A DNA stretch of 64,000 nt, taken from an uncultured Sulfolobales archaeon. Lineage in GTDB: Archaea > Thermoproteota > Thermoprotei_A > Sulfolobales > NBVN01. Below are positions 1 to 64,000 of this stretch, one piece after another. The translations under genes and the position numbers were made by a program. The notes beneath the pieces are model-generated. The model searched no databases. It saw only the letters and a program-made list of their open reading frames with translations, and was not told where the DNA came from. Location of the stretch: NCBI GenBank assembly GCA_938073905.1, contig CALJEN010000010.1, positions 1 through 64,000 of the forward strand, given 5' to 3'. The first letter of the stretch is position 1, and the number at the start of each line of letters is the position of its first letter.

Positions 1-152
1 GAGACCAGCGCGTCGGCGTCCCTCACCTTGCTCAGGAGGACTTCGTAGGGAGGGTGCTCGTACCTGTCCCAGACCTCGACCTCGTAGAACTGAGAGATCC
101 TCTCGATCACGTCGTCGAAGAGCTCCCTGGTTATGAAGACCCTGGGCCTCAT
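1..152 (-). CDS. D-isomer-specific 2-hydroxyacid dehydrogenase, N-terminal fragment
   Basis: Only the first 50 codons lie in the window; the gene runs off the left edge. The start is the ATG complementary to 150-152. The peptide begins MRPRVFITRELFDD and continues with a beta-alpha-beta pattern ending in RDADALVS, which is typical of the N-terminal substrate domain of glyoxylate or hydroxypyruvate reductases. Such enzymes reduce 2-keto acids with NAD(P)H in the cytoplasm. The cofactor-binding and catalytic parts are outside the window, so the exact substrate cannot be named. It is divergent from the aminotransferase that starts at 240. Confidence 0.7.
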   Translation of the reverse strand, partial: MRPRVFITRELFDDVIERISQFYEVEVWDRYEHPPYEVLLSKVRDADALV

Positions 153-215
153 GGGACCTCATAAGCTACTCTAAGCTCCGCAAATAAACTCGATCTCGGC
201 TTCCTCGCAGTTCAT

Positions 216-225
216 AATTTAAAAA
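216..225 (+). promoter_or_regulatory. TATA box of the aminotransferase gene
   Basis: An AT-only run (AATTTAAAAA) sits in GC-rich sequence just before the aminotransferase start. The usual 25-27 base spacing puts transcription start close to 242-247, so the mRNA would have little or no leader. Because of this the GTG at 252 is also a possible start codon. Confidence 0.55.
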
Positions 226-239
226 CCGCGGACTACTAT

Positions 240-1463
240 GTGGTGCAAACAGTGAGGGCCCCGACCCTCAACATGAAGCCCATAATAGCCGAGCTCCTGG
301 GCGAGGTGGCGTTCGTCTACATAGCTAAGGCCCGGGAGCTCGAGAGAGCGGGCCACAGGGTTATAAGCTTCGGGGTCGGCCAGCCGGACATCCCGACCTT
401 CCAGCACATAATCGATGAGGCCAAGAGGGCGCTCGACTCCAAGTTCACGGGCTACACGGAGACTCCGGGGATCAGGGACCTCAGGGAGGCTATCGTCGAG
501 TACCTAAACGGGAGGTACGGGTCCGACGTTAAGCCCTCCGAAGTGATAGTGACGCCGGGCGCCAAGGGCTCCATATTCCTCGCGCTGGCGGCGTACCTCG
601 AACCCGGTGACGAGGTGATAGTCCCGGAGCCCTCGTACCCGGCATACCCCGAGGTCGCCAGGTTCCTCGGAGCCAGACCGGTCTTCGTCCCCCTCAAGTG
701 GCTGGGGCCCGCCGGAGGCTTCGCCCTGGACGTCGAGGCGATCGAGGCAGCGATAACCCCCAGAACCAAGGTGATCGCGATCAACAACCCGCATAACCCC
801 ACGGGAGCGCTCTTCACGCCGACTCAGGTCGAGAGGATATACGAGATAGCTAGGGAGCACAACCTGATGCTTCTGGTGGACGAGATATACGACAACTTCG
901 TCTACGACAACCAGCCCTTCAGGTCTTTCCTGAGCTTCGGTGACTGGAGAGACCGCGTGCTCTACATCAACGGCTTCTCCAAGACGTTCTCGATGACTGG
1001 GTGGAGGCTCGGCTACCTGGTGGTCAGGGAGGAGGTGGCGACAAAGCTCACCAGGCTGGCGGTCAACATCTGGTCTTGCACGGTGTCCTTCGCTCAGAGA
1101 GCGGCCATAGCGGCGCTGAGGGGACCGTGGGAGCCGGTTAAGGAGATGATCAGGCTCTTCCAGCACCGCAGGGACGTGATAGCCAGGAAGCTGAACGAGG
1201 TGAAGGGCTTCGAGGCCTGGCCCAGCACGGGCGCGTTCTACATCTTCCCGAGGGTCAGGAGGGTGCTCGATGCGACGGGGCTCACCGTCGAGGAGTTCGT
1301 CGAGAGACTGCTCGCGACGAAGCACGTGGTCACGCTGCCGGGTACCGCGTTCCCGGACAAGGCCGGCAGGGACTTTATAAGGCTCAGCTTCGCGGTCGAC
1401 GTCAAGCTCATCGAGGAGGGCGTCGAGAAGATCAAGGAGTTCGTAGAGTCCATAGCTCCCTAG
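240..1463 (+). CDS. PLP-dependent aminotransferase, class I/II (aspartate aminotransferase-like)
   Basis: A 407-residue fold-type I aminotransferase of normal family length. It transfers an amino group between an amino acid and a 2-oxoacid using pyridoxal phosphate. Visible motifs are the substrate-side GVGQPD near residue 45, NNPHNPTGA near 182-190 (cofactor-contacting Asn), the Asp of LLVDEIYD at 214 that binds the pyridine nitrogen, the Schiff-base lysine K248 in GFSKTFSMTGWRLGY, and a C-terminal FIRLSFA whose Arg would bind the substrate carboxylate. The start is GTG at 240, with GTG at 252 as alternative. Substrate preference (Asp, aromatic or branched) cannot be decided from sequence alone. 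Confidence 0.9.
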   Translation: MVQTVRAPTLNMKPIIAELLGEVAFVYIAKARELERAGHRVISFGVGQPDIPTFQHIIDEAKRALDSKFTGYTETPGIRDLREAIVEYLNGRYGSDVKPSEVIVTPGAKGSIFLALAAYLEPGDEVIVPEPSYPAYPEVARFLGARPVFVPLKWLGPAGGFALDVEAIEAAITPRTKVIAINNPHNPTGALFTPTQVERIYEIAREHNLMLLVDEIYDNFVYDNQPFRSFLSFGDWRDRVLYINGFSKTFSMTGWRLGYLVVREEVATKLTRLAVNIWSCTVSFAQRAAIAALRGPWEPVKEMIRLFQHRRDVIARKLNEVKGFEAWPSTGAFYIFPRVRRVLDATGLTVEEFVERLLATKHVVTLPGTAFPDKAGRDFIRLSFAVDVKLIEEGVEKIKEFVESIAP

Positions 1464-1543
1464 GCACTTTTTACGCTCCAGATCCCACTTCTTTTCGGCG
1501 GGCCGCGAGTCGATGATGAGGAAGAGCCGGAGCGAGGTACCCC

Positions 1544-2482
1544 GTGAGCGTGTTATCCTTGTCTGAGAGCCCTCCGCGGCACTGCGAAGACTCCGCGTAC
1601 CCCCTAGCGGTCGAGGGAGACATAATTAGGCACGTGGACGGGAGCATCTGGGTCGTGAAGGGCTGCGTGCACCCCCCGGGAGCCCTCGTCGCAGTGCCCA
1701 GAGTGGTGGGCGGTGCGAAGCTCAAGAGGCTCTCCGAGGCTATGGAGGTCGTCAGGAGGTACTACCTCCACTACGTGAGGAGCGTCCCGGAGATAGGCAG
1801 GGAAGTCCCCGCCGTCCCGCTGAAGGATGTCCTAGTGGTGCTCAGGTGGCTCCGCGAGGGGCGGAGGCCCGGGGAAGAGCTCCTGAGGGAGCTGCTCAAA
1901 GCCCTCGAGGACCTCGGGCTGGAGTGCGGGATCGCCGGGTCCCACCTGGGAGGCTACAGCGACGCCGGTTCCGACGTGGACGTCCACTGCCTCGACTCCC
2001 CGGATGCCTACGAGAGGATCTCCTCGCTCTACTCCTCCGGGCTGCTCGGGCACCTGGAGCCCGGGGAGGCCCTCCTCGAGGTGGCCGGAGTCTCGGAGTC
2101 CCTGGATCCGAGGAGACATGCGGAGCTCATCGCGAGGAGAGTCCTCCAGGGCAAGTACAGAGGGAGGAGGGTGACCTTCAGGGTGGTGAACTGCGAGAGG
2201 GCGCGCGAGGTCATAGGCCCCTACGTAGACGCGAGGAGTGCGGAGATGGTTGTCAGGATAGCCGAGAGCGACTACAGGACTCCCGCGATCATGAGGGCGG
2301 ACGTGGTCAGATCGTCGGTCTCCGTCGGCCAGAGCTTATACCTGTTCACTCACAGACTGAGGTTCGCTGAGCTGCCGGTCGGAACGCTCCTACAGATCAG
2401 GGGGACCGTCCTGACGAGAGCCTGCGGCGTCTCCGTGCTCAACCTCGAGGAATCCGAGGTGCTCTGGAGCCTATTTTCTTAA
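1544..2482 (+). CDS. Predicted archaeal nucleotidyltransferase
   Basis: This 312-residue protein has one clear signature near residues 132-148: a glycine-serine followed by SDAGSDVDV. That matches the GS...D-x-D metal site of the nucleotidyltransferase (polymerase beta-like) fold. It therefore probably transfers a nucleotide to an unknown acceptor; I recall archaeal proteins of this type annotated only as predicted nucleotidyltransferases. The C-terminal 90 residues (SVGQSLYLFTHRLRF) may be a separate ligand-binding part. The GTG start at 1544 is preceded by GAGGT. An AT-rich element at about 1465-1475 could be its promoter, leaving a leader of some 45 bases. Confidence 0.6.
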   Translation: MSVLSLSESPPRHCEDSAYPLAVEGDIIRHVDGSIWVVKGCVHPPGALVAVPRVVGGAKLKRLSEAMEVVRRYYLHYVRSVPEIGREVPAVPLKDVLVVLRWLREGRRPGEELLRELLKALEDLGLECGIAGSHLGGYSDAGSDVDVHCLDSPDAYERISSLYSSGLLGHLEPGEALLEVAGVSESLDPRRHAELIARRVLQGKYRGRRVTFRVVNCERAREVIGPYVDARSAEMVVRIAESDYRTPAIMRADVVRSSVSVGQSLYLFTHRLRFAELPVGTLLQIRGTVLTRACGVSVLNLEESEVLWSLFS

Positions 2483-2544
2483 GTTCCAAACCCTTATAGG
2501 TACTCTGGCGACCGGACATGGAGGTCGCGGTCGAGAGGCCCGAG

Positions 2545-2790
2545 CTTATAAACCCTTCAGTCGACCCCCGATCGCCACCCCCGTCCTAGGGATCGACTGA
2601 AGACCGCGTGGGAGCGCTCTCTGTGGGCCGGCTCCCTGGTGCATGTCCCCCTAGGAGGGATCGCGTAGCCTGCTCCTTAGCAGAGGAGGCTGACACATGC
2701 GTCGAGCAGGCGTCTCTGAGCATCTCTCCCGGGAAAGCCGGGAGAACCCAGGAAGCTGGGGCTCGTCCTGAGACCGCAGGCGGGCTAGAC
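2545..2790 (+). ncRNA. Candidate structured non-coding RNA with its own TATA box
   Basis: The interval lies between two convergent genes, yet contains a good TATA box (CTTATAAAC, 2545-2553) pointing right with no protein gene to drive. Transcription would start near 2575. A perfect 10-bp inverted repeat (2555-2564 with 2593-2602) straddles that point. Further on there are two adjacent hairpins: 2726-2744, a 7-bp stem with a GAAAG loop, and 2747-2760, a 5-bp stem with a GAAG loop. I could not match the region to SRP RNA, RNase P RNA, 5S rRNA or a C/D sRNA. A translated frame across it shows no family similarity I recognise. Confidence 0.35.
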
Positions 2791-2796
2791 CTAGCC

Positions 2797-4254
2797 TTAG
2801 GCCAGGAACCACCGGCGGAACTTCTCAATGTGGTACTCGAAGTACCCCACTCTCTTCAGCCATCTGCCGTAGTCTACGAGGGCCTTGATCACCCTGGCGG
2901 CCCTCTCGGGGGATACGTACATTGGTATACCCATGGACTCCGCCTCCTTGGCGTAGACCGCGGTGTACGACCCGCCGGTAGCGACCCCGACTATGGGGAT
3001 CACGCGGCCCGTCTCCCTGAACACCCTCCTGACCCTCTCCACGAACTTCCCGTTGAGCTCCGGGGTTATGCCGGGGACCATATAGTAGGGCAGCCACATC
3101 ACGGCGTCGGCCTCGCCGCTCGAGAGTATTATCTCTATCGCCTCGACCAGGTGCTCGTCGACCGCGGAGCCCGTCACGTCAACGGGATTGTAGGGGGACG
3201 CGAACGGGAGCAGGACCCTCCTCAGCTTCTCGACCGTGCTGTCGGAGAGCCTCGGGACTCTCAGCCCCAGGTCCGAGAGGGCGTCCGCCGCCATAACGCC
3301 TGAGCCCCCGCCGACCGTCAGGACTACGACTCTGTCTCCCGCTGCCGGGGGCTGGAGGGCCAGCCCCGCAGCCAGGTCGAACAGGTCCTCCATGCTGAAG
3401 GCCCTGACCGCTCCGGCCTGCCTGAACACGGCGTCGTACACCGCGTCGGAGCCCGCTAGAGACCCCGTGTGCGAGGAGGCCGCCCTGGCTCCGGCCTCAG
3501 TTCTTCCGGACTTGAGCACGACTACCGGCTTATGCTTGGCGACCTCTCTGAGGACTCTGAAGAACTCCGCCCCCCTCTCTACGCCCTCTACGTAGAGAGT
3601 TATCACCCGCGTGTCCTCGTCGTCCTTGAGGTAGAGGAGGACGTCGACCTCGTCTACGTCGGCCTTGTTGCCGTAGCTAACGAACTTGCTTATCCCTATC
3701 CCCTTCATAGCCGCCCAGTCCAGCACTGCGGAGCCGAAGGCGCCGGACTGGGACGCGAACGCTATGAAGCCGTGCTGGGGGTAGCCCTGCCTCTCCCTCG
3801 AGAGGAAGAGCGTGTTCATGCCGGTCTTCGGCACGTAGACGCCGACGCAGTTGGGACCCACGAGCCTCATTCCGTACTTCCTGACCGCTTCGACTAGCCT
3901 CCTCTCCCTCTCGGCCCCCTCCTCACCCACCTCCTTGAACCCTCCGGAGATCACTATCAAGCCCTTGGCACCCTTCCTGCCGGCCTCCTCGGCTACCGCG
4001 GGAACTCTCTCGGCCGGCACGACCACCACGACCACGTCGACCTCCCCCGGGACGTCGAGCAGGCTCGGGTAGCACGGCACTCCGAGTATCTCCTCGGCCT
4101 CGGGGTTCACGGCGTAGAGGGTTCCCCGGAAGGACTCCTTCAGGTTTCTGAGGAGCTCGTAGCCTACCTTGCCCGGCCTCCTCGAAGCCCCGACCACCGC
4201 CACCGCTCTCGGGGAGAAGAAGTAGTCTATCCGGCCTCGCAATGTCGTCCCCAC
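2797..4254 (-). CDS. Acyl-CoA synthetase (ADP-forming), alpha subunit
   Basis: A 485-residue protein with the domain order of the alpha subunit of ADP-forming acetyl-CoA synthetase: an N-terminal CoA-binding Rossmann part (AVVGASRRPGKVGYE), then two succinyl-CoA-ligase-like parts. The catalytic phospho-histidine is in SSHTGSLAGSDAVYD near residue 260, and GPNCVGVY is the conserved CoA ligase motif. The enzyme converts acyl-CoA, ADP and phosphate to acid, CoA and ATP, conserving energy in peptide or sugar fermentation. No beta subunit (ATP-grasp) is present in the window, so it must be elsewhere. The start is GTG at 4254, with a TATA-like TTTTTAGAT upstream. Confidence 0.88.
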   Translation of the reverse strand: MGTTLRGRIDYFFSPRAVAVVGASRRPGKVGYELLRNLKESFRGTLYAVNPEAEEILGVPCYPSLLDVPGEVDVVVVVVPAERVPAVAEEAGRKGAKGLIVISGGFKEVGEEGAERERRLVEAVRKYGMRLVGPNCVGVYVPKTGMNTLFLSRERQGYPQHGFIAFASQSGAFGSAVLDWAAMKGIGISKFVSYGNKADVDEVDVLLYLKDDEDTRVITLYVEGVERGAEFFRVLREVAKHKPVVVLKSGRTEAGARAASSHTGSLAGSDAVYDAVFRQAGAVRAFSMEDLFDLAAGLALQPPAAGDRVVVLTVGGGSGVMAADALSDLGLRVPRLSDSTVEKLRRVLLPFASPYNPVDVTGSAVDEHLVEAIEIILSSGEADAVMWLPYYMVPGITPELNGKFVERVRRVFRETGRVIPIVGVATGGSYTAVYAKEAESMGIPMYVSPERAARVIKALVDYGRWLKRVGYFEYHIEKFRRWFLA

Positions 4255-4308
4255 ACCGTGAAGAGCTAAATCTAAAAAGCTTTGTGTCCTCCTGTCCCGG
4301 GGCGCCGG

Positions 4309-4360
4309 GTGCTCGCGAGCTCCCGAAGAGGCCCCAGCCGCGAGCTCCCCCCGAGCACCG
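4309..4360. repeat. Inverted repeat enclosing a direct repeat
   Basis: Eight-base arms GGTGCTCG (4309-4316) and CGAGCACC (4353-4360) form a perfect stem. Inside, the ten bases GCGAGCTCCC occur twice (4316-4325 and 4341-4350). The element lies between the acyl-CoA synthetase start and the folE stop. It could be a folded 3' end of the folE transcript or a small structured RNA; no function can be assigned. Confidence 0.35.
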
Positions 4361-4403
4361 CTGACCAGCGGACCCTCGGACTCCTAGAAGCCACCGGTGA
4401 GCG

Positions 4404-5045
4404 CTAGAAACCCTCGAGCCTGGGCACCGGCAGCTTGCTGGAGCTTATCACTTGGAGGGCCAGGTTCGTCAGCTCCCTCTGCTCCCTGAAGACCCCCCTG
4501 AGGGCCACGGTCGTCATGGTCATGGCCTCCCTCACCCCCCTTATCAGAGCGCACGTGTGCAGCATCTCCTGGACCACCGCGAGCCCCCTGGGTTTCAGCA
4601 CATCGTCTAGGAAGTCCGCCACCTGTTCGGTCAGCCTCTCCTGGATCTGGAGCCTGCTCGAGAGGACGTTGACCGCCCTAGCGAACTTGCTGAAGCCCAG
4701 GACTCTGCCCGACGGGACGTAGACCACGTGGGTGTAGCCGAAGAAGGGGAGGAGGTGGTGCTCGCACATCGACCTGGTCGGTATGTTCGTCACCGCGATC
4801 AGACCCTCGCGGCTCTCGTACTCCTCCACCTCGAAGGTCTTCACGTACGAGAGGGGGTCGACGAAGTAGCCGACGGCCAGCTCCTCGACCCACATGCGGG
4901 AGACCCTGCTCGGGGTCTCCCTGAGCCCCTCCCTCTGCGGGTCCTCCCCCAGCGCTCTAAGAAGCCTCTCGACCAGGTCCCTTATGGCCTCCTCTCTCGA
5001 CCGGACGTCCTCCTGGACGCTACGTCCCTGTGCATACCCTCTCAT
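4404..5045 (-). CDS. folE: GTP cyclohydrolase I (type IA, FolE family)
   Basis: A 213-residue FolE homologue that would convert GTP to dihydroneopterin triphosphate, the first step to pterins. Zinc ligands are visible as C94 and H97 in MCEHHLLPF and C165 in HTCALIRG; LQIQERLTEQ is the conserved inter-subunit motif. Length agrees with bacterial and eukaryotic FolE cores. Many archaea use the unrelated-looking type IB enzyme (MptA) instead, so the type IA form is worth noting. The ATG at 5045 lies 26 bases inside the end of the cysteine desulfurase gene, so the two are probably translated from one mRNA. Confidence 0.93.
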   Translation of the reverse strand: MRGYAQGRSVQEDVRSREEAIRDLVERLLRALGEDPQREGLRETPSRVSRMWVEELAVGYFVDPLSYVKTFEVEEYESREGLIAVTNIPTRSMCEHHLLPFFGYTHVVYVPSGRVLGFSKFARAVNVLSSRLQIQERLTEQVADFLDDVLKPRGLAVVQEMLHTCALIRGVREAMTMTTVALRGVFREQRELTNLALQVISSSKLPVPRLEGF

Positions 5046-6312
5046 CTACCTCTCCGGTCTGGAGCTTGTCCTTCAGGGAAATTATAGTCCTGAGGCTCGC
5101 CACGAGCTCGTCCACCTCCTCCTTGACGTTGTAGACGTAGTAGCTCGCTCTGACCGAGCCCTCGACCCCCAGCCTGTAGTGGAGCGGGTGGGCGCAGTGC
5201 TTCCCGGTTCTGACGGCTATCCCGAACATGTCCAGGGCCATCCCGACCGCGTGGTGGCTCAGGCCCCTGACGTTGAACGCTACGACCCCGCCCCTGACCT
5301 CGGGGTCCTTGGGGCCGTAGACCTCGACCTCGTCGCCGAGCTCCTCGTTGAACCTCTTGAAGGTGTACCTGACCAGCTCCCTCTCGTGGTCCCTGACGGC
5401 GTCCATGCCCAGCCTCGTGAGGTACTCCACGGCGGCCCTCAGTCCGACGGCGCCGCCGACGTTCGGAGTCCCGGCCTCGAACCTCCACGGGAGGTCGTGC
5501 CAGACCACGCTCTCCAGAGTCACGTCCTTGATCGTGTCTCCGCCGGACTTGAAGGGCTCCAGCTCCTCGAGTATCTCCCTCCTGCCCCACAGGACGCCTA
5601 TGCCCATGGGGCCGAGCATCTTGTGCCCGCTGAAGCCGAGGAAGTCCACCCCCAGGTCCCTGACGTCCGTCGGCACGTGGGGCACGTACTGGGCACCGTC
5701 GGCCACGACTATGGCTCCGTACTCGTGGGCCAGCCTGGCCACCCTCTTCACGACGTCCGCGGTTATGGTCCCGAGGACGTTGCTCATCAGCGTGACCGCG
5801 ACGACCCTCGTCCTCCTGTTCACCACTTTCTCGAACTCCTCGTACAGAAGCTCACCGCTGTCGGTCACGTCGACGTGGACGACCTTCGCGCCCCTCAGCC
5901 TGGCCAGCCTCCTCCAGGGGAGCATGTTGGAGTGGTGCTCCATCACCGTGGTGACTATCTCGTCACCGGGGTTGACGTTCACCATGCCCCACGTGAATGC
6001 CACTAGGTTCAGTGCCTCGGTCACGTTGTAGGTGAAGACCACCTCGTCCCAGCTCCTCGCGTTGATGAACTTCGCTACGTGCTCGTGGGCCTCCTCGTAC
6101 ATCTGGCTGGCCTCCTGGGAGAGGGTGTGGAGACCCCTGTGGACGTTCGCGTTGTGCCAGAGGTAGTACTTGGCTATGGCCGCTACGACCTGCCTCGGCT
6201 TCTGCGTCGTCGCCGCGTTGTCTAGGTATACCAGCCTCCTGCCTCTGATAGTCCTGTTCAGTATCGGAAAGTCCTTCCTGACCTCGTACGGGTCAAACAC
6301 CCTCCCTGGCAC
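5020..6312 (-). CDS. sufS: Cysteine desulfurase (SufS-type aminotransferase class V)
   Basis: A 430-residue PLP enzyme that releases sulfur from cysteine for Fe-S clusters, thiolated tRNA or other cofactors. The N-terminal FPILN and LVYLDNAATTQKP, the PLP lysine K231 in FSGHKMLGP, and the catalytic cysteine C373 in RTGKHCAHPL identify the SufS/CsdA group. HHSNMLPW contains the His that stacks on PLP. The last 40 residues are an extra acidic/basic tail. It overlaps folE downstream and the thioredoxin-like gene upstream (20 bases), which suggests a three-gene operon. No scaffold gene such as sufBC is in the window. Confidence 0.92.
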   Translation of the reverse strand: MPGRVFDPYEVRKDFPILNRTIRGRRLVYLDNAATTQKPRQVVAAIAKYYLWHNANVHRGLHTLSQEASQMYEEAHEHVAKFINARSWDEVVFTYNVTEALNLVAFTWGMVNVNPGDEIVTTVMEHHSNMLPWRRLARLRGAKVVHVDVTDSGELLYEEFEKVVNRRTRVVAVTLMSNVLGTITADVVKRVARLAHEYGAIVVADGAQYVPHVPTDVRDLGVDFLGFSGHKMLGPMGIGVLWGRREILEELEPFKSGGDTIKDVTLESVVWHDLPWRFEAGTPNVGGAVGLRAAVEYLTRLGMDAVRDHERELVRYTFKRFNEELGDEVEVYGPKDPEVRGGVVAFNVRGLSHHAVGMALDMFGIAVRTGKHCAHPLHYRLGVEGSVRASYYVYNVKEEVDELVASLRTIISLKDKLQTGEVDERVCTGT

Positions 6313-6907
6313 CCTTCAAGATCTGCTTAAGGAGCTTAATAACGTCCGGCTCCTCCTGTATGGGCTTGGTGACCTTCATGCCCTTCTCGTAGGCCTCGGC
6401 CCTCGACCTGAACTCCCCCACGACCTTCTCCAGCTCGTCGGTCTTCAGGTAGCCGTCGTACACCTCCCTGTAGACCTCCTTCCCGTTTTTGACGTAGAGA
6501 AGCACCGTGGTCGGCGACGCGTGGACAGCGTAGTAGGTGAACGTGTTGCTGGCGGTCGCGGACTTGCACTCCCTGGCGAACCACTCGCAGAGCGCTATGA
6601 CGAAGTAGTGGTCTGGGAGCCTGCCCGAGTTCTGCCTCACGTAGGGGAACCAGTGGAGGTCGTACTTCCTGCACGCCGGACAGCGCGCGTTGTCGAAGTA
6701 TATGACGTAGTAGCCGTCGGCCTTGGGGGCGAAGATCTCTCCGGACTTCGTAGAGAACAAGACCCAGACGTCCCTCTCCCTGTCGTAGATGTAGAGTCCG
6801 TGGGGGCAGCCCGGTCCGACCTCCTTGTAGTCGGAGAGGAGCTCCGGGGTGCCCCACATCTTCTCAATGACGCTCGCTATGCTCTTCTGCTCCTCCACCG
6901 TCGCCAC
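6293..6907 (-). CDS. Thioredoxin-fold protein with a CPAC motif
   Basis: This 204-residue soluble protein has CPACRKYDLHW at about residue 76 after a short beta strand (YYVIYFDNA). That is the layout of a thioredoxin active site, and ASPTTVLLYVKNG near residue 130 matches the cis-proline strand of that fold. There is no signal peptide, so it acts in the cytoplasm. It is first in the chain with sufS and folE, which suggests a redox or sulfur-handling role; this is inference. The GTG start at 6907 is leaderless: a TATA element (6932-6939) lies 28 bases upstream. Confidence 0.65.
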   Translation of the reverse strand: MATVEEQKSIASVIEKMWGTPELLSDYKEVGPGCPHGLYIYDRERDVWVLFSTKSGEIFAPKADGYYVIYFDNARCPACRKYDLHWFPYVRQNSGRLPDHYFVIALCEWFARECKSATASNTFTYYAVHASPTTVLLYVKNGKEVYREVYDGYLKTDELEKVVGEFRSRAEAYEKGMKVTKPIQEEPDVIKLLKQILKGAREGV

Positions 6908-6931
6908 CGGACTACCGGGTAGAGCCGGAGA

Positions 6932-6939
6932 GTTTTATC
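6932..6939 (-). promoter_or_regulatory. TATA box of the thioredoxin-like/sufS/folE chain
   Basis: On the minus strand the sequence reads AGATAAAACT. Its centre is 28 bases from the GTG at 6907, as expected for a leaderless archaeal mRNA. It would transcribe all three overlapping genes. Confidence 0.5.
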
Positions 6940-6989
6940 TGCGCTCCACCGCAGAGCTTATTAAGAACATCGTCAAGGAGTCTCGCGGA

Positions 6990-7066
6990 GCCGCCGTAGC
7001 TCAGCCCGGTAGAGCGCCGGCCTCGTAAGCCGGGGGCCGCGGGTTCGAATCCCGCCGGCGGCTCCA
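6990..7066 (+). tRNA. tRNA-Thr (anticodon CGT), CCA encoded
   Basis: A full cloverleaf without intron. Acceptor strands GCCGCCG (6990-6996) and CGGCGGC (7056-7062) pair perfectly; the discriminator is T and CCA follows at 7064-7066. The anticodon stem is CCGGC/GCCGG with loop CTCGTAA, giving anticodon CGT that reads ACG (Thr). The T arm is GCGGG-TTCGAAT-CCCGC. Confidence 0.95.
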
Positions 7067-7325
7067 GTCTTCACAAGCATTCGAACCTCTCGGTCTCCGC
7101 CGGAGCGGAGACCCCGCTGGCGTTGAACGGATACCCGCGTACTACCTCACGCGCAAGAGGATGAGAACGTAATCGCAGCCACGGTCGCGCCGACGCGATC
7201 TCGCAGGACTTAGGGGAGCCGAGCTCTCAGCTCTATTCGCCCTTTCCGATGCCTTCGGCGGAGTGCCTGGTGCTCAAGGGAGCACCCGCTTCCGGTAAGC
7301 TCTTCCCGGTCTCTCGGTCGCCAGT

Positions 7326-7415
7326 GTGGGAGTCGCGCTGGCGGTGGAGAAGGCCGGCGTCAGGCTGAAGGAGGACAGCTCTGAGAACTCGAGTGAAACA
7401 CCAGAGGGGCCGTAA
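7326..7415 (+). pseudogene. Possible 3' remnant of a lost gene in a 360-base gap
   Basis: The gap 7067-7430 has no convincing gene or promoter. Its only coding-like piece is a 29-codon frame from GTG 7326 to TAA 7415, reading MGVALAVEKAGVRLKEDS and on. Its codons (AGG for Arg, GAG, AAG) look native. The in-frame sequence upstream is closed by a stop 27 bases before that GTG. It may be the tail of a decayed gene. A GC-rich hairpin lies at about 7266-7290 (GGTGCTC paired with GAGCACC). Function unknown. Confidence 0.2.
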
Positions 7416-7430
7416 GCTCCATCACGCGTC

Positions 7431-9488
7431 CTAGGATAGAGCTACCTTTCCACTCTCGTCCTCGCCCAGCCTCCTCCTGATCTCCCTGTACTCCCTGACC
7501 ATCTCCTCGAGATCGCTGAGAGATAGCCCCCTCCTCCTCGCCTCCCTCTCCTCCCTGATCCTCCTGACCTTCTCCATGACTTCCTCCATCCTCTTGCGGG
7601 CGTCCGAGCTCACCACGGCGACCCCCTCTAGCGCGCAGTGAAGGACTTCCTTGACGGCCGGGACGGCCATCCCGTCGACGATCTCGGACAGGACGTCGTC
7701 CGGGACGCTGTCCGGGAGCACGAGCCCCACTCCCAGCCTCTCGACCAGGGGTTCGATCTCTCTTAAGCCCTCGGGGATCGGGTTCTCTACGAATACCATA
7801 TCTCCCTGCTTCAAATCCTTCAGCTCCCTCACCTGCTCCGGGGTCCGCACGCTCCTTATCGCGATCAGTCTGCCCTCGGCGATCCCCGTCAGGGCGTAGA
7901 CCAGCCTGGCGTGCTGCTCCCTGACCCTCTCGTGCTCCAGCCTAAGGCTATCGAGGTCCCTTATAGCGTTGGCGAGCCTCTGGGCCAGCTCGTAGACCTT
8001 GCGGTCCCTCATGAGGTCCCTCGAGATGCTCGCGAGCTCCGAGTCTATCACCGACCTCAGCCTGGAGATCTCATCCTCGAGGCTCCTCACCCTGCCCAGC
8101 AGCTGCTTCTTTTCTAGATCGAGAACCTCGAGAGACCTCTCGAGTTCCTCAACCCTCCTCCTCAGGGTTTCGTTCTCTTCGGCTAGAGCCCTGGCTTCGT
8201 GAACGGCCTCGATGACCCTCGCCGGGGGCTCCGCGCCGCTCAGGGTCTCCGCTATCACCTCCTCGACTATGGACGCCACCGGGACTCCCTCGGCTATCCT
8301 CGCCTTGTACCTGTCCAGGCTGAGCGACGATCTGTCGAGCCCCATCTCCACCAGCTTCTCCACCAGCTCCCTCATCTTCCTCTCGACAGACCTGAGGGCC
8401 TCGACGGCCGCGGCCAGGGAGTCTCTCGCGTGGCTGTCTCTGATCTCGGCACCGTGGAGCTTTGCGTACTCCCTAGCTATGGCCTCCTTCTCGTAGGTGG
8501 AGAGGTCCCGCTCGGGAGCGTACAGCCTAGCCCCCAGTGCCGCTGCAACCCTCCTCACGAACTCGGGAGGCTGCTGCCTATCCGTAGCCACTATCGCGAC
8601 CCTCCCCAGGCTCAGCAGCAGGGAGACCACGTCCTCCCGGTCTAGACCCCGAGCGGACTTCAGCGCGACTATGCGCCCGTCCATGTCTAGCGCGGCGAGA
8701 CCCACCTGGATCCCCGGGTCGATCCCCACCACCAGGTACCTCTGGTCTCGGTGGGCCGAGACCAGGCTCTTCAAGAACGCGGGGTTCACCACGGGCTTGA
8801 TCCTCACGACCACGTCGTGCCCGGTGGAGCTCTTCACTAGTCCTCGGAGCCTCTCCCTATCGCAGTACGCCGTGAAGACGGCCGAGCTGATCCCGCCCCT
8901 GCTCCTCCTGAGGGCGACGTCGTAGTCTATTGACGCGGACCTTAGAGCCTCCTCGACCTTCCTGACGGTCTGCGCGACAGCCGACCTGAGGCTGCGCTTA
9001 AACCTCTCGGCGCTGGAGCCGCCCGCTCTGCCCGACCTCCCGGGGTAGACGTATATCTTCACCTTCTTGCTGAAGAGCTCCACCTCCCTGCCGAACCCCC
9101 TGCTTGCCAGGAGGGCAGCGAGCGCGGCCGAGAGCCTAGAGTCTGGCTTCCCGTGCGGTAGCTCGATGCCGGCCTCCCTAGCGACGGCGCGCAGGTCTCT
9201 CAGACCCTCTTCGTCTAGGTTGACCTGGACTAGCCTGAGCCCCGGGGGCAGCAGCTTCGCGAGCCTCAGGAGGTTCCTGAGGGACCCCCCGAGCTCGAGG
9301 ACGTTGTCCACCGCGAGCACGTCGGGCCTGTGCTCCCAGATCATCCTCACCAGTCTACTCGCCGAGACGTCCTCTACCTTCACCAGCACCCCGTCGCGCA
9401 CCACCGCTACAGAGTAGACGAAGTCGCTAAGCCTGCTGCCCTGCTTGACTACGTCTACGCCAAGACATGTGGGGGTACCGTGTTCCAT
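7431..9488 (-). CDS. DUF460 protein, RNase H-like fold with central coiled coil
   Basis: A 685-residue protein of the archaeal DUF460 family. The N-terminal 380 residues hold two RNase H/RuvC-like segments: LGVDVVKQGSR with VLAVDNVLEL, and a second core with VVGIDPGIQVGLAALD and DSHARDSLAAAVEA carrying acidic residues in the positions of a nuclease. Residues about 440-540 are a long heptad coiled coil. The C-terminal third (LKDLKQGDMVFVENP) is specific to the family. Function is not established; a nucleic-acid nuclease or structure-binding role is inferred from the fold. The start is ATG 9488, with a TATA (CTTATTAGG on the minus strand, about 9550-9558) upstream. Confidence 0.78.
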   Translation of the reverse strand: MEHGTPTCLGVDVVKQGSRLSDFVYSVAVVRDGVLVKVEDVSASRLVRMIWEHRPDVLAVDNVLELGGSLRNLLRLAKLLPPGLRLVQVNLDEEGLRDLRAVAREAGIELPHGKPDSRLSAALAALLASRGFGREVELFSKKVKIYVYPGRSGRAGGSSAERFKRSLRSAVAQTVRKVEEALRSASIDYDVALRRSRGGISSAVFTAYCDRERLRGLVKSSTGHDVVVRIKPVVNPAFLKSLVSAHRDQRYLVVGIDPGIQVGLAALDMDGRIVALKSARGLDREDVVSLLLSLGRVAIVATDRQQPPEFVRRVAAALGARLYAPERDLSTYEKEAIAREYAKLHGAEIRDSHARDSLAAAVEALRSVERKMRELVEKLVEMGLDRSSLSLDRYKARIAEGVPVASIVEEVIAETLSGAEPPARVIEAVHEARALAEENETLRRRVEELERSLEVLDLEKKQLLGRVRSLEDEISRLRSVIDSELASISRDLMRDRKVYELAQRLANAIRDLDSLRLEHERVREQHARLVYALTGIAEGRLIAIRSVRTPEQVRELKDLKQGDMVFVENPIPEGLREIEPLVERLGVGLVLPDSVPDDVLSEIVDGMAVPAVKEVLHCALEGVAVVSSDARKRMEEVMEKVRRIREEREARRRGLSLSDLEEMVREYREIRRRLGEDESGKVALS

Positions 9489-9722
9489 CAGTTAGCCCCT
9501 TGGAGGTGCCTAGCTGCGCTCCCTCAATCCGGGGGAACTCCCGCTCGCACCTAATAAGTCTTAGCGATGTGCTGCGAGCGAGGAGGACTCGGCGGCACCC
9601 CGAACCGAGCCTGTTCTCCGGAGCTACTTCAAGCAGAGGGTTTTAACGTGAGGAATCCTCGAGGAGGGGCAGCGGCGGCTCCTCTCTCGCCGCTAATAAT
9701 CTCGCTCTCCCCCTACCTTCCG

Positions 9723-9914
9723 GTGACCACTCTGAGCGATAAGAAGGTCGTTGAGCTGGAGCTGATCGAAGAGTACGTCTACGCTGGCGAGAAGAGGTAC
9801 AGGTTCAAAGTGAGGGGCACCAACGTAATAGTCAACGTCAGGGCCGACAGCGTCGAGGAGGGCATCGAGAGGGCCGTAGAGGTGTTGAAGAAGGTAGGGT
9901 ACCTCGCTACCTAG
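9723..9914 (+). CDS. Small acidic protein of unknown function
   Basis: A 63-residue protein starting at GTG 9723 (MTTLSDKKVVELELIEEYVY...). An upstream in-frame start at 9567 would add 52 residues with no protein-like composition, so the short form is preferred. It reads as three beta strands followed by one helix (EEGIERAVEVLKKVGY), a small alpha/beta fold. A TATA-like GTTTTAACG at about 9641-9649 lies upstream. No family recognised. It is the last gene before the AT-rich island. Confidence 0.5.
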   Translation: MTTLSDKKVVELELIEEYVYAGEKRYRFKVRGTNVIVNVRADSVEEGIERAVEVLKKVGYLAT

Positions 9915-10002
9915 TCACGATTTTAGTAACATGTTTCGAAGGTGAAGCCTAAAGTCAAGGCTAACGGTTTAAGGTCAGTTATTAAGAAGGCGGGGTTGAG
10001 GG

Positions 10003-10116
10003 TTGGAAGAAAGGATTTTGAGGAAACTGCTTGCGACGGCACTGAGAGAAAATGAGATGTTGGAAGAAGTTATTGATTTGCTGGAGGAACGGATTCCGCA
10101 GAGCATTTTCCTATGA
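10003..10116 (+). CDS. Doubtful small ORF in the AT-rich island
   Basis: A 37-codon frame from TTG 10003 preceded by GGGTTGAGGG. It encodes an amphipathic helical peptide (MEERILRKLLATALRENE, then LEEVIDLLEERI) rich in Glu and Leu. The helical pattern and codon-like composition suggest that it was part of a real protein, perhaps a fragment of a larger gene. No family recognised. Confidence 0.2.
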   Translation: MEERILRKLLATALRENEMLEEVIDLLEERIPQSIFL

Positions 10117-10332
10117 CATTGCTATAAGCCCGATTTGCTTAGAAGTATTTGAGAGAAAGTGCTGGAAACCGTCGAGTCGGAGCTGACAATTGCAGCCTAA
10201 TTCCTCCTTTTTCTTTTGCCAGAAAAGGCAAACTTTCGTCAGCATTAAGAAGCCGCAGACTTTAATTAAACGTACGTGCCCTTCAAGGATGGCCTTATTT
10301 ATCTTCTGTCTTTCAACGTGCCAGTTTCGCAC
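10111..10332 (-). CDS. Doubtful ORF following the methyltransferase
   Basis: A 73-codon frame whose GTG start follows directly on the methyltransferase stop (10333-10335), so it could be coupled to it. The product contains four cysteines and a basic stretch (FWQKKKEELGCNCQ) but shows no recognisable domain. It may be non-coding 3' sequence of the island. Confidence 0.2.
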   Translation of the reverse strand: MRNWHVERQKINKAILEGHVRLIKVCGFLMLTKVCLFWQKKKEELGCNCQLRLDGFQHFLSNTSKQIGLIAMS

Positions 10333-11244
10333 TCATCTTTCGTTGGTTCGTAGCTTTTTTAGCATGTTTTCGACCATTTCTTTGATGAGTATATGTTCTG
10401 TTCCCTCTGTTTTAAGTTGTTTAAGCTCTTCTCGAGATAGCTTCTGACATGTTATCGTATAGAATGTGTCTCTTGCAACCCATCTTAACTCGACATTTTT
10501 TAGTTGAGGGGGCAGATGCTCTAAGGGAGGATGGAGGCCAAAAAGCTTATTCTCTCTTACTATTTGAAGGCCTCTTTGGGTTTTTCGTGCACATGGAGAA
10601 AGCCCCTCATCAGCTATGAGCAGAGTTCCCTCTGGTTTGAGCACGCGCACCCATTCTTTGAGAGTGGCTGGGATGTCCGAGAAAGTGTTTATTCCACCTG
10701 AGTGGATGATTACGTCAAATGATTCGTCTTTGAAAGGAAGTTCTTTGACTTGTGCATGAAGAAGGAGTGCCCCAATGCCAGCATTTCTAAGTTTTCTTTG
10801 GGCGACGCGCAGCATTCCCATAGAAAGGTCGACACCGACAAGTTTCAGATCAACGGTTGGATATACTTCTTTGATAAGAATTAACAAAGCTCCCGTTCCG
10901 GTTGAGACGTCAAGAACGTGCTGAGAGGATTTTATGGGGATTCGCTCAATAACCTTCCTGAACTCTTCATGCAAGTTCACTCCTAACCAGCTGTCGTATT
11001 CTTTAATAGCCTCGTCGTATCGCTCAGCCATTTCATCATATTCGAAAACCCATTTTGAATCTTCAGGAGAAATCTCTTCTCGTTTAACAAAGCTTGGGAT
11101 GCCTTCAACTATTGGAAAACGATGCGAAGGATCCTTTTTGCAGATTAGAAGAGTGCCAACGGAGTTAATATCCAAACCACCATGGCATTTAGGGCATCTC
11201 AAAAGCTCCAAAGCTTTTGAAAACTCCAGCTCGCTCATGTCCAT
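10333..11244 (-). CDS. SAM-dependent methyltransferase with N-terminal zinc-ribbon (Trm112-like) segment
   Basis: A 303-residue class I methyltransferase. Residues 13-55 form a Trm112-like ribbon (LLRCPKCHGGLD, C35, then FPIVEGIPSFV), as in UbiE/RlmA-like methyltransferases. Motif I is LDVSTGTGALL near 113-123, and the motif II acid follows in KLVGVDLSMGMLRVAQ. The substrate cannot be inferred: quinone, small molecule or RNA are all possible. The ATG at 11244 has a strong ribosome site (GAGGAGA) and a TATA-like CTTAAAAC about 35 bases upstream. Codon use is AT-rich and unlike the neighbours, which points to transfer. Confidence 0.8.
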   Translation of the reverse strand: MDMSELEFSKALELLRCPKCHGGLDINSVGTLLICKKDPSHRFPIVEGIPSFVKREEISPEDSKWVFEYDEMAERYDEAIKEYDSWLGVNLHEEFRKVIERIPIKSSQHVLDVSTGTGALLILIKEVYPTVDLKLVGVDLSMGMLRVAQRKLRNAGIGALLLHAQVKELPFKDESFDVIIHSGGINTFSDIPATLKEWVRVLKPEGTLLIADEGLSPCARKTQRGLQIVRENKLFGLHPPLEHLPPQLKNVELRWVARDTFYTITCQKLSREELKQLKTEGTEHILIKEMVENMLKKLRTNER

Positions 11245-11278
11245 TCATTTCTCCTCATCAAGTTAGACGGGGGCGGTT

Positions 11279-11443
11279 TTAAGTATTCTTGGAAACTTCA
11301 CGAATCTCGTCATAGGCGCTTACACCCTTAACACGTTCCCTAGGAGTGGCGGAAGCCGCGTGATATGTTAGTTCACCCATCTCATACGGAGCTGCTGAGA
11401 GTTCTTCAAGACCTGAATCTATGAGTCTATCCACTCTCTTCAC
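11279..11443 (-). pseudogene. phoU: phoU remnant (phosphate-transport regulator)
   Basis: A 54-codon open stretch from GTG 11443 reads VKRVDRLIDSGLEELSAAPY, then EMGELTYHAAS and KGVSAYDEIREVS, and then stops. This matches the N-terminal helix pair of PhoU proteins (DRLIDSGLEEL...EMGELTY). The rest of a ~220-residue PhoU is missing. Its GTG overlaps the end of the pstB remnant, the usual pstB-phoU gene order. It is a dead fragment, not a functional gene. Confidence 0.6.
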
Positions 11444-11445
11444 TC

Positions 11446-11815
11446 AACCGAATTCTCCCGCTAGGCATTTCTCCGTTAACTCGTGTTTAGGATTCTCAAA
11501 ACTTGCTTAGTCGGGCCATACTCTATTAACTCGCCGAGATAGAGGAAAGCTACATAGTCTGAAATCCTGGCTGCTTGCTGTATGTTGTGGGTCACGATCG
11601 TAGATCTTCAGCTAGTTTTCTGATGAGAGCCTCCATTTTTGCTGCTATGGGGTCGAGAGCTGAGGTAGACTCATCCGTTAACAGAGCTTCTGGCTCAACA
11701 GCTAAAGACACGCGCTATGCAGAGCCTTTGTTGTCCGCCGGAGAGGCTCGCTCTAGACCTTCTTAAAGTTGTCTTTAACCTCATCCCAAAGATTAGCTAG
11801 CTCCCTCCGGCGTGG
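11446..11815 (-). pseudogene. pstB: pstB remnant (phosphate ABC transporter ATPase), frameshifted
   Basis: Reading the minus strand in successive frames recovers the C-terminal half of PstB: ELANLWDEVKDNFKK, then after a shift LSGGQQRLCIARV (ABC signature), after another shift LAVEPEALLTDESTSALDP (Walker B/D-loop region), then [20 protein letters not shown] (H-loop) and [11 protein letters not shown]. At least three frameshifts or stops break it, and the Walker A half is absent. The pattern is unmistakable for PstB rather than another ABC ATPase. The gene that once imported phosphate here is decayed. Confidence 0.75.
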
Positions 11816-11852
11816 TTTTTAGTTCGAGCCCCCCTGTCGGCTGGGAGCAGAA

Positions 11853-13229
11853 ATGCGCGGTGAAACAGCATCGCTTCGCTTCATAAAGAACCGCGACGTC
11901 CTGGCTAGGTCGGAGCTCCACGGCGACGTCTTGGAAGTGCTGGAGGCCGGTCTCAGAGCAGCCGACCCCGCGTCCTCGGTGCGGAGAGTCCTCGCGAGAA
12001 GGGGAGACGAGGTGTGCGTGCTCGGCGAGTGCGTCAGTGCTGCTCGCGGGGTCCACGTCGTCGGGTTCGGCAAGGCGGGGTTGGGCATGTCCCTGGGGTG
12101 CGAGGACGCTCTCGGAGACCTGATAGCGGGGGGAGTCGTCATAGTCCCCTCTCTGAGCTCCCAGAGGAGGCCGGAGAGGATCGAGGTAGTCGAGGGCGAG
12201 CACCCGATACCCGGCGAGAAAACCCTGAGGGCGAGCCGGAGGCTTGTCGAGTATCTCGGTGAGAGCCTTAAGGAGGGGGATGTAGTCATAGTCCTGATCT
12301 CGGGCGGGGGGTCGGCCCTCTTCGAGATACCGCGCCCTCCCCTGGCTCTGGAGGATGTAGCCGTCACCACGGACCTCCTCATGAAGGCCGGGGCCGATAT
12401 AGTGGAGCTCAACACCGTCCGCAAGCACCTGAGCTTGGTCAAGGGAGGAGGGCTCCTGAGGTTCCTCGAGAGGGCCGACAGGGTCTTCTCCCTCATAATC
12501 TCGGACGTCGTCGGAGACCCCGTGGAGTTCATCGCCTCGGGCCCTACCGAGGCGGACACCACAACGTACAGAGACGCGTACGAGGTGCTCCGGAGGAGGG
12601 GGGCTTGGGACGCCCTCCCGGAGAGGGTCAGGGGCCTCGTCCTGGACGGGCTGTCGGGTAGGGTGCCCGAGACCCCGAAACCGGGAGACCCCCTGCTCGG
12701 CAGGGTCAGGAACGTCATAGTCGCCAGCAACATGATATCCCTCGGGGAGATGGAGAGGAGGGCCGGGGAGCTGGGCTACAGGACCGCGGTGCTGACCTCG
12801 ATGATGGTCGGCGAGGCTAGAGAGGTCGGCAGGTTCCTCGGCGGGGTAGCGCGGCACGTCGCGAAGTACAAGGCACCGGGCGAGAGAGCGATGGTGCTTC
12901 TGGGTGGCGAGACCACAGTAACTGTTAGGGGGCGCGGTCGCGGAGGCAGGAACCAGGAGCTGTGCGTGGGCTTCTCCCTGGCCTCCAGGGGTCTGAGCAA
13001 CGCGGTGCTCGCTTCGATAGGCTCCGACGGGATCGACGGCAACAGCCCGGCAGCCGGCGGGATATGTGACGGGATGCTGGTGGACGAGGCGCTGGGGATG
13101 GGCCTGGACCCGCACAGCTATCTGAGCGACAACGACACCTACGGTCTGCTCAGCAGGCTGGGCAGGGCCATAGTCACGGGCCCCACGGGAACGAACGTCA
13201 ACGACCTAGTCGTCCTAGCGGTGAAGTAG
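11853..13229 (+). CDS. Glycerate 2-kinase (DUF4147/MOFRL family)
   Basis: A 458-residue protein matching archaeal class II glycerate kinases, which phosphorylate D-glycerate to 2-phosphoglycerate in non-phosphorylated or semi-phosphorylated Entner-Doudoroff pathways. Characteristic segments are HVVGFGKAGLGMS, VEGEHPIPGEKT, LISGGGSALFEIP, LNTVRKHLSLVKGG and, in the C-terminal MOFRL domain, LLGGETTVTVRGRGRGGRNQ and SDGIDGNSPAAGG. The ATG at 11853 comes directly after the AT-rich island; GC content and codons are native. The next gene follows after 9 bases and may be co-transcribed. Confidence 0.9.
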   Translation: MRGETASLRFIKNRDVLARSELHGDVLEVLEAGLRAADPASSVRRVLARRGDEVCVLGECVSAARGVHVVGFGKAGLGMSLGCEDALGDLIAGGVVIVPSLSSQRRPERIEVVEGEHPIPGEKTLRASRRLVEYLGESLKEGDVVIVLISGGGSALFEIPRPPLALEDVAVTTDLLMKAGADIVELNTVRKHLSLVKGGGLLRFLERADRVFSLIISDVVGDPVEFIASGPTEADTTTYRDAYEVLRRRGAWDALPERVRGLVLDGLSGRVPETPKPGDPLLGRVRNVIVASNMISLGEMERRAGELGYRTAVLTSMMVGEAREVGRFLGGVARHVAKYKAPGERAMVLLGGETTVTVRGRGRGGRNQELCVGFSLASRGLSNAVLASIGSDGIDGNSPAAGGICDGMLVDEALGMGLDPHSYLSDNDTYGLLSRLGRAIVTGPTGTNVNDLVVLAVK

Positions 13230-13238
13230 GGAGCCCCG

Positions 13239-14648
13239 TTGAGCCTCGTAGACGTAGCCCTGCTGGTCGTCTTCTCCCCCCTGATGCTACTCCTCTCCCT
13301 ACACTCGGCGTACCTGCTGGTGAGCGGTAGGGTCAGGGACGCGCCCGCCCGGGAGCCTAACGAGAGCAGGACTGTTAGCATCGTCGTGCCGGTAAAGAGC
13401 GAGCCCATAGACCTGGTCTGCGAGTGCGTGGAGCACCTGTGTAAGAGCGTGGAGAGCCTCGGGGGCAGAGCGAGCATATACGTGGTGTCGGACGACGATG
13501 AGGAGTACGTGGGGGTTCTGAGGAGCAGGCTGAGCGCTCTGGACCCACCAGTACCGGTCGAGGTCGTGAGACGGAGCGGTCGAGGAGGTCGGGTTGGAGC
13601 GCTGAACTTCGCTCTCAGGAGCCTAGTGAAGAGCGACGTCCTGGTGGTCCTCGACGTAGACGCTAGGCCGGGAGAGGGGTTCTTCGAGGAGCTGCTGAGG
13701 TGCGCCTGGGGGCGGGCTGCGTGCGTAGGCCACTGGGTGGGGTACTGGGCTAGGGACACCAGGATAGCCAGGGCGCTGGCGTTCTCGACCGAGTTGGTCG
13801 CGGCGGCGCTCTACAGGGGCAGGCAGGCGCTGAATCTGCTAGTGTTCCCCCTCGGTTCCGGGACGGCCTTCGATGCGGAGTCCCTCAGGGCCGTCGGGGG
13901 CTGGGAAGAGGGGACGATACAAGACGATGTTATCATAGGGATGAAGCTCTGGGGGTCCGGCTACAGGGTCGGGTACTCGAGCAAAGCCCTCCTGAGAGTC
14001 CTGGTCCCCTCCTCCTACAGGGCCTTCAGAATACAGCAGCTGAAGTGGGCCTACGGGTCGGTGGAGAGCCTGAGGTACAGCTTCAGGTACCTCGACAAGA
14101 GGCTTGGCTTTCTCAGATCGGCCGAGGCTAGGCTGTACGTCCTCCAGTACTTCACCGGGCTCTCGATCCTGGTGGCCTCGGTAGTAGTACCCGTTCTGGC
14201 CTTGGCAACCGGGAGGGACCTGGGCCACTACACCGTGCTCGCCGCCAGCGCGCTCCCCTCTCTCTACGTCGTAGCCGTGATCCGCACCCTCAGGGCCTCC
14301 GGGACCGGGGCTCTCGGAGTGCTCAGAAGGCTCGGGACGGCCTCGGCCATAGGTCTCGCCGTAGCACCTGTAGTAGTCAAGGGGCTGGTCCTGGGCGTTC
14401 TGGGCAGGCGCCCGAAGGCTCCGGTGACCCCCAAGGGTCCGGAAGACCGGGAGAGGTACCGAGAGTACCTGGAGGAGTACGCGGTCGCGACCCTCTCCGC
14501 AGTTCTAGGGATAGCGGCGCTGTCACGGGGGCTCTACGTAGCGTCCGGGTTCGGGTTCCTGCCCGCGATAGCCCTGGCCTACACCCTACTGAGGGCGACC
14601 AGAGACCTCACCGCTCCCGCTTCCGCACTGGTAGGCCGCCGAGAGTAG
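13239..14648 (+). CDS. Membrane glycosyltransferase, family 2
   Basis: A 469-residue processive-type glycosyltransferase. One N-terminal membrane helix (residues 5-28) is followed by a GT-A domain with VSIVVPVKSEP, a metal-binding DxD in VVLDVDARPG, TIQDDVIIGMKLW holding the catalytic acid, and QQLKWAYG as the Q-x-x-K-W variant of the QxxRW motif. At least four C-terminal membrane helices follow. It probably links sugars of a surface polysaccharide or glycolipid at the membrane. Acceptor and sugar are unknown. The TTG start lies 9 bases after the glycerate kinase gene. Confidence 0.82.
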   Translation: MSLVDVALLVVFSPLMLLLSLHSAYLLVSGRVRDAPAREPNESRTVSIVVPVKSEPIDLVCECVEHLCKSVESLGGRASIYVVSDDDEEYVGVLRSRLSALDPPVPVEVVRRSGRGGRVGALNFALRSLVKSDVLVVLDVDARPGEGFFEELLRCAWGRAACVGHWVGYWARDTRIARALAFSTELVAAALYRGRQALNLLVFPLGSGTAFDAESLRAVGGWEEGTIQDDVIIGMKLWGSGYRVGYSSKALLRVLVPSSYRAFRIQQLKWAYGSVESLRYSFRYLDKRLGFLRSAEARLYVLQYFTGLSILVASVVVPVLALATGRDLGHYTVLAASALPSLYVVAVIRTLRASGTGALGVLRRLGTASAIGLAVAPVVVKGLVLGVLGRRPKAPVTPKGPEDRERYREYLEEYAVATLSAVLGIAALSRGLYVASGFGFLPAIALAYTLLRATRDLTAPASALVGRRE

Positions 14649-14727
14649 AGCGTCAAGCCTAGACGCTCTGGGTGCTACGGGGAGACGCGCTCCGGCAGCA
14701 GGCGGCTCCGGGAGAGCCGCGGAAGAG

Positions 14728-17112
14728 CTACGCGGTGCCTCTCTGCCCGAAGTCGAAGAGAGTCCTCCCGACCCTCGAGAGGGTCTCCAGCTGCTTCTCG
14801 GTTACGCCGAAGTACTCCAAGATCCTCATGGCAGCGGGTATCACCTGGTGCCTAACGTAGTAGTCCACGTCTACGGCACCGGGCTTGACCATGAAGTACG
14901 GAAGGACTCTGGAGGACACGGGCCCCTGGCCCTTCACTATCACGTAGCCTATCTTGTCTCCCTTTTCGACCCTGAAGCCCGCGCTCATCATCTTCTTCGC
15001 CGCGGCTACGTGGGGGGCGCTGACCTCGTACTCATCCAAAGACTTCGCCAGGGTCTTCCAGATCACGAGCTTCTCGAGAGGCACCGCCAGCTGCCTCAGC
15101 TCCGCAACGACGCTCCTCACGTAGTCTATGGCCTTCCTGACGTCGCCCGTCTCCAGGACTATCCTGGCCACGCTCTCCTGCACCTCCTTCGCTATCTCGG
15201 ACCAGTCCCCCCTCACGGCCTCGAACCCCACCACGTCTATCTTGCCGTCTTCGAGTAGCCCGACGTACCTCTTCTTGGCCTCGGTGAAGAAGACCCTCTT
15301 GTAGACCTTGTCCACCTTTATCTCCAGCTCCAGCGTCCTCATGACCTCCTCCACGAACTTCTCGACCTCGGGCTTGTTGGAGACGAAGAGGGAGTCCGTG
15401 TCGCCGTAGACCACCTCGAGGCCGAGGCTCTTCGCGAGGTCTATGGCCTTTCTTATGATGTCCCGCCCGAGGGCCGTCACGGCCTCCGCTCCCGGTCTGA
15501 AGTACCAGCGGGCCCCCACCCACCCCATGTAGCCGTAGGAGGCGTTGGCCAGGATCTTCAGGGCTCTCTGCCTCTCGTCGAGGATTAGGTACTCGGGGGA
15601 GTCGCGGGGGTACTTCTTCATCTCCTCCCTAGCCGCTTTCCTGAGCCTGATCAGAGTCTCCAGGACGCTCTTGTAGAACCCCGGTGGCTCCCTCCTGAAG
15701 CAGTGCTCGGTGCCCGGGATCCTGTAGCCCTCCCCGCACTCCCCCTCCACGTAGGTGTCGGGGCCTATGTTGTACTTTATCATGATGTTCGGGTACATAG
15801 AGGTGAAGTCGAGGACTGCGATGTTGCTGTGCACCCCCTTCTCGGGCTCCAGGACTATGGCCCCCCTGAAGGGCTCGTACTCCCTCTCCTCCCTGTTCGG
15901 TATGAGCTCTCCCATCTTCACGGCAGACCTCATGAGGTACCACTCGAGCCTGTAGCCCACCGAGGCGGCGCCCACCTGGTCCAGCGGCAGTCCCGTCAGC
16001 GAGGCCAGCTGCATCGCGAACGGGATGAACTTCTCCGAGAGCCTGAGAGTCGATACGACGTCGTCCCTCGAGTAGCTGAGCAGGAGGGGTCTTCTGCTCC
16101 TGTCGTCCCAGTATTTGTATATTTCGTGTCCCGGGATGAGAGTCCTCTCGCTCCTCTTCATGACGCCTAGGTAGTCCGCCACGATGTCCAGGGACTTTAT
16201 CTTGATCTCCGGGACCTCCTCGGCGAAGTTGTAGACGTCTACGTGGAGCCTCCCGGGTATCGAGTAGTGTCCGTGGACCGAGGGCCTGGGGACGCCGCCG
16301 CGGACCCTCCCTATGTCCAGCGCTAGACCAAGCTTGCCGGCCCTCTCCACGAGGTAGGGGAGGTCGAACCTGTTCGAGTTGTACCCGACCACGATGTCCG
16401 GGTCGTACGCTAGTACGTAGTTGACGAACTCCTTCAGCAGGTCCCTGTCCTGGGGCGGGTCTCCCTCGGAGGCCGTGAGCACCTCGACGTCGCCGTCGGA
16501 CGTAGCGAGGGAGACCACTATCACCGGGTCGCGCGACGGGTCTACGGCACCGCGCGGGTTGTAGACCTCTATGTCTAGGGCCAAGACCCTGAGCTTGGGC
16601 GGGACCGCCACTTCCAGAGGCCTTAGCTTGCCCGCGAGCCTGTAGACCGCGCCGACTCTGTAGTCACCGAACCCCTCGAGCGGCTCGACCTCGGCCTCGT
16701 ACCACTGGCACGGCGGGGAGTCGTTGTCCAGTATGTACCTCATGCTGAACCTTATGTCCGCCTCGACTACGCTGTCGACCCCCCTGACCTTCTTGACCGC
16801 CTCCCTGTACTCCCTGACGGCCTCGGGCTTCACCGTGACTATCCTGAGCACCCTTACGGGTCTCCCGTAGTACTTCCTGAGACCGGGCTCCACGGAGGTT
16901 ATGGGGGAGTCCCCCCTCGAGAGGAGCCTGACCCTGCCGGCCACTTCGCGCTCGTCTACGCCGTCCTGGAGGACTGCGTAGAAGTACGGCCTGAAGCTCT
17001 TGTCCACGAGGAGGACTCTCCTGCCGTCCTCGGACACCGCCCAGAGGAGTATTATCGGTATGCCACCATGGATCTCGTAGCTTACGTCGAGCAGGTAAAA
17101 CTTCAGCCTCAC
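14728..17112 (-). CDS. polB: Family B DNA polymerase (B3-like)
   Basis: A replicative-type family B polymerase of about 794 residues. Proofreading exonuclease motifs are DIEVY (Exo I), GYNSNRFDLPYL (Exo II) and YSRDDV (Exo III). Polymerase motifs are DFTSMYPNIM (A), KILANASYGYMGW (B) and YGDTDSLF (C), all intact. The length fits the B3 group rather than the longer crenarchaeal B1. The start GTG 17112 is chosen over the ATG 17154 because a TATA-like TTTATTA overlaps the latter at about 17144-17150; transcription would then begin near 17120. Confidence 0.9.
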   Translation of the reverse strand: MRLKFYLLDVSYEIHGGIPIILLWAVSEDGRRVLLVDKSFRPYFYAVLQDGVDEREVAGRVRLLSRGDSPITSVEPGLRKYYGRPVRVLRIVTVKPEAVREYREAVKKVRGVDSVVEADIRFSMRYILDNDSPPCQWYEAEVEPLEGFGDYRVGAVYRLAGKLRPLEVAVPPKLRVLALDIEVYNPRGAVDPSRDPVIVVSLATSDGDVEVLTASEGDPPQDRDLLKEFVNYVLAYDPDIVVGYNSNRFDLPYLVERAGKLGLALDIGRVRGGVPRPSVHGHYSIPGRLHVDVYNFAEEVPEIKIKSLDIVADYLGVMKRSERTLIPGHEIYKYWDDRSRRPLLLSYSRDDVVSTLRLSEKFIPFAMQLASLTGLPLDQVGAASVGYRLEWYLMRSAVKMGELIPNREEREYEPFRGAIVLEPEKGVHSNIAVLDFTSMYPNIMIKYNIGPDTYVEGECGEGYRIPGTEHCFRREPPGFYKSVLETLIRLRKAAREEMKKYPRDSPEYLILDERQRALKILANASYGYMGWVGARWYFRPGAEAVTALGRDIIRKAIDLAKSLGLEVVYGDTDSLFVSNKPEVEKFVEEVMRTLELEIKVDKVYKRVFFTEAKKRYVGLLEDGKIDVVGFEAVRGDWSEIAKEVQESVARIVLETGDVRKAIDYVRSVVAELRQLAVPLEKLVIWKTLAKSLDEYEVSAPHVAAAKKMMSAGFRVEKGDKIGYVIVKGQGPVSSRVLPYFMVKPGAVDVDYYVRHQVIPAAMRILEYFGVTEKQLETLSRVGRTLFDFGQRGTA

Positions 17113-17224
17113 CCCCGGTTCCGGGAGAGCTCTGGCTAGGCAACTAATAAACATATGCGCGTGGCCGCCGCACTCGAAGACCTCCTATACGCTCTCTCGG
17201 AGACGCAGAGCAACTTATATTTGA

Positions 17225-17246
17225 AACAAAATTTAAATATTTTGTT
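17225..17246. promoter_or_regulatory. AT-rich inverted repeat between polB and speD
   Basis: Arms AACAAAAT and ATTTTGTT (8 bp, perfect) flank a 6-bp AT spacer within the AT-rich divergent intergenic region. Its position, about 100 bases from each start, and its symmetry are those of a binding site for a dimeric regulator. No regulator can be named. Confidence 0.4.
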
Positions 17247-17325
17247 GAACTCTTTTCAAGACATCTCCGTGATACATTGAGATAAAGTACGTAAACTATA
17301 AGGGGTGTGGGAGTGAGGGGATACA

Positions 17326-17334
17326 CTTATATTT
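17326..17334 (+). promoter_or_regulatory. TATA box of speD
   Basis: CTTATATTT is centred 31 bases before the speD ATG at 17361, predicting an mRNA that starts about 5 bases before the start codon. Confidence 0.55.
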
Positions 17335-17360
17335 CCTGACAAAAGACCCCGCCGGGGGAG

Positions 17361-17726
17361 ATGGGGGAGGTAAAGCACCTGGTGTACGGGAAGCACGTGT
17401 ACGGCAACCTCTACGGGTGCGAGTACGAGCGGCTAGCCGACCCCGAGCTTCTGAAGAACGTTGTCGTGGAGGCCGCCAAAGTCGGCAACATGACCCTCCT
17501 CGACGTCAAGGCGTGGCACATAAACCCCGGGGTCAGCGTGCTCGCGGTGATCCTCGAGTCTCACATAGCCCTGCACACGTGGCCCGAGTACGGCTTCGCT
17601 ACGGTCGACGTCTACTCGTGCGGGACGCACTCGAAGCCCGAGGAGGCCTTCAAGCACATAGTCCGGGCCCTCGGCCCCAGGCGCTTTGAGTACACGGTAG
17701 CGGACAGGTCTTACCTGCGGGAATGA
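17361..17726 (+). CDS. speD: Pyruvoyl-dependent S-adenosylmethionine (or arginine) decarboxylase proenzyme
   Basis: A 121-residue small-type AdoMetDC proenzyme. It would cut itself between E66 and S67 in [10 protein letters not shown], turning S67 into the pyruvoyl cofactor. H72 and C87 ([12 protein letters not shown]) are the other conserved active-site residues. The product decarboxylates S-adenosylmethionine for spermidine synthesis. Some crenarchaea have two such paralogues, one of which decarboxylates arginine instead; sequence motifs alone do not separate them here. It stands alone, divergent from polB. Confidence 0.9.
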
Positions 17727-17758
17727 GAGCCCTACCCCCGCGCCCCGCGCTCGGGCTC

Positions 17759-18697
17759 TCAGAGAGCCAGGGATAGCAGAAGCGCGAGTATCCCCGTAAC
17801 GATCGCCACCTTCAGAGCAGACCTCACCCTGATAGCGGCCGAGACCACGTTGGGGCTCCTCAGGATTTTCAGTGCCGAGGCCACCACTATGGCTACCGTG
17901 ACCGCGGCCAGGGGCGCGTACGCGAGAGCGTTGTAGAGCTCGGAGAACAGGGGGAGAGCAGACAGTGCCGGGACCGCCATGAGGATCGCCGAGGCCACCG
18001 CGGCAGACCTCTTCAGGCCTATCGTTCTGGGGAGAGACCTAACGCCGCGCGCGGAGTCCGCGTAGTAGTCCTCGACGGTCTTGACCACCTCCCTCCCCAG
18101 CAACAGGACGAAGGCTATAGCCATGGGCGTCGAGGCCGCGCTCAGGGAGCCGGGCTCCCCCGTTCTAGCGTACACTACCAGGGATCCGTAGAATATCGAG
18201 GCGCACCCCTCCAGGCTGACGACCACGTTCCCCACGAACCCCCACTCCTTTATCTTGGCCGAGTAGCCGTACACCAGCAGGGCGTTCAGCAACACGAACG
18301 CGAGCGATAGCAGACCGAGCCAGGCCGAGAGGGCGACGCCGGCAGCGCCCAGGGCTAGGGAGAGGTACAGGGCCTCCCTGAGCCCCACCCTCCCGGAGGG
18401 TATCGGTCTGTAGGGCTTGTTGATGGAGTCCACCCTGTAGTCGAAGTAGTCGTTGACGACGTACCCTCCAGCCGAGACGAGGGCCACGACGGCGCTCGCC
18501 ACCCCCGCGTCGGCGGGGCTCGGTGACCACCCCACCGCCTTGGAGCCCGCGAGGATCCCCAGGACGACGCAGAGGACGGCCGCTGCCACGTTATGGGGTC
18601 GCACCATCTCTAGGTAGGCGAGAAGCTTGACCCCCGTGCCTCGGCGGGCTTCCACCCCGCGGTGGCCCTCCCTATACCGCTCCCGCACTGCTACCAC
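17759..18697 (-). CDS. Digeranylgeranylglyceryl phosphate synthase (UbiA prenyltransferase)
   Basis: A 312-residue membrane protein with about eight hydrophobic helices. The first aspartate motif is VNDYFDYRVDSINKPYRPIP (residues about 81-100) and the second is VEDYYADSARGVRSLP, as in UbiA enzymes. Archaeal homologues of this length attach the second geranylgeranyl chain to glycerol-1-phosphate in ether-lipid synthesis. The first 22 residues are charged and may not be translated; GTG 18655 is an alternative start. Together with the GGPP synthase at 34467 it covers two steps of membrane lipid synthesis. Confidence 0.88.
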   Translation of the reverse strand: MVAVRERYREGHRGVEARRGTGVKLLAYLEMVRPHNVAAAVLCVVLGILAGSKAVGWSPSPADAGVASAVVALVSAGGYVVNDYFDYRVDSINKPYRPIPSGRVGLREALYLSLALGAAGVALSAWLGLLSLAFVLLNALLVYGYSAKIKEWGFVGNVVVSLEGCASIFYGSLVVYARTGEPGSLSAASTPMAIAFVLLLGREVVKTVEDYYADSARGVRSLPRTIGLKRSAAVASAILMAVPALSALPLFSELYNALAYAPLAAVTVAIVVASALKILRSPNVVSAAIRVRSALKVAIVTGILALLLSLAL

Positions 18698-18863
18698 CGA
18701 GGCTCCTCGAGACTGGCACTCTCAGAGCATCTCCGCAGAGCGCCGCGCTCGCTTGGCGAAGACCTTCGGCTACCGACACTCCTAGACTCCCCGGCCGATA
18801 TCCTCCGGCCGATTATATCCGCTAGCCCGACCGAGCCGTTGGCCCGCAGACCTCGGGCGGGTG

Positions 18864-20825
18864 CTACCTCAGAAGGAGCACCTGTCCCGTGTTGTCGAGC
18901 ACCCTGTAGCCGGGGTACGCGGACGCCAGCCGCCTGAACTCCTCGGACTTCAGGTAGTCAACTAAGTGCCTCACTCCCGGGGTATCGAGAGCGTCCAGCC
19001 CCACCGCTACGTCGAACCTCTCGTGCGCTAGAGGTATGAACTCCAGGCCGTACTTCTCCGCTACGTACCTCAGCGTCACGCCCACGTCCGCCCTGCCGGT
19101 GAGCACGCTTATCGCCACCCCGCTATGCGTCTTGGCTTCGTAGTAATACCCCCTTATCCTGCCCACGAGCTTCTCGAACGGCACTCCGAGCTCCCTGGCG
19201 ATGTCCTCGAGGATGGAGTCCACGAGCACTCTCGTCCCGGTGTACCTGCTCCTGTTTACGAAGACCACGTCGTCCCGCAGGAGGTCTCGGAGGCTCTCGA
19301 TCCTCTTCGGGTTGCCCTTGAGCGTCACGAGTCCCACCTCCCTCAGGTACCCTGCGACGAGCGCGACCCTATCCCCGTAGCCGAGCCTCCTGACGGCCGC
19401 CTCGTTGTAGGTGCCCGTCTCTCGGTCGAGGATGTGGACGCCGGCCGCGTCGGCCACCCCCTTTGCTACGGAGTCGAGACCGGCGAGGGACCCGACCACG
19501 ACGTACTTGACGGAGAGGCTCCGGCCGATGACCCTGAGGGCATCCCCGAACAGGTAGTCGTGGCTCCCCATGACCAGCAAGTCCGGTGCCCTGCGGCTGC
19601 TGAACCTGTAGACCGAGACCTTGGTCCCGGCCTCCACGTACGGTGCACCGGCTCTGATCCTCACGAACCCGTCGGCCAGCTGCAGAACGTTCACGGAGCC
19701 GGAGCGGTACCCGATAGGGTAGGCGACCACGCCCCCGGGTCTCCTCTTGAGGACCACCGGGACCATTCTGTCTACACCCAGGTACCCGATCACCCTCTCC
19801 GCCAGCACGGCCTCCTCGGAGTACGCGAAGGGGTTCTCGCGAAGCCCCATCAGAGCCGCGAGCAGGGGCTTCGCGAGGATGTTGAACACCATCATCATGG
19901 ACAGGGGGAAGCCCGGGAGCCCCAGGAGGAGCCTGTCCCCGATGAGGGCGATGAAGGTGGGCTTGCCCGGCCTCACCTTGAGCCCGTGGACTACTATCCC
20001 GGGCCTCCCGAGGCTCTCCACGACCCTGTACGTGATGTCCTCCACGCCCGCCGAAGTGCCTCCGCTAGTGAGGACTACGTCGCACTCCTCGATAGCTCTC
20101 CGCAGGACGTCCCTCAGTGCGTCCTCTCTGTCTCCCACTATACCGTAGAAGACGACCTCGGCGCCCATCTCCCTGAGGGCTGCCTCCAGGTAGTAGGAGT
20201 TGGCGTCGTAGACCGCTCCGGGCCTCAGGTTCTTGCCGGGCTCTACCAGCTCGTCGCCCACGGAAACTACTCCGACCCTGAGCCTCCTGTAGACCTTCAC
20301 CCTGGCTACCCCGCTCCCGGCCAGCGTCACGAGCTCCGCCGGTCCCAGCAGAGTGCCCTCGGAGACCACCACGTCCCCGGAGAGCACGTCGCTGCCCGCC
20401 GTGGCCACGTTGTCGCCCGGAGCGACGCTGCGGTACACGTAGACGTGGTCTCCGACGCTCTTCGTGTACTCGACCGGCACGACGGCGTCCGCGCCGCGCG
20501 GGATCATAGACCCCGTAGCGACCCCAACGCACGTCCCCGGCTCCACGACGTATACTGGTTCCTCACCGATCCTGACGGAGCCCAAGACCCTCAGCTTTGC
20601 TGGGCGGTCCTCGTCGGCCCCCTCGATGTCCGAAGATCTCACTGCGAAGCCGTCTACCTCTGACCTATCGAAGGGAGGGTAGTCGCTGTGGGCGAGGACG
20701 TCCTCGGCCAACACTCGACCTAGGGCATGGTGGAGCTCCACTTCCTCGACGTCTAGGCGCCTCGACTTTAGGTGGGCTTCCAGCTCTCTCAAGACCTCGT
20801 CTACGGTGGCCAACCTGTGAAACAC
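18864..20825 (-). CDS. moeA: Molybdopterin molybdenumtransferase MoeA fused to a substrate-binding-protein-like domain
   Basis: About 653 residues in two parts. The N-terminal 400 residues are MoeA: PPFDRSEVDGFAVRS, VATGSMIPRGADAVVP, LTSGGTSAGVEDITY and LLGLPGFPLS. MoeA inserts molybdenum or tungsten into molybdopterin. The C-terminal 230 residues (LVMGSHDYLFGDALRV ... GRADVGVTLRYVAEKYG) resemble a LysR/periplasmic binding domain that may sense molybdate or tungstate. This fusion is known in archaea. The GTG start at 20825 is preferred because a TATA-like TTATTAG lies at about 20863-20873, which excludes the longer frame to 20996. Confidence 0.88.
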   Translation of the reverse strand: MFHRLATVDEVLRELEAHLKSRRLDVEEVELHHALGRVLAEDVLAHSDYPPFDRSEVDGFAVRSSDIEGADEDRPAKLRVLGSVRIGEEPVYVVEPGTCVGVATGSMIPRGADAVVPVEYTKSVGDHVYVYRSVAPGDNVATAGSDVLSGDVVVSEGTLLGPAELVTLAGSGVARVKVYRRLRVGVVSVGDELVEPGKNLRPGAVYDANSYYLEAALREMGAEVVFYGIVGDREDALRDVLRRAIEECDVVLTSGGTSAGVEDITYRVVESLGRPGIVVHGLKVRPGKPTFIALIGDRLLLGLPGFPLSMMMVFNILAKPLLAALMGLRENPFAYSEEAVLAERVIGYLGVDRMVPVVLKRRPGGVVAYPIGYRSGSVNVLQLADGFVRIRAGAPYVEAGTKVSVYRFSSRRAPDLLVMGSHDYLFGDALRVIGRSLSVKYVVVGSLAGLDSVAKGVADAAGVHILDRETGTYNEAAVRRLGYGDRVALVAGYLREVGLVTLKGNPKRIESLRDLLRDDVVFVNRSRYTGTRVLVDSILEDIARELGVPFEKLVGRIRGYYYEAKTHSGVAISVLTGRADVGVTLRYVAEKYGLEFIPLAHERFDVAVGLDALDTPGVRHLVDYLKSEEFRRLASAYPGYRVLDNTGQVLLLR

Positions 20826-21035
20826 TCTAGCTGCCAGGGAAGGTCCCCGGAGATGAAGCGCGGTTGCTAATAAGGCATGAGGACTCCTGCCCCGCTCTCC
20901 GAACTCCAGTGCTGTGGAGCCACTTCCGCATCGTCGGGTCCGGTGAGCTCTAAGCGCGCGGCAGACAGAGGGGCGCTGCTTCGGGGTGACAGCCATAGCA
21001 CAGAAAACACTCCGCTCCCGAGAAGGGGGGTCGCC

Positions 21036-22088
21036 CTACTTTCCGAGGAACCTCCTCCTGTCCAGGGACAGTGCCAGCAGCACTATGAGCACTACCGATG
21101 TCAGCGCGAGGGCGTAGAGCTCGACCCCGTACTTGGGCACCTGGACGTACTCTGTTACCGTAGCCGTCGCTTCGGGCGCTGTGTAGACCTTGACGTAGGT
21201 CTCCGCTACCGTGACGGAGGTCGTAACTGTCCTGGTCAGAATCAGGGGCCCGAAGGGCAGGACAGTGCCCTCCGCGTACGGGTACGCGGCGACCGTGGCT
21301 ATGTCTCCGTGAGCGGCCGAGTAGGTGCCCAGCACCAGGTATTGGTCTTGGGAACTCTCGGCGAGAATGTCGAGCACCCTGGGGAGGAACCTCAGGCTCT
21401 CCCGGTCCTCCCCGGTGTAGACCACCGGGGCCTCCCGCTCCTCGGTCGATATCCTAACGAGTCCGTCCGGGGAGTCGGGGTCGTAGGCCGTCACGGCCAC
21501 GAAGTACCTCCAGGACGTCGCGTTGGCACCGGCCGCCTCGACCAGCGCGGCGAGCGGCACCTCGGCGACGATAGTGTTGTTCTCGACGAAGACCCTCTCT
21601 ACCGCTTGGACTCTCCCGTCGGCGAGGACTAGCCTAGACGCGTAGTTGCCCAGGTTCGGAGCCACGATCACGCAGGCGCACCACGCGTCCACGGCCCTGA
21701 GCCTGGCGTTGAGGCCGAGAGTGTCAGTCCTGCCGCTCTCACACGCTCCCACCACGTAGACGTGGACCACCTGCGGAGAGAAGCCCAGGGGCGACCCGAG
21801 GGGGTTGCTAACGTTGGTAAAGCTCGCGGACAGTCTCACGTAGTCCCCCTCTAACCCTACCGAAAACCTTCTCAGGTCGAAGAACTCGGCCCTATAGGCG
21901 TCAGCGAAGGCCTTGCTGTAGTTGTAGTTGCCCGGCCCGAACGGGTCTCCCTCGGGGTCGGTGAAGTCTATCCTCGGAGACCCGGTGGTGGCAAGAGCGG
22001 GTTCTGGAGTGCTGCTGCTCCCGTAAGCTACTGCCGTTATCAGGAGGAGTGCCAGGAGGAGTGCCCTCGCTCCTTTCATCAATCCCAC
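21036..22088 (-). CDS. Secreted, membrane-anchored protein with a glucodextranase C-terminal-like domain
   Basis: A 350-residue exported protein: signal peptide (residues 4-23, ALLLALLLITAVA), a long extracellular part and one C-terminal membrane helix (about 322-342) followed by RRR. The extracellular part begins with DPEGDPFGPGNYNY and continues FDLRRFSVGLEGDYVRL, closely following the pattern of the surface-binding domain at the C-terminus of glucodextranases. A Thr-rich linker (ATVTEYVQV) precedes the anchor. It is probably a surface sugar-binding or S-layer-associated protein. No catalytic domain is present. It follows the divergent MoeA promoter region. Confidence 0.65.
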   Translation of the reverse strand: MGLMKGARALLLALLLITAVAYGSSSTPEPALATTGSPRIDFTDPEGDPFGPGNYNYSKAFADAYRAEFFDLRRFSVGLEGDYVRLSASFTNVSNPLGSPLGFSPQVVHVYVVGACESGRTDTLGLNARLRAVDAWCACVIVAPNLGNYASRLVLADGRVQAVERVFVENNTIVAEVPLAALVEAAGANATSWRYFVAVTAYDPDSPDGLVRISTEEREAPVVYTGEDRESLRFLPRVLDILAESSQDQYLVLGTYSAAHGDIATVAAYPYAEGTVLPFGPLILTRTVTTSVTVAETYVKVYTAPEATATVTEYVQVPKYGVELYALALTSVVLIVLLALSLDRRRFLGK

Positions 22089-22223
22089 CTAGCTCACCTA
22101 GACTAGAGCGGGGGACGTCGTATTAAAAGCTGACGAGGCGGGTTCTGCGCCACGCTTGGTTTAGCGGCAGTTCCTAGATAGCTGCTTCCGGCTCGGGTGC
22201 GAACTCGCGTCCGAGGCCTCGGC

Positions 22224-24047
22224 TCACGTCCTCACGACCTTGGTCAGTCTCCTAGGCTTGTCGACGTTTACTCCCTTGCGGTTAGCTAGAGAGTAGGCCA
22301 GGAGCTGCAGGGCTACGGCGACGCTGATCGGCATGAAGTGCCTCTCGAACCTGGGCACCCTTATCGCTCTCACACCGGCGCCGAGAACCTCCTTAGCCCT
22401 AGTGCTGTGGGATACGACGACCGTCGGGCTTCCGCACTCTACCACCTCCTCCATCACGCCGAACATATCCTCGGCAGCCGAAGGCTCTAGGGGCTCTATG
22501 AAGATCGCGAACATGCCCTCGTCGAGGATCGCGATGGGTCCGTGCCTCAGCTCTCCCCCCTCGACGCCCTCGGCGTGCACGTAGGCGGACTCCTTGATCT
22601 TCAGGGCTCCCTCCAGGGCCAGTGGGTAGGTTATGCCCCTCGAGACCACATAGCCGCTCGAGCAACCGGCTATGAGCTTCGAGGCCTCATCCGCTTCCGC
22701 GCGGATCCCGTCCAGCTCTCCGAGGAGCGCGTAGTGCAGCTTCTCGAACTCCTCCCAGGTCTCGGCTAGGGTCCTAGAGCTCGGAGCGCTCGTTATCGCA
22801 GCCGCAGACTTCGCTAGAACGTACAGAAGCGTGAGGGTCGAAGCGAAGGTCTTGGTGGCCGGGACGGCCAGCTCGGGCCCGGCCGCCACCGGCAGGTATA
22901 TGTTCGAGAACCTCGTCAGCCTCGAGTTGATGTTGTTGGTGACCCCGATCACCGTGGCGCCCCTGAGCCTCGCCTCGTAGGCGGACCTGACGACCTCCGA
23001 GGTCTCTCCCGACTGGCTAACGGCTATCACGGTGTCGCCGACGCTCAGACCGTCCAGGTGGTACAGGAGGAACTCCGAGGCGCTGACGACTACCGGAACT
23101 GTCCCGGACATCTCCGAGAGGTAGTAGGAGAACACCATGCCGGCGTGGAGGCTCGTCCCGTTCGCCACCACGAAGACCCTGTTGCTCCTGAGGACTATCT
23201 TGGAGGCCAGCTCCAGGTACCTGGACTGCACCGCGGAGGCCGTCCTCAGGATGCTGTAGGGGACTTCGTATATCTCGCGCAGCATGTGGTGGGGGAACCC
23301 GTCCGCTTCCACCAGGGGCTCCTCGAGCTCGTAGGGGAGGAGCTCCTTCGAGAGCCTCCTCCCGCTCAGGTCGTAGAACGCCACCTCACCCCCGCTCGTC
23401 ACCGCGACCACCTCGCCTCTGGAGACCCTGGAGAACCTGGTGGCTATGCCGTAGAGGCCCGAGAGAGTCGAGGACACCGCCAGGACGCCCTCACCGGTTC
23501 CCACGTAGATCGGCTGGTGGGACGTGTAGGCAGCCGCGGAGCCGTCCCTGAAGAGGGCGGCCACGGCGACGATCCCCCTCAGGCTCGCCACCGCATCGGC
23601 GAACGCTCCCAGGTAGTCCGACCCCCTCCTCACGGACTCCTCCACCAGGTGCGGCACGAGCTCGAAATCGGACTTCGAGACGAGCCTGTGGCCCCTCTCC
23701 AGGAGCTCTGCGTAGAGGTCTTCGTAGTTCCTCAGAGCTCCGTCGCCAGCTACCGCCACGATCCCTTCACAGTCCACGTGCGGGTGAGCGTTCCTGGGGT
23801 CGGCCTTCCCGTGCGTGGAGTACCTCGTGTGGCCGAGGACGCTGCCGGTGGGCCTACTGCCGAGGTGGTGCCTCGCGAAGAGCTCGCCGACGGGGCACGA
23901 GTCCTTGACTACCCTTATCTCGTCCCCCTCGAGCCAGGCCACCCCGCTGCAGTCCCTCCCGCGGAACTCCATCCTGCTCAGGGAGAGCTTCGCGAGTGCG
24001 AGCGCGTCGAGCCCTCCGGAGGACCTGATGAACACGAACCCGCCCAC
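22224..24047 (-). CDS. glmS: Glutamine-fructose-6-phosphate aminotransferase-like protein lacking the catalytic Cys
   Basis: A 607-residue protein of full GlmS architecture: an N-terminal glutaminase-like domain (1-240) and two SIS domains with SQSGETSEV, TKTFASTL and a canonical end (VDKPRRLTKVV). GlmS makes glucosamine-6-phosphate from fructose-6-phosphate and glutamine. Here the N-terminus reads MGGF instead of MCGI, so the nucleophile cysteine is missing, and the oxyanion Asn is Asp102. Arg75 (GHTRYSTHG) and Asp127 are kept. An in-frame TAG lies three codons upstream of the GTG start, so no upstream start can restore the cysteine. It may use free ammonia or work as an isomerase. Confidence 0.85.
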   Translation of the reverse strand: MGGFVFIRSSGGLDALALAKLSLSRMEFRGRDCSGVAWLEGDEIRVVKDSCPVGELFARHHLGSRPTGSVLGHTRYSTHGKADPRNAHPHVDCEGIVAVAGDGALRNYEDLYAELLERGHRLVSKSDFELVPHLVEESVRRGSDYLGAFADAVASLRGIVAVAALFRDGSAAAYTSHQPIYVGTGEGVLAVSSTLSGLYGIATRFSRVSRGEVVAVTSGGEVAFYDLSGRRLSKELLPYELEEPLVEADGFPHHMLREIYEVPYSILRTASAVQSRYLELASKIVLRSNRVFVVANGTSLHAGMVFSYYLSEMSGTVPVVVSASEFLLYHLDGLSVGDTVIAVSQSGETSEVVRSAYEARLRGATVIGVTNNINSRLTRFSNIYLPVAAGPELAVPATKTFASTLTLLYVLAKSAAAITSAPSSRTLAETWEEFEKLHYALLGELDGIRAEADEASKLIAGCSSGYVVSRGITYPLALEGALKIKESAYVHAEGVEGGELRHGPIAILDEGMFAIFIEPLEPSAAEDMFGVMEEVVECGSPTVVVSHSTRAKEVLGAGVRAIRVPRFERHFMPISVAVALQLLAYSLANRKGVNVDKPRRLTKVVRT

Positions 24048-24139
24048 TCTTGAGACCTAGGCCCGCTATCCTGGAACAAAAATATGCTCGAGGGCAGCGA
24101 CAAATAAGGCCCGCTGCGCCAGAGGAACTGGATGGTAGA

Positions 24140-25372
24140 TTGCCCCCACCGACGGTGCTCGCAGGGCTCGTGGGCAAGACCAACGTCGGCAAGACCACGT
24201 TCTTCACCGCAGCCACCCTGGTCGACGCGAAGATCGAGAACAGACCCTTCGTAACGATAAGCCCCAACGTCGGCGTAGCTTACGTGAGGAAGAGGTGCGC
24301 TCACGTCGAGCTGGGGCTCCCCTCCTGCGACCCCAAGAACTCCATATGCCTGGGCGGCTACAGGTTCGTGCCAGTGAAGCTCTACGACGTCGCGGGCCTC
24401 ATAAAGGGTGCGCACAGGGGGAGGGGTCTGGGGAACAAGTTCATGGACGACCTGAGGCAGGCCGACGTGCTCCTCCACGTGGTGGATATGGCGGGCGAGA
24501 CGGACGAGGAGGGGAACCCGGTGAGGCCGGGGTACTACGACCCCCTCGAGGAGATAGAGTCCATCGAGAGCGAGATAGACGAGTGGTTCCACGGGGTGGT
24601 ATCGCGCGACTGGACTAGGTTCTCCAGAGAGCTGGACGTGCTGCCCTGGGACGAGGTCGTGAGCAGGATAGCCAGGAGGGTCTCGGGTCTTTCGATAAGG
24701 AGGGAGCACGTGGTGAGGGCCCTGCGCGAGACCAAGCTGGAGGGCACGAGGCCGGGCTCGTGGAGGGAGGAGGAGCTCAGGCTTTTCACCAAGAGGCTGC
24801 GGGAGGTGGCCAAGCCGCTGGTGGTGGTGGCCAACAAGATGGACGTCCCGGAGGCCGAGGACAACTTCAAGAGGGTCTACGGCATCCTGAAGGACAGAAG
24901 GGTCGTCGTGCCGGTGAGCTCCCTCTACGAGCTCGCTCTCAGGAGAGCCGCCAGGTCCGGGCTTGTCAGCTACATACCCGGGGACGGGGACTTTCGGGTG
25001 GTCGACGAGTCCAGGCTGACGGCGAAGCAGAAGTCGGCGCTGGAGGTTATACGGGAGTTCATGAGGAAGCACGGGGGGACGGGCGTCCAGGAGGCCCTGA
25101 ACAGGGCAGTCCTCGACGTGCTCGGGATGGTCGTGGTGTACCCGGTCGAGAACGCCTCGAAGCTCAGCGACAGGCACGGGAACGTGCTGCCGGACGCCTA
25201 CCTCGTCAGGGAGGGGACGACGGCGCTGGAGCTCTCCGAGATGATACACACGGAGCTGGCCAAGGGCTTCATAGCGGCCTACGTAGTGAACAGGGACAAG
25301 AGGGTGGGCGCGGACTACAGGGTGTCCGATGGCGACGTCATCAAGATAGTGTCCGCCACCGCCCGCGGCTAG
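24140..25372 (+). CDS. ychF: YchF/OLA1-type translation-associated GTPase
   Basis: A P-loop GTPase of about 410 residues. LVGKTNVGKTTFF is the G1 loop (residues 10-22), DVAGLIKGAHRGRGLG the G3 region, and VVVANKMDVPEAE the G4 motif. The C-terminus is a TGS domain (LREGTTALELSEMIHTEL). Archaeal members bind ribosomes; precise role unknown. The TTG at 24140 gives MPPPTVLAGLVGK and follows a TATA (CAAATAAGG, about 24102-24110) by about 34 bases. An ATG at 24050 would add 30 unlike residues and lie upstream of the promoter. Confidence 0.85.
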   Translation: MPPPTVLAGLVGKTNVGKTTFFTAATLVDAKIENRPFVTISPNVGVAYVRKRCAHVELGLPSCDPKNSICLGGYRFVPVKLYDVAGLIKGAHRGRGLGNKFMDDLRQADVLLHVVDMAGETDEEGNPVRPGYYDPLEEIESIESEIDEWFHGVVSRDWTRFSRELDVLPWDEVVSRIARRVSGLSIRREHVVRALRETKLEGTRPGSWREEELRLFTKRLREVAKPLVVVANKMDVPEAEDNFKRVYGILKDRRVVVPVSSLYELALRRAARSGLVSYIPGDGDFRVVDESRLTAKQKSALEVIREFMRKHGGTGVQEALNRAVLDVLGMVVVYPVENASKLSDRHGNVLPDAYLVREGTTALELSEMIHTELAKGFIAAYVVNRDKRVGADYRVSDGDVIKIVSATARG

Positions 25373-25470
25373 GTCCGATCAAGGGGGCGGAGGCCGGAGC
25401 GGGTCCACCGCGGAACGGCTCTCGAGAGCTCGGAGGGCGGTTCGCGAAACCCCGCGTAGGGGTTTTGAGG

Positions 25471-25545
25471 CGCCGCGGCCGGGATTTGAACCCGGGTCAC
25501 GGGCTCGACAGGCCCGCATACTAGGCCGGGCTATACTACCGCGGC
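25471..25545 (-). tRNA. tRNA-Asp (anticodon GTC)
   Basis: Complete cloverleaf without intron on the minus strand. Acceptor GCCGCGG (from 25545) pairs with CCGCGGC ending at 25472; discriminator G at 25471. Anticodon stem GCGGG/CCCGT (last pair G-T) holds a loop with GTC (plus-strand 25507-25509). The T arm contains TTCAAAT. No CCA is encoded. Confidence 0.95.
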
Positions 25546-25570
25546 TCCGTCTACTACGAGACCTAGGAGA

Positions 25571-25580
25571 CTTTAAAAGC
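25571..25580 (+). promoter_or_regulatory. TATA box of the aIF5A gene
   Basis: CTTTAAAAGC is centred about 28 bases upstream of the GTG at 25603, predicting a leaderless mRNA. Confidence 0.55.
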
Positions 25581-25602
25581 TTTAGAGGGGTTCTCAGTTG
25601 AG

Positions 25603-26010
25603 GTGGACCGGTTGAGCGTTGAGTACGCCGAGCTCGGCGAGCTCAGGGAGGGCAGCTACATAGTAATCGACGGGGAGCCCTGCAGGATAGTCGAGATATC
25701 GAGGGCCAAGACGGGGAAGCACGGCAGCGCCAAGGCCCACGTGGTGGCCATAGGCGTGTTCAGCGGCTCGAGGAAGACCCTGGTCGCCCCGGTCGACCAG
25801 AGGGTGGAGGTCCCGATAATATCTAAGAAGACCGCGCAGGTCGTGGCCCTCCTGGGCGACAGGGTGCAGCTCATGGACCTCGAGACGTTCGAGACGTTCG
25901 AGGTAGACCTCCCGGAGAAGGAAGTCGCGAGCAGGATCAGGGCGGGCAGCGAGGTGGAGTACTGGGAGGTAATGGGAGTCAGGAAGATAATGCGCGTGCT
26001 CAGGGCCTGA
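25603..26010 (+). CDS. eif5A: Translation initiation factor aIF5A
   Basis: A 135-residue two-domain protein: an SH3-like N-terminal part and an S1-like C-terminal part. The hypusine loop is [12 protein letters not shown] with the modified lysine at K39. The factor helps ribosomes form difficult peptide bonds. Hypusine synthesis needs spermidine, and speD is in the same window. SRP54 begins 16 bases after the stop, so aIF5A, SRP54 and Pus10 form a likely operon. Confidence 0.96.
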
Positions 26011-26026
26011 GGGGTCTCAAGAGGTC

Positions 26027-27382
26027 ATGTCCAGCGTTTTCGGCAGGCTCAGAGACCTGGTCTCGTCCTTCCTGAGGTCTCAGGAGAGCTACGAGGAGGC
26101 CGTCAGCAGCTTCATCAAGGAGCTCCAGAAGGAGATGCTGAGGTCCGACGTCAACGTCAAGGTGGTCACGGAGCTCAGCTCCAGGATCAGGGAGAGGGCC
26201 CTCAAGGAGGAGCCGCCACCGGGCATATTGAGGAAGGAGTGGTTCCTCAAGGTGGTCTACGACGAGATCGCGGAGCTCCTGGGAGGCGATGCGGCCCCAG
26301 ACCCCTCCCCCAAGAGCCTCCCTTGGGTAGTGCTGCTGGTCGGAGTCCAGGGCAGCGGCAAGACCACTACGGCGGGGAAGCTGGCCCTCTACTACAAGAG
26401 GAGGGGGTACAGGGTGGGGCTGACGACGACCGACGTCTACAGGCCGGCCGCCTACGACCAGCTCAAGCAGATAGCGGACTCCATAGGGGTCCCGTTTTAC
26501 GGCGAGAAGCGGGGAGACCCCGTCGAGATAGCGAAGAGGGCTATCAGAGCGCTGCTGAACGACTACCTCTGCGACGTAGTTATAGTGGACACGGCCGGCA
26601 GGCACGGATACGGGAGGGAGGAGGAGCTGCTGAGGGAGATGAGGGAGATCTCGGAGGCCATAAGGCCGTCCGAGGTAGTCCTCGTGATAGACGCATCGAT
26701 GGGTCAGAAGGCGTACGACCTGGCCAGGAGGTTCCACGAGTGGACTCCGGTGGGCTCCATAGTAGTCACCAAGCTCGACGGGACGGCTCGCGGTGGTGGA
26801 GCCCTCTCGGCCGTGGCGGCGACGGGGGCCAGGATAAAGTTCGTGGGAGACGGGGAGAAGCTCGAGGACTTCGAGGTCTTCAGCCCTAGGAGGTTCGCCG
26901 CCAGGATACTCGGCCTGGGGGACATAGAGAGTCTCCTGGACAAGTTCAGGGCCATCGAGGAGAGCGACGAGGTCAGGAAGCGCCTCGAGAGAGCCGTAGC
27001 CCTCGGGAGGATGAGCATGAGGGACGTGTACCACCAGCTCAAGTCGATAAGGAAGCTGGGTCCCCTGAGGAAAGTCCTCGAGCTCGTGCCGGGGTTCTCC
27101 CTGCTGAAGGTGGGTGAGGGCGCGCTCAAGGGGGGCGAGAAGAAGATAGACTCCTGGGTCAGCATAATAGAGTCGATGACTTACGAGGAGCTCGACAACC
27201 CGGGCATGATAGACAAGAGCAGGCTCAGGAGGATAGCCCTGGGCTCCGGCAGGACGGTCGGTGAGGTGAGGGAGCTCCTGAACTACCACGAGCTGCTGAA
27301 CAAGATGATAAGAGACCTGAGGAGGGGCAAGCTCCGGATAAAGGGGCTCGACCTGGATAGGCTAGGTGGAGAAGCTGGCTAG
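26027..27382 (+). CDS. srp54: Signal recognition particle 54 kDa protein
   Basis: A 451-residue SRP54: N domain helices (1-85), GTPase G domain with GVQGSGKTTTAGKLA (G1), DTAGRHGYG (G3) and TKLDGTARGGGAL (G4), and a methionine-containing M domain (about 300-450) with RRIALGSGRTVGEV, the SRP RNA-binding helix. It recognises signal peptides and targets ribosomes to the membrane. The ATG at 26027 is preceded by GAGGTC. Its end overlaps the pus10 start by 17 bases. Confidence 0.96.
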   Translation: MSSVFGRLRDLVSSFLRSQESYEEAVSSFIKELQKEMLRSDVNVKVVTELSSRIRERALKEEPPPGILRKEWFLKVVYDEIAELLGGDAAPDPSPKSLPWVVLLVGVQGSGKTTTAGKLALYYKRRGYRVGLTTTDVYRPAAYDQLKQIADSIGVPFYGEKRGDPVEIAKRAIRALLNDYLCDVVIVDTAGRHGYGREEELLREMREISEAIRPSEVVLVIDASMGQKAYDLARRFHEWTPVGSIVVTKLDGTARGGGALSAVAATGARIKFVGDGEKLEDFEVFSPRRFAARILGLGDIESLLDKFRAIEESDEVRKRLERAVALGRMSMRDVYHQLKSIRKLGPLRKVLELVPGFSLLKVGEGALKGGEKKIDSWVSIIESMTYEELDNPGMIDKSRLRRIALGSGRTVGEVRELLNYHELLNKMIRDLRRGKLRIKGLDLDRLGGEAG

Positions 27383-28661
27383 CGGACTGGGGAGCGTCGG
27401 CAGGGTTCTGGAGGCTGCCCTGAGGGCCCTGCTCAGGTACCCCCTCTGCGATCGCTGCCTGGGCAGGCTCTTCGCTAGGCTCGGCAGAGGGCTGGACAAC
27501 GCGGAGCGCGGGAGGGCCATCAAGACCCTCCTCGCGATGTTCCTCGACGAGCTTCGGCTCAGCGACGAGGAGCTGAGGACCCTGGCGGCGAACGGGGGGT
27601 TGCCACCGGGGAGCGTCCCGGAGCTCGGAGCGGGTGCTCCCGCGGCCTGCTACGTATGCGGTTCGAGGCTCGGCGAGGTGGTCTCGGAGCTGGGGGAGAG
27701 GGCCGCCGGGCTTCTCAGAGAGATGCGCGGCGAAGTGGGCAGCTTCCTCGTCGGGGTCGAGGCGGGCTCGGAGTACGAGAGGAGGGAGCAGGAGGTGATC
27801 GGCTCGCTAGGGCTCGACACGTGGGAGAGCGTGCGCAGGGAGGTCAAGAGGCTGGTCGGCAAGCGGATAGCTGAGGAGCTGTCGATCACCCCCCGCTTCA
27901 GTAACCCGGAGGTCATCGCGCTCGTCGACCTGGAGAGGAGGGAGGTGAGGCTGAGGATCCTCCCGGTGCTGCTAAGGGGTAGGTACGTGAAGGTCGGGAG
28001 GTACATATCCCAGATGCCATGGATCAGGAGGGACGGGGCGAGGAAGTACAAGCTCTCGGTCTACGAGGCGTGCCAGAACATTCTGAAGCTCTTCGGCGGC
28101 AGGAAGCTCGTGATACACGCAGCCGGCCGCGAGGACGCGGACGCCAGGATGCTGGGAGACGGGAGACCCCTGGTCGTGGAGGTCAAGGACCCCAGCCGGC
28201 TACGCCTTCCAGTCCCCAGTCTCCGGTGCGAGAGCCCGGGACCCGTGCCCTGGGTTACAGCGGTGGTGGAGGGCAGAGCCACGAGGGAGTACGTTAGGAC
28301 CATGAAGACGAGGCCCTCCAGGAAGACGTACAGAGTAGTAGTGGTAGTACCGGAGGGAATCACCGAGAAGGACGTCGAGAGGATACTGGGTCTCAGCGGC
28401 ACGGTTGTTTACCAGAGGACTCCCACCAGAGTGCTCGGGAGAAAGAAGGACGCCGTTCGCCGCAGGAGGGTCTACGAGCTGAAGGTCAACCCCATCTCCA
28501 GACACCTTCTGGAGGTCCTCGTTAAGACGGACGGAGGTCTCTACGTTAAGGAGCTCGTCGAGGGGGACGGTGGCAGGACCACCCCCAGCTTCTCCGAGGT
28601 CACCGGGAAGAGCATGAGCGTAGTCATGCTAGACGTGGTGAGAGTTGAGTCACCGGTATGA
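27366..28661 (+). CDS. pus10: tRNA pseudouridine synthase Pus10
   Basis: A 431-residue Pus10, which makes pseudouridine at tRNA positions 54 and 55 in archaea. The N-terminal zinc site is CDRCLGRLF with CYVCGS. A THUMP-like central part follows, and the catalytic domain contains AAGREDADARMLGDGRP, in which the Asp after Glu is the nucleophile region. The C-terminal ELKVNPISRHLLEVLVKTDGGLYVKEL is the usual end of the fold. The GTG start lies inside the srp54 3' end, indicating translational coupling. Confidence 0.92.
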   Translation: MEKLASGLGSVGRVLEAALRALLRYPLCDRCLGRLFARLGRGLDNAERGRAIKTLLAMFLDELRLSDEELRTLAANGGLPPGSVPELGAGAPAACYVCGSRLGEVVSELGERAAGLLREMRGEVGSFLVGVEAGSEYERREQEVIGSLGLDTWESVRREVKRLVGKRIAEELSITPRFSNPEVIALVDLERREVRLRILPVLLRGRYVKVGRYISQMPWIRRDGARKYKLSVYEACQNILKLFGGRKLVIHAAGREDADARMLGDGRPLVVEVKDPSRLRLPVPSLRCESPGPVPWVTAVVEGRATREYVRTMKTRPSRKTYRVVVVVPEGITEKDVERILGLSGTVVYQRTPTRVLGRKKDAVRRRRVYELKVNPISRHLLEVLVKTDGGLYVKELVEGDGGRTTPSFSEVTGKSMSVVMLDVVRVESPV

Positions 28662-28728
28662 TGCCCCCGAGAGCGCCTCGGCTAGACCCGCTCCGCGTAT
28701 CCGCAGAGGAGTCTCGTCCCCGGGGGCA
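28662..28728 (+). repeat. GC-rich stem-loop just after pus10
   Basis: TGCCCCCG (28662-28669) and CGGGGGCA (28721-28728) make a perfect 8-bp stem beginning at the base after the pus10 stop codon, closing a 51-base loop that holds further GC-rich pairs. It could stabilise the mRNA end. No poly-T run follows, so it is not a typical archaeal terminator. Confidence 0.35.
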
Positions 28729-28806
28729 TACGCGCCCGCGGAGCCCCCGGTGTTCCAACGCGCAAAACTATTTAATCTCTCGCACACCGTATAGCTTTCG
28801 GAGGGT

Positions 28807-28895
28807 GCCGCCGTAGCTCAGCCGGGTTAGAGCGCCGGACTCATACGGTCGCCTGGGAGATCCGGAGATCCGGGGTTCGAATCCCCGCGGCGGCA
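28807..28895 (+). tRNA. Elongator tRNA-Met (anticodon CAT) with a 14-base intron
   Basis: Acceptor GCCGCCG (28807-28813) pairs with CGGCGGC (28888-28894); discriminator A; no CCA. The anticodon stem CCGGA/TCCGG encloses CT-CAT-A, then an intron at about 28846-28859 inserted after position 37, the standard archaeal site. The CCGGA stem lacks the G-C triplet of initiators, so this is the elongator tRNA. The EndA gene in the window encodes the enzyme that would cut it. Confidence 0.92.
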
Positions 28896-28992
28896 CTCGG
28901 GATGATTAGAGACTCCAATGATGAGGGATGATGCTGTTCCATCCCTGGATGACCGCCCTGGGGGGGTTTAAAACGCGACAACTCCTACTTAC

Positions 28993-30102
28993 GTGGTGCG
29001 AGCTGTGAACGGGGGCAGCGAGGTAGTGTCGTACCTGATAGTGCTGCTCTTCCTAACCTCGCTACTAATGAACTTCACCGACATACCGCAGAGGATACAG
29101 CTGCAGAGGTTCTCCTCGTTCGTAAGGAGGAAGCTGTACGTTCTGGAGGAGATGGAGTCCGACGCTAGGAGGAAAGCCGTGGCCTACCTGAGCGCGGCGG
29201 GCATTAGGGAGGCCTCGAAAGTCCTCGACGGGTTCGTGGACAACTTCTTCCTCATCAGGCCCGTGGAGATGGAGCCCACGGACATCATAAAGAGGCTCAG
29301 GCACCTCATCAGAACCCGGGAGAGCTCCGTCCGGGACTACGTGAGGAGGGTGCTGGGCACCGCCGAGAGGAGCGTCCAGTACTCGGTCGAGACGGTCCTG
29401 GAGGTGGTGAGCGTGCTGAGGCTTCTCAACAAGCTGGTCAGGCACTACCTAGAGCTGGGGCTCAAGCACAACAACTGGATCCTCGTGATGCAGCTGGCCA
29501 TCCAGATGCCGGAGATACTGGAGATCGCCAAGGCCTACGCGAACTCCGTGGACGCCTTCACCTCGGGCATGCCGATAGGCGACGGCGCGGGCCCCCTGGT
29601 CGCCAAGATGCTGGTAGGGTGGGGAGAGCCTCGGCGGGAGATAGTCGAGGGGACGGACCTCTACGAGGCGGAGGTGGAGGGGAGGAAGGTCTACGCGATC
29701 AAGGCCTCTGGACCCGGATCCAACGTCGGCTGGCCCGGCGAGGCTCTGGAGAAGCTCGTCGGGGAGCTCGGGGGTGCGGTCGATAGGATAATAACTGTCG
29801 ACGCGGCCCTGAAGCTGGAGAGCGAGGAGACGGGCGAGGTGGCCTACGGCACCGGAGCAGCTATCGGCGACCTGGGCCCCGAGAAGATAGCCATAGAGAG
29901 GGTTGCCGGGAACTACTCCATTCCCCTCGACGCGGTGGTGGTGAAGATGAGCGAGGCCGAGGCCTTGGGCCCGCTCACGAAGAAGATCCACGAGGGCGTC
30001 GTGAAGGCCTACGAGGTAGTCCGGAGGACTATCGTGGAGAAGGTAAGAGAGGGAGGCACCGTGATAGTCGTAGGTGTAGGAAACACCGTGGGGATCAGGT
30101 GA
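28993..30102 (+). CDS. DUF1512 membrane-associated archaeal protein
   Basis: A 369-residue protein of the archaeal DUF1512 family. One N-terminal membrane helix (residues 13-27, LIVLLFLTSLLMNF) is followed by a mostly helical region and a C-terminal domain containing PIGDGAGPLVAKMLVG and a Rossmann-like GGTVIVVGVGNTVGIR ending. Function unknown. The GTG start follows a TATA-like GTTTAAAAC at about 28968-28976, so the mRNA is nearly leaderless. Its stop overlaps the start of the next gene (TGATG), which suggests joint work at the membrane. Confidence 0.72.
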   Translation: MVRAVNGGSEVVSYLIVLLFLTSLLMNFTDIPQRIQLQRFSSFVRRKLYVLEEMESDARRKAVAYLSAAGIREASKVLDGFVDNFFLIRPVEMEPTDIIKRLRHLIRTRESSVRDYVRRVLGTAERSVQYSVETVLEVVSVLRLLNKLVRHYLELGLKHNNWILVMQLAIQMPEILEIAKAYANSVDAFTSGMPIGDGAGPLVAKMLVGWGEPRREIVEGTDLYEAEVEGRKVYAIKASGPGSNVGWPGEALEKLVGELGGAVDRIITVDAALKLESEETGEVAYGTGAAIGDLGPEKIAIERVAGNYSIPLDAVVVKMSEAEALGPLTKKIHEGVVKAYEVVRRTIVEKVREGGTVIVVGVGNTVGIR

Positions 30103-30389
30103 TGCTCGTCCAGCAGGTAAACCCTCTGCTGATACTCCTCCTCGCGGCCCTGATAATGCTATCGCTGATGGCTCTAATGCCCTGGCTCTTCTCGCTGTCT
30201 AGGTCTAGGTCTAAGGCGGTGAGAGAGGAGGTCGTGGAGCTCGTCGGCTGCCCGAAGTGCGGTCACGAGTACTCGAGGAAGTACGAAAGGGGGAGCTATG
30301 TAGGCAAAGAGGTCGGAGCCTGTCCCAGGGGCGATGGTCCCCTAGTGGTCAAGGCGATATACGTCGAGAGACACGAGGGCCCGGAGTGA
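30102..30389 (+). CDS. Small membrane protein with zinc-ribbon half
   Basis: A 95-residue protein whose first 30 residues form one membrane helix, followed by a basic stretch (SRSRSKA) and a cytoplasmic part with CPKCGHEYSRKY and a single later Cys (GACPRGDG). The pair CxxC...C suggests a degenerate zinc ribbon. The ATG at 30102 overlaps the TGA of the DUF1512 gene, so the two are coupled. No family recognised. Confidence 0.6.
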   Translation: MLVQQVNPLLILLLAALIMLSLMALMPWLFSLSRSRSKAVREEVVELVGCPKCGHEYSRKYERGSYVGKEVGACPRGDGPLVVKAIYVERHEGPE

Positions 30390-30390
30390 T

Positions 30391-30451
30391 TGGTAGCCGG
30401 GCGGGGATTCGAACCCCGGTCACGGGGGTTCTCCCGCTCGGCCACCGCCCC
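30391..30451 (-). tRNA. 61-nt tRNA-like element: split-tRNA 3' half or chimeric relic
   Basis: The 3' part is a normal tRNA 3' half: anticodon-stem strand CCCCC, T arm CGGGG-TTCGAAT-CCCCG, acceptor strand CCCGGCT, discriminator A and encoded CCA, as in crenarchaeal tRNA-Gln. The 5' part (GGGGCGG-TG-GCCGAGCGGG) cannot pair with that acceptor and resembles the 5' end of a Ser/Leu-type tRNA. No complete D arm or anticodon stem exists. A TATA (GCTTATAAGC, 30473-30482) is spaced to start transcription at about 30452, so it is probably expressed. Either the 5' part is the pairing leader of a trans-spliced 3' half, or the gene is a fusion after deletion. Confidence 0.45.
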
Positions 30452-30521
30452 TTTGTTAGGGAGGGCTAGCCTGCTTATAAGCTTTTCAGCTAAGCCCCTT
30501 CTCTTCCATCGAGAAGTTGAT

Positions 30522-30531
30522 TGCTTATATA
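30522..30531 (+). promoter_or_regulatory. TATA box of rpo8
   Basis: GCTTATATAC predicts transcription start near 30552, 13 bases before the rpo8 ATG; that short leader contains the ribosome site GAGGAGG. Confidence 0.5.
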
Positions 30532-30564
30532 CTCAAGCAGATCCGTATCTAATGTTGAGGAGGC

Positions 30565-31008
30565 ATGGACTTCCAAGAGCGGAGCGCGGTGGCCTCGCCA
30601 GGCAACGGCGGGGAGGCGGGCCGGTCGCGGGGGTTCCTAGAGGCAAGGGGCAAAGTGGTCGAGGTGGTGAAGTCCATGATACCCGGTGTTACCGTGTACA
30701 GGGTCGAGTGTGGGGACTTGAGGGTGAGGTTCGATGCCAACAACAAGCTCCTGAGGCTCGAGCCCGGAGACGAGGTGACGATAACGGTGAGCGGGGACCC
30801 TCCTCCTTACAGAAAGGGCGTGGACTACGTGGCGTGGGGCTACGTCCTGAGTCTGAAGCGTGGCGATGCATCCCACAAGATGGTCATGTCGCTCTGGGGC
30901 TACATAGTGATAGTGGAGACGGAGAGGCAGGAGCTGCTCTCCGGGTTCGACTTCATGGACAAGGTATACTTCAAGGTGTCCCGGGCAGAAGCTCCAGCAG
31001 GTACATAG
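30565..31008 (+). CDS. rpo8: DNA-directed RNA polymerase subunit Rpo8 (RpoG)
   Basis: A 147-residue protein. After a 25-residue variable N-terminus it follows the crenarchaeal Rpo8 pattern: VYRVECGDLRVRFD, LEPGDEVTITVSG, YRKGVDYVAWGYVLSLKR, MVMSLWGYIVIVE and the closing FMDKVYFKVS. Rpo8 is the archaeal counterpart of eukaryotic Rpb8 and is restricted to crenarchaeal-type lineages, so it supports the taxonomic placement. The ATG has GAGGAGG upstream. Its 3' end overlaps the convergent methyltransferase gene by 38 bases. Confidence 0.85.
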   Translation: MDFQERSAVASPGNGGEAGRSRGFLEARGKVVEVVKSMIPGVTVYRVECGDLRVRFDANNKLLRLEPGDEVTITVSGDPPPYRKGVDYVAWGYVLSLKRGDASHKMVMSLWGYIVIVETERQELLSGFDFMDKVYFKVSRAEAPAGT

Positions 31009-31948
31009 CTATAGCGCTCGAGAGCGCCGGTGGGACGGACTCGCCGACCTGGTTGTACTGCTCGTCCCTGCCTCCCAGGAAGACGTGATCGTCGGGGTAG
31101 CTCATGAGCCTTGCCTGCTCTCTGACCGTGAGCAGCCTCGGCTCGTAGGGGTGCACGAACCTCGACGAGCCCAAGACGGTCGGGGCCTCCCTGCGCGGGT
31201 CGAGCCTTATCAAGTTCGGGTAAAGCCTTCCCCCGTAGCCCCTGTACTTCACCAGCGCAGTCCCGAACCTCAGTCTCGCGACCCTCCTGAGTCTCCTGAG
31301 GCTCATCGAGGGGGGAGGGTCGTGGTTCGGTATAGCGGGATCCCGGGACGGGCTAGGCAGGTCTCCTATAGCGTCCCACACGGTCCTCCTCGGACCCCTC
31401 CTCGGCGGGTCTATCCTCACGTTGGACACGAAGACGCGAGTCCTCCTAGACGGGTTCCCGAACTCCTCGGCTCTCAAGACGTTGAAGAACAGCGTCCCGT
31501 ACCCCGCTCTGGCGAACTCCGTCCTCAGAGCCTGCTTCAGCTCCCCCTCCAGTATGCCCGGCACGTTCTCCAGCACGAAGATCCTCGGCTTCGCGCACTC
31601 GACTATCCTGACGTACTCTAGGACGAGGGACCCCACGGGGTCCGAGTAGAGCCTATCGAGAGGCTCCCGGAGCCTCCGAGGGTTGGCCGCCGTGAAGGGC
31701 TCGCAGGGCGGCGACCCTATGACCACGTCCACAGTCCTCCTGCCGGCGAGGTAGAGGACGTCGTCGCAGGACACGTCCCTTATGTCCTCGTTGAGGACGG
31801 AGGTGCCGGGGAAGTTGGCGCTGAAGGTCTTGGCTGCCGACTCGTCGTTGTCTATGGCCAGGAGCACTCTGAAGCCCGAGTCTCTAAAGCCCCGGGAGAA
31901 CCCGCCCGCTCCCGAGAACAGGTCAATCAGATAGGGACCTCCGCTCAT
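30971..31948 (-). CDS. DNA (cytosine-5) methyltransferase, orphan
   Basis: A 325-residue C5 methyltransferase with motif [11 protein letters not shown], motif IV GSPPCEPFT (catalytic C82), motif VI LENVPG, motif VIII RRTRVFVSN and motif X QVGESVPP. The target-recognition segment between VIII and IX is short (about 60 residues). No restriction endonuclease or specificity gene is nearby. It is the third gene of a run with Trm56 and TFE, overlapping TFE by 26 bases, so it is expressed with transcription and tRNA-modification genes. It may act as a housekeeping methylase; target unknown. Confidence 0.88.
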   Translation of the reverse strand: MSGGPYLIDLFSGAGGFSRGFRDSGFRVLLAIDNDESAAKTFSANFPGTSVLNEDIRDVSCDDVLYLAGRRTVDVVIGSPPCEPFTAANPRRLREPLDRLYSDPVGSLVLEYVRIVECAKPRIFVLENVPGILEGELKQALRTEFARAGYGTLFFNVLRAEEFGNPSRRTRVFVSNVRIDPPRRGPRRTVWDAIGDLPSPSRDPAIPNHDPPPSMSLRRLRRVARLRFGTALVKYRGYGGRLYPNLIRLDPRREAPTVLGSSRFVHPYEPRLLTVREQARLMSYPDDHVFLGGRDEQYNQVGESVPPALSSAIAMYLLELLPGTP

Positions 31949-32450
31949 TCTCTACCTCTTTTCCCAGCTTCTCGACGAGCCTCCTCAGGGGCTCTATGTA
32001 GGGGTTCCTGTCCTCCTGGACGAGGAGGGAGGAGCACTTGGGGCACCTGAAGTCCAGCTCCACTGCCTCGTCGAAGGACAGCCTAATGCCGTCGTTCAGG
32101 CAGACGAAGAACAGGGCGTACATCTCGTGGTCCAGCCTCGCCTTGAGCTTCTCCAGGGTCATCCTCTTCCTGTTGAGGAGGGCCTGGTTTATCCCGTAGG
32201 AGTTCACGAACCAGTAGTAGATGAACCTGCCGTCCTCGGGCGACTGGACCCTCTTGTAGATCACCATACCCAGGTCGTTGAGCTCGTAGAGAACCCTCCT
32301 CACGGACTGCTCGTCGAGACCCGTCTTGGCTATGATGTCGCTGTAGCTGAGCTCCTTATCGCTATCGAGGAGGACGCGGAACACCTTCACGCCCTCCTCT
32401 CCCAGGTAGCCCTCGATGAACCTCAGCAGGTCCCTAAGGTTGCCGCTCAC
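31923..32450 (-). CDS. tfe: Transcription initiation factor TFE (alpha)
   Basis: A 175-residue TFE. The N-terminal winged helix (1-95) contains [22 protein letters not shown]; a coiled linker follows, then a zinc-ribbon region with FVCLNDG and [10 protein letters not shown]. Only three cysteines (117, 136, 139) are present where four are usual, so metal binding may be altered. TFE helps open the promoter with TBP, TFB and RNA polymerase. The gene overlaps trm56 by 17 bases upstream and the methyltransferase by 26 bases downstream. Confidence 0.88.
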
Positions 32451-32979
32451 GCACTACCACCCTCTTGCCTCTCGGGCAGGGCTCCACGTATATTTTCGCA
32501 TCGGGGTAGATAAGTCTTAGCTCCTTTCCGCCGTAGAGCCTGTCCAGGAATATGGCCAGGGCAGCCACCTCGGAGTGCGGCTGGTGACCTACGGCCACGT
32601 TGTAGTCCGCGAGCTCGTAGTATACTCGGGGGACTTTCGCGGCGCCAACTACAACCAAGATGTCCTTGCCGGACGCCCTGATCTCGTCTATCAGGTCATC
32701 GATGTGGAGACCGTACATGGTGAGGTGGACGACCAGTCCGCCCGACTCCCTCCACTTCCTCACGTACTCCAGCGGGTCGACCCCGTCCACGACCACGAAG
32801 TCTCTGCGACCCCAGGTCTCGCACACCCTCCTGAGGCTCTCGACCACGCTCTCGTCCTTGGTGTCCGCTATGGCGATCCCTGTGGCGCCGAAGGCCCTCG
32901 CCACGAGCCCGACGTGCGTCGTGACCCTCCTGTCCCTTTGGACCCTATGGCCCAGCCTGAGCACCACTACTCGGACCAT
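32434..32979 (-). CDS. trm56: tRNA (cytidine-56-2'-O)-methyltransferase Trm56
   Basis: A 181-residue SPOUT methyltransferase found in archaea, which methylates the ribose of C56 in the T loop. The N-terminal [33 protein letters not shown] and the knot region VVVGAAKVP ... [19 protein letters not shown] are diagnostic. It is first of the three-gene run with TFE and the C5 methyltransferase. A TATA-like GCTCCCGTCC region gives no clear promoter; the start is GTG or ATG at 32979 (MVRVVVL). Confidence 0.93.
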
Positions 32980-33094
32980 CGAGCACGATATCGGGACGGG
33001 AGCTTATTTCTCGTACGCACCTCGCGCGCAGCGCGAGCAGAACCCTCTCCGGTACCGAGAGCTGAAGAGCGCGCGGCGGCCGTGGAGCAGAGGT

Positions 33095-33657
33095 CTACGG
33101 CTTAAGCCATCTCAACACTACGTAGCTCACCTCCCTCCTCCTCTCGTCGGGTATGGCCAGCAGCAGAGTCTTCCTGACGCTGTGCGATATCCTCCCCCAG
33201 CCGACTATGTCGCCCGGGTCGAGCGGCTGGTCTCTCGCGACCAGCTTCACCAGGAACGGAGCGTGCTCGAGGCCCGGCCTCGTCCTGTAGACGGCGAAGT
33301 CCGCCCCGTACTTGAGGGCCGACCTCACGACGAACCCCTGGGACCTCATGTCCTCGTACACCGTGTAGAGCTCCTCGAAGTTGCCGAAGACTCTACCGAC
33401 CACCTCGAGGAGCTCCTGCTCGCTCAGCTCCCTGTCTCCGGAAAACACCTTCAGGATGCCCTTTCTGAAGAGGAACACCGCCTCCAGCAGGGAGAGCTCC
33501 AGGGGCACCTCTATGTTCGTGTCCTTGGGCTTCCTCACCCCGATGGGCTTACCGTAGAACCCGTGGGCGAAGAGGCACCTGGCCTTCTCTGGGTCGAAGA
33601 CTACGACCTTGGAGCCGGCCAGGTACCCGAGAGCGGGGGCGCAGGACTTGAGCTCAC
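33095..33657 (-). CDS. endA: tRNA-splicing endonuclease EndA, with an apparent N-terminal frameshift
   Basis: The open part (GTG 33538 to 33095) holds the catalytic domain: YGADFAVYR (Tyr), LEHAPFLVKL (His) and SVRKTLLLAI (Lys). Upstream, in the same frame but without any start codon, 35 more codons read like EndA (AGSKVVVFDPEKARCLF, HGFYGKPIGVRKPK). A GTG at 33657 overlapping the previous stop (GTGA) lies in another frame. One extra base in the G5 run at 33635-33639 would join them into a normal ~187-residue protein. EndA removes tRNA introns such as those in the Met and Val genes here, so a real null is unlikely. Confidence 0.82.
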
Positions 33658-34310
33658 TTAAATGAGGAGAGGAACCAGATATAGGTCGCCACCCTCTTGG
33701 CTATATCGGCCGCGTCCTCGAGCTTGTCCAGGGCCTCCTTGAGTATGGGCGCGCCGGTGAAGTCTCCCGACATCCTCAAGCACTCGAGCCCACCCTCCCT
33801 GTAGAGCTCGTCGATAGAGTCCTCTGTCTTCAGGGCCTCGGAGAACGCCTCCTTGACGACCTTGTCGTTGCCCACGTTCCTGGCCATGTCTCCCAGCAAG
33901 TCCACGAGCGTTACCAGCCTCCTAGATACCTCACCGATTATCACGTAGACCCTATCCGGTATCCTGCCCCCGAGTCTGTTCACCAGGTAGAGCCTGTAAG
34001 CTGCGGCCTCGAGGTCTTCGGCTATCCTCAGGGTCTCGTCTATGACCACGATGTAGAGCTCGCGCGACGAGACGTACTCGGACACCTTGATGAAGTACTC
34101 CATGAGGATCATGGTCGAGTCCTCGACGCTGTTCTTCAGCTTCCTGACCCTCTCGTACCTCTTCTCGACGAGCGCGCTCTGCGTAAGGTCGGCCTCCTTC
34201 ACCATGCTGTTCAGCTCCCGGGCCTCGTCGGACACGAGCCTGTAGATGGCTATGAGTTGCTCCACTATATTGGACTCTGCCAGGCTGACCTCCGCGCTCG
34301 GGTAGCTCAC
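33654..34310 (-). CDS. DUF47 family PhoU-like protein
   Basis: A 218-residue all-helical protein with the charge pattern of DUF47/PhoU-related regulators (VEKRYERVRKLKNSVEDS, EDSIDELYREGGLECL, KLEDAADIAKRVATYIW). Such proteins bind metal clusters and often accompany low-affinity phosphate transporters (Pit); no transporter is adjacent here. Its stop overlaps the presumed endA start, suggesting one transcript. It is not closely related to the decayed phoU at 11279. Confidence 0.75.
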   Translation of the reverse strand: MSYPSAEVSLAESNIVEQLIAIYRLVSDEARELNSMVKEADLTQSALVEKRYERVRKLKNSVEDSTMILMEYFIKVSEYVSSRELYIVVIDETLRIAEDLEAAAYRLYLVNRLGGRIPDRVYVIIGEVSRRLVTLVDLLGDMARNVGNDKVVKEAFSEALKTEDSIDELYREGGLECLRMSGDFTGAPILKEALDKLEDAADIAKRVATYIWFLSSFK

Positions 34311-34466
34311 TTAACTCTCCCAAGAGTGTGTCCTGGAAGTACTTAATAAGCGTGTCTCCAGCTCGCGGCACGGAAGCGGCGATGCGCGGCAGCCGAGAGC
34401 TACGGGCCGGCCGGAGCTGAACCTTCAAAGCTTTATTGCCTCCCCCCGCCTGTAGCTGGGACGAGA

Positions 34467-35474
34467 ATGGAACTCTCGGAGCGAGTCGCGAGCTTCGCAA
34501 GCTCCGTCGGAGCCCTGACCTACAGGAGGATCGAGGAGCTGGTATCGGGCCGGCCGGCGGAGCTCTACGAGGCGTCCATGCATCTGGTTAGGGCGGGCGG
34601 CAAGAGGCTGAGGCCCCTCCTGGTGGTCCTCTCGTCCAGGATGTACGGGCTATCCCCGGAGGTCTCGTCATGGGCCGCGGCGGCCGTCGAGATACTCCAC
34701 AACTTCACGCTCGTCCACGACGACATAATAGACAGGGACGACTTCAGGAGGGGGGTGCCGACAGTCCACAAGGTGTGGGGCGAGGGGCTAGCGATAGTGG
34801 CAGGAGACCTGCTCTTCGCGAAGTCCTACGAGGCCCTCCTGAAGCTGCTTGACTACGGTGTGAGCCACGAGAGGGTCGCCTCGGCCATCAGGGAGCTGAC
34901 CTGGGCCGCCGTGACGGTGGCCGAGGGACAGGCCATGGACATACTGTTCGTCTCCCGGGAGAGGGTCGCGGTGGAGGAGTACATAGAGATGGTCAGGAAG
35001 AAGACCGCGGGGCTCTTCAAGTCGTCGATCCTGATAGGCTCGATCATCGCCGGGGCCCCCGAGGAGGACCTGGTAAAGCTCTCCGAGTTCGCCACGGACG
35101 TGGGCATAGCGTTCCAGATAAGGGACGACGAGCTGGGGCTCGTGGCGGACGAGAAGGTCTTGGGCAAGCCCAAGTACAGCGACCTCAGGGAGGGCAAGAA
35201 GACCCTGCTCGTGCTCTACGCCCTCGAGAGGGCGGACGAGAGGCAGAGGAGGAAGATACTGAGCTCCCTCGGCAGACCGGGAGCCACGCGGGAGGAGCTC
35301 GAGGAGGTGGCCAAGACTATAGCCGAGCTAGGGGCTCTCGAGTACAGCAACAAGCTGGCCGAGGAGTTCGTGAGGAGGGGCATAGAGGCTCTCTACTCCA
35401 CCAACCCCAGAGACCCGGACTCCAGGGAGATGCTGAAGGAGCTGGCCTACTACGTGACCAGGAGACTCTACTAG
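34467..35474 (+). CDS. Geranylgeranyl diphosphate synthase (polyprenyl synthetase)
   Basis: A 335-residue short-chain prenyl synthase. GGKRLRPLLVVL binds the homoallylic substrate; the first Asp motif is LVHDDIIDRDD (about 90-100) and the second QIRDDELGL. It builds the C20 chain for archaeal lipids, the donor used by the DGGGP synthase at 17759. The ATG at 34467 lies about 40 bases after a TATA-like CTTTATTGCC. A hypothetical protein and GltX follow closely in the same direction. Confidence 0.9.
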   Translation: MELSERVASFASSVGALTYRRIEELVSGRPAELYEASMHLVRAGGKRLRPLLVVLSSRMYGLSPEVSSWAAAAVEILHNFTLVHDDIIDRDDFRRGVPTVHKVWGEGLAIVAGDLLFAKSYEALLKLLDYGVSHERVASAIRELTWAAVTVAEGQAMDILFVSRERVAVEEYIEMVRKKTAGLFKSSILIGSIIAGAPEEDLVKLSEFATDVGIAFQIRDDELGLVADEKVLGKPKYSDLREGKKTLLVLYALERADERQRRKILSSLGRPGATREELEEVAKTIAELGALEYSNKLAEEFVRRGIEALYSTNPRDPDSREMLKELAYYVTRRLY

Positions 35475-35487
35475 CGGTGCGCCCTTC

Positions 35488-35943
35488 TTGTCGCGAAGGC
35501 TCGGAGAAGCCACGGCCAAGGTTCTGAGAGACCTCGAGGAGATAGTGAAGTACTACAGGCCCACGGAGTGCTACCGGGGAGGGGCTAGGGTGGAGTGCTA
35601 CGAGCTGGCCCTGGGACTGATCGAGAGGGGGTACGCCGAGGACGACGTCACCGTCTGCAACAGGAGGAAGGACGTCTGCCTGAGCCTGGCTAGAGGCTCT
35701 AGGGTCGCCGTGGTGGAGGTCTCGGCCACCGAGGTGTACCCCCAGGTGGACTCCGGAGACCGCGTGGGGGTCGCCGACCTCCTGGCCTACGGGATCACTA
35801 GCAAGGGCGAGCTCAGGAGCGTGAGGTCGGAGGTGGAGGGGTACGTCCTGCTGATACACGAGGACCCCGCGTCCAGGCCCCTAAAGTGCTACATAGTGAT
35901 AGCCAGAGAGGGTGTGGTGGTGGGTGGAGGTCGAGAGGCTTAG
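35488..35943 (+). CDS. Conserved-looking hypothetical protein between GGPP synthase and GltX
   Basis: A 151-residue protein with five cysteines (ECYRGGARVECYE, VTVCNRRKDVCLSLA) and strands such as SRVAVVEVSATEVYP and GYVLLIHEDPASR. The secondary-structure rhythm (helix, then strands with a central EVSATE) recalls small nuclease-like alpha/beta folds, but no catalytic set is clear. The start is TTG at 35488, 13 bases after the upstream stop. Its end overlaps gltX by 32 bases in another frame, so it is probably translated together with it. Confidence 0.5.
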   Translation: MSRRLGEATAKVLRDLEEIVKYYRPTECYRGGARVECYELALGLIERGYAEDDVTVCNRRKDVCLSLARGSRVAVVEVSATEVYPQVDSGDRVGVADLLAYGITSKGELRSVRSEVEGYVLLIHEDPASRPLKCYIVIAREGVVVGGGREA

Positions 35944-37693
35944 AGAGGTAGCTCTGAAGCACGCGCTGAAGAACTCCATAGACCACGGAGGGAGAGCCCT
36001 CGAGAGTGCCGTGCTCAGCAAGGTCTTCGGGGAGCTGCCGGAGCTGAGGAAGCACGCCAGGCAGGTGATCGAGGTGGTGAGGGAGGTGGTGGGGTTCGTT
36101 AACTCGCTCACGCTGGAGGAGCAGACGAGGCTCGCGAGGGAGAGGTACCCGGAGCTCCTCGAGGGGGTCGAGGAGGCCAGACCGGTGGAGAGGGCTCTGC
36201 CGCCCCTGCCCAACGTAGAGAAGTACAGAGTCGTCAGGACCAGGTTCGCGCCGAACCCCGACTTCTACATACACCTGGGAAACGCGAGGCCGGCCCTGCT
36301 CAGCTACGAGTACGCCAGGGAGTACAGGGGGGTCTTCATCCTCAGGTTCGAGGACACCGATCCCAGGATCAAGAGGCCTCTGCCGGAGGCCTACGGTGCA
36401 ATCAAGGAAGACCTGAAGTGGCTCGGGATCTCCTGGGACGAGGAGTACGTCCAGTCGGCGAGAATGGAGCTCTACTACGGGGTCGCCAGGGAGCTCATCG
36501 CCAGGGGCGGAGCGTACGTAGACCTCTGCGGACGCGAGGAGTTCAGGAAGCTCAAGCTCGAGAGGAGGGGGTGCCCCCACAGAGACCAGAGACCCGAGGA
36601 GTCCCTCGAGCTCTTCGACAAGATGCTCTCCGGCCACTTCGGGGAGGGGGAGGCGGTCGTCAGGGTCAAGACGGACCTCGCCCTCAGCGACCCGTCTCTC
36701 ATAGACTGGGTAGCTTTCAGGGTGGTGGACACCTCGAAGCACCCACACCCGCTGACCGGCGACAGGTACGTCGTGTGGCCCACCTACAACTTCGCGGCGG
36801 GGGTAGACGACAGGCTCATGGGGGTCACCCACATACTGAGGGGGAGGGAGCACGCGCTGAACACTCTGAAGCAGCTCTACGTCTACAGAGCCCTCGGGTG
36901 GGAGTACCCAGAGGTGATCAACCTGGGGAGGCTGAGGCTGGAGGGGATGATCCTCAGCAAGAGCAAGATAAAGGAGGTCCTCAGGAGGAGCAGGAGGGCC
37001 GGGACCGACGACCCCAGGTTCGGCACGCTGAGGTCTCTGAGAAGGAGGGGGATACTCCCGGAGGTGGTGAGGGAGATAGTGTTGGAGGTCGGGGTCAAGG
37101 GGACCGACGCGACGATCAGCTGGGAGAACGTAGCGTCGCTGAACAGGAGGAGGGTGGACCCGGTGGCCCCCAGGATCATGGCCGTGTTCGACCCGGTGAG
37201 GGTGGTGATACGGGGAGTGCCCAGAGACCCCTCCCTGAGGACCCTGAGGCTCGACTACCACCCGACCAACGCGTCTCTGGGCTCGAGGACAATCGACCTC
37301 GGCCGGGAGGAGGCTGTCGAACTGTTCGTGAGCAGGGAGGACCTCCACCTGCTGAAGGAGAGAGGGGCACTGAGGCTGATGGAGTTCTGCAACATCTCGC
37401 TCGAGAGCGAGAGCGGCGACCGTGTTGAGACCAGGTTCACCGGAACCGAGCTGGAGATAGCGAGGAAGGCCGGGCTGAAGCTGGTCCAGTGGGTCCCGGT
37501 CAGAGACCACGTCAGGCTGGACGTCCTGAAGCCCGAGGGGCTCGGGCTGAGGACTCTCCGCGGGCTAGCCGAGGCCTCTCTAGTGGGGTTCGGACCCGGG
37601 ACCCTCGTCCAGCTCGTGCGCGTGGGCTTCGTCAAGCTGGAGGACGTTTACGCGAAGGAGAGGAAGGTGAAGGCCGTCTACGCGCACGACTAG
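35912..37693 (+). CDS. gltX: Glutamyl-tRNA synthetase (archaeal type)
   Basis: A 593-residue class I synthetase that charges tRNA-Glu. After a 100-residue archaeal N-terminal helical domain come FAPNPDFYIHLGNARPA (HIGH motif variant) and ILRFEDTDPRIKRPLPEAY; the KMSKS-like loop is MILSKSKI. The C-terminal beta-barrels follow the eukaryote/archaea GlnRS-GluRS pattern (IMAVFDPVRVVIRG). If GlnRS is absent, as in archaea generally, it also misacylates tRNA-Gln for the amidotransferase route; this cannot be tested here. The start may be ATG 35912 or GTG 35924. Confidence 0.94.
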   Translation: MWWWVEVERLREVALKHALKNSIDHGGRALESAVLSKVFGELPELRKHARQVIEVVREVVGFVNSLTLEEQTRLARERYPELLEGVEEARPVERALPPLPNVEKYRVVRTRFAPNPDFYIHLGNARPALLSYEYAREYRGVFILRFEDTDPRIKRPLPEAYGAIKEDLKWLGISWDEEYVQSARMELYYGVARELIARGGAYVDLCGREEFRKLKLERRGCPHRDQRPEESLELFDKMLSGHFGEGEAVVRVKTDLALSDPSLIDWVAFRVVDTSKHPHPLTGDRYVVWPTYNFAAGVDDRLMGVTHILRGREHALNTLKQLYVYRALGWEYPEVINLGRLRLEGMILSKSKIKEVLRRSRRAGTDDPRFGTLRSLRRRGILPEVVREIVLEVGVKGTDATISWENVASLNRRRVDPVAPRIMAVFDPVRVVIRGVPRDPSLRTLRLDYHPTNASLGSRTIDLGREEAVELFVSREDLHLLKERGALRLMEFCNISLESESGDRVETRFTGTELEIARKAGLKLVQWVPVRDHVRLDVLKPEGLGLRTLRGLAEASLVGFGPGTLVQLVRVGFVKLEDVYAKERKVKAVYAHD

Positions 37694-37783
37694 GCCCTCC
37701 CTCGGTTCGGCGGCCGACCGATGCCGATCGCTGTCCGGGACTTTCGCGACCCCCTTTTAAGGCGGCCCAGAGTATGGGATGCC

Positions 37784-38074
37784 ATGATCTGCGAGAGCCT
37801 GTGGCTCCTCACGAGGAGGCCCGCCGAGGTCAGGGCCGACGACCTCATAAGGGCGGCGCTCGTAGCCTGCGGCCCGAACAGGGTCAGGGTAGTGGAGGAG
37901 TTCTCCGGGAACTCTACGAGGGTCTTCGTGGAGGTGGTCTCGGGCGAGGCGTGCTCCCAGTACCTCTCTCCCCTCCTCAGGTACATCCTCGGTGAGGACG
38001 CGAGGATAGTCTCGTCCGAGTGCGGAGACGTCCCTTTAGGATACGCCTCGGTCGCACCAGCAGCCCCGAGGTGA
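37784..38074 (+). CDS. Hypothetical protein upstream of the HerA-type ATPase
   Basis: A 96-residue protein (MICESLWLLTRRPAEVRADD...). The ATG at 37784 follows a TATA-like CTTTTAAGG at about 37753-37761, which argues against the longer frame starting at 37721. It overlaps the ATPase gene by up to 55 bases, so both are on one mRNA. It has three or four strands with a cysteine-containing helix; no family recognised. A small partner of the ATPase is a guess. Confidence 0.5.
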   Translation: MICESLWLLTRRPAEVRADDLIRAALVACGPNRVRVVEEFSGNSTRVFVEVVSGEACSQYLSPLLRYILGEDARIVSSECGDVPLGYASVAPAAPR

Positions 38075-39084
38075 TATACTCCACCCGCGGTGGCCTGGAG
38101 GAGCAAGCGGAGGGGATCCTGCTGGGGAGGGTGAGCTCCCCCCTCAGGGTCCCGGTCCGCGTGAAGCCCAGCGACTTCCTCAGGCACTGCCTGATCGTCG
38201 GGACTACGGGGTCGGGGAAGACCAGCCTGGCCATGAGGATCGCCAGCGAGCTCAAGCGCTACGGTGCTGCGGTCGTCCTGGACTGGTACGGGGAGTACCA
38301 GTCCGTCGGCGACAGGATCCTCCGCGTGGGGGCCGGAGACCCCGTGGCGATACCCATAGAGGACCCCCTGGACGCCGTGTTCCTGCTGGAGGAGGTCCTC
38401 GAGCTCAGTCCTCCCCAGTCCTACCTGCTGGCCAAGCTGCTGAAGAAGCCGAGAGACCTCGAGCGGATAGTAGACCTCCTGGAGGCGTACGAGCCCGAGG
38501 CCAGGTGGGAGGTGGAGACGAAGGCCTCGCTCGCGAGGAAGGTGTCGCTGCTCCTGAGGTACGGCAGAGCCTTCAGGGTCGTCCAGCCCAGCGAGGTGGG
38601 GAGGGTGGAGGAGTTCTCGAGAGGGAGGCTGACTGTGTTCGACCTCAGCAGCCTGAGGACTCTCGAGCTCAGGAGGCTCGTGGCCCTCGGGGTTCTGAAC
38701 GCTGTCAGGTACCTGAAGGAGCGGAGGGAGCTCGAGGAAGACGTCTTCGTGGTGGTCGAGGAGGCCCACAACGTGATGGCCAGGGGCAGGTTCCTCCAGA
38801 AGTACCTGGCGGAGGTGAGGAAGCTCGGGATAGGTCTGCTGGTGGTGACCCAGTCCCCGGCGGGGCTCGACTACGAGGTCATGAACAACACGAACGTCAA
38901 GATAGTGAAGGCCCTGAAGTCCGCGGAGGACATGGCCGCGGTCTCCAGGTCTATGAACCTCGACCCCAGGGTGGCCTCGATGATAGGCAAGCTGGGCTTC
39001 GACGAGGCCGTGGTGGAGGCTCCCTCGCTCACCGAGCCGGTCGTCGTCGAGCTCGACTGGGACCCCCGCGGCTCGGAGCGCTAG
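38020..39084 (+). CDS. HerA/DUF87-type P-loop ATPase
   Basis: A 354-residue ATPase. A short N-terminal HAS-barrel-like part (EGILLGRVSSP) precedes Walker A LIVGTTGSGKTSL (residues 59-70), Walker B VFVVVEEAHNVM and a sensor VVTQSPAGLD. HerA-like motors pump DNA; classical HerA of about 500 residues sits with nurA, rad50 and mre11, none of which are here, so this shorter paralogue may serve another purpose. GTG 38071, overlapping the preceding stop as GTGA, is an alternative start. Confidence 0.75.
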   Translation: MRRRPFRIRLGRTSSPEVIYSTRGGLEEQAEGILLGRVSSPLRVPVRVKPSDFLRHCLIVGTTGSGKTSLAMRIASELKRYGAAVVLDWYGEYQSVGDRILRVGAGDPVAIPIEDPLDAVFLLEEVLELSPPQSYLLAKLLKKPRDLERIVDLLEAYEPEARWEVETKASLARKVSLLLRYGRAFRVVQPSEVGRVEEFSRGRLTVFDLSSLRTLELRRLVALGVLNAVRYLKERRELEEDVFVVVEEAHNVMARGRFLQKYLAEVRKLGIGLLVVTQSPAGLDYEVMNNTNVKIVKALKSAEDMAAVSRSMNLDPRVASMIGKLGFDEAVVEAPSLTEPVVVELDWDPRGSER

Positions 39085-39138
39085 CGCTCCGGTGGTCTCC
39101 GCTCCCGGATGCCGTCTCGCGGCAGGCGCGGAGGAGGG

Positions 39139-39852
39139 CTAGGTCTCGAGCAGCTTCCTCTTCGCCTTCTCGTACTCCTCCCTAGTTATCGCACCGGAGT
39201 CGAGCAGCTTCCTGAGCCTCTCCAGCTGCTCCACGAGAGTCTCGGCGGCCGGCTGCTGAGCCGGGGGAGAGGTCCTCTCGGCGATCCGCTCTACCGAGAC
39301 CGCTATCCTCTGCTGCTGAAACACCTCCCTCCACTCGGCTAGCCTGCCCACTAGGACGCTCTTCACAGTCAGGGGGTCGCGCACGTCCCAGAAGTTGTTC
39401 CCCCTTCCCTTGAGGAGAGCGGGTCTAGCCCCTCCTCCACCGATCAGCACACCCTTCCCCACGGCCACCCCGGTGGCTACGTGTCTCACCTCGAGCCCCG
39501 CCGCAGTCACGAACGACACCGAGCCGCAGTTGAAGGCTCGCGCGAGGATGCCCTGCGACACGTGGACGTCCCTGATCTGGTCGAACGTCAGCTCCCTGGC
39601 GTAGTTACCGAAGACCCAGGACTTCACTATTCGGACAGACCTATCGGTTATGTAGTAGGTGTAAGCCCTCTTGTTGAAGTAGTATAGTGTGAAGAACGCC
39701 AGGGAGAGGAGCAGCCAGAGCGCGAGGAGGACGGGTGCGAACACGAAGAGGGGAGTGAGGAGCGCGGTGACCGCGGTGAAGACTATGGCGAACTTAACGA
39801 CGGTCTTCTTCAGGAAGGGCTTGCCAAACCACAGAACAGCCGCCGCTCCCAC
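39139..39852 (-). CDS. Membrane protein with bacterial PH-like domain and C-terminal SHOCT motif
   Basis: A 237-residue protein with two membrane helices (about 17-34 and 37-56), then a bPH2-type domain (RAYTYYITDRSVRIVKSWVF, LTFDQIRDVHVSQGILARAF) and, after a Pro/Ala/Gln linker, a C-terminal SHOCT peptide (LERLRKLLDSGAITREEYEKAKRKLL). SHOCT ends are small oligomerisation or binding modules. Function unknown; such proteins sit in the cell membrane with the PH-like part in the cytoplasm. It is convergent with the ATPase gene. Confidence 0.75.
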   Translation of the reverse strand: MGAAAVLWFGKPFLKKTVVKFAIVFTAVTALLTPLFVFAPVLLALWLLLSLAFFTLYYFNKRAYTYYITDRSVRIVKSWVFGNYARELTFDQIRDVHVSQGILARAFNCGSVSFVTAAGLEVRHVATGVAVGKGVLIGGGGARPALLKGRGNNFWDVRDPLTVKSVLVGRLAEWREVFQQQRIAVSVERIAERTSPPAQQPAAETLVEQLERLRKLLDSGAITREEYEKAKRKLLET

Positions 39853-39968
39853 GAACTCCTACCGTCATGGCGTGGACTACGGAGCTTTTATACTCCACGC
39901 CTCGGCCTTCGCATTCTCCGAACCCCGGTGATAGCCGGGGAGTGCGGAGCGGTGCGCACTACGCCGGG

Positions 39969-41258
39969 CTAAGACCGAGGGTAGAAGATGCGTCCGCGCA
40001 GGTCGTAGAAGGTCGCGGCAGTGACGAGCACGGTCTGCCTCGTCCCGAGGAGCCCTCCCGAATCCTCGCCGAGGAGCACCACGGGCTTGTAGTTCGCAGT
40101 CCTCCCCACAACGCTCCCCCGGAAGCTCCTCTGGGTCACGACGACCTGAGCTAGGGAGCCCAGGTACTCCCGGTTTACGCTAGCCCCGACCTCCTCTACC
40201 ACCCTGCTGAGGTGGGTGGACCTCAGCTTCTTGACGCCCTCGGGCACCTGGGGCATCCCCGCGGACTCCGTGCGGGGCCTCACGGTGTACTGGGCTACGT
40301 GGACCTTGTCGAACTGCAGCTCGACCACGGCCTCGACTGTCCTCCGGAACGCCTCCTCGTCCTCCCCGGGGTGCCCCACTATCACGTCGGTGGCTATGGA
40401 GATCCCCGCGACCTTCCTCCTGAGCTCCCTGACGAGCCCCCGGTACTCGTCGTAGGTGTACCTCCTCTTCATCACCTTCAGGACTCCGTCGTCGGCCGAC
40501 TGGAGCGGCACGTGGAGGTACTTGTAGACCCGCGGGTCTCTGAGGACGTCGACGAGCCCGTCCAGCACTCCGGCGAGCGTGTCGGGGTTCGTCATCCCGA
40601 TCCTGACCATGTAGTCCCCCGGAACGCGGTCTAGCACCTCCCTCACCAGGTCCGGGAGGCGCACGCTCCCCAGGTCGAGACCGTAGGAGCACGAGTCCTG
40701 GGCCGTTAGCTCGATCTCGACAGCTCCCCGCTTCACGGCCTCCTCGACCGCCCCGACCACCGCGCGCGGACTGTACGACCGCAGCCTCCTCCTCGCCAGC
40801 TTGGTGATGCAGAAGGAGCAGTCGCCGGCGCACCCCTCGGCTATCGGGATGGCCGCGACGGCCCCCTCCACGCACGGCTTGAGGTAGGAAGTGTCCCTCT
40901 CACCGAGGAGGAGATCCCTCCCGCTCTCGATGGCCTCGACGAGCCTCGTGATGTTCTGGGGGGAGACGAGCGCGGCCTCCGGCAGAAGCCTCTTGACGGT
41001 GTACGGCTGGGCGGCGGCCATGCAGCCCGCCACGACCACCCTCTTAGAGCCCCCGAGAGTCCTGCGCACCTCGGAGAGCCTCTTGAGCACCCTCTGCTCG
41101 GTGTCCAGCCTCACGGTGCAGGTGTTCACGACCACCACGTCGGCCTCCTCGAGCCGTTCCACGACTCTGTAGCCCCTCTCGGCTACTAGGGACTTCATCA
41201 GAGCCGTGTCGGCCCTGTTCAGTGCGCACCCGTAGGTCTCGAAGTATACGGACGCCAC
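39969..41258 (-). CDS. mtaB: tRNA t6A37 methylthiotransferase (e-MtaB/CDKAL1 type)
   Basis: A 429-residue radical SAM protein that adds a methylthio group to t6A37 in ANN-decoding tRNAs. The N-terminal UPF0004 domain has three cluster cysteines (YGCALNRAD, NTCTVR, VAGCMAAAQP), the radical SAM core has EGCAGDCSFCITKLARR, and the C-terminal TRAM domain ends at FYDLRGRIFYPRS. The GTG start at 41258 follows a minus-strand TATA (GCTATAAAAC, about 41288-41297). Sulfur could come through the sufS product of this window; that is inference. Confidence 0.92.
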   Translation of the reverse strand: MASVYFETYGCALNRADTALMKSLVAERGYRVVERLEEADVVVVNTCTVRLDTEQRVLKRLSEVRRTLGGSKRVVVAGCMAAAQPYTVKRLLPEAALVSPQNITRLVEAIESGRDLLLGERDTSYLKPCVEGAVAAIPIAEGCAGDCSFCITKLARRRLRSYSPRAVVGAVEEAVKRGAVEIELTAQDSCSYGLDLGSVRLPDLVREVLDRVPGDYMVRIGMTNPDTLAGVLDGLVDVLRDPRVYKYLHVPLQSADDGVLKVMKRRYTYDEYRGLVRELRRKVAGISIATDVIVGHPGEDEEAFRRTVEAVVELQFDKVHVAQYTVRPRTESAGMPQVPEGVKKLRSTHLSRVVEEVGASVNREYLGSLAQVVVTQRSFRGSVVGRTANYKPVVLLGEDSGGLLGTRQTVLVTAATFYDLRGRIFYPRS

Positions 41259-41356
41259 CGGCTACCGTTGTCGCATAGCTACTGCTTGTTTTATAGCCAC
41301 GCGTTCCGCCTCGGCCTCAGAGGCTTTCGGAGACAGCGGTGAAGCCGGTGGGGAGC

Positions 41357-41365
41357 GTATAAATA
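41357..41365 (+). promoter_or_regulatory. Strong TATA box without an obvious gene
   Basis: GTATAAATA, with a purine-rich GGGGAGC before it, predicts transcription from about 41387 rightwards. A second TATA-like element (TATTTTAAC, about 41486-41494) fits the DUF2258 gene better, so the ~95 bases between are either a long alternative leader or a small RNA. Confidence 0.4.
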
Positions 41366-41524
41366 GGAACTGTCACTGTACCAGAGGCGCTGCTCTGTCG
41401 GCATATCGCTTTCGAGCACCAGCGTCCTTCGCTGATCCTAGGCTGGACGCGGCTTCGGTGCCGGTTCGAGAGAGCCAATGGGATGGGGTATTTTAACTCT
41501 ATAGCAACGTTGTTTGTTGGTGGA

Positions 41525-42226
41525 ATGATGCCGAGGCTGAGCTCCGGGCTCGTGATAGCGGGGGCCTACGCTCAGAAGCTCAGAAAGACGGCGTTCGCCC
41601 AGCTGCGCGACGCTGTGAGAGAGGGGGTTCTGAAGAGCAGCGACGTAGCCTACTGGATCGCCCAGCTCAACAGGTTTCTCTACGAGGTGCTGGTGGAGGA
41701 CCTCAGGATAGACAAGGGCGACGCCGTCAGGATAATGGTAGACTACGAGGTGTCCCCGGGCAGGATAAGCTGGAAGCTGGAGACCCTCAGAATCGAGGTG
41801 TTCAGGAGAGTCCCCGATGAGGAGGTGAGGAGAGTCCTCGAGTCCCGAATACCCGCAGCGGAGGCCATAATGACCGGAATAGTCGCGTACTCTGTGGAGA
41901 GGCTCGGTGAGACCGAGGATGGGGACGTGGTCGTGGCCCTGAAGCTCGGAGATAGGGAGGTCGGGGCCCTCGTCCTCACTCCCATAGACCAGGAGTTCGC
42001 CTTCATAAAGAAGGCCGCGGTGGTAGAGCCGTCGCCCTCGATCGTCGAGAGGCAGAGGGTGCCTCTGAACGGGAAGACCATAGAGGAGGCCCTGAGGGAC
42101 AACATAAGCATCCTGACGACCGCGGCTAGGTACGTATCGGATGAGGAGGCCAGGAGAGTCTACGAGGTCATAAAGAGGAGGGTAGTCCCTACAGCTGTAG
42201 TCGAGAGAGTAGCGGAGGAAGAGTAG
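41525..42226 (+). CDS. DUF2258 archaeal protein
   Basis: A 233-residue protein with the N-terminal pattern LSSGLVIAGAYAQKLRKTAFAQLRD, which I associate with the crenarchaeal DUF2258 family. The first part is helical, the middle (GRISWKLETLRIEVFRRV, GDVVVALKLGDREVG) is beta-rich, and the C-terminus is again helical. Function is unknown. The start ATG 41525 is chosen because a TATA-like TATTTTAAC lies about 35 bases upstream; the longer frame from 41483 would start before that promoter. Its 3' end overlaps the convergent neighbour by 38 bases. Confidence 0.65.
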   Translation: MMPRLSSGLVIAGAYAQKLRKTAFAQLRDAVREGVLKSSDVAYWIAQLNRFLYEVLVEDLRIDKGDAVRIMVDYEVSPGRISWKLETLRIEVFRRVPDEEVRRVLESRIPAAEAIMTGIVAYSVERLGETEDGDVVVALKLGDREVGALVLTPIDQEFAFIKKAAVVEPSPSIVERQRVPLNGKTIEEALRDNISILTTAARYVSDEEARRVYEVIKRRVVPTAVVERVAEEE

Positions 42227-43325
42227 GGTAGAGCTCCTCGAACTTCCCGACGGCTTTTTTGAAAACCTCGTAGCCCACCGTCAGGAGCCCCTCTCTATCC
42301 AGCACCACGTCGTCGCCTATCACCACGGTCTCGATGGGCGGGTCTCCCTCTACGACCGCTCTAACGGCCGAGCGGAGCGAGCGCGGCACGGGCCAGCCCG
42401 GAGGCTCCGACAGGTTGTACACGACCACGCTGCTCCTGCTCCCCTCCCTGAGAGTGGAGCTCTCGCGCTGGTCGATGAGCTCCGATGTGATCCTCGTCCC
42501 CGAGAGCAGCACGCTCAGGGGGTCGGCGCCCCGAGACCAGAGGGCCTCCTTCATCACATCACGAACGCTGTAGGACGGCCTGACCCCGATGCCGAGCCCC
42601 CCGTCCTCCCTCCACCTCCGGACGGCCTCACCCGAGTATATGGTCGGGAGGCTCACGTCGATCAGAGGGTTTATGGCTACGATCCTGAGCCCCTCCGGCC
42701 GCTCGGGCGGCTCCCTCTCCAGCTCCAGCGCATACAGGGGCAGCCCCGTTTCGCGGGCCAGCTCTAGGTGCTCATCCCTCAGCTCCCGGCAGACGGCTAT
42801 CCCCACCCTGATCCCTTCGACCCTCCCCTGCCACCTCCCGAGGAGGAGCTTCAGCTCGTTCAGCTGCTGCCGGTCGTCCAGACCGCAGTTGAGAGGGGGC
42901 GCTAGGGTCACGCTTATGCCGACGTCTCTCGAGGCCCTAGCCACGTCGTCCAGGTAAGCGTCGACCACCAGCGCCTCCGTGACCCCCTTGCTGACCAGCT
43001 CGGCGAGCGAGAGCACGGCGATGTAGTACATGTCCCCCCTCCTGATGGCCTTGAGGAGCTCTCTCGCGAGGAACCAGTCGACGTGGTCCAGCCCGTATCT
43101 GAGGGGGTAGAGGCTCAGGACGGTGAAGCCGGACGCGAACCCCTTGGTCACCAGCCTGCCCGAGCCGCTGAGGAGGAGCTCGGGGTAGAGGAACTCCTCG
43201 GGAGGAGGGCTCTGGCCCAGAGACCTGACGCGACCGCCGTCCAGGTACACGTAGCCCTTGCTAACGTACCTGACCTCGTCGTCTATCGCCAAGACCGACG
43301 CTCCGTCCACGAGTATCTTGACCAT
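42189..43325 (-). CDS. Amidohydrolase-like protein without the metal-binding HxH
   Basis: A 378-residue protein resembling the amidohydrolase/chlorohydrolase superfamily: a small N-terminal beta part with DGGRVRSLG, an expected barrel, and a C-terminal return to the beta part (SSVVVYNLSEP ... TVVIGDDVVLDREG) as in cytosine deaminase-like enzymes. At the position of the universal metal motif (PGFxxxHxH) it reads VTKGFASGFTVLSL, so both histidines are absent, and no later His pair replaces them. It is probably a non-hydrolytic relative. Function unknown. Confidence 0.55.
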   Translation of the reverse strand: MVKILVDGASVLAIDDEVRYVSKGYVYLDGGRVRSLGQSPPPEEFLYPELLLSGSGRLVTKGFASGFTVLSLYPLRYGLDHVDWFLARELLKAIRRGDMYYIAVLSLAELVSKGVTEALVVDAYLDDVARASRDVGISVTLAPPLNCGLDDRQQLNELKLLLGRWQGRVEGIRVGIAVCRELRDEHLELARETGLPLYALELEREPPERPEGLRIVAINPLIDVSLPTIYSGEAVRRWREDGGLGIGVRPSYSVRDVMKEALWSRGADPLSVLLSGTRITSELIDQRESSTLREGSRSSVVVYNLSEPPGWPVPRSLRSAVRAVVEGDPPIETVVIGDDVVLDREGLLTVGYEVFKKAVGKFEELYPTLPPLLSRLQL

Positions 43326-43346
43326 GGGTCCTGCCCTACCTCGCGG

Positions 43347-44183
43347 TCAAAGTCTTCCGGAGACCAGCCCTACCGAGAGGTGCCTCCTGCCCCTGAGCCT
43401 CCTGAGCTCGTCCCACTCGCGCAGTATCCTAACGGCCTCGTTGGCCACCCTCACCATGTCCGATATGCCGGCCCCGGGGTCGAACTCGTCCGTTACCCTG
43501 TTGGCTATAGCCGCGCACACGGCACCTGCTCTAGCACCGTAGATGCTGGCTAGGACGAAGATCGTCGAGGCCTCCATCTCGAAGTTCAGGACTCCCAGCT
43601 CGGCGAGCCTACGCTCCACCCCCCTCCACCTCTCCGGTAGGTAGCCCCCGAAGCCGGGCCTGCCCTGTCCCACGTAGAAGCTGTCGCTGCTCGCCGTTAT
43701 CCCCACGTGGTACCTGACCCCCAGGCTCTCGGCGGCCTCCACCAGGGCCAGCAGGACGTCGTAGCTCGCGACGGCCGGGTACTCTGGATCTACGTACACC
43801 TTGCTGGTCCCGTCCAGCCTCACGGCCGCCGACGATATCACCAGGTCTCCCAGCTTTACGTGCTCCTGGAGGGCTCCGGTCGTGCCGACCCTTATGAAGG
43901 TGTCGGCACCGACTCTGAGCAGCTCCTCGAGGACTATGGCCGTGGAGGGCCCCCCTATGCCCGTCGAGGTCGCGGCGAGCTCGACGCCCTTGTACGTACC
44001 GACGTAGGTCACGAACCCCCTGTGCTCGGCTACGAGCCTGCTCCTCTCCCAAGTTCTGGCGATCAGGGGGACCCTTCCGGGGTCTCCCGGAAGGAGGACG
44101 TACCTCGGCACGTCTCCCGGCTTCAGGTGTATGTGGTACTGCAAGCCCTCCCCGGTCGCAGGATCTCTAGCTGACCCGAACAT
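43347..44183 (-). CDS. udp: Uridine phosphorylase / purine nucleoside phosphorylase family
   Basis: A 278-residue nucleoside phosphorylase: HIHLKPGDVPRYVLLPGDPGR (phosphate loop), STGIGGPSTAIVLEEL, FIRVGTTGALQ and NFEMEASTIFVLASIYG, which carries the ribose-binding Glu-Met-Glu. It cleaves a nucleoside with phosphate to base and ribose-1-phosphate in nucleotide salvage. The GGYLPE insertion and overall pattern favour uridine phosphorylase over PNP, but not decisively. The ATG at 44183 gives the usual length. Confidence 0.88.
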   Translation of the reverse strand: MFGSARDPATGEGLQYHIHLKPGDVPRYVLLPGDPGRVPLIARTWERSRLVAEHRGFVTYVGTYKGVELAATSTGIGGPSTAIVLEELLRVGADTFIRVGTTGALQEHVKLGDLVISSAAVRLDGTSKVYVDPEYPAVASYDVLLALVEAAESLGVRYHVGITASSDSFYVGQGRPGFGGYLPERWRGVERRLAELGVLNFEMEASTIFVLASIYGARAGAVCAAIANRVTDEFDPGAGISDMVRVANEAVRILREWDELRRLRGRRHLSVGLVSGRL

Positions 44184-44282
44184 CGAGCGTCCACCCCTCT
44201 GCTGCCCGCGAAGCTCTCGCTACACATGCCCCCAGCTTTCCTAAAAAATTAGTGAGCCGTCGCGCGGGAGAAGTCGGAGTGG

Positions 44283-44675
44283 CTAAGCGGTTCTCGCCCT
44301 AAGCTCCTGGTACGCCTTGGTGAGCTCCTCGACTAGGTCTCTAGCACCTCCGGGGTCTATCACTACGGCCGACGCCGCCGCAACCTGGATTCCGGCCGCC
44401 TCGCCGAGCCTCTTCTTGCTGGGCACGTAGATGTAGGGGACTTTCTTCTCCTCGCAGAGGTAGGGTAGGTGGAGGACTACCTCTGGAGGATCGACGTCGA
44501 CCGCGATCACAACGATTTTCGCCTGTCCCCTCTCTACCGCCTTGGTCACCTCGTTGGTCCCCTTCCTGACCACGCCTCCACTGTCCCTGGCCTTTTTGAG
44601 GGCCTCGTAGGCCTTCTCCGCGATCTCGGGCGGTACGTCGAACCTCACGTGGGGCGGCTTCCTGCTCATCCTCAT
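44283..44675 (-). CDS. rpl7ae: Ribosomal protein L7Ae (eL8)
   Basis: A 130-residue L7Ae/eL8. [20 protein letters not shown] contains the kink-turn-binding residues and [26 protein letters not shown] is the family core. It binds kink-turns in rRNA, box C/D and H/ACA sRNAs and archaeal RNase P, so it would serve the sRNA candidates in this window. The start may be ATG at 44675 or the second ATG two codons later. Confidence 0.96.
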
Positions 44676-44845
44676 CCCCCTATCGTCGCCTCCTAGAGTA
44701 GCTGCGCGGTCTTTTAAGCTTTTCCCGGGAGTCTTCAGCTCCTCTCCACAGGTATGTCCGATACGAGAGGTGGAGACCCCATCGCGTTGGTGTTGGGGAG
44801 GTGCATATAAAGTTTACCCAGAAGCTGTAGTCGAACCCGGGTAGA

Positions 44846-45703
44846 ATGGGCCGGCTACTCAGGGACATAGCTCGGTCGGTCCTCGGAGAGCCTCTAGCCA
44901 GTAGGGTGTGGAAGAGAGTGGAGATAGTGGGTGATATAGCCGTTCTCAGGAAGCATCCGGACCTCGAGCTCGACGTCGAGGTGTACAGGAGGCTCGCGGA
45001 GGAGCTGATGAGGAGGCTTCCGTACGTCAGGTCCGCCTGGCTCGCGGTGAGCCCCGTCGGGAGCTCCTACAGGCTCAGGGAGTTCGCGCACCTAGCCGGG
45101 GAACGCCGGAGCGAGACCGTGTACAGAGAGCACGGGTGCTCGTTCAGACTCGACATAACGAAGGTCTACGTGTCACCCGCTCTGAACTACGAGCACGCCA
45201 GGGTCGCTGGGCTCGTCGGGCCGGGCGAGGAGGTCCTGAACATGTTCGCTGGAGCAGGGCTGTTCTCGATCATAATAGCCAAGCGCGCGAGGCCCAGGAG
45301 AGTAGTGTCGGTCGACGTGAACCCGGAGGCCTACCGGTACATGGTGGAGAACGTGAGGCTGAACGGGGTGTCGGACGTGGTCTTCCCGGTGCTCGGCGAC
45401 GCTAGGGAGGTGGCGAGGTCGTGCCCCGGCTGCTTCGACAGGGTCCTGATGCCCCTCCCGGAGCTGGCCTACGAGTACTTCGCGGACGCCGTCCACTCCC
45501 TGAAGATGGTGGGCGTCGTGCACGTCTACGACTTCGTGTCGGCTAGGGAGGAGGACGAGGCGGTCCTCGCGGCCCGCAGCAGGTACCTCGAGAAGTGCGA
45601 GACTCTCGGTGTATGGGCGGAGGTCGAGGGATCGCGAGTGGTCAGGTCCGTCGGCCCCCGCTACTACCAGGTAGTCCTAGACCTCAGGGTCAGGAAGCCT
45701 TAG
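44846..45703 (+). CDS. trm5: tRNA (guanine-37-N1)-methyltransferase Trm5
   Basis: A 285-residue archaeal Trm5. After the N-terminal D1/D2 region come VYVSPALNYEHARVAGLV, motif I LNMFAGAGLFSI, VVSVDVNPEAYRYMVEN and the NPPY-like site DRVLMPLPELAYEYF. It methylates G37 of tRNA; m1G37 is also the first intermediate of wyosine, and taw3, a later enzyme of that pathway, is 1.3 kb away. Start: ATG 44846 after a TATA-like CATATAAAG (about 44805-44813). The 3' end overlaps the convergent PhoH gene by 14 bases. Confidence 0.92.
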   Translation: MGRLLRDIARSVLGEPLASRVWKRVEIVGDIAVLRKHPDLELDVEVYRRLAEELMRRLPYVRSAWLAVSPVGSSYRLREFAHLAGERRSETVYREHGCSFRLDITKVYVSPALNYEHARVAGLVGPGEEVLNMFAGAGLFSIIIAKRARPRRVVSVDVNPEAYRYMVENVRLNGVSDVVFPVLGDAREVARSCPGCFDRVLMPLPELAYEYFADAVHSLKMVGVVHVYDFVSAREEDEAVLAARSRYLEKCETLGVWAEVEGSRVVRSVGPRYYQVVLDLRVRKP

Positions 45704-46913
45704 GTGGTCGGGAAGACTTGGTCGCCCTTTTAGTCCCTTCAGCTGCCCTCCTCTTGGCAGCCCTCCTGGTCCCCTCCTGCGTCACCCTCTCCGAGACAGG
45801 TATCACCCGGACTCCCAGACCCATGAGCTTCATCGTGACCTCCTCCAGGAACCTGATGTATGACCCCCTCTGACCTATCAGCGGGCCGAGGTTCTCGCTC
45901 TCCACTTTTATCGCGAGGTAGGAGCCCAACAGTTCCACCCTGGTCCTCTTCCAAATCCACGAGACCGGGTGGACGGACCTTATGTAGCTGGTCAGGTCGA
46001 GGTCTAGCTCCATCCCCCTGACCCTGCCACCGAGCTCCTTCTCTATGACCGACACCCTCTCCCCGCCCTTGCCCACCAGGCGCCCGAGATGTCCGGGCTT
46101 GACCACCACCAGGTACCTCGGCATGTGTTCGGCCGAGACGCCGTGCCTCTTGGCCACCTCCTCCACGTCCACCACGGTGATCACGTCGGCGTCCGGGGAG
46201 TGCATTTTTATCACCTGCTGAGCCTTGACCTCGGAGTCGCTGAGCCGCCTAGACCTCAGCGCGTACTCTAGCAGGAACCTCACCCCGGCCTTCGCTCCCT
46301 CCCTCACTATGTCCTCCACCCCCAGGTCCACGACGTGGGCGCCCGGCTCGCTCAGGAGGATCTCCCTCAGGGTGGTCACGTGGTCCTGGTGGACTCCCCT
46401 CAGCGCCTGGAATATGGGGTCGGCAGTTATCACCAGCCTGCTCTTGCTCCCCAGCCTCACTATGACCTCCAGGAGTATCTCGAGCCTGACGTGCTGAGCG
46501 TCGTCCACCAGGATCAGGGTCTCGTCGAACGTCCTGCCCTTCAGGTAGTGACCGTCGGTCAGGACGAGCTTGCCGGTGTTCATAAGCTCGGCGATGCCCG
46601 CCGGGTCGGCGAACGTCCCCAGGACGTCGACCAGGTACTCTCCGGCTAGCTTCGTGTACTCCTCCCCGGCCTCGGCCAGGGTGAGCTCCCTCCCCGTGAC
46701 GACGTCGACCACGGGCTTGAAGACCAGGAACCTCTTGAACCTGCCGCTGCTCACCGCGTCTATGCCGTAGGCCAGGGAGAAGAGGGACTTGCCGCTCCCG
46801 GTCGGCCCGAAGACCCCGACTATCGTGAACGCATCGTTCCGCAGCGCCTCGAGTAGCCTCCTCTGGCCCTCACTCTGAGGCGTCACCTTCTCTAGGAGCC
46901 CCACCCTCGTCAC
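45690..46913 (-). CDS. PhoH-like ATPase with KH domains and a basic tail
   Basis: A 407-residue protein. Residues 1-210 are a PhoH-type helicase-like ATPase (Walker A GPTGSGKSLFSLAYG, Walker B ETLILVDDAQHV, RLVITADPIFQALRG). Two KH-like RNA-binding segments follow, PGHLGRLVGKGGERVSVIE and ENLGPLIGQRGSYIRFLEE, both with G-x-x-G loops. The C-terminus is a Lys/Arg-rich tail (RRAAKRRAAEGTKRATK). The arrangement suggests ATP-driven RNA binding or remodelling; no substrate is known. It is divergent from taw3. Confidence 0.82.
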   Translation of the reverse strand: MTRVGLLEKVTPQSEGQRRLLEALRNDAFTIVGVFGPTGSGKSLFSLAYGIDAVSSGRFKRFLVFKPVVDVVTGRELTLAEAGEEYTKLAGEYLVDVLGTFADPAGIAELMNTGKLVLTDGHYLKGRTFDETLILVDDAQHVRLEILLEVIVRLGSKSRLVITADPIFQALRGVHQDHVTTLREILLSEPGAHVVDLGVEDIVREGAKAGVRFLLEYALRSRRLSDSEVKAQQVIKMHSPDADVITVVDVEEVAKRHGVSAEHMPRYLVVVKPGHLGRLVGKGGERVSVIEKELGGRVRGMELDLDLTSYIRSVHPVSWIWKRTRVELLGSYLAIKVESENLGPLIGQRGSYIRFLEEVTMKLMGLGVRVIPVSERVTQEGTRRAAKRRAAEGTKRATKSSRPPKAS

Positions 46914-46993
46914 CTGAGACTCGTAGATACCGACTACTTAAAAGCGCACTTAAAGCTCTTTACCGAGCCGGACTCTCCCCCCACGGGCGCTCG

Positions 46994-47629
46994 GTGGGGA
47001 TAGTCGACAAGAGCCTGTGGCTGAGGGAGAGGGATGAGAAGTTCAGGAGGATGCGCGAAGACCTAGAGGTCGGCTACCTAGACCCAGACATCTACCACGT
47101 CCTAGCCGCCCTCTTCAGGAGGAGGGAGTCCTTCCCGGTTAGCTCATGCAGCGGCAGAGTCACCGTAGTCGACGCGCCGATGCCCTGGAGTAGGAGAGGC
47201 TCGACCGTGCTGTTCAAGAAGCATAGCCCGGTCGGGGAGAGCGAGGTCCTCTCGCTGGTCCGGGGCTCCTCTCCCCTGAGCAGGCTCTGGCTCGTCGTCA
47301 CGGGCCCCATATTCCACGTATCGGCTCTCACGCTTCGGGAGGCCCTCTCGGTCCTCAGGATAGCCCGCGAGGCCGGCATGAAGCACAGCGGCGTGCTCTC
47401 GATAAGCAGGAGAGGGGTGTACCTGGAGCTCAGGACGGGCGTGAGGCTAGCGACCCTGCTGAGAGCCGGGGGCTTCGCGGTCAGCGACGTCGAAGAGGTC
47501 GTGCGGGCCGCCAACGAGGCCCTGCTGGAGGGAAAGAGGAGGCTCGCGAGGTTCTACGAGCTCCTCCTGAAGTACGAGGAGGAAGACCAGTCCTCCCCGG
47601 ATTCCCCCACTTTCCGGCCGGACGGCTAG
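46994..47629 (+). CDS. taw3: Wyosine-pathway methyltransferase Taw3 (TYW3 family)
   Basis: A 211-residue TYW3/Taw3 homologue. The conserved FPVSSCSGRVTVVDAP lies near residue 47, HVSALTLREALSVLRIAREAG near 110 and KHSGVLSISRRGVYLELR near 130. In archaea Taw3 N-methylates a wyosine intermediate at position 37 of tRNA-Phe. The GTG start at 46994 follows a TATA-like TTAAAAG about 55 bases upstream. The C-terminal 20 residues are acidic and Pro/Ser-rich. Its end overlaps the convergent zinc protein gene by 4 bases. Confidence 0.88.
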   Translation: MGIVDKSLWLRERDEKFRRMREDLEVGYLDPDIYHVLAALFRRRESFPVSSCSGRVTVVDAPMPWSRRGSTVLFKKHSPVGESEVLSLVRGSSPLSRLWLVVTGPIFHVSALTLREALSVLRIAREAGMKHSGVLSISRRGVYLELRTGVRLATLLRAGGFAVSDVEEVVRAANEALLEGKRRLARFYELLLKYEEEDQSSPDSPTFRPDG

Positions 47630-47850
47630 AGGAGGGGCTCCAGAGGCTGCCCGCAGTAGGGGCACCTGTAGTGGAGGACTCTCGCGTCGCTGGAGCAGAA
47701 GTGAGCCTCGTACCTGGTCGAACAGCTGGGGCAGCGGTATACGGTAGCCTCGCCCACCAGGAGCCCCCTGCCACACACTCTGCACTTCTTGGTCGCCCAC
47801 CCGACGTGACCGCCCGCGTTGGACCCCACGAGCTTGACCAGACCTGGCAC
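47626..47850 (-). CDS. Small multi-zinc-ribbon protein
   Basis: A 74-residue protein dominated by cysteine pairs: KCRVCGRGLL, YRCPSCSTRY, HFCSSDARVL and YRCPYCGQPL, seven cysteines plus a histidine, enough for two zinc sites. No other domain is present; it may be a subunit or adaptor for RNA or protein binding. The GTG start at 47850 is leaderless and shares the intergenic TATA with the divergent phosphoesterase. No family recognised. Confidence 0.6.
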   Translation of the reverse strand: MPGLVKLVGSNAGGHVGWATKKCRVCGRGLLVGEATVYRCPSCSTRYEAHFCSSDARVLHYRCPYCGQPLEPLL

Positions 47851-47870
47851 CCTCGAGGACTCCGCGGGAT

Positions 47871-47880
47871 GTTTTTAAGC
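47871..47880. promoter_or_regulatory. Single TATA element for two divergent leaderless genes
   Basis: GTTTTTAAGC (plus) or GCTTAAAAAC (minus) is the only AT-rich element in the 53 bases between the zinc protein (GTG 47850) and the phosphoesterase (ATG 47904). Its centre is about 26-29 bases from both start codons, the spacing needed for a leaderless transcript in each direction. Confidence 0.5.
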
Positions 47881-47903
47881 TTTGCGACGGTTCCCGGAGG
47901 GGG

Positions 47904-48644
47904 ATGGCTTCGATCGTGAGATTGCTGGCCTTCGGCGACGTCCACGGGCTGCAGTACCTGAGCCTGCTGAGAGCGTCCCTGAGGAGCGTACCGCCCGAGG
48001 AGCCCAACGCGATACTCATGGCGGGTGACGTGATAGACAGGGGCGACGTCAGCGGCATGGGCCCCGTCCTAAGGGAGGTGACGGCTAGGTTCAGGGATAC
48101 TCCGGTAGTCTCGGTGTTCGGGAACGACGAGTACCACGAGGTGGAGGACCGCTTGATCAAGGAGTTCGGCTACGTCATATGGCTGAACGACTCCGTCGCC
48201 GTCCTGAAGCTGGGGGAGGTCACGGTGGGAGTGGTGGGCAGCAGGGGCGTTCTCGACAAGCTCACCCACTGGCAGAGGAAGAACATGCCTCAGCTGGAGA
48301 CGGTCTACAGGAGGAGGGTCGGAGTCCTGCGGAGGCTGCTCGAGGAGGTCTCCAGGGTCTCGGACATCACGGTCCTCCTGACCCACTACGCTCCCACCTA
48401 CCTGACCGTCAGGGGGGAGCCCGAGAAGATATACCCGTACATGGGCTGCAAGCGGCTCGAGGACGTCCTCAAGGAGGCCAAGCCCGACCTGGCGATCCAC
48501 GCCCACGCTCACAACGCCACCACGACGGAGGCCGTGGTGGGGCTCACCAAGGTCTACAACGTGTCGCTTCCGGCCAGGAGGGGCGTCACCTACGTAACCG
48601 CGACTCCCAGGCCTAGGCTGATCCCCACGAGCGGGAGGTCTTGA
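47904..48644 (+). CDS. Calcineurin-like metallophosphoesterase
   Basis: A 246-residue phosphoesterase with the five metal-binding blocks: LLAFGDVHGLQ, LMAGDVIDRGD, VFGNDEYHE (Asp replacing the usual His of GNHE), LLTHYAPTYL and AIHAHAHNATTT. It hydrolyses a phosphoester, but protein, nucleotide or small-molecule substrate cannot be inferred. The ATG at 47904 is leaderless. The next gene begins one base after its stop, so the two form an operon. Confidence 0.85.
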   Translation: MASIVRLLAFGDVHGLQYLSLLRASLRSVPPEEPNAILMAGDVIDRGDVSGMGPVLREVTARFRDTPVVSVFGNDEYHEVEDRLIKEFGYVIWLNDSVAVLKLGEVTVGVVGSRGVLDKLTHWQRKNMPQLETVYRRRVGVLRRLLEEVSRVSDITVLLTHYAPTYLTVRGEPEKIYPYMGCKRLEDVLKEAKPDLAIHAHAHNATTTEAVVGLTKVYNVSLPARRGVTYVTATPRPRLIPTSGRS

Positions 48645-48645
48645 G

Positions 48646-49269
48646 ATGGACCGGCTGGCGAGGCTGAAGAGGCTCTCCGAGCCCGCCGGTGGCGTGAAGC
48701 CCTCCTTCGACGTGTACCACGCGTACATGGCTCTCGCGAGCCTGCGCAGGGAGGCCCCTGTCGGCAGGCTGGCCCTCGCCAGAGCCCTCTCTCTGGGAGG
48801 GGCCTCCGTCAAGACTCTCGTCAAGAGGATGAGGAAGGAGGGGCTAGTCGACGTGGACAGGGCCGCGGGGGTCTTTCTGACTAGAGAGGGACTGGAGCTG
48901 GCCGAGGAGCTCGAGAGAGTCCTGGAGGTCCTCGGCCAGCTCGACCTCAGCTCCGTCTGCGGAAGCTGCGAGGCCTACGGGGTCGTCGTGAAGGGCTTCA
49001 GGAGGGTCCTGGACGAGAGAGTGGGGTACCTGAGGCTGCGGGACGAGATAGTCCGCGAGGGAGCCGAGGGAGCCATCATAGTCTACTGCGGCGACGTCCC
49101 CCTGATGCCGGTCAGCGGGGGCCTCGAGAGAGCCGAGGGGGTGCTGAAGGACCTAGCCTCCGAGAGGTGCGGTGAGGGGGACGTGCTAGCCATATCGATC
49201 TGCCACGGCGACCGCGGCAGGTGCGCCAGGGCTCTGCTGAACGCGGTGCTGAAGCTGTACGACCCCTAG
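48646..49269 (+). CDS. DUF4443-type winged-helix protein
   Basis: A 207-residue protein. Residues 20-95 are a winged helix (PVGRLALARALSLGGASVKTL, MRKEGLVDVDRAAGVFLTREG). The C-terminal domain (CGSCEAYGVVVKGF ... GAIIVYCGDVPLMPVSGG) fits the archaeal DUF4443 pattern and could bind a ligand. It is probably a transcription regulator. The ATG at 48646 follows the phosphoesterase stop by one base. Confidence 0.65.
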   Translation: MDRLARLKRLSEPAGGVKPSFDVYHAYMALASLRREAPVGRLALARALSLGGASVKTLVKRMRKEGLVDVDRAAGVFLTREGLELAEELERVLEVLGQLDLSSVCGSCEAYGVVVKGFRRVLDERVGYLRLRDEIVREGAEGAIIVYCGDVPLMPVSGGLERAEGVLKDLASERCGEGDVLAISICHGDRGRCARALLNAVLKLYDP

Positions 49270-49419
49270 CCAAGCACATCGCCGAGCGGCATCGCCTGCC
49301 TCGAAATCTCCCGCGTCCCCAGACTAACTGGGAGGCCCCCTCTAGCCCCGCAGAGCCCCTCCGGAGGAGACCTGGGGGCTCCGATCCGGTTGCGAGCCGC
49401 CCCGGGCGCGGCCTGAGGC

Positions 49420-49431
49420 TTAATTGTTAGC
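49420..49431 (+). promoter_or_regulatory. TATA region of the phosphoribosyltransferase gene
   Basis: CTTAATTGTTAG is centred about 30 bases before the GTG at 49456, in the otherwise GC-rich gap 49270-49455, which holds no gene. Confidence 0.45.
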
Positions 49432-49455
49432 ACGCGCATTCTCGGCTAAGCCGAG

Positions 49456-50058
49456 GTGGTTGGAGTGTCCGGGAAGTACAGGTACGTGGACTGGGAGACC
49501 CTCCACGACCTGGTGGCTAGGCTAGCCCTGGCCGTGGGTGAGAGCTACTCGCCCCAAGTCATCGTGGGGGTGCTCAGGGGCGGCTACATAATCGCGAGGA
49601 TCCTCTCGGACGTTCTCGGAGTTGAAGAGCTCGGGATCGTCGGCGTGAAGTTCTACAGGGGGATCGGCGAGACGAGCGAGAGGCCCCTCGTGACGGTCCC
49701 GCTGGTCGACGACGTCAGGGGCAGGGACGCTCTAGTCGTCGACGACGTGGCGGATAGCGGCAGAACCCTCGAGACTCTCGCGGCCGAGCTCAGGCTACGC
49801 GGGGCCAGGACTATCAAGACCGCGGTGGTCTTCCTCAAGCCCAGGTCTATAGTGATCCCGGACTTCTACGCGGAGGTGACCGACTCCTGGATAGTCTTTC
49901 CGTGGGAGCTCTGCGACTTCGCGCGCGAGATGGTCAGGAGGGGGGACGCGGAGGCTCTGGAGCACGTGGTGTCCAGCGTCAGGAGCAGTGGGGGGCTCTC
50001 GAGAGCTCTTCAGCATATCCTGGGGGTCAGGAGCGGAGAGGGCTCGACCAGCGTATAG
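49456..50058 (+). CDS. Purine (hypoxanthine/xanthine/guanine-type) phosphoribosyltransferase
   Basis: A 200-residue type I phosphoribosyltransferase. VIVGVLRGGYIIARIL is the N-terminal loop and LVVDDVADSGRTLETL the PRPP-binding motif (residues about 94-109); DSWIVFPWEL is typical of archaeal and bacterial XGPRT-like enzymes. It salvages a purine base with PRPP to a nucleotide. The base preference is not certain. The GTG start is leaderless. The end overlaps the convergent hypE gene by 49 bases. Confidence 0.85.
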   Translation: MVGVSGKYRYVDWETLHDLVARLALAVGESYSPQVIVGVLRGGYIIARILSDVLGVEELGIVGVKFYRGIGETSERPLVTVPLVDDVRGRDALVVDDVADSGRTLETLAAELRLRGARTIKTAVVFLKPRSIVIPDFYAEVTDSWIVFPWELCDFAREMVRRGDAEALEHVVSSVRSSGGLSRALQHILGVRSGEGSTSV

Positions 50059-51041
50059 CCACCGACCTCGGTCTTCGCGATCACCTTGCCCCGGAGGAAC
50101 TCCAGCGGAGGCTCCACGACCTCGCCCACCGGGGTCGCCTCCTCGTAGCCCAGCTTGCGCGCGAGCTCGAGGACCTCCGGGTAGAGCTCCCTAGGGACTG
50201 CTATCACGGCCACGCCCTCGGACGCTGAGTTCAGGGGGTCGATGCCCAGCAGCTCGAGGAACCTCCTCGTGGCCTCCCGGACTGGCACGGAGTCCCTGTA
50301 GACCATTATTGAGAGGCCGGAGGCCCTCGCCCACTCGTAGAGGACCGAGGCCAGCCCACCGCGGGTCGGGTCCCTGGCCGCGTGGATGGAGCTGCCGAAC
50401 CTCTCTATCAGCGGGATCATGAGGTCGTGGAGGGGCCTCACGTCGCTCGAGATCCCCGCGATCCTGTCCAGGAGCCCCAGCTGGGCAGCCGATATGACGG
50501 CGCCGTGGTCTCCCACGGGGCCCGAGACTATCACCACGTCACCGACCTCTATCCTCCTGTCGACTATCGGGGTCTCGGTGAACCCTATCCCGGAGGATGT
50601 GACGACGATCCCGTCTATGGTGCCCCTGGGCATCACCTTGAAGTCCCCGCCCACCACCCGGACTCCTGCCAGGGCCGCCGTCGCCGCGAACGACTCCACC
50701 ACCTCCTCGACGAGCTGCTCCTCCGCGCCCTCCTCGACCACTATCGCGTCGACGAGGGCCACCGGCCTGGCACCCATCATCAGGAGGTCGTTTATGGTGC
50801 CCGAGGCCGCCAGCTTCCCTATGTCGCCGCCCGGGAACTTCGGGGGCTTCACGGTGTAGGAGTCTATGGTGAAAGCCATGTAGAGACCTGGCGAGACCTC
50901 GACCACGGCACCGTCGTCCATGTAGTCGAGCCCGTAGCCTCCGGGAGTACTGCGGAGCTCGGGCGGGATCTTCGAGACTATGTGCTTCAGCACGAAGTCG
51001 GCCATCTCGGAGCCCCCGGCTCCGTGCTCTATCCTGATCAC
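50010..51041 (-). CDS. hypE: [NiFe]-hydrogenase maturation protein HypE
   Basis: A 343-residue HypE with ATP-binding VGGDFKVMPRG and GPVGDHG, DPTRGGLASVLYEWA, SASEGVAVIAVP, and the diagnostic C-terminal PRIC whose last cysteine accepts the carbamoyl group from HypF and is dehydrated to thiocyanate. It supplies the CN ligands of [NiFe]-hydrogenase, so the organism probably makes such a hydrogenase. No other hyp or hydrogenase genes are in the window. The ATG at 51041 is standard. Confidence 0.95.
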   Translation of the reverse strand: MIRIEHGAGGSEMADFVLKHIVSKIPPELRSTPGGYGLDYMDDGAVVEVSPGLYMAFTIDSYTVKPPKFPGGDIGKLAASGTINDLLMMGARPVALVDAIVVEEGAEEQLVEEVVESFAATAALAGVRVVGGDFKVMPRGTIDGIVVTSSGIGFTETPIVDRRIEVGDVVIVSGPVGDHGAVISAAQLGLLDRIAGISSDVRPLHDLMIPLIERFGSSIHAARDPTRGGLASVLYEWARASGLSIMVYRDSVPVREATRRFLELLGIDPLNSASEGVAVIAVPRELYPEVLELARKLGYEEATPVGEVVEPPLEFLRGKVIAKTEVGGYTLVEPSPLLTPRIC

Positions 51042-51130
51042 CGTAGAGCTCCCGGTCTAGCGAAAGTCCGGACGATAATAAGTGACCGAGACCCCGGGGG
51101 AGGCCTCGGGCGGGCTTGGCCTCGGTCGCC

Positions 51131-51664
51131 TCAGACCTGGGTTCTCAAGGTGCCCGGGGGCAGTCCGTAGCGCGGGACCCTCACTACGACCAGGTCTCCG
51201 ACCGCGGACACCCCCAGGGAGGCCCCCCTGGCCAGGCCGGCGAGGAAGCGCCTCAGGACTTCCTTGGGTCCGGAGGACGGGACCAGGATTATGGAGTCCT
51301 CCCTGGGGACTCCGATCCCGTTGCTCAGCGACAGCCTCTCGACGAGCTCCCCGCAGCTGACGCCCAGCTCCCTCAGGGTAGCCCCGAGCCTCTCGCCGTA
51401 CGCCTCGGCGGCCTCGGGAGACGGGGACTGCCCTCCCAGGAGGTCTAGGGGCACGTAGGCGAACCCGAGCCTCGAGAGGACGAGCTCCACCCTCTTCTCC
51501 CTCAGGACGTCGGGAGCGAAGTAGCCCATCCTCTCCACCTCGGCGACCTCCCCGAGGAGCCTCCTCAGGTAGCCGGTCAGGCTCATCCCCCTCGACCCGG
51601 CGATCGACTTGAGCTCCTCCACTAGCTCGAGGTCTAGACCGACAGTCCTCCTACTCCTCACCAA
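51131..51664 (-). CDS. Ribbon-helix-helix-like protein, second of a pair
   Basis: A 177-residue protein. The first 45 residues (RRTVGLDLELVEELKSIAGS, then MSLTGYLRRLLGEV) look like a ribbon-helix-helix DNA-binding unit. The remainder is alpha/beta with strands such as EDSIILVPSSGP and GDLVVVRVPRYG. The start overlaps the preceding gene by 14 bases, so they are translated together. Function unknown; a DNA-binding regulator is inferred only from the N-terminus. Confidence 0.5.
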   Translation of the reverse strand: MVRSRRTVGLDLELVEELKSIAGSRGMSLTGYLRRLLGEVAEVERMGYFAPDVLREKRVELVLSRLGFAYVPLDLLGGQSPSPEAAEAYGERLGATLRELGVSCGELVERLSLSNGIGVPREDSIILVPSSGPKEVLRRFLAGLARGASLGVSAVGDLVVVRVPRYGLPPGTLRTQV

Positions 51665-52226
51665 GACCGCTCACCCTGAGCACGAGGACGGAGGACCCGA
51701 CGGAGATCTCGTAGCTCTCGAGACCGTAACCCCTCGCTAGCCCCTCCGCTACGCACCTCAATAGCTCGAGGAGCTCTCCCGGAGCCTCCGCGAAGCTTAC
51801 CACGTACTTGTACGCCCCCTCGCCCTCCTTGACCAGGTCTACCCTGGCGCTGGGGACCCAGAGCTCCAGGGAGTTCTTGACCTCCCCGACGGTCAGAGAC
51901 CTCTTGACCCTGCCGAGCTCGGCGTACCAGGAGGCCGCCCTGGACACCTCCGAGCACACCCCCGAGAGCCCGTCAGGGCCCGCGCGGGCCAGGAGCTCCC
52001 TGACCGACCTCTCCGGGAGGTAGACTCCGCCGAGCCTCCTCACGTCGGCGAGGGCGTCGACCATGGACAGGGTCTCTAGGAAGTCCCTCCTGTACTTGAG
52101 TATCCTGAGGACTTCCGCCAGTATCCTCTCTATGAGGGCGGTGTAGGGGATCCCGAGCCTCTCGGCGACCCTTATCGCGTCGACGAGGAGCCCCTCGGGA
52201 AGAGCTACGAACCTCCTGGACGACAC
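51651..52226 (-). CDS. Ribbon-helix-helix-like protein, first of a pair
   Basis: A 191-residue protein with the same layout as its downstream neighbour: a short strand (RRFVALPEGLLVDAIRVAE), a helical unit (PYTALIERILAEVLRILK), then an alpha/beta part with SARVDLVKEGEGAYKYVVSF and SSVLVLRVSGLGEE. The two proteins may be distant paralogues forming a heterodimer. A TATA and a perfect 12-bp palindrome lie just upstream, which would allow self-regulation. The family is not recognised. Confidence 0.5.
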   Translation of the reverse strand: MSSRRFVALPEGLLVDAIRVAERLGIPYTALIERILAEVLRILKYRRDFLETLSMVDALADVRRLGGVYLPERSVRELLARAGPDGLSGVCSEVSRAASWYAELGRVKRSLTVGEVKNSLELWVPSARVDLVKEGEGAYKYVVSFAEAPGELLELLRCVAEGLARGYGLESYEISVGSSVLVLRVSGLGEE

Positions 52227-52256
52227 GCTGCCACCGACCGACCGCTAGTTGGCCGA

Positions 52257-52277
52257 TGGTATATAAGTGTGCACACT
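52257..52277 (-). promoter_or_regulatory. TATA box plus 12-bp palindromic operator candidate
   Basis: On the minus strand CTTATATACC (about 52257-52266) is placed 35 bases before the RHH gene start at 52226. Directly upstream and touching it is the perfect palindrome AGTGTGCACACT (52266-52277). A dimer bound there would cover the TFB recognition element, so repression of the RHH gene pair is plausible. Confidence 0.5.
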
Positions 52278-52361
52278 CTAACACAGCCTCGCGACTCTTT
52301 TTAACCACCCGGAGCTCCGGGAGCGGGCACGAGGGGCGTCGCCCAGCTATACGCGGAGCTC

Positions 52362-52655
52362 ATGCTCCTGGCGGTGGTCCTGGGGGTCGGAGCGGCCCTG
52401 GTGCACGCGGCCTCCGGGATAGCGGGCTCCCTGAGGGAGGTCGAGCCCCCGCCCAGGCTCTCGGCCTACAGGGTAGGCGGCACGGTGATCCTAGCGAACT
52501 GGGGGGATTCCACCTACAGGGTGGGGCTCCTCTGCGCCGACACCGGGGAGTACGAGGAGGTCGAGGTGGCCCCTGGGGCGCGCCTCTACAACACCACCTG
52601 CGCCGACGTGGTGCTGGTGTACCGGGGACACGTCGTGAAGCCCGTCAGGGTGTAG
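52362..52655 (+). CDS. Small exported or membrane-anchored protein
   Basis: A 97-residue protein beginning with a hydrophobic helix (MLLAVVLGVGAALVHAASG) and continuing as a beta-rich domain (RLSAYRVGGTVILANWGD, YEEVEVAPGARLYNTT) with two cysteines (LLCADTG, NTTCADV) that could form a disulfide. It is divergent from the RHH pair; a TATA-like CTTTTTAACC at 52294-52303 and GGAG before the ATG support the start. The domain resembles small archaeal pilin-like or envelope proteins, but this is weak. Confidence 0.55.
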   Translation: MLLAVVLGVGAALVHAASGIAGSLREVEPPPRLSAYRVGGTVILANWGDSTYRVGLLCADTGEYEEVEVAPGARLYNTTCADVVLVYRGHVVKPVRV

Positions 52656-52774
52656 CGGCGGTTCCCGAGCAGGGGCTTCTGATTCCCCCGAGACCGCCGA
52701 GGTGGAGGTCGCGGTCGCCAAGCGGCAGCTGTGCGGCGACGGAGAGCTTTTAAGCCCCGCGGGGAGCGACTCCG

Positions 52775-52868
52775 GGGCCCGTCGTCTAGCGGCTAGGACG
52801 CCGCCCTTACGAGCACCGTGGAACCCTGCGAGAGGCGGAGGTCCGGGGTTCGAATCCCCGCGGGCCCA
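52775..52868 (+). tRNA. tRNA-Val (anticodon TAC) with a 21-base intron
   Basis: Acceptor GGGCCCG (52775-52781) pairs with CGGGCCC (52861-52867); discriminator A; no full CCA. Anticodon stem CCGCC/GGCGG encloses CT-TAC-G, then an intron at about 52812-52832 after position 37. The T arm is CGGGG-TTCGAAT-CCCCG. A TATA-like CTTTTAAGC lies about 25 bases upstream. Confidence 0.93.
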
Positions 52869-52983
52869 CCTGAGAGCCCTTCACTCACCGAGCAGCAGCG
52901 CACACTTGCGCACAGGAGTGTGTACAGGTTGACACGCATCCCTTAAATGCGTAACCCTTTAGGTGATCTGTGAGGGTAAACCT

Positions 52984-55900
52984 ATGGACTCCAGATCCCT
53001 AAGCTCGGCAGTACTGCTAGGCCTACTGGTCATAAGCCTAGCCTCGTCGGTGCCGCTGGTAGCGCTTGCCCAGCTGCAGCTGGGCAGGATAGTCGAAGTG
53101 AAGCCGGTCATCGCTGATAGGATATACCCAGGAGAACCCGTGGCCGTGACCGTGGAGGTCGTCACGGCGCTCTCCTTCAAAGTGAAGCTCTGCAACGCCG
53201 GCTGCGATGTGGTCTGGGCCTCCAGGACCGGGTCCGCGTCCGGGACATACCTGCTGACCCTGCCGGAGAAGCTTCCAGGTGCGGTTGATGGTGATGGAGA
53301 CGGCCTGATAGACCTCTGGGTCGCCCTGGAGATCATGGGGACCGACGTAGATTACTGGTACGGTGACGTGTACCCGAAGGTCGTGGTGACGCCCTCCTCG
53401 TCTACCATAGTAGACTCGGCCGGAACCGGCGTCACGATCAAGGTCAGGTTCCTCGGCTACGTACCGTACGACACGATCAGCACAGTGACGTTCGACACGT
53501 TCGTGTTCAGCGGCTTCACGGAAGTGACCATAGGGACTGACGGAACTAACGAGACCACTGTCAACCTCCTCGATCACTCGCCGGGTAACAGGGGCATACC
53601 CAGGGGCAACTACAAGGTCCTGGGAGTCTCGTCTACCGGCGCGACCAACACGACCTACGCGAAGCGCGGAGACTTCGAGGTCAAACCCCAGGTAGTGATA
53701 ACGCCCAAGGAGGGCAACGGGAGATGTGATACCACATTCTGCGAGCTCACGGCTATCACAATAAGGGGCTACGGGTTCGCGAGGGACGTGAGGATACTCA
53801 GGATAGACCTCTTCAACATCAACTTCACGAACGTCGTGTACAGGTTCAGCTTCCCGCCGGCTGTGAAGACGGACCTCCAGGGCTACTTCGCGGTCTCGAA
53901 CCTCAAGCAGTACATAGCCGGAGGCAAGGGAACCAACATGACCGCCGGGCTCTACATACCGATAGTCTACGAGGCCCCGCTGCCGGTCACCCGCACGAAC
54001 ACATCGACGATACCGCTCAGGACGGTCGGCACCGTCGTGGTATCGGAGTCGGCGATACTGGCGGCCCTGGGCACCAGGGCCTCGGTCAGGGCCACCTCCT
54101 ACGTCGACGCGTCGCTGGCCTACGTGATGAAGGCCTCCGCCATGGCGTACACGCTAGCCGAGGTCCTCAGGATAGACATAGCGTACGCCGGCAAGAGGTA
54201 CCAGCTGGCGGCCAACCTGGTAACACCGAGCAACTTCACGGCAGGAACCTCCGGGACAGTGCGCTTCTCCCTCTTCAACACGACCACTGTGCCGTTCGTG
54301 ACCATGTTCACCGACACGACCACCGGGACTTACAACGCCACTCTGGGCGCCTTCGTCTACCACGTGTCGTTCAACATAGTAATGCCACCGGACTACACGC
54401 TTACGCCTCCGCCGACACCAGGAGTATACAGGTTCTGGGCGACCTTCTACGAGTACCAGAACCAGATACTGCTGGTGCTCAGGGAGTGGAGCCTGGTCGT
54501 GGCGAAGGCCAACCTCACGATAACCTACACGAACAGGGACACTGGCACGACCGTCACCAGGTACTACGAGTACCCGAAGAACATGAGCATCGTTGACTAC
54601 AGGCTCACCATATCCCCGCTGACCTTTACCGATGATGCTGCTCGCATAAGGTGGACCATCGGGTGGCACTACGACGTGCCGACCACGACTGCCTACCTCA
54701 CAGTCACGGGCGAGCCCCTGGTCGGCCCGTCCTTCGAGTTCAGGAACGTCTACTACATAGTCAGGCCTCTGCTCGTCCTGCTGACCCCGGGCGCGATAAC
54801 TCCCGGCATGACGGTCACCATAGCCGCCTACGGCTACGGGCCCGGCGCCGCCTGGGGCTACCCAGGCTTCAACACCCTCAGGGTGTACTGGGAGAAGATA
54901 CAACTGCTCGGCACGTTCACCCTCGGCAAGGACGGCAACCTGACGTTCAGGGTCAAGATACCGGACGACGCTACGTTCGGAGTCCACTACATATGGGGCG
55001 TCGACCTCTGGGGCTACGAGTACTCGCTGGCGATAGTAGTCGGAGCCAGGGCTTACTGGTACACCGGCAAGGTGAGGCCCGAGGTCTGGGCCGGCTACGA
55101 GGACAAGAGGTTCGAGGTCTGCCCGTGCCCCGAGAGCCTCGGCGTGAGGGGTGAGAAGTACTGCGCTCTGTGCGCCACGTACCTGGCCAAGTGCGACTAC
55201 CTGGGCGACGTGATAAGGGTCGTGGTGTCCGGCGTCTCTCCCGGAGAGACTCTTAGAGTGTACTTCGACGGGAGGCTAGTCCTGACGGCCAAGGCCAACA
55301 AGAGCGTGGAGGAGCTGTCCTTCGTGGTTCCCTCGGTGCCCGCCGGGACCTACACGATAACCGTCGTCGGGACGACATCGGGAACCATCGCGGTGACCGA
55401 CTTCTTCAACACCACCAAGTTCGTCACGGCCTCGCCCGTAGTGGTGCCCAAGGTGCTAGTGCTCGACCTGAGCCGCAACGTAGTGCCGGTGCTGGTGGGG
55501 CCAGGGTTCGTCAGGATCATCGGGTCTGGGTTCCCGGTGGGGGTCTCCGTATACGCGGTGCTCTTCAACGGGACTGACGCGGCCTACGCTCTCAACGCCC
55601 ACGTGAGCAGGTGGGCCAGCAGCGAGAACGGCATACTGGTGTCCCCGGTCACGAGGGTGCTCGGCATCTACGTGCCGGCCCTCGAGCCCGGGGCCTACGC
55701 GATCAGCCTGGCCTACGCGATGCCCGACGGTACCATCGTGGAGACGGTGGCCGGACACGTCTTCGTGATAAACAACCTCAGCGTCATGCCTACCAAGACC
55801 GTGATCGAGACGATAGTCGAGACCTCGACCTCCGAGGCCCTAGCTGCCATATCCTCCAAGATTGATGCTGCCGTGGCCGACCTGAGGTCTAGGATCGACG

Positions 55901-56649
55901 CTGCCGTAGGGGCCATATCCTCCAAGATTGACAGCTCGACGGACGAGCTATCCTCCAAGATTGACGAGGCCCTAGCTGCCATATCCTCCAAGATTGACGA
56001 GGCCCTAGCTGCCATATCCTCCAAGATTGACAGCTCGACGGACGAGCTATCCTCCAAGATTGACGCTGCCGTAGGGACCATATCCTCCAAGATTGACAGC
56101 TCGACGGCCAGCCTCAGCTCCAAGATTGACGCTGCCGTAGGGACCATATCCTCCAAGATTGACGAGGTGGCCGCCGCCGTGGCTGAGGTCTCCGAGGCTC
56201 TCAGCAATGCCGTGGTCACGGTAACCTCCAAGGTCGACACGGTGATCACCAAGGTCGACACCATATCTACGAACCTGAAGGCCGTGACCGACAGCCTGAG
56301 CGCGGTGACCAAGGACATCGGCACCATAAAGACCGACGTGAGCTCGATAAAGGCCGACGTAAACACAGTGAAGTCTGACGTAGCGGACATAAAGGGCATA
56401 AAGACCGACGTGGCAGGGCTTAAGACCGACATCGCGGCGGTCAAGTCCGACGTGGCCACAGTAAGATCCGAGGTAGCCGCAGCGAAGTCCGACGTGGCAG
56501 CGGTCAAGACGAGCGTAGACGCGATACCGGGCAGGATAGACACAACGACCACGGTCTCCACGGTATCTCTGGTCTTCGCTCTGCTGGCCTTCATAATGGC
56601 CACGCTAGCGTTCCTGACCATAAGGAAGGTGACCGGAGCCCCGAAGTAG
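52984..56649 (+). CDS. Large S-layer protein with coiled-coil stalk and membrane anchor
   Basis: About 1,221 residues. A signal peptide (LLGLLVISLASSVPLVALA) is followed by some 900 residues of beta-sandwich type sequence rich in Thr, Val, Gly and N-glycosylation sites (NTTY, NLTI, NFT). Next come ten 11-residue repeats (956-1065), then about eleven 7-residue repeats (1118-1195), then a C-terminal membrane helix and TIRK. This is the plan of stalked S-layer proteins such as tetrabrachion or SlaB, in which the coiled coil holds the outer canopy off the membrane. The ATG at 52984 follows a TATA-like CTTAAATG (52941-52948); the upstream GTG 52963 lies before the expected mRNA start. Confidence 0.85.
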   Translation: MDSRSLSSAVLLGLLVISLASSVPLVALAQLQLGRIVEVKPVIADRIYPGEPVAVTVEVVTALSFKVKLCNAGCDVVWASRTGSASGTYLLTLPEKLPGAVDGDGDGLIDLWVALEIMGTDVDYWYGDVYPKVVVTPSSSTIVDSAGTGVTIKVRFLGYVPYDTISTVTFDTFVFSGFTEVTIGTDGTNETTVNLLDHSPGNRGIPRGNYKVLGVSSTGATNTTYAKRGDFEVKPQVVITPKEGNGRCDTTFCELTAITIRGYGFARDVRILRIDLFNINFTNVVYRFSFPPAVKTDLQGYFAVSNLKQYIAGGKGTNMTAGLYIPIVYEAPLPVTRTNTSTIPLRTVGTVVVSESAILAALGTRASVRATSYVDASLAYVMKASAMAYTLAEVLRIDIAYAGKRYQLAANLVTPSNFTAGTSGTVRFSLFNTTTVPFVTMFTDTTTGTYNATLGAFVYHVSFNIVMPPDYTLTPPPTPGVYRFWATFYEYQNQILLVLREWSLVVAKANLTITYTNRDTGTTVTRYYEYPKNMSIVDYRLTISPLTFTDDAARIRWTIGWHYDVPTTTAYLTVTGEPLVGPSFEFRNVYYIVRPLLVLLTPGAITPGMTVTIAAYGYGPGAAWGYPGFNTLRVYWEKIQLLGTFTLGKDGNLTFRVKIPDDATFGVHYIWGVDLWGYEYSLAIVVGARAYWYTGKVRPEVWAGYEDKRFEVCPCPESLGVRGEKYCALCATYLAKCDYLGDVIRVVVSGVSPGETLRVYFDGRLVLTAKANKSVEELSFVVPSVPAGTYTITVVGTTSGTIAVTDFFNTTKFVTASPVVVPKVLVLDLSRNVVPVLVGPGFVRIIGSGFPVGVSVYAVLFNGTDAAYALNAHVSRWASSENGILVSPVTRVLGIYVPALEPGAYAISLAYAMPDGTIVETVAGHVFVINNLSVMPTKTVIETIVETSTSEALAAISSKIDAAVADLRSRIDAAVGAISSKIDSSTDELSSKIDEALAAISSKIDEALAAISSKIDSSTDELSSKIDAAVGTISSKIDSSTASLSSKIDAAVGTISSKIDEVAAAVAEVSEALSNAVVTVTSKVDTVITKVDTISTNLKAVTDSLSAVTKDIGTIKTDVSSIKADVNTVKSDVADIKGIKTDVAGLKTDIAAVKSDVATVRSEVAAAKSDVAAVKTSVDAIPGRIDTTTTVSTVSLVFALLAFIMATLAFLTIRKVTGAPK
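55849..56178 (+). repeat. Ten tandem 33-bp repeats coding hendecads
   Basis: Ten consecutive 33-base units encode 11-residue repeats of the form ISSKIDEALAA, ISSKIDSSTDE or LSSKIDAAVGT. Several units are identical or nearly so at DNA level, including the unusual ATT isoleucine codon in AAG-ATT-GAC, which points to recent duplication or conversion. Hendecad repeats make right-handed coiled coils. Confidence 0.85.
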
Positions 56650-56744
56650 CACTCGTTTTGCCAAGCCTAGTACAGTTTTTCTCCTGTTTCCCCGACTTCC
56701 CGGATCCGCGCAAGCCATTTTAGCTCCCCGCCGTACCCAGCCGG

Positions 56745-57380
56745 GTGTCGGAGGCGGTCAGGGTCTACCTCCTGAGGAGATTCGAGCCCGCGCTCGGCAC
56801 TGCCGACCTCCTGAAGCTCGAGCCCGGTGCCGACGGGCTGGTCCTGGAAGTCTGCTCCACGAGAGACCGGGTGCCCGTGGTCTGCCCGACCGGAGAGCCC
56901 GGCGACCTGAGCGGGACGCGGGTCGAGCTCGGCCTGCCCGAACTGAGCGAGGTCTTGGGGGGCACCGGAGCGAGCCTGCTCCTCTACGTCAGGAGCCCAC
57001 AGGTCGCGGACTCCGCGGCGAGAGCCGTGGAGACCTCCGGTGCCACCAGCAGGACCCGCCTAGTCTTCGACGACCTGCTCCACGCTAGGGTGGCGAGGAG
57101 CGCGTCGGAGCGGGTGGGGGCAGTCCTCAGGCTGGGCAACCCGTACCCCAACGTCCCCCTCCTGACCAGGGAGGGGCTGGTCGGCCTGGCCATGCCGGCC
57201 CCCGCTCTGAGACCGAGGGTGGTCAGAGAGTGCGCGAGCAGGGGACTGGAGGTCTACGCCTGGCTCGTCAACGACGTCTCCCAGGCCCTCAGAGTCCTCA
57301 GGTACGGAGTGGAGCTCCTCGTGACCTCCAGAGAGGGGCTCAGGAGGGAGCTTCGCCAGTACCTCGGGGAGCTCGCGTGA
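56745..57380 (+). CDS. Degenerate glycerophosphodiester phosphodiesterase-like protein
   Basis: A 211-residue TIM-barrel-like protein. EPGADGLVLEVCSTRDRVPVV follows the GDPD pattern GADGVELDVxxTxDGVPVV, and GLEVYAWLVNDVSQALRVL matches the late WTVND segment. The catalytic residues are missing: the N-terminal HRG is LRRFE and the HD after PVV is CP. It is therefore probably not a working GDPD and may bind a phosphate ligand. The start is GTG 56745. It follows the S-layer gene and overlaps the convergent next gene by 41 bases. Confidence 0.55.
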   Translation: MSEAVRVYLLRRFEPALGTADLLKLEPGADGLVLEVCSTRDRVPVVCPTGEPGDLSGTRVELGLPELSEVLGGTGASLLLYVRSPQVADSAARAVETSGATSRTRLVFDDLLHARVARSASERVGAVLRLGNPYPNVPLLTREGLVGLAMPAPALRPRVVRECASRGLEVYAWLVNDVSQALRVLRYGVELLVTSREGLRRELRQYLGELA

Positions 57381-58086
57381 CCACGGTCTGGAAGCTTAGG
57401 TGCCTCGGGGCCTCCTGGGACGCCTCCTCCACGTCCTTGAGGGTGTCTATCGACCTCCAGTAGCACCCCCTGAACACCTTCCCGACGAGCCTGCCCTCCG
57501 CGGCGAGCCTCGGGAAAGTGTCCCTCTCCAAGTCCCCCCTGGGCGGCAGGTACCTGAAGACCTCCGGCCTCATGACGTAGACTCCCGCGTTTATCAGGTA
57601 CTCGTGGAGCACCGGCTTCTCCCTGAAAGATGTCACCCTCCCGGACCCGTCTAGCTCGACGATCCCGTATGGAGACCTCAGGGGGACTAGAGCTATGGCC
57701 GCCACGGCCTCCGGAAATCCCTCCAGGTACTCCGCGAGCTCCCCCACGGGTATGTTCGTCACCACGTCCCCGTTCACGGCCACGAAGGTCTCCGCGCCGA
57801 TGAGGCTCTCGGCGTTCTTTATCGCACCGCCCGTCCCAAGAGGCTCGTCCTCGACCACGTAGGCCACCCGGACGCCGAACCTGGAGCCGGAGCCCAGGAA
57901 CTCTATCAGCTTCTCCTTGTGGTAGCCTGCGAGGACGACGAAGCTGTCGACCCCGCAGCTCTTCAGCCACTCGATCTGCCACTCGATTATGGGTCTCCCG
58001 GAGACCTCCACCATCGGCTTGGGCCTGTCGTCGGTCAGGGGCCTGAGCCTCTTCCCGAACCCCCCGGCGATGATGGCGGCCTTCAC
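57340..58086 (-). CDS. Sugar-phosphate nucleotidyltransferase
   Basis: A 248-residue NTP transferase: KAAIIAGGFGKRLRPLTDDRPKPMVEV is the nucleotide-binding signature (in two adjoining parts GGFGKRLRPLT and RPKPM), DEPLGTGGAIKNAE and FVAVNGDVVTN hold metal-binding Asp, and REKPVLHEYLINAGVYV binds the sugar. It activates a hexose-1-phosphate (glucose or mannose) to an NDP-sugar for glycans. No left-handed beta-helix domain is present. The GTG at 58086 gives the usual N-terminus; a TATA-like GATTTTTTGG lies about 30 bases upstream. Longer in-frame sequence to 58503 is antisense to the next gene. Confidence 0.87.
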   Translation of the reverse strand: MKAAIIAGGFGKRLRPLTDDRPKPMVEVSGRPIIEWQIEWLKSCGVDSFVVLAGYHKEKLIEFLGSGSRFGVRVAYVVEDEPLGTGGAIKNAESLIGAETFVAVNGDVVTNIPVGELAEYLEGFPEAVAAIALVPLRSPYGIVELDGSGRVTSFREKPVLHEYLINAGVYVMRPEVFRYLPPRGDLERDTFPRLAAEGRLVGKVFRGCYWRSIDTLKDVEEASQEAPRHLSFQTVVTRAPRGTGEAPS

Positions 58087-58138
58087 GCCGCTCCCAAGAG
58101 GACTAGTGCGCGGGCCAAAAAATCCCGAGAGTGCTCGG

Positions 58139-58148
58139 CTATTTAAGC
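58139..58148 (+). promoter_or_regulatory. TATA box of the SpoIIM-like gene
   Basis: CTATTTAAGC lies 30 bases before the GTG at 58174. The divergent promoter of the sugar nucleotidyltransferase is about 25 bases to its left, so both genes are expressed from an 87-base gap. Confidence 0.5.
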
Positions 58149-58173
58149 TCCGAGCGCGAGGCTGCGGAGGGCC

Positions 58174-58734
58174 GTGAAGGCGCTGGACGTCGCGTCGCTG
58201 GTGCTGGCCGTCTCGGTGTTTCTCGCGGCCGTCTCGGTGGGGTTGGTCTACCCCCTGCCCGTCGAGAGCATAGAGGAGCAGGTCTCTACCGTGGTAGGAC
58301 CCGTCGCGAGGACTAGAGACCCCGCCGGTCTGGTGACCGGTCTGCTCAGCGTGATACTCTACAACAACGTCGGGGTCGCGGTCAGGTGCGTGACCCTGGG
58401 CTTTACTCTGGCCTTCCCCCTCTACGTGCTCTACGCCAACGGCTACATGCTTGGATCCGTCGTGAGCCACGTGGGCTACGGCTCGCTGGCCCTTCTGCCC
58501 CACGGGATCTTCGAGCTCCCTGCGATCGTCTACTCGAGCTACCTCGGGGTCAAGACCGGGGCGCTGACCCTGGCCTCGCTCGCCCTGAGGCTCTCGGGGA
58601 AGAGGTCTCCCCGCTCGGTCCTCCGGGAGTACGGGGAGGCGCTGCGCAAGCTCGCCCTCGTCCTCCTCTTCCTGACGGTAGCCGCCCTCATAGAGGTCTT
58701 CGTATCGCTGCCGCTAGGTCATATGCTGAGGTGA
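58174..58734 (+). CDS. SpoIIM/DUF95 family membrane protein
   Basis: A 186-residue protein with four or five membrane helices. SVILYNNVGVAVRCVTLGF, LYANGYMLGSVVSHVG and ALLPHGIFELPAIVYSS follow the stage II sporulation protein M pattern (NN, NG..LG, PHG.FELPA), a family widespread in archaea where it has nothing to do with spores. A role in membrane remodelling is assumed by family. The GTG start is near-leaderless. Its stop overlaps the next start (GTGA). Confidence 0.82.
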   Translation: MKALDVASLVLAVSVFLAAVSVGLVYPLPVESIEEQVSTVVGPVARTRDPAGLVTGLLSVILYNNVGVAVRCVTLGFTLAFPLYVLYANGYMLGSVVSHVGYGSLALLPHGIFELPAIVYSSYLGVKTGALTLASLALRLSGKRSPRSVLREYGEALRKLALVLLFLTVAALIEVFVSLPLGHMLR

Positions 58735-59150
58735 CGGGGGTGCCCGGCTGTCCCGAGGCGGCCGAGAGGCTCCTCGCGGCGCTCGAGCACTACTTCAGGA
58801 GGAGGGGTCCCATGGTAGCGGCCTACCTCGGGATCACCGGGCAGCCGGACGTGAAGGTCGCCCTACGAGCTATACACCTCCACTACGAGGGGACGACCGA
58901 GCTCCCGCGACTCGAAGACGCCCTCGGAGTCCTCGGCGGGGAGAGGCTCTTCGAGTACCTGGAGGAGAAGCTCGGGTGGAGGCTGGTAGTCGTGGACGGA
59001 GAGGAGCACCTCTCGATACCCTCCGACCAGTACCTGAGCCATGTCGGCTCTCCCGGGGAGAAGCTCGGGGAGCTGCTGGCAGAGTACTGCCGCTCGGCGC
59101 CCGGAATCCCTCCGGCCGGGGGCTCCGCGGACTCCGCCGGCACTTTATAA
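58731..59150 (+). CDS. Hypothetical cytoplasmic protein coupled to the SpoIIM-like gene
   Basis: A 139-residue protein starting at GTG 58731, which overlaps the preceding TGA. It is helical in the first half (EAAERLLAALEHYFRRRG) with VKVALRAIHLHYEGTTELP and GWRLVVVDGEEHLSIPSDQY further on. No catalytic motif or family recognised. The overlap indicates co-translation with the membrane protein, so it may be a partner. Confidence 0.55.
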   Translation: MTGVPGCPEAAERLLAALEHYFRRRGPMVAAYLGITGQPDVKVALRAIHLHYEGTTELPRLEDALGVLGGERLFEYLEEKLGWRLVVVDGEEHLSIPSDQYLSHVGSPGEKLGELLAEYCRSAPGIPPAGGSADSAGTL

Positions 59151-59173
59151 GCTCTGCTCCTCCTGCAAGCTCG

Positions 59174-59240
59174 GTCTGCGGCTCGGGGATGAGGAGAGTC
59201 ATGCCCTCTGAGCCGTGATGCGGTTTGGGGTAGCCGACCT
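59174..59240 (+). ncRNA. Candidate box C/D guide RNA
   Basis: Between two convergent genes a TATA (CTTTATAAGC, about 59143-59152) predicts transcription from about 59174 with no protein gene to serve. The RNA shows, in order, box C GGGATGA (59186-59192), box D' CTGA (59208-59211), a 3-base spacer, box C' GTGATGC (59215-59221) and a box D-like CCGA (59234-59237). Guide intervals of 15 and 12 bases fit archaeal C/D sRNAs. Box C, C' and D each deviate by one base from consensus. The methylation targets were not worked out. It overlaps the RNase Z stop by two bases. Confidence 0.42.
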
Positions 59241-60000
59241 ACAGCACTAGGCTCAGACGCATGTACTTCTCCGCGGCGTAGGAGTGTGGGTGGAGCCTCC
59301 TCGCCTCCCTCTCCAAGACGCTCCTGTCCCTGTACCTGGACGAGATGTGGAAGAGGAAGAGCAGCCTGCTTCCGACGGAGGAGGCGAAGGATGCTGCCTC
59401 GAGAGCTGTCGAGTGCCTGAACTCCACGGCCCTCTCGAAGTCTGTCCACGAGAACGTAGAGTCGTGGACTAGGACGTGGCACCGGAACCCGAACCCCTCT
59501 GGGTTCAGGGGCCTCGTATCGGTCAGGTAGCAGACGTTGGTGTCCCCGCCTAGGCCGATAGCGTAGCCGAGGGTCTCCACGGTGTGGTCCAGCGGGACCG
59601 TGCTCACCGCGGCACCGCGAAGCCTGAGCTCCTCGGATCCCCGAACCTCGTGGACTTCTAGGGAGTCCCCCGGATCGAAGTGCAGGGAGCTGAAGCTCTC
59701 GAAGAGGTACCTCCTGAGCCCCGGAGGCCCGACGACCGAGAGCGGCGGTGCCGGCCTGAAGAGCAGAGACCTCGTCTGCACGAGGGGGACTAGCCCCAGG
59801 ACGTGGTCTCCATGGAGGTGCGTCACCAGGACGGCCGCCACCCTGCTGAGCCCGAGCCCGGAGCCGACCAGCTTGTGCTGGACTCCCTCTCCGGAGTCTA
59901 GGAGCAGCAGGGTGGAGCCCGTCTTGAGGGCGACGGCTGGCATGTCGTCGGAACCGGCGTCCGGGGCACCGGTGCCGAGGAAGAGTAGGGAGGTCCTCAC
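59239..60000 (-). CDS. rnz: Ribonuclease Z (tRNA 3'-end endonuclease)
   Basis: A 253-residue metallo-beta-lactamase-fold RNase. THLHGDHVLGLVPLVQTR is the zinc motif, VPLDHTVETLGYAI and VLVHDSTFSWTDFERA supply further ligands, and FHISSRY is motif V. It removes the 3' trailer of pre-tRNAs, needed here since three of the four complete tRNA genes lack an encoded CCA. The GTG at 60000 is the start. It has the short form length usual in archaea. Confidence 0.92.
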   Translation of the reverse strand: MRTSLLFLGTGAPDAGSDDMPAVALKTGSTLLLLDSGEGVQHKLVGSGLGLSRVAAVLVTHLHGDHVLGLVPLVQTRSLLFRPAPPLSVVGPPGLRRYLFESFSSLHFDPGDSLEVHEVRGSEELRLRGAAVSTVPLDHTVETLGYAIGLGGDTNVCYLTDTRPLNPEGFGFRCHVLVHDSTFSWTDFERAVEFRHSTALEAASFASSVGSRLLFLFHISSRYRDRSVLEREARRLHPHSYAAEKYMRLSLVL

Positions 60001-60119
60001 TCGCGCTCCCCACTATCTCCGCTACCGCTACTAATCTGGGCCCCCAGTCACCGGGATGTCTCTCGAGGGCTACTCGCGGGGCGGATTATATTGCCTCTGC
60101 TGCGAATAGTCGGGGGTGA

Positions 60120-60554
60120 GTGAGGGTGCCGGGCGAGGTGCTGAGCCTCGGCTACGACGAGTTGCTCGATAGGCTGTACTCCAGGATGCCGACTAAGGGA
60201 GTCGAAGCACGGATCGAGATACCGCCGCTCGAGGTCGAGACCGCGGGGAACCACACGAAGATCAAGAACTTCAAGCTGGTGTGCGAGATCATAGGCAGAG
60301 ACCCCAGGCTCGTCCTGAGGTACCTGCTGAAGAGCATGGGAGCCAAGGGAAGCCTCGACAGCGACGGGAACGCTGTCATACACCAGAACGTCAGCAGGGC
60401 CTCCCTCAACAAGCTGTTCGAGAAGTTCGTCGAGATGTACGTCAGGTGCCCCACGTGCCATTCCTACCAGAGCGAGCTCATCAGGAGGGGGAGGATATGG
60501 GTCTTGAAGTGTCTGGGCTGCGGGGCCGAGACGACGGTGAGGCCCGCGTGGTAG
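60120..60554 (+). CDS. eif2b: Translation initiation factor aIF2 subunit beta
   Basis: A 144-residue aIF2-beta. The N-terminal helix and central domain (NHTKIKNFKLVCEIIGRDP, LLKSMGAKGSLDSDG) are followed by a zinc ribbon YVRCPTCHSYQSE ... LKCLGCGAETTV. It is part of the aIF2 complex that brings initiator tRNA to the ribosome. The GTG start 60120 lies 33 bases after a TATA-like ATTATATTG. DUF424 and NMD3 genes follow within 25 bases, a known archaeal translation cluster. Confidence 0.95.
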   Translation: MRVPGEVLSLGYDELLDRLYSRMPTKGVEARIEIPPLEVETAGNHTKIKNFKLVCEIIGRDPRLVLRYLLKSMGAKGSLDSDGNAVIHQNVSRASLNKLFEKFVEMYVRCPTCHSYQSELIRRGRIWVLKCLGCGAETTVRPAW

Positions 60555-60576
60555 CGCGTCTCTCGCAGGTCTGCTC

Positions 60577-60918
60577 GTGATGGAGGAAGGAGGGTCGGCG
60601 GAGCGCGGAGCGTCCGTGTACGTGAAGGTCGTCGAGGTGAGCGAGGGAGGAGTCGTCAGGAGGGTCGCGGGGGTCTGCGATGGGGAGCTCCTAGGCAAGG
60701 TGTTCCGCGAGGGGGACTTGGTCCTCGAGGTGAACGAGGAGTTCTTCGGGGGGCACCTCGTCGAGCTCGACGAGGCCGTGGCCATAGTGGAATCCTCGGA
60801 CAACGTCATGGCGGTGGGAGAGGTCGTGGTGAGGAGGCTAGTAGAGGCGGGGCTCGTCCACCCGCTCTCGGTCAGCAGGATAGCCGGAGTACCCTACGCA
60901 CTCATACTTAGGTACTAG
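60577..60918 (+). CDS. DUF424 protein
   Basis: A 113-residue protein of the archaeal DUF424 family: CDGELLGKVFREGDLVLEVNEEFFGGHLVEL and then AVGEVVVRRLVEAGLVHPLSVSRIAGVPYA. Function is not established, but the gene usually sits between aIF2-beta and NMD3 genes as here, which suggests a role in translation or ribosome assembly. The first 12 residues vary; the ATG at 60580 is also possible. Confidence 0.8.
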   Translation: MMEEGGSAERGASVYVKVVEVSEGGVVRRVAGVCDGELLGKVFREGDLVLEVNEEFFGGHLVELDEAVAIVESSDNVMAVGEVVVRRLVEAGLVHPLSVSRIAGVPYALILRY

Positions 60919-60920
60919 CC

Positions 60921-61781
60921 TTGGGCAGGTTCTGCGCTAGGTGCGGTCGCGGGGAGGCTCCGGGCAGTCCTCTGGTAGGTGGGCTCTGCCCCGAGTGCTT
61001 CGTGAGCACCAGGAGGCTAGTGGAGGTGCCCGAGAGGATCGAGGTGGTCAGGTGCCGCGTCTGCGGTGCTGTGAGGACGCGCGGGGGCAGGTTCTCCCGC
61101 ATCGACGCGGAGGACTACGTGCGGGGAATAGTCGAGGAGTGCGTCGCTAAGGGCAGGCTAGCGGAGGGCGTCGAGCGGGCTACTGTGAGCGGAATCGAGC
61201 TGCGGGAGGAGGAGGCCCTGGTCGGGGTCGTCGGGGAGGCAGCCGGGACCGTCCTCCGCCAGAACCTGAGGGTGCGGTTGACCGTCGAGGAGACCACTTG
61301 TCCCGAGTGCTTCATGCGCAAGGCGGGGAGCTTCGGGGCCCTGGTGCAGCTGAGGCCCGGCAACCCGAGGGCAGCGCGGCTCGTCTCGAGGATAGCCGGA
61401 GAGCTCGAGGGCCAGCCGGGAGTCGTAGAGATCAAGAGGGAGGGGGACGGCGTAGACGTGTACGTGGTGGAGAAGTCCGCGGCTGCGCGGATCGTCGGGA
61501 GACTGAAGGCTAGCTACGTCACCAGGGTCGTGTCCACGTGGGAGGGGTTCAAGTACGCTCAGAGGAGGCCCAGAGCCGTCTTCTCGGTCAGGGTCTACGC
61601 TGTAGAGAGGGGGGACGCGGTCGAGCTGCCGGGGGGCATCTACGAGGTGGTCGAGGTCAGCCCGCGCGCGGTAGTCCTCCGCAACCCGGGAACCGGCGAC
61701 GTCTTCAGCCTCGACCTCGGCAGCTTCTGGAGGCGCAGTCCTACCATCCGCGAGAGAGCCCGAGGCTCGGCCCAGCCGTAG
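60921..61781 (+). CDS. nmd3: NMD3-family ribosome assembly protein
   Basis: A 286-residue archaeal NMD3. Four zinc CxxC pairs are visible: FCARCGRG, LCPECFV, CRVCGAV and TCPECFMRKAG, followed by the L1/eIF5A-like beta region (VRVYAVERGDAVELPGGIYEVVEV). In eukaryotes NMD3 exports the 60S subunit; archaeal members are thought to act in large-subunit maturation. The TTG start at 60921 follows the DUF424 stop by two bases. Confidence 0.88.
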   Translation: MGRFCARCGRGEAPGSPLVGGLCPECFVSTRRLVEVPERIEVVRCRVCGAVRTRGGRFSRIDAEDYVRGIVEECVAKGRLAEGVERATVSGIELREEEALVGVVGEAAGTVLRQNLRVRLTVEETTCPECFMRKAGSFGALVQLRPGNPRAARLVSRIAGELEGQPGVVEIKREGDGVDVYVVEKSAAARIVGRLKASYVTRVVSTWEGFKYAQRRPRAVFSVRVYAVERGDAVELPGGIYEVVEVSPRAVVLRNPGTGDVFSLDLGSFWRRSPTIRERARGSAQP

Positions 61782-61953
61782 CCGTTGTCGCGTAGCTACC
61801 ACTTGGCAGTTGCGCGTTCCACCCCCCGGCCCTGGAGGCCTCGGTGGCCTCCGGGGACGACGGCAGGGCCCCGCGTCCCGGGCTCTCCTCCGTGCGCTCG
61901 TTTGGTGTCATTCTCTTCACCACACTCCGGGCACGCCGGCGGCCCCTCCACAA

Positions 61954-62088
61954 GGAGCATATAAGGTCGGTCATCTAGGAGCTGCTGCCCTATCCTCCGA
62001 GCGGCTCCCGGTCTCGGGGAAACCGCAGCGCACGAGTCCCAAGCTTCTGAGCGGAGCGCGTGCGGCTCCCAGGGCTCGAATAATTATT
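61954..62088 (+). promoter_or_regulatory. TATA box and long folded leader upstream of aIF1A
   Basis: A TATA (GCATATAAGG, about 61954-61963) predicts transcription from about 61983, giving a leader of about 105 bases before the aIF1A ATG, unusual in this window where many genes are leaderless. The leader can form hairpins at 62001-62026 (GCGG plus TCCCG stems) and 62029-62064 (CGCACG/CGTGCG), and the nine bases GCGGCTCCC occur twice (62001, 62062). The rest of the gap 61782-61953 shows nothing recognisable. Confidence 0.4.
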
Positions 62089-62439
62089 ATGGCGCGGGGC
62101 GTACCTCTAGTGGTGGAGAAGCTGGGCCAGTCGAAGCCGAGGGACGTGCCTGTACCGGAGAGCAGGACGCAGGTCATCTGCGTAGTCAGCCAGCTCGTCG
62201 GTGCGAACTACGTCAAAGTGGTCTGCGCCGACGAGCAGACGAGGATCGCCAGGATACCCGGGAAGCTCAGGAAGAGAGTGTGGGTATCTCCGCTCGACGT
62301 GGTCCTGGTCGAGCTCTGGGCCGAGATAAGCGACAGGGGCGACATACTCTACAAGTACTCCAAGGACGAGAGGAAGAAGCTCGTGGAGTACGGATACCTC
62401 GACCCCAAGCTCATAGAGTATGCCTCCGGTGCCTCGTAG
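62089..62439 (+). CDS. eif1A: Translation initiation factor aIF1A
   Basis: A 116-residue S1/OB-fold factor: VICVVSQLVGANYVKVVCAD, RIARIPGKLRKRVWVSPLDVVLVELW and ILYKYSKDERKKLVEYGYL are the conserved core. It acts with aIF1 and aIF2 in start-site selection. The ATG at 62089 is chosen over the frame reaching back to 61810 since the extra residues are not family-like. The Rio1 gene starts at the last base of its stop codon. Confidence 0.95.
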   Translation: MARGVPLVVEKLGQSKPRDVPVPESRTQVICVVSQLVGANYVKVVCADEQTRIARIPGKLRKRVWVSPLDVVLVELWAEISDRGDILYKYSKDERKKLVEYGYLDPKLIEYASGAS

Positions 62440-63224
62440 TGAGCAGAGATGTCGAAAGGTTCCTCGACGAGTACTACAGGCTCACCTCGAGGGAGCCCCG
62501 CAGGGCAGATAAAGACCTCTTCGAGACCGTCGAGGAGGTATTCGACGCGGCCACGCTGAGGGCCCTCCTGGAGCTCGTCCGCAGGAGGGTGGTCTACGAG
62601 GTAAAGGGGGTCGTGAGCGCCGGGAAGGAGGCTAGGGTGTACTGGGGCAAGGACTTCGGTAGGAGGGACATAGCTCTGAAGATCTTCCTGACCTCGTCGG
62701 CGGAGTTCAGGAGGGGGATAGCCAGGTACCTGGAGGCGGACCCGAGGTTCTCCGGGAGAGTCCCGGGGTCTACGAGGAAGCTCTACTCCCTGTGGGCCAA
62801 GAAGGAGTACGGCAACTACTCGAGGATGTACAGAGCGGGAGTATCCGTGCCTAGGCCGATAGCCGTGTACGAGAACATACTCGTAATGGACTTCGTGGGA
62901 ACCGAGGGAGTCCCAGCACCGCTCCTGAAGGACCTCGACCTGGGCCCAGAGAAGCTGAAGGCTCTGTTCGAGGGCGTGGTGGAGGACCTGGGTAGGATGG
63001 TCTCGAGAGCCAGGCTAGTCCACGGAGACCTCAGCGAGTACAACATCATGGTCTGGGAGGGGAGGCACTACATAATAGACGTGAGCCAGGCGGTGACCCT
63101 AGACCACCCGAACGCGCGGGACTACCTTCTCCGAGACCTAACGAACATCGCCAGGTTCTTCAGGAAGCGGGGTCTCGACGTCCCGCCCCCCGGCGATCTC
63201 CTGAACCGGCTCTGGGGAGGCTAG
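62439..63224 (+). CDS. rio1: Rio1-type serine protein kinase
   Basis: A 261-residue atypical kinase. VVSAGKEARVYWG is the nucleotide-binding loop, IALKIF has the ATP lysine, LVHGDLSEYNIMVW the catalytic loop and YIIDVSQAVTLDHPNA the metal-binding site. The N-terminal helix (DKDLFETVEEVFDAATL) is Rio1-specific. It takes part in small ribosomal subunit maturation. The GTG start shares a G with the aIF1A stop (TAGTG), so the two are co-translated. Confidence 0.93.
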   Translation: MSRDVERFLDEYYRLTSREPRRADKDLFETVEEVFDAATLRALLELVRRRVVYEVKGVVSAGKEARVYWGKDFGRRDIALKIFLTSSAEFRRGIARYLEADPRFSGRVPGSTRKLYSLWAKKEYGNYSRMYRAGVSVPRPIAVYENILVMDFVGTEGVPAPLLKDLDLGPEKLKALFEGVVEDLGRMVSRARLVHGDLSEYNIMVWEGRHYIIDVSQAVTLDHPNARDYLLRDLTNIARFFRKRGLDVPPPGDLLNRLWGG

Positions 63225-63371
63225 CCGAGACAGCGCATGGTATCCTAGCCCCAGAGCTCTCTGTTGGGGTCACCGCTCCTCCCTAGGCGGCCAGCTCTTC
63301 CGGGCCCCGAGAGGGCTTCGGAACGTGCGTAAAGTCCTTAAGCCTCGGAGCATAAACCTCGGGGACCGGAG

Positions 63372-64000
63372 TTGAGAAGGCTGAAAGTGGTACTGGTGGT
63401 CGCGGACGGCCTGGGGGATAGGCCGGTTCCTGAGCTCGGGATGAGGACACCGCTGGAGCTAGTAGACTTCAGTCCGGTGGCCGACCTGCTCTCCAGGTCT
63501 GCTCTGGGCCTCTGGGATCCCATACGGCCCGGTGTGAGGCCCGGGAGCGATACCGCGCACTTGGCTCTCTTCGGGATAGACCCTACGAACAACTACCCCG
63601 GCAGGGGGCCCTTCGAGGCCATAGGTGCCGGCGCTGTCCTGAACCCGGGAGACGTAGCGTTCCGGGGGAACTTCGCTACAGTGAGCGACGGCGCGGTGAT
63701 CCTCGACAGGAGAGCGGGCAGGAGAATACCGGAGGCGAAGGAGCTGGTCGAGTACCTGAACCGGAACGTAGGTGAGATAGAGGGGGTAAGGGTAGAGATC
63801 TACCACGCCACCGAACACAGGGTGGCCGTGGTGTTCAGGGGCCCCGGTCTGTCCGACGCGGTCAGCGACACCGATCCGCACGCCGAGGGCGTGCGAATCT
63901 CGGAGTCAAGGCCTCTGGCCGACGACGAGGCCGCGCGCAAGACCGCCAGGCTCGTGAACTCCTTCACCGAGAGGGTCACTAGGCTCCTGGGTGAGTGTCC
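63372..64000 (+). CDS. apgM: 2,3-bisphosphoglycerate-independent phosphoglycerate mutase, archaeal (ApgM), N-terminal part
   Basis: The first 209 codons of an alkaline-phosphatase-superfamily mutase; the gene runs off the right edge. VVLVVADGLGDRPVPELG holds the first metal Asp, RPGSDTAHLALFGIDP the catalytic serine region, and GRGPFEAIGAGA and HRVAVVFRG are ApgM hallmarks. It interconverts 3- and 2-phosphoglycerate, next to the glycerate kinase product in central metabolism. Start TTG 63372; TATA-like CTTAAGCC or CATAAACC lie 15-30 bases upstream. Confidence 0.9.
   Translation, partial: MRRLKVVLVVADGLGDRPVPELGMRTPLELVDFSPVADLLSRSALGLWDPIRPGVRPGSDTAHLALFGIDPTNNYPGRGPFEAIGAGAVLNPGDVAFRGNFATVSDGAVILDRRAGRRIPEAKELVEYLNRNVGEIEGVRVEIYHATEHRVAVVFRGPGLSDAVSDTDPHAEGVRISESRPLADDEAARKTARLVNSFTERVTRLLGEC

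What the first reader, a model, noticed from the sequence alone, without database searches (positions are those of the whole stretch)
30391..30482. A promoter-bearing tRNA-like gene with mismatched halves: possible split-tRNA 3' half
The last 38 bases are a perfect tRNA 3' half ending in encoded CCA and close to crenarchaeal tRNA-Gln, but the first ~22 bases cannot pair with it and no anticodon stem or D arm exists. The TATA at 30473-30482 places transcription start exactly at the first base of the element. A GC-rich 5' leader directly before a 3' half is what trans-spliced split tRNAs of some archaea look like. Against this, the leader also looks like the 5' end of a Ser/Leu-type tRNA, so a deletion fusion of two tRNA genes is the rival explanation.
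Basis: partly seen in the sequence, partly recalled or inferred. Interest (0 to 1): 0.72.

Follow-up and report, generated by a model that had tools for sequence, protein, structure and literature searches.

The report
Shared half of split glutamine tRNAs
This stretch encodes only the second half of a glutamine tRNA; two separately encoded first halves, one for each glutamine codon, appear to pair with it and be spliced to it as RNA, and the same kind of split seems to have arisen at least four times in this order of heat-loving archaea.

Summary
Window 30391-30452 (minus strand) is a 38-nt tRNA-Gln 3' exon with encoded CCA behind a 24-nt G/C-rich leader, with a TATA box (30473-30482) at normal tRNA spacing. 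The same genome has two separate 5' halves, identical except at the wobble base: anticodon CUG on contig 3, UUG on contig 9. Each is followed by a trailer perfectly complementary over 15 bp to the leader. Either 5' half with this 3' half builds a textbook bulge-helix-bulge at position 37/38; the joined sequences read as tRNA-Gln(CUG) and tRNA-Gln(UUG). No intact tRNA-Gln was found. All seven genomes of the genus keep this 2:1 set, with compensatory changes in the pairing arms; the other ten genera of the family have the gene in cis. tRNA-Gln is split at the same site in three other families; a one-gene tree needs at least four changes between cis and split. Split tRNAs are known, in Desulfurococcales (Asp, Lys) and, with a shared 3' half, in Nanoarchaeum (Glu). 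A split of both Gln isoacceptors at 37/38 was not found in the open-access literature searched. Transcription and trans-splicing are inferred, not shown.

The parts
30391..30428 (-). tRNA-Gln 3' exon (nucleotide 38 to the encoded CCA), used with both 5' halves
   Evidence: Sequence; the only match with up to 3 mismatches in the genome; joined to either 5' half it is read by ARAGORN as tRNA-Gln
30429..30452 (-). Leader of the 3' half: 15-nt pairing arm GGGGCGGTGGCCGAG (30437-30451), then C-G, GGAG (30431-30434) that forms the 4-bp central helix of the BHB, and AA of the 3' bulge; cleavage expected between 30429 and 30428
   Evidence: 15/15 complementary to the trailers of both 5' halves; compensatory changes across the genus
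30473..30482 (-). TATA box GCTTATAAGC of the 3'-half gene, 20 nt before the leader
   Evidence: 14.6 bits on the tRNA promoter matrix, spacing as in 37 tRNA genes
33095..33538 (-). tRNA splicing endonuclease, catalytic-type subunit (the expected cutting enzyme), 2.6 kb upstream of the 3' half
   Evidence: PF01974 E 9.1e-28 and PF02778 E 3.8e-7; a second PF01974 gene is at G000:C9:71545-71778

Best explanation
The element is the single, shared 3' half of two split tRNA-Gln genes. Three unlinked genes with their own promoters make three short RNAs: 5' half CUG, 5' half UUG and this 3' half. The G/C-rich trailer of either 5' half pairs with the leader of the 3' half (15 bp plus a C-G pair). This closes a tRNA body with a bulge-helix-bulge: bulges GG|A and AA|C around a 4-bp helix CUYU/GGAG. 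The two-subunit tRNA splicing endonuclease then cuts both bulges and the exons are ligated between nucleotides 37 and 38, probably by RtcB, giving mature tRNA-Gln(CUG) and tRNA-Gln(UUG). Shown from sequence: the three genes, promoters, complementarity with covariation, BHB, absence of any intact gene found, presence of the enzymes. Inferred: transcription, trans-pairing, cleavage and ligation.
For: Two 5' halves in the own genome and two in each of the six other genomes of the genus, with one 3' exon each (own genome). The three pieces lie on different contigs of the own genome (C3, C9, C10). All 14 joined sequences of the genus are read as tRNA-Gln with CTG or TTG. All pairs of the BHB model are standard, with 3-nt bulges and a 4-bp central helix. 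The trailer/leader duplex is -37.4 kcal/mol against a shuffled mean of -17.9 and a best of -27.9 in 500. Covariation: CG to UA in 4 of 10 distinct rows at one pair, GC to AU at another; 98% of cells paired against 33-63% when slid. In G003 an extra G in the leader is matched by an extra base in both trailers. Promoters of all three pieces have tRNA-gene quality and spacing. No intact tRNA-Gln among the tRNA hits of the own genome or of the 97% complete G004. Two endonuclease-domain genes and RtcB. In single-contig genomes of other families the halves are far apart: 267 kb in G029, and 46 kb or more in G031.
Against: No RNA data exist here, so expression and joining are unproven. The own genome is 79% complete, so its lack of an intact tRNA-Gln rests partly on the six sister genomes. 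ViennaRNA prefers another fold by about 10 kcal/mol at 37 C (about 3-5 at 80 C); but an ordinary intron-bearing tRNA-Gln of the same family gives the same gap, 11 kcal/mol. The intron arm has one unpaired C in the leader.
Confidence: 0.95

Rival explanations
1. The element is a dead tRNA remnant, such as an attachment-site tRNA 3' fragment left by an integrated element, or a deletion fusion of a Ser/Leu-type tRNA 5' end with a tRNA-Gln 3' end.
For: tRNA 3' fragments next to recombinase genes do occur in this genus: G004:C7:53304 lies directly after what looks like a tyrosine-recombinase C-terminus. The leader GGGGCGGTGGCCGAG looks a little like the 5' end of the genome's Ser tRNAs.
Against: The leader is conserved in seven species with compensatory changes to two distant trailers; it has a top-scoring promoter; no intact tRNA-Gln was found to make it dispensable; no recombinase among the neighbouring proteins scanned.
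Confidence: 0.02
2. The halves are parts of one very long cis intron, or their separation is an assembly artefact.
For: Related genomes do have 5' and 3' exons in cis with gaps of about 97 to 728 nt. The window's genome is a draft.
Against: Seven assemblies agree. In G004 the two 5' halves lie on opposite strands of one contig and the 3' half on another. Single-contig genomes show halves 46 kb to hundreds of kb apart. A single 3' exon cannot be in cis with two unlinked 5' exons.
Confidence: 0.01
3. The pieces are transcribed and paired, but the 3' half mainly works on its own, for example as a tRNA-like regulatory RNA, and trans-splicing is minor.
For: Not excluded, since no RNA data are available.
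Against: No intact tRNA-Gln was found, so both glutamine codons depend on the joined product; conservation follows exactly the exon and pairing arms.
Confidence: 0.02

Closest known systems
[quoted passage not shown]
   Same: Two 5' halves with synonymous anticodons share one 3' half, joined at 37/38 through a G/C-rich duplex and a BHB (PMC3218864 table 1; PMC4033280; PMC4390854).
   Different: Here the amino acid is glutamine, the host is a member of the Thermoproteota (Crenarchaeota), and the set is conserved in all seven sampled species of a genus.
Split tRNA-Gln(UUG) of Nanoarchaeum equitans
   Same: Split tRNA for glutamine.
   Different: Split at 32/33, UUG only, own 3' half (PMC3218864 table 1); here split at 37/38, both CUG and UUG, shared 3' half.
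[quoted passage not shown] split tRNA-Lys(CUU) of Staphylothermus
   Same: Recent splits in Desulfurococcales, two transcripts, BHB; Asp is also split at 37/38 (PMC3218864).
   Different: Different amino acids; halves adjacent (Asp) or about 4.5 kb apart (Lys); one 5' half per 3' half.
Split and tri-split tRNAs of Caldivirga maquilingensis
   Same: Halves shared between synonymous tRNAs (PMC4390854).
   Different: Gly, Glu and Ala; up to three pieces.

Membership tests
Archaeal split (trans-spliced) tRNA | 5' and 3' halves encoded at separate loci | tested here: met
   Own genome: C3, C9 and C10
Archaeal split (trans-spliced) tRNA | Each half has its own promoter | tested here: met
   TATA boxes at 20, 23 and 25 nt, scores 14.6, 13.8 and 10.6 bits; sequence evidence only
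Archaeal split (trans-spliced) tRNA | Complementary G/C-rich trailer and leader | tested here: met
   15-bp perfect duplex, compensatory changes
Archaeal split (trans-spliced) tRNA | Bulge-helix-bulge at the exon junction | tested here: met
   3-nt bulges around a 4-bp helix, all pairs standard
Archaeal split (trans-spliced) tRNA | Joined halves give a complete tRNA of one identity | tested here: met
   ARAGORN: tRNA-Gln ctg or ttg for all 14 combinations
Archaeal split (trans-spliced) tRNA | No intact gene for the same tRNA | tested here: met
   Own genome (79% complete) and G004 (97% complete)
Archaeal split (trans-spliced) tRNA | Two-subunit tRNA splicing endonuclease | tested here: met
   Two genes with PF01974; the alpha-beta assembly is inferred from crenarchaeal biology
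Archaeal split (trans-spliced) tRNA | Halves and mature tRNA detected as RNA | not testable with these tools
   No RNA data
Integration-site (att) tRNA fragment | Adjacent integrase or element with a second copy of the tRNA segment | tested here: not met
   Neighbours are a DUF1512 protein, an unnamed ORF, RNA polymerase subunit G and a C5 methyltransferase; one 3' exon in the genome

The most novel reading that the evidence does not exclude
Position 37/38 of tRNA-Gln is a hotspot of repeated gene splitting in this archaeal order. From intron-bearing ancestors, independent lineages passed through adjacent halves with an internal promoter to fully separated halves, and several converged on an arrangement in which one 3' half serves both glutamine isoacceptors.
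Probability: 0.65. Interest if true: 0.75.

Novelty: new member of a known kind. Interest (0 to 1): 0.62.

Why it matters
Whether split tRNAs are relics of early evolution or late products of genome rearrangement is a long debate that rests on about seven published species. Here one tRNA family in one order shows intronless, intron-bearing, adjacent-half and fully split forms in close relatives, once within a single genus. Shared and private 3' halves also occur. The late origin, its steps and its cost can thus be tested directly. It also means that all glutamine decoding in this genus depends on trans-splicing.

Tried and rejected
Leader as the 5' end of a Ser/Leu tRNA (deletion fusion): rejected, because it is complementary to both 5' trailers and covaries with them. 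Att-site remnant: rejected (promoter, conservation, no recombinase among the neighbouring proteins scanned). The Rfam asX4 match (14.5 bits, gathering score 100) is noise. Unconstrained co-folding as a test of the BHB was not informative: it misfolds an ordinary intron-bearing tRNA-Gln equally. A script that crashed was replaced. Names of single-contig relatives could not be looked up: G031 (1,319,206 bases) and G061 (1,314,639 bases) resemble Fervidicoccus fontis and Desulfurococcus mucosus in size, from memory only.

Full report
WHAT IS THERE. On the minus strand, 30452 to 30391 reads AGGGGCGGTGGCCGAGCGGGAGAA|CCCCCGTGACCGGGGTTCGAATCCCCGCCCGGCTACCA. The 38 nt after the bar are a full tRNA 3' half with encoded CCA. 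ARAGORN finds no tRNA here, and the Rfam tRNA model gives 15.7 bits against a cut-off of 29; the genome's other 37 tRNA hits score at least 38.8. A TATA box GCTTATAAGC at 30473-30482 lies 20 nt before the leader. A matrix trained on the 37 tRNA promoters of this genome puts the box as high as the best of them, and the spacing is within their range of 18-32 nt.

THE PARTNERS. The pattern AGCCGGGTN{0,3}GTCTAGNGG occurs exactly twice in the own genome and twice in each of the six other genomes of the genus. All are tRNA-Gln 5' exons ending in the anticodon loop: AGCCGGGTCGTCTAGCGGCCAAGGATGCGGGGCTCTGG (CUG, G000:C3, first base 30419, minus) and the same with CTTTGG (UUG, G000:C9, first base 107127, minus). 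Both are followed by ACCTCGGCCACCGCCCCC, whose nucleotides 3-17 are the exact complement of the leader arm GGGGCGGTGGCCGAG. Both have TATA boxes, at 23 and 25 nt. The 3' exon occurs once in the own genome, and the element query finds one full match in each genome of the genus.

STRUCTURE. With the mature cloverleaf stems and the arm paired, the junction is a canonical bulge-helix-bulge: GG|A opposite AA|C around C32-U33-Y34-U35 / GGAG, followed by a C-G pair and 15 further pairs with one unpaired C on the leader side; every pair is standard for both anticodons. All 14 joined 76-mers of the genus are read as tRNA-Gln ctg or ttg. Free co-folding prefers another fold, but the same model misfolds an ordinary intron-bearing tRNA-Gln of the same family by as much (11 kcal/mol), so this is not evidence against.

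SELECTION ON THE PAIRING. In the genus alignment (ten distinct rows from six genomes; G002, whose leader has an insertion, was left out) the 15-pair arm has 98.0% standard pairs against 33-63% when slid. It has five cells changed on both sides, at two pairs: CG to UA in four rows and GC to AU in one. None of 500 shuffles reached the covariation score. The shuffle control has a known bias for related sequences, and two pairs is modest; but the length change in G003 (one base added in the leader and in both trailers) points the same way. Over 24 cognate pairs from several families the duplex energy averages -34.7 kcal/mol, against -19.8 for leaders of other genera.

NO INTACT GENE. None of the 37 tRNA hits of the own genome is tRNA-Gln, nor is any hit of the 97% complete sister G004. 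Both glutamine codons would be unread without trans-splicing (inference).

MACHINERY. Two proteins with the tRNA endonuclease domain are encoded, one of them inside the window at 33095-33538, and one RtcB ligase. Two-subunit endonucleases are the type linked with split tRNAs (PMC3218864).

ORIGIN. In the same family, 24 other genomes of ten genera were searched. Every one has 5' exons; wherever the 3' coordinates were also listed, the exons are in cis, with introns at 37/38 or none. The intron ends of the cis genes (GGGGAGAAC and similar) match the end of the window's leader, so the leader looks like a remade intron end. In several of these genera the intact tRNA-Gln(UUG) gene lies near the C5 methyltransferase, and in one genus the intact tRNA-Gln(CUG) gene lies near the DUF1512 protein. 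The window's 3' half has DUF1512 on its downstream side in 7 of 7 species and the methyltransferase on its upstream side in 4 of 7. No such shared neighbours were found for the 5' halves. This suggests, without proof, that the 3' half stayed near ancestral tRNA-Gln sites, perhaps after recombination between the two genes, and that the 5' halves moved.

RECURRENCE. In a sample of 69 genomes of the order, 15 have tRNA-Gln exons at separate loci: the own genome, all six sampled genomes of family f4, all seven of f8, and G029 of f6. Arrangements differ: two 5' halves with one shared 3' half (own genus, f4 genera g23 and g35, f8 genera g18 and g26), CUG split with UUG intact (f4 genus g14), one of two genes split (G029, whose congeners are intact), and two 5' halves with two private 3' halves (G050, where swapped partners pair far worse). 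Leaders of different families are unrelated in sequence. In G061, G085, G035 and in loci L131 and L132 the exons lie in cis with gaps of about 156-190 nt that hold a TATA-like site before the 3' arm, as described for tRNA-Asp of Aeropyrum pernix (PMC3218864). A tree of SRP54 from 26 genomes needs at least four changes between cis and split, also when only well-supported branches are counted. It is a single gene, and changes may be gains or losses; but the own genus and G029 are nested within cis lineages.

NAMES.

LITERATURE. Published split tRNAs are six in N. equitans, six in C. maquilingensis, and Asp or Lys in four Desulfurococcales (PMC3218864, PMC4033280, PMC4390854). The only split tRNA-Gln listed is N. 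equitans UUG at 32/33. Searches of the open-access library found no report of split tRNA-Gln at 37/38 in Crenarchaeota; subscription papers and unpublished annotation were not searched, so this is a limited negative.

VERDICT. A split tRNA with high confidence by sequence; not yet shown as RNA. The class is known; the amino acid with this site, the conserved 2:1 arrangement in a genus and the repeated splitting across an order appear to be new.

Noticed in passing
L098, L099, L100, L101 (genome G050): Both glutamine tRNAs are split with two private 3' halves; cognate duplexes are -30.6 kcal/mol each and swapped ones -21.2 and -6.4, so pairing looks orthogonal.
   Followed up: partly
L114 (G061), L115 (G085), L116 (G035), L131, L132: tRNA-Gln exons in cis with gaps of about 156-190 nt holding a TATA-like site before the 3' arm: candidate adjacent-half split genes or intermediates.
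   Followed up: partly
L111 (G059): tRNA-Gln(UUG) exons in cis 728 nt apart with long complementary arms; no TATA-like site found by the simple scan.
   Followed up: no
L242 (G004:C7:53304): A tRNA 3' fragment directly after the C-terminus of a tyrosine-recombinase-like reading frame, a typical integration scar.
   Followed up: no
L104 (G060): A second tRNA-Gln 3' half whose 5' partner was not found in the draft; the one 5' half found pairs with the other 3' half.
   Followed up: no
L141, L149, L150, L155, L089: tRNA-Gln genes of relatives carry an additional or alternative intron upstream of the anticodon (about 32/33).
   Followed up: no
window 27366-37693: The 3' half sits among RNA-maturation genes: Pus10, a tRNA-Met with intron, Trm56, splicing endonuclease, glutamyl-tRNA synthetase, plus RNA polymerase subunit G and TFE.
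   Followed up: partly
L052 and L059 (G004): The two 5' halves of G004 share an identical stretch of upstream sequence through the promoter, which suggests recent duplication or gene conversion.
   Followed up: no
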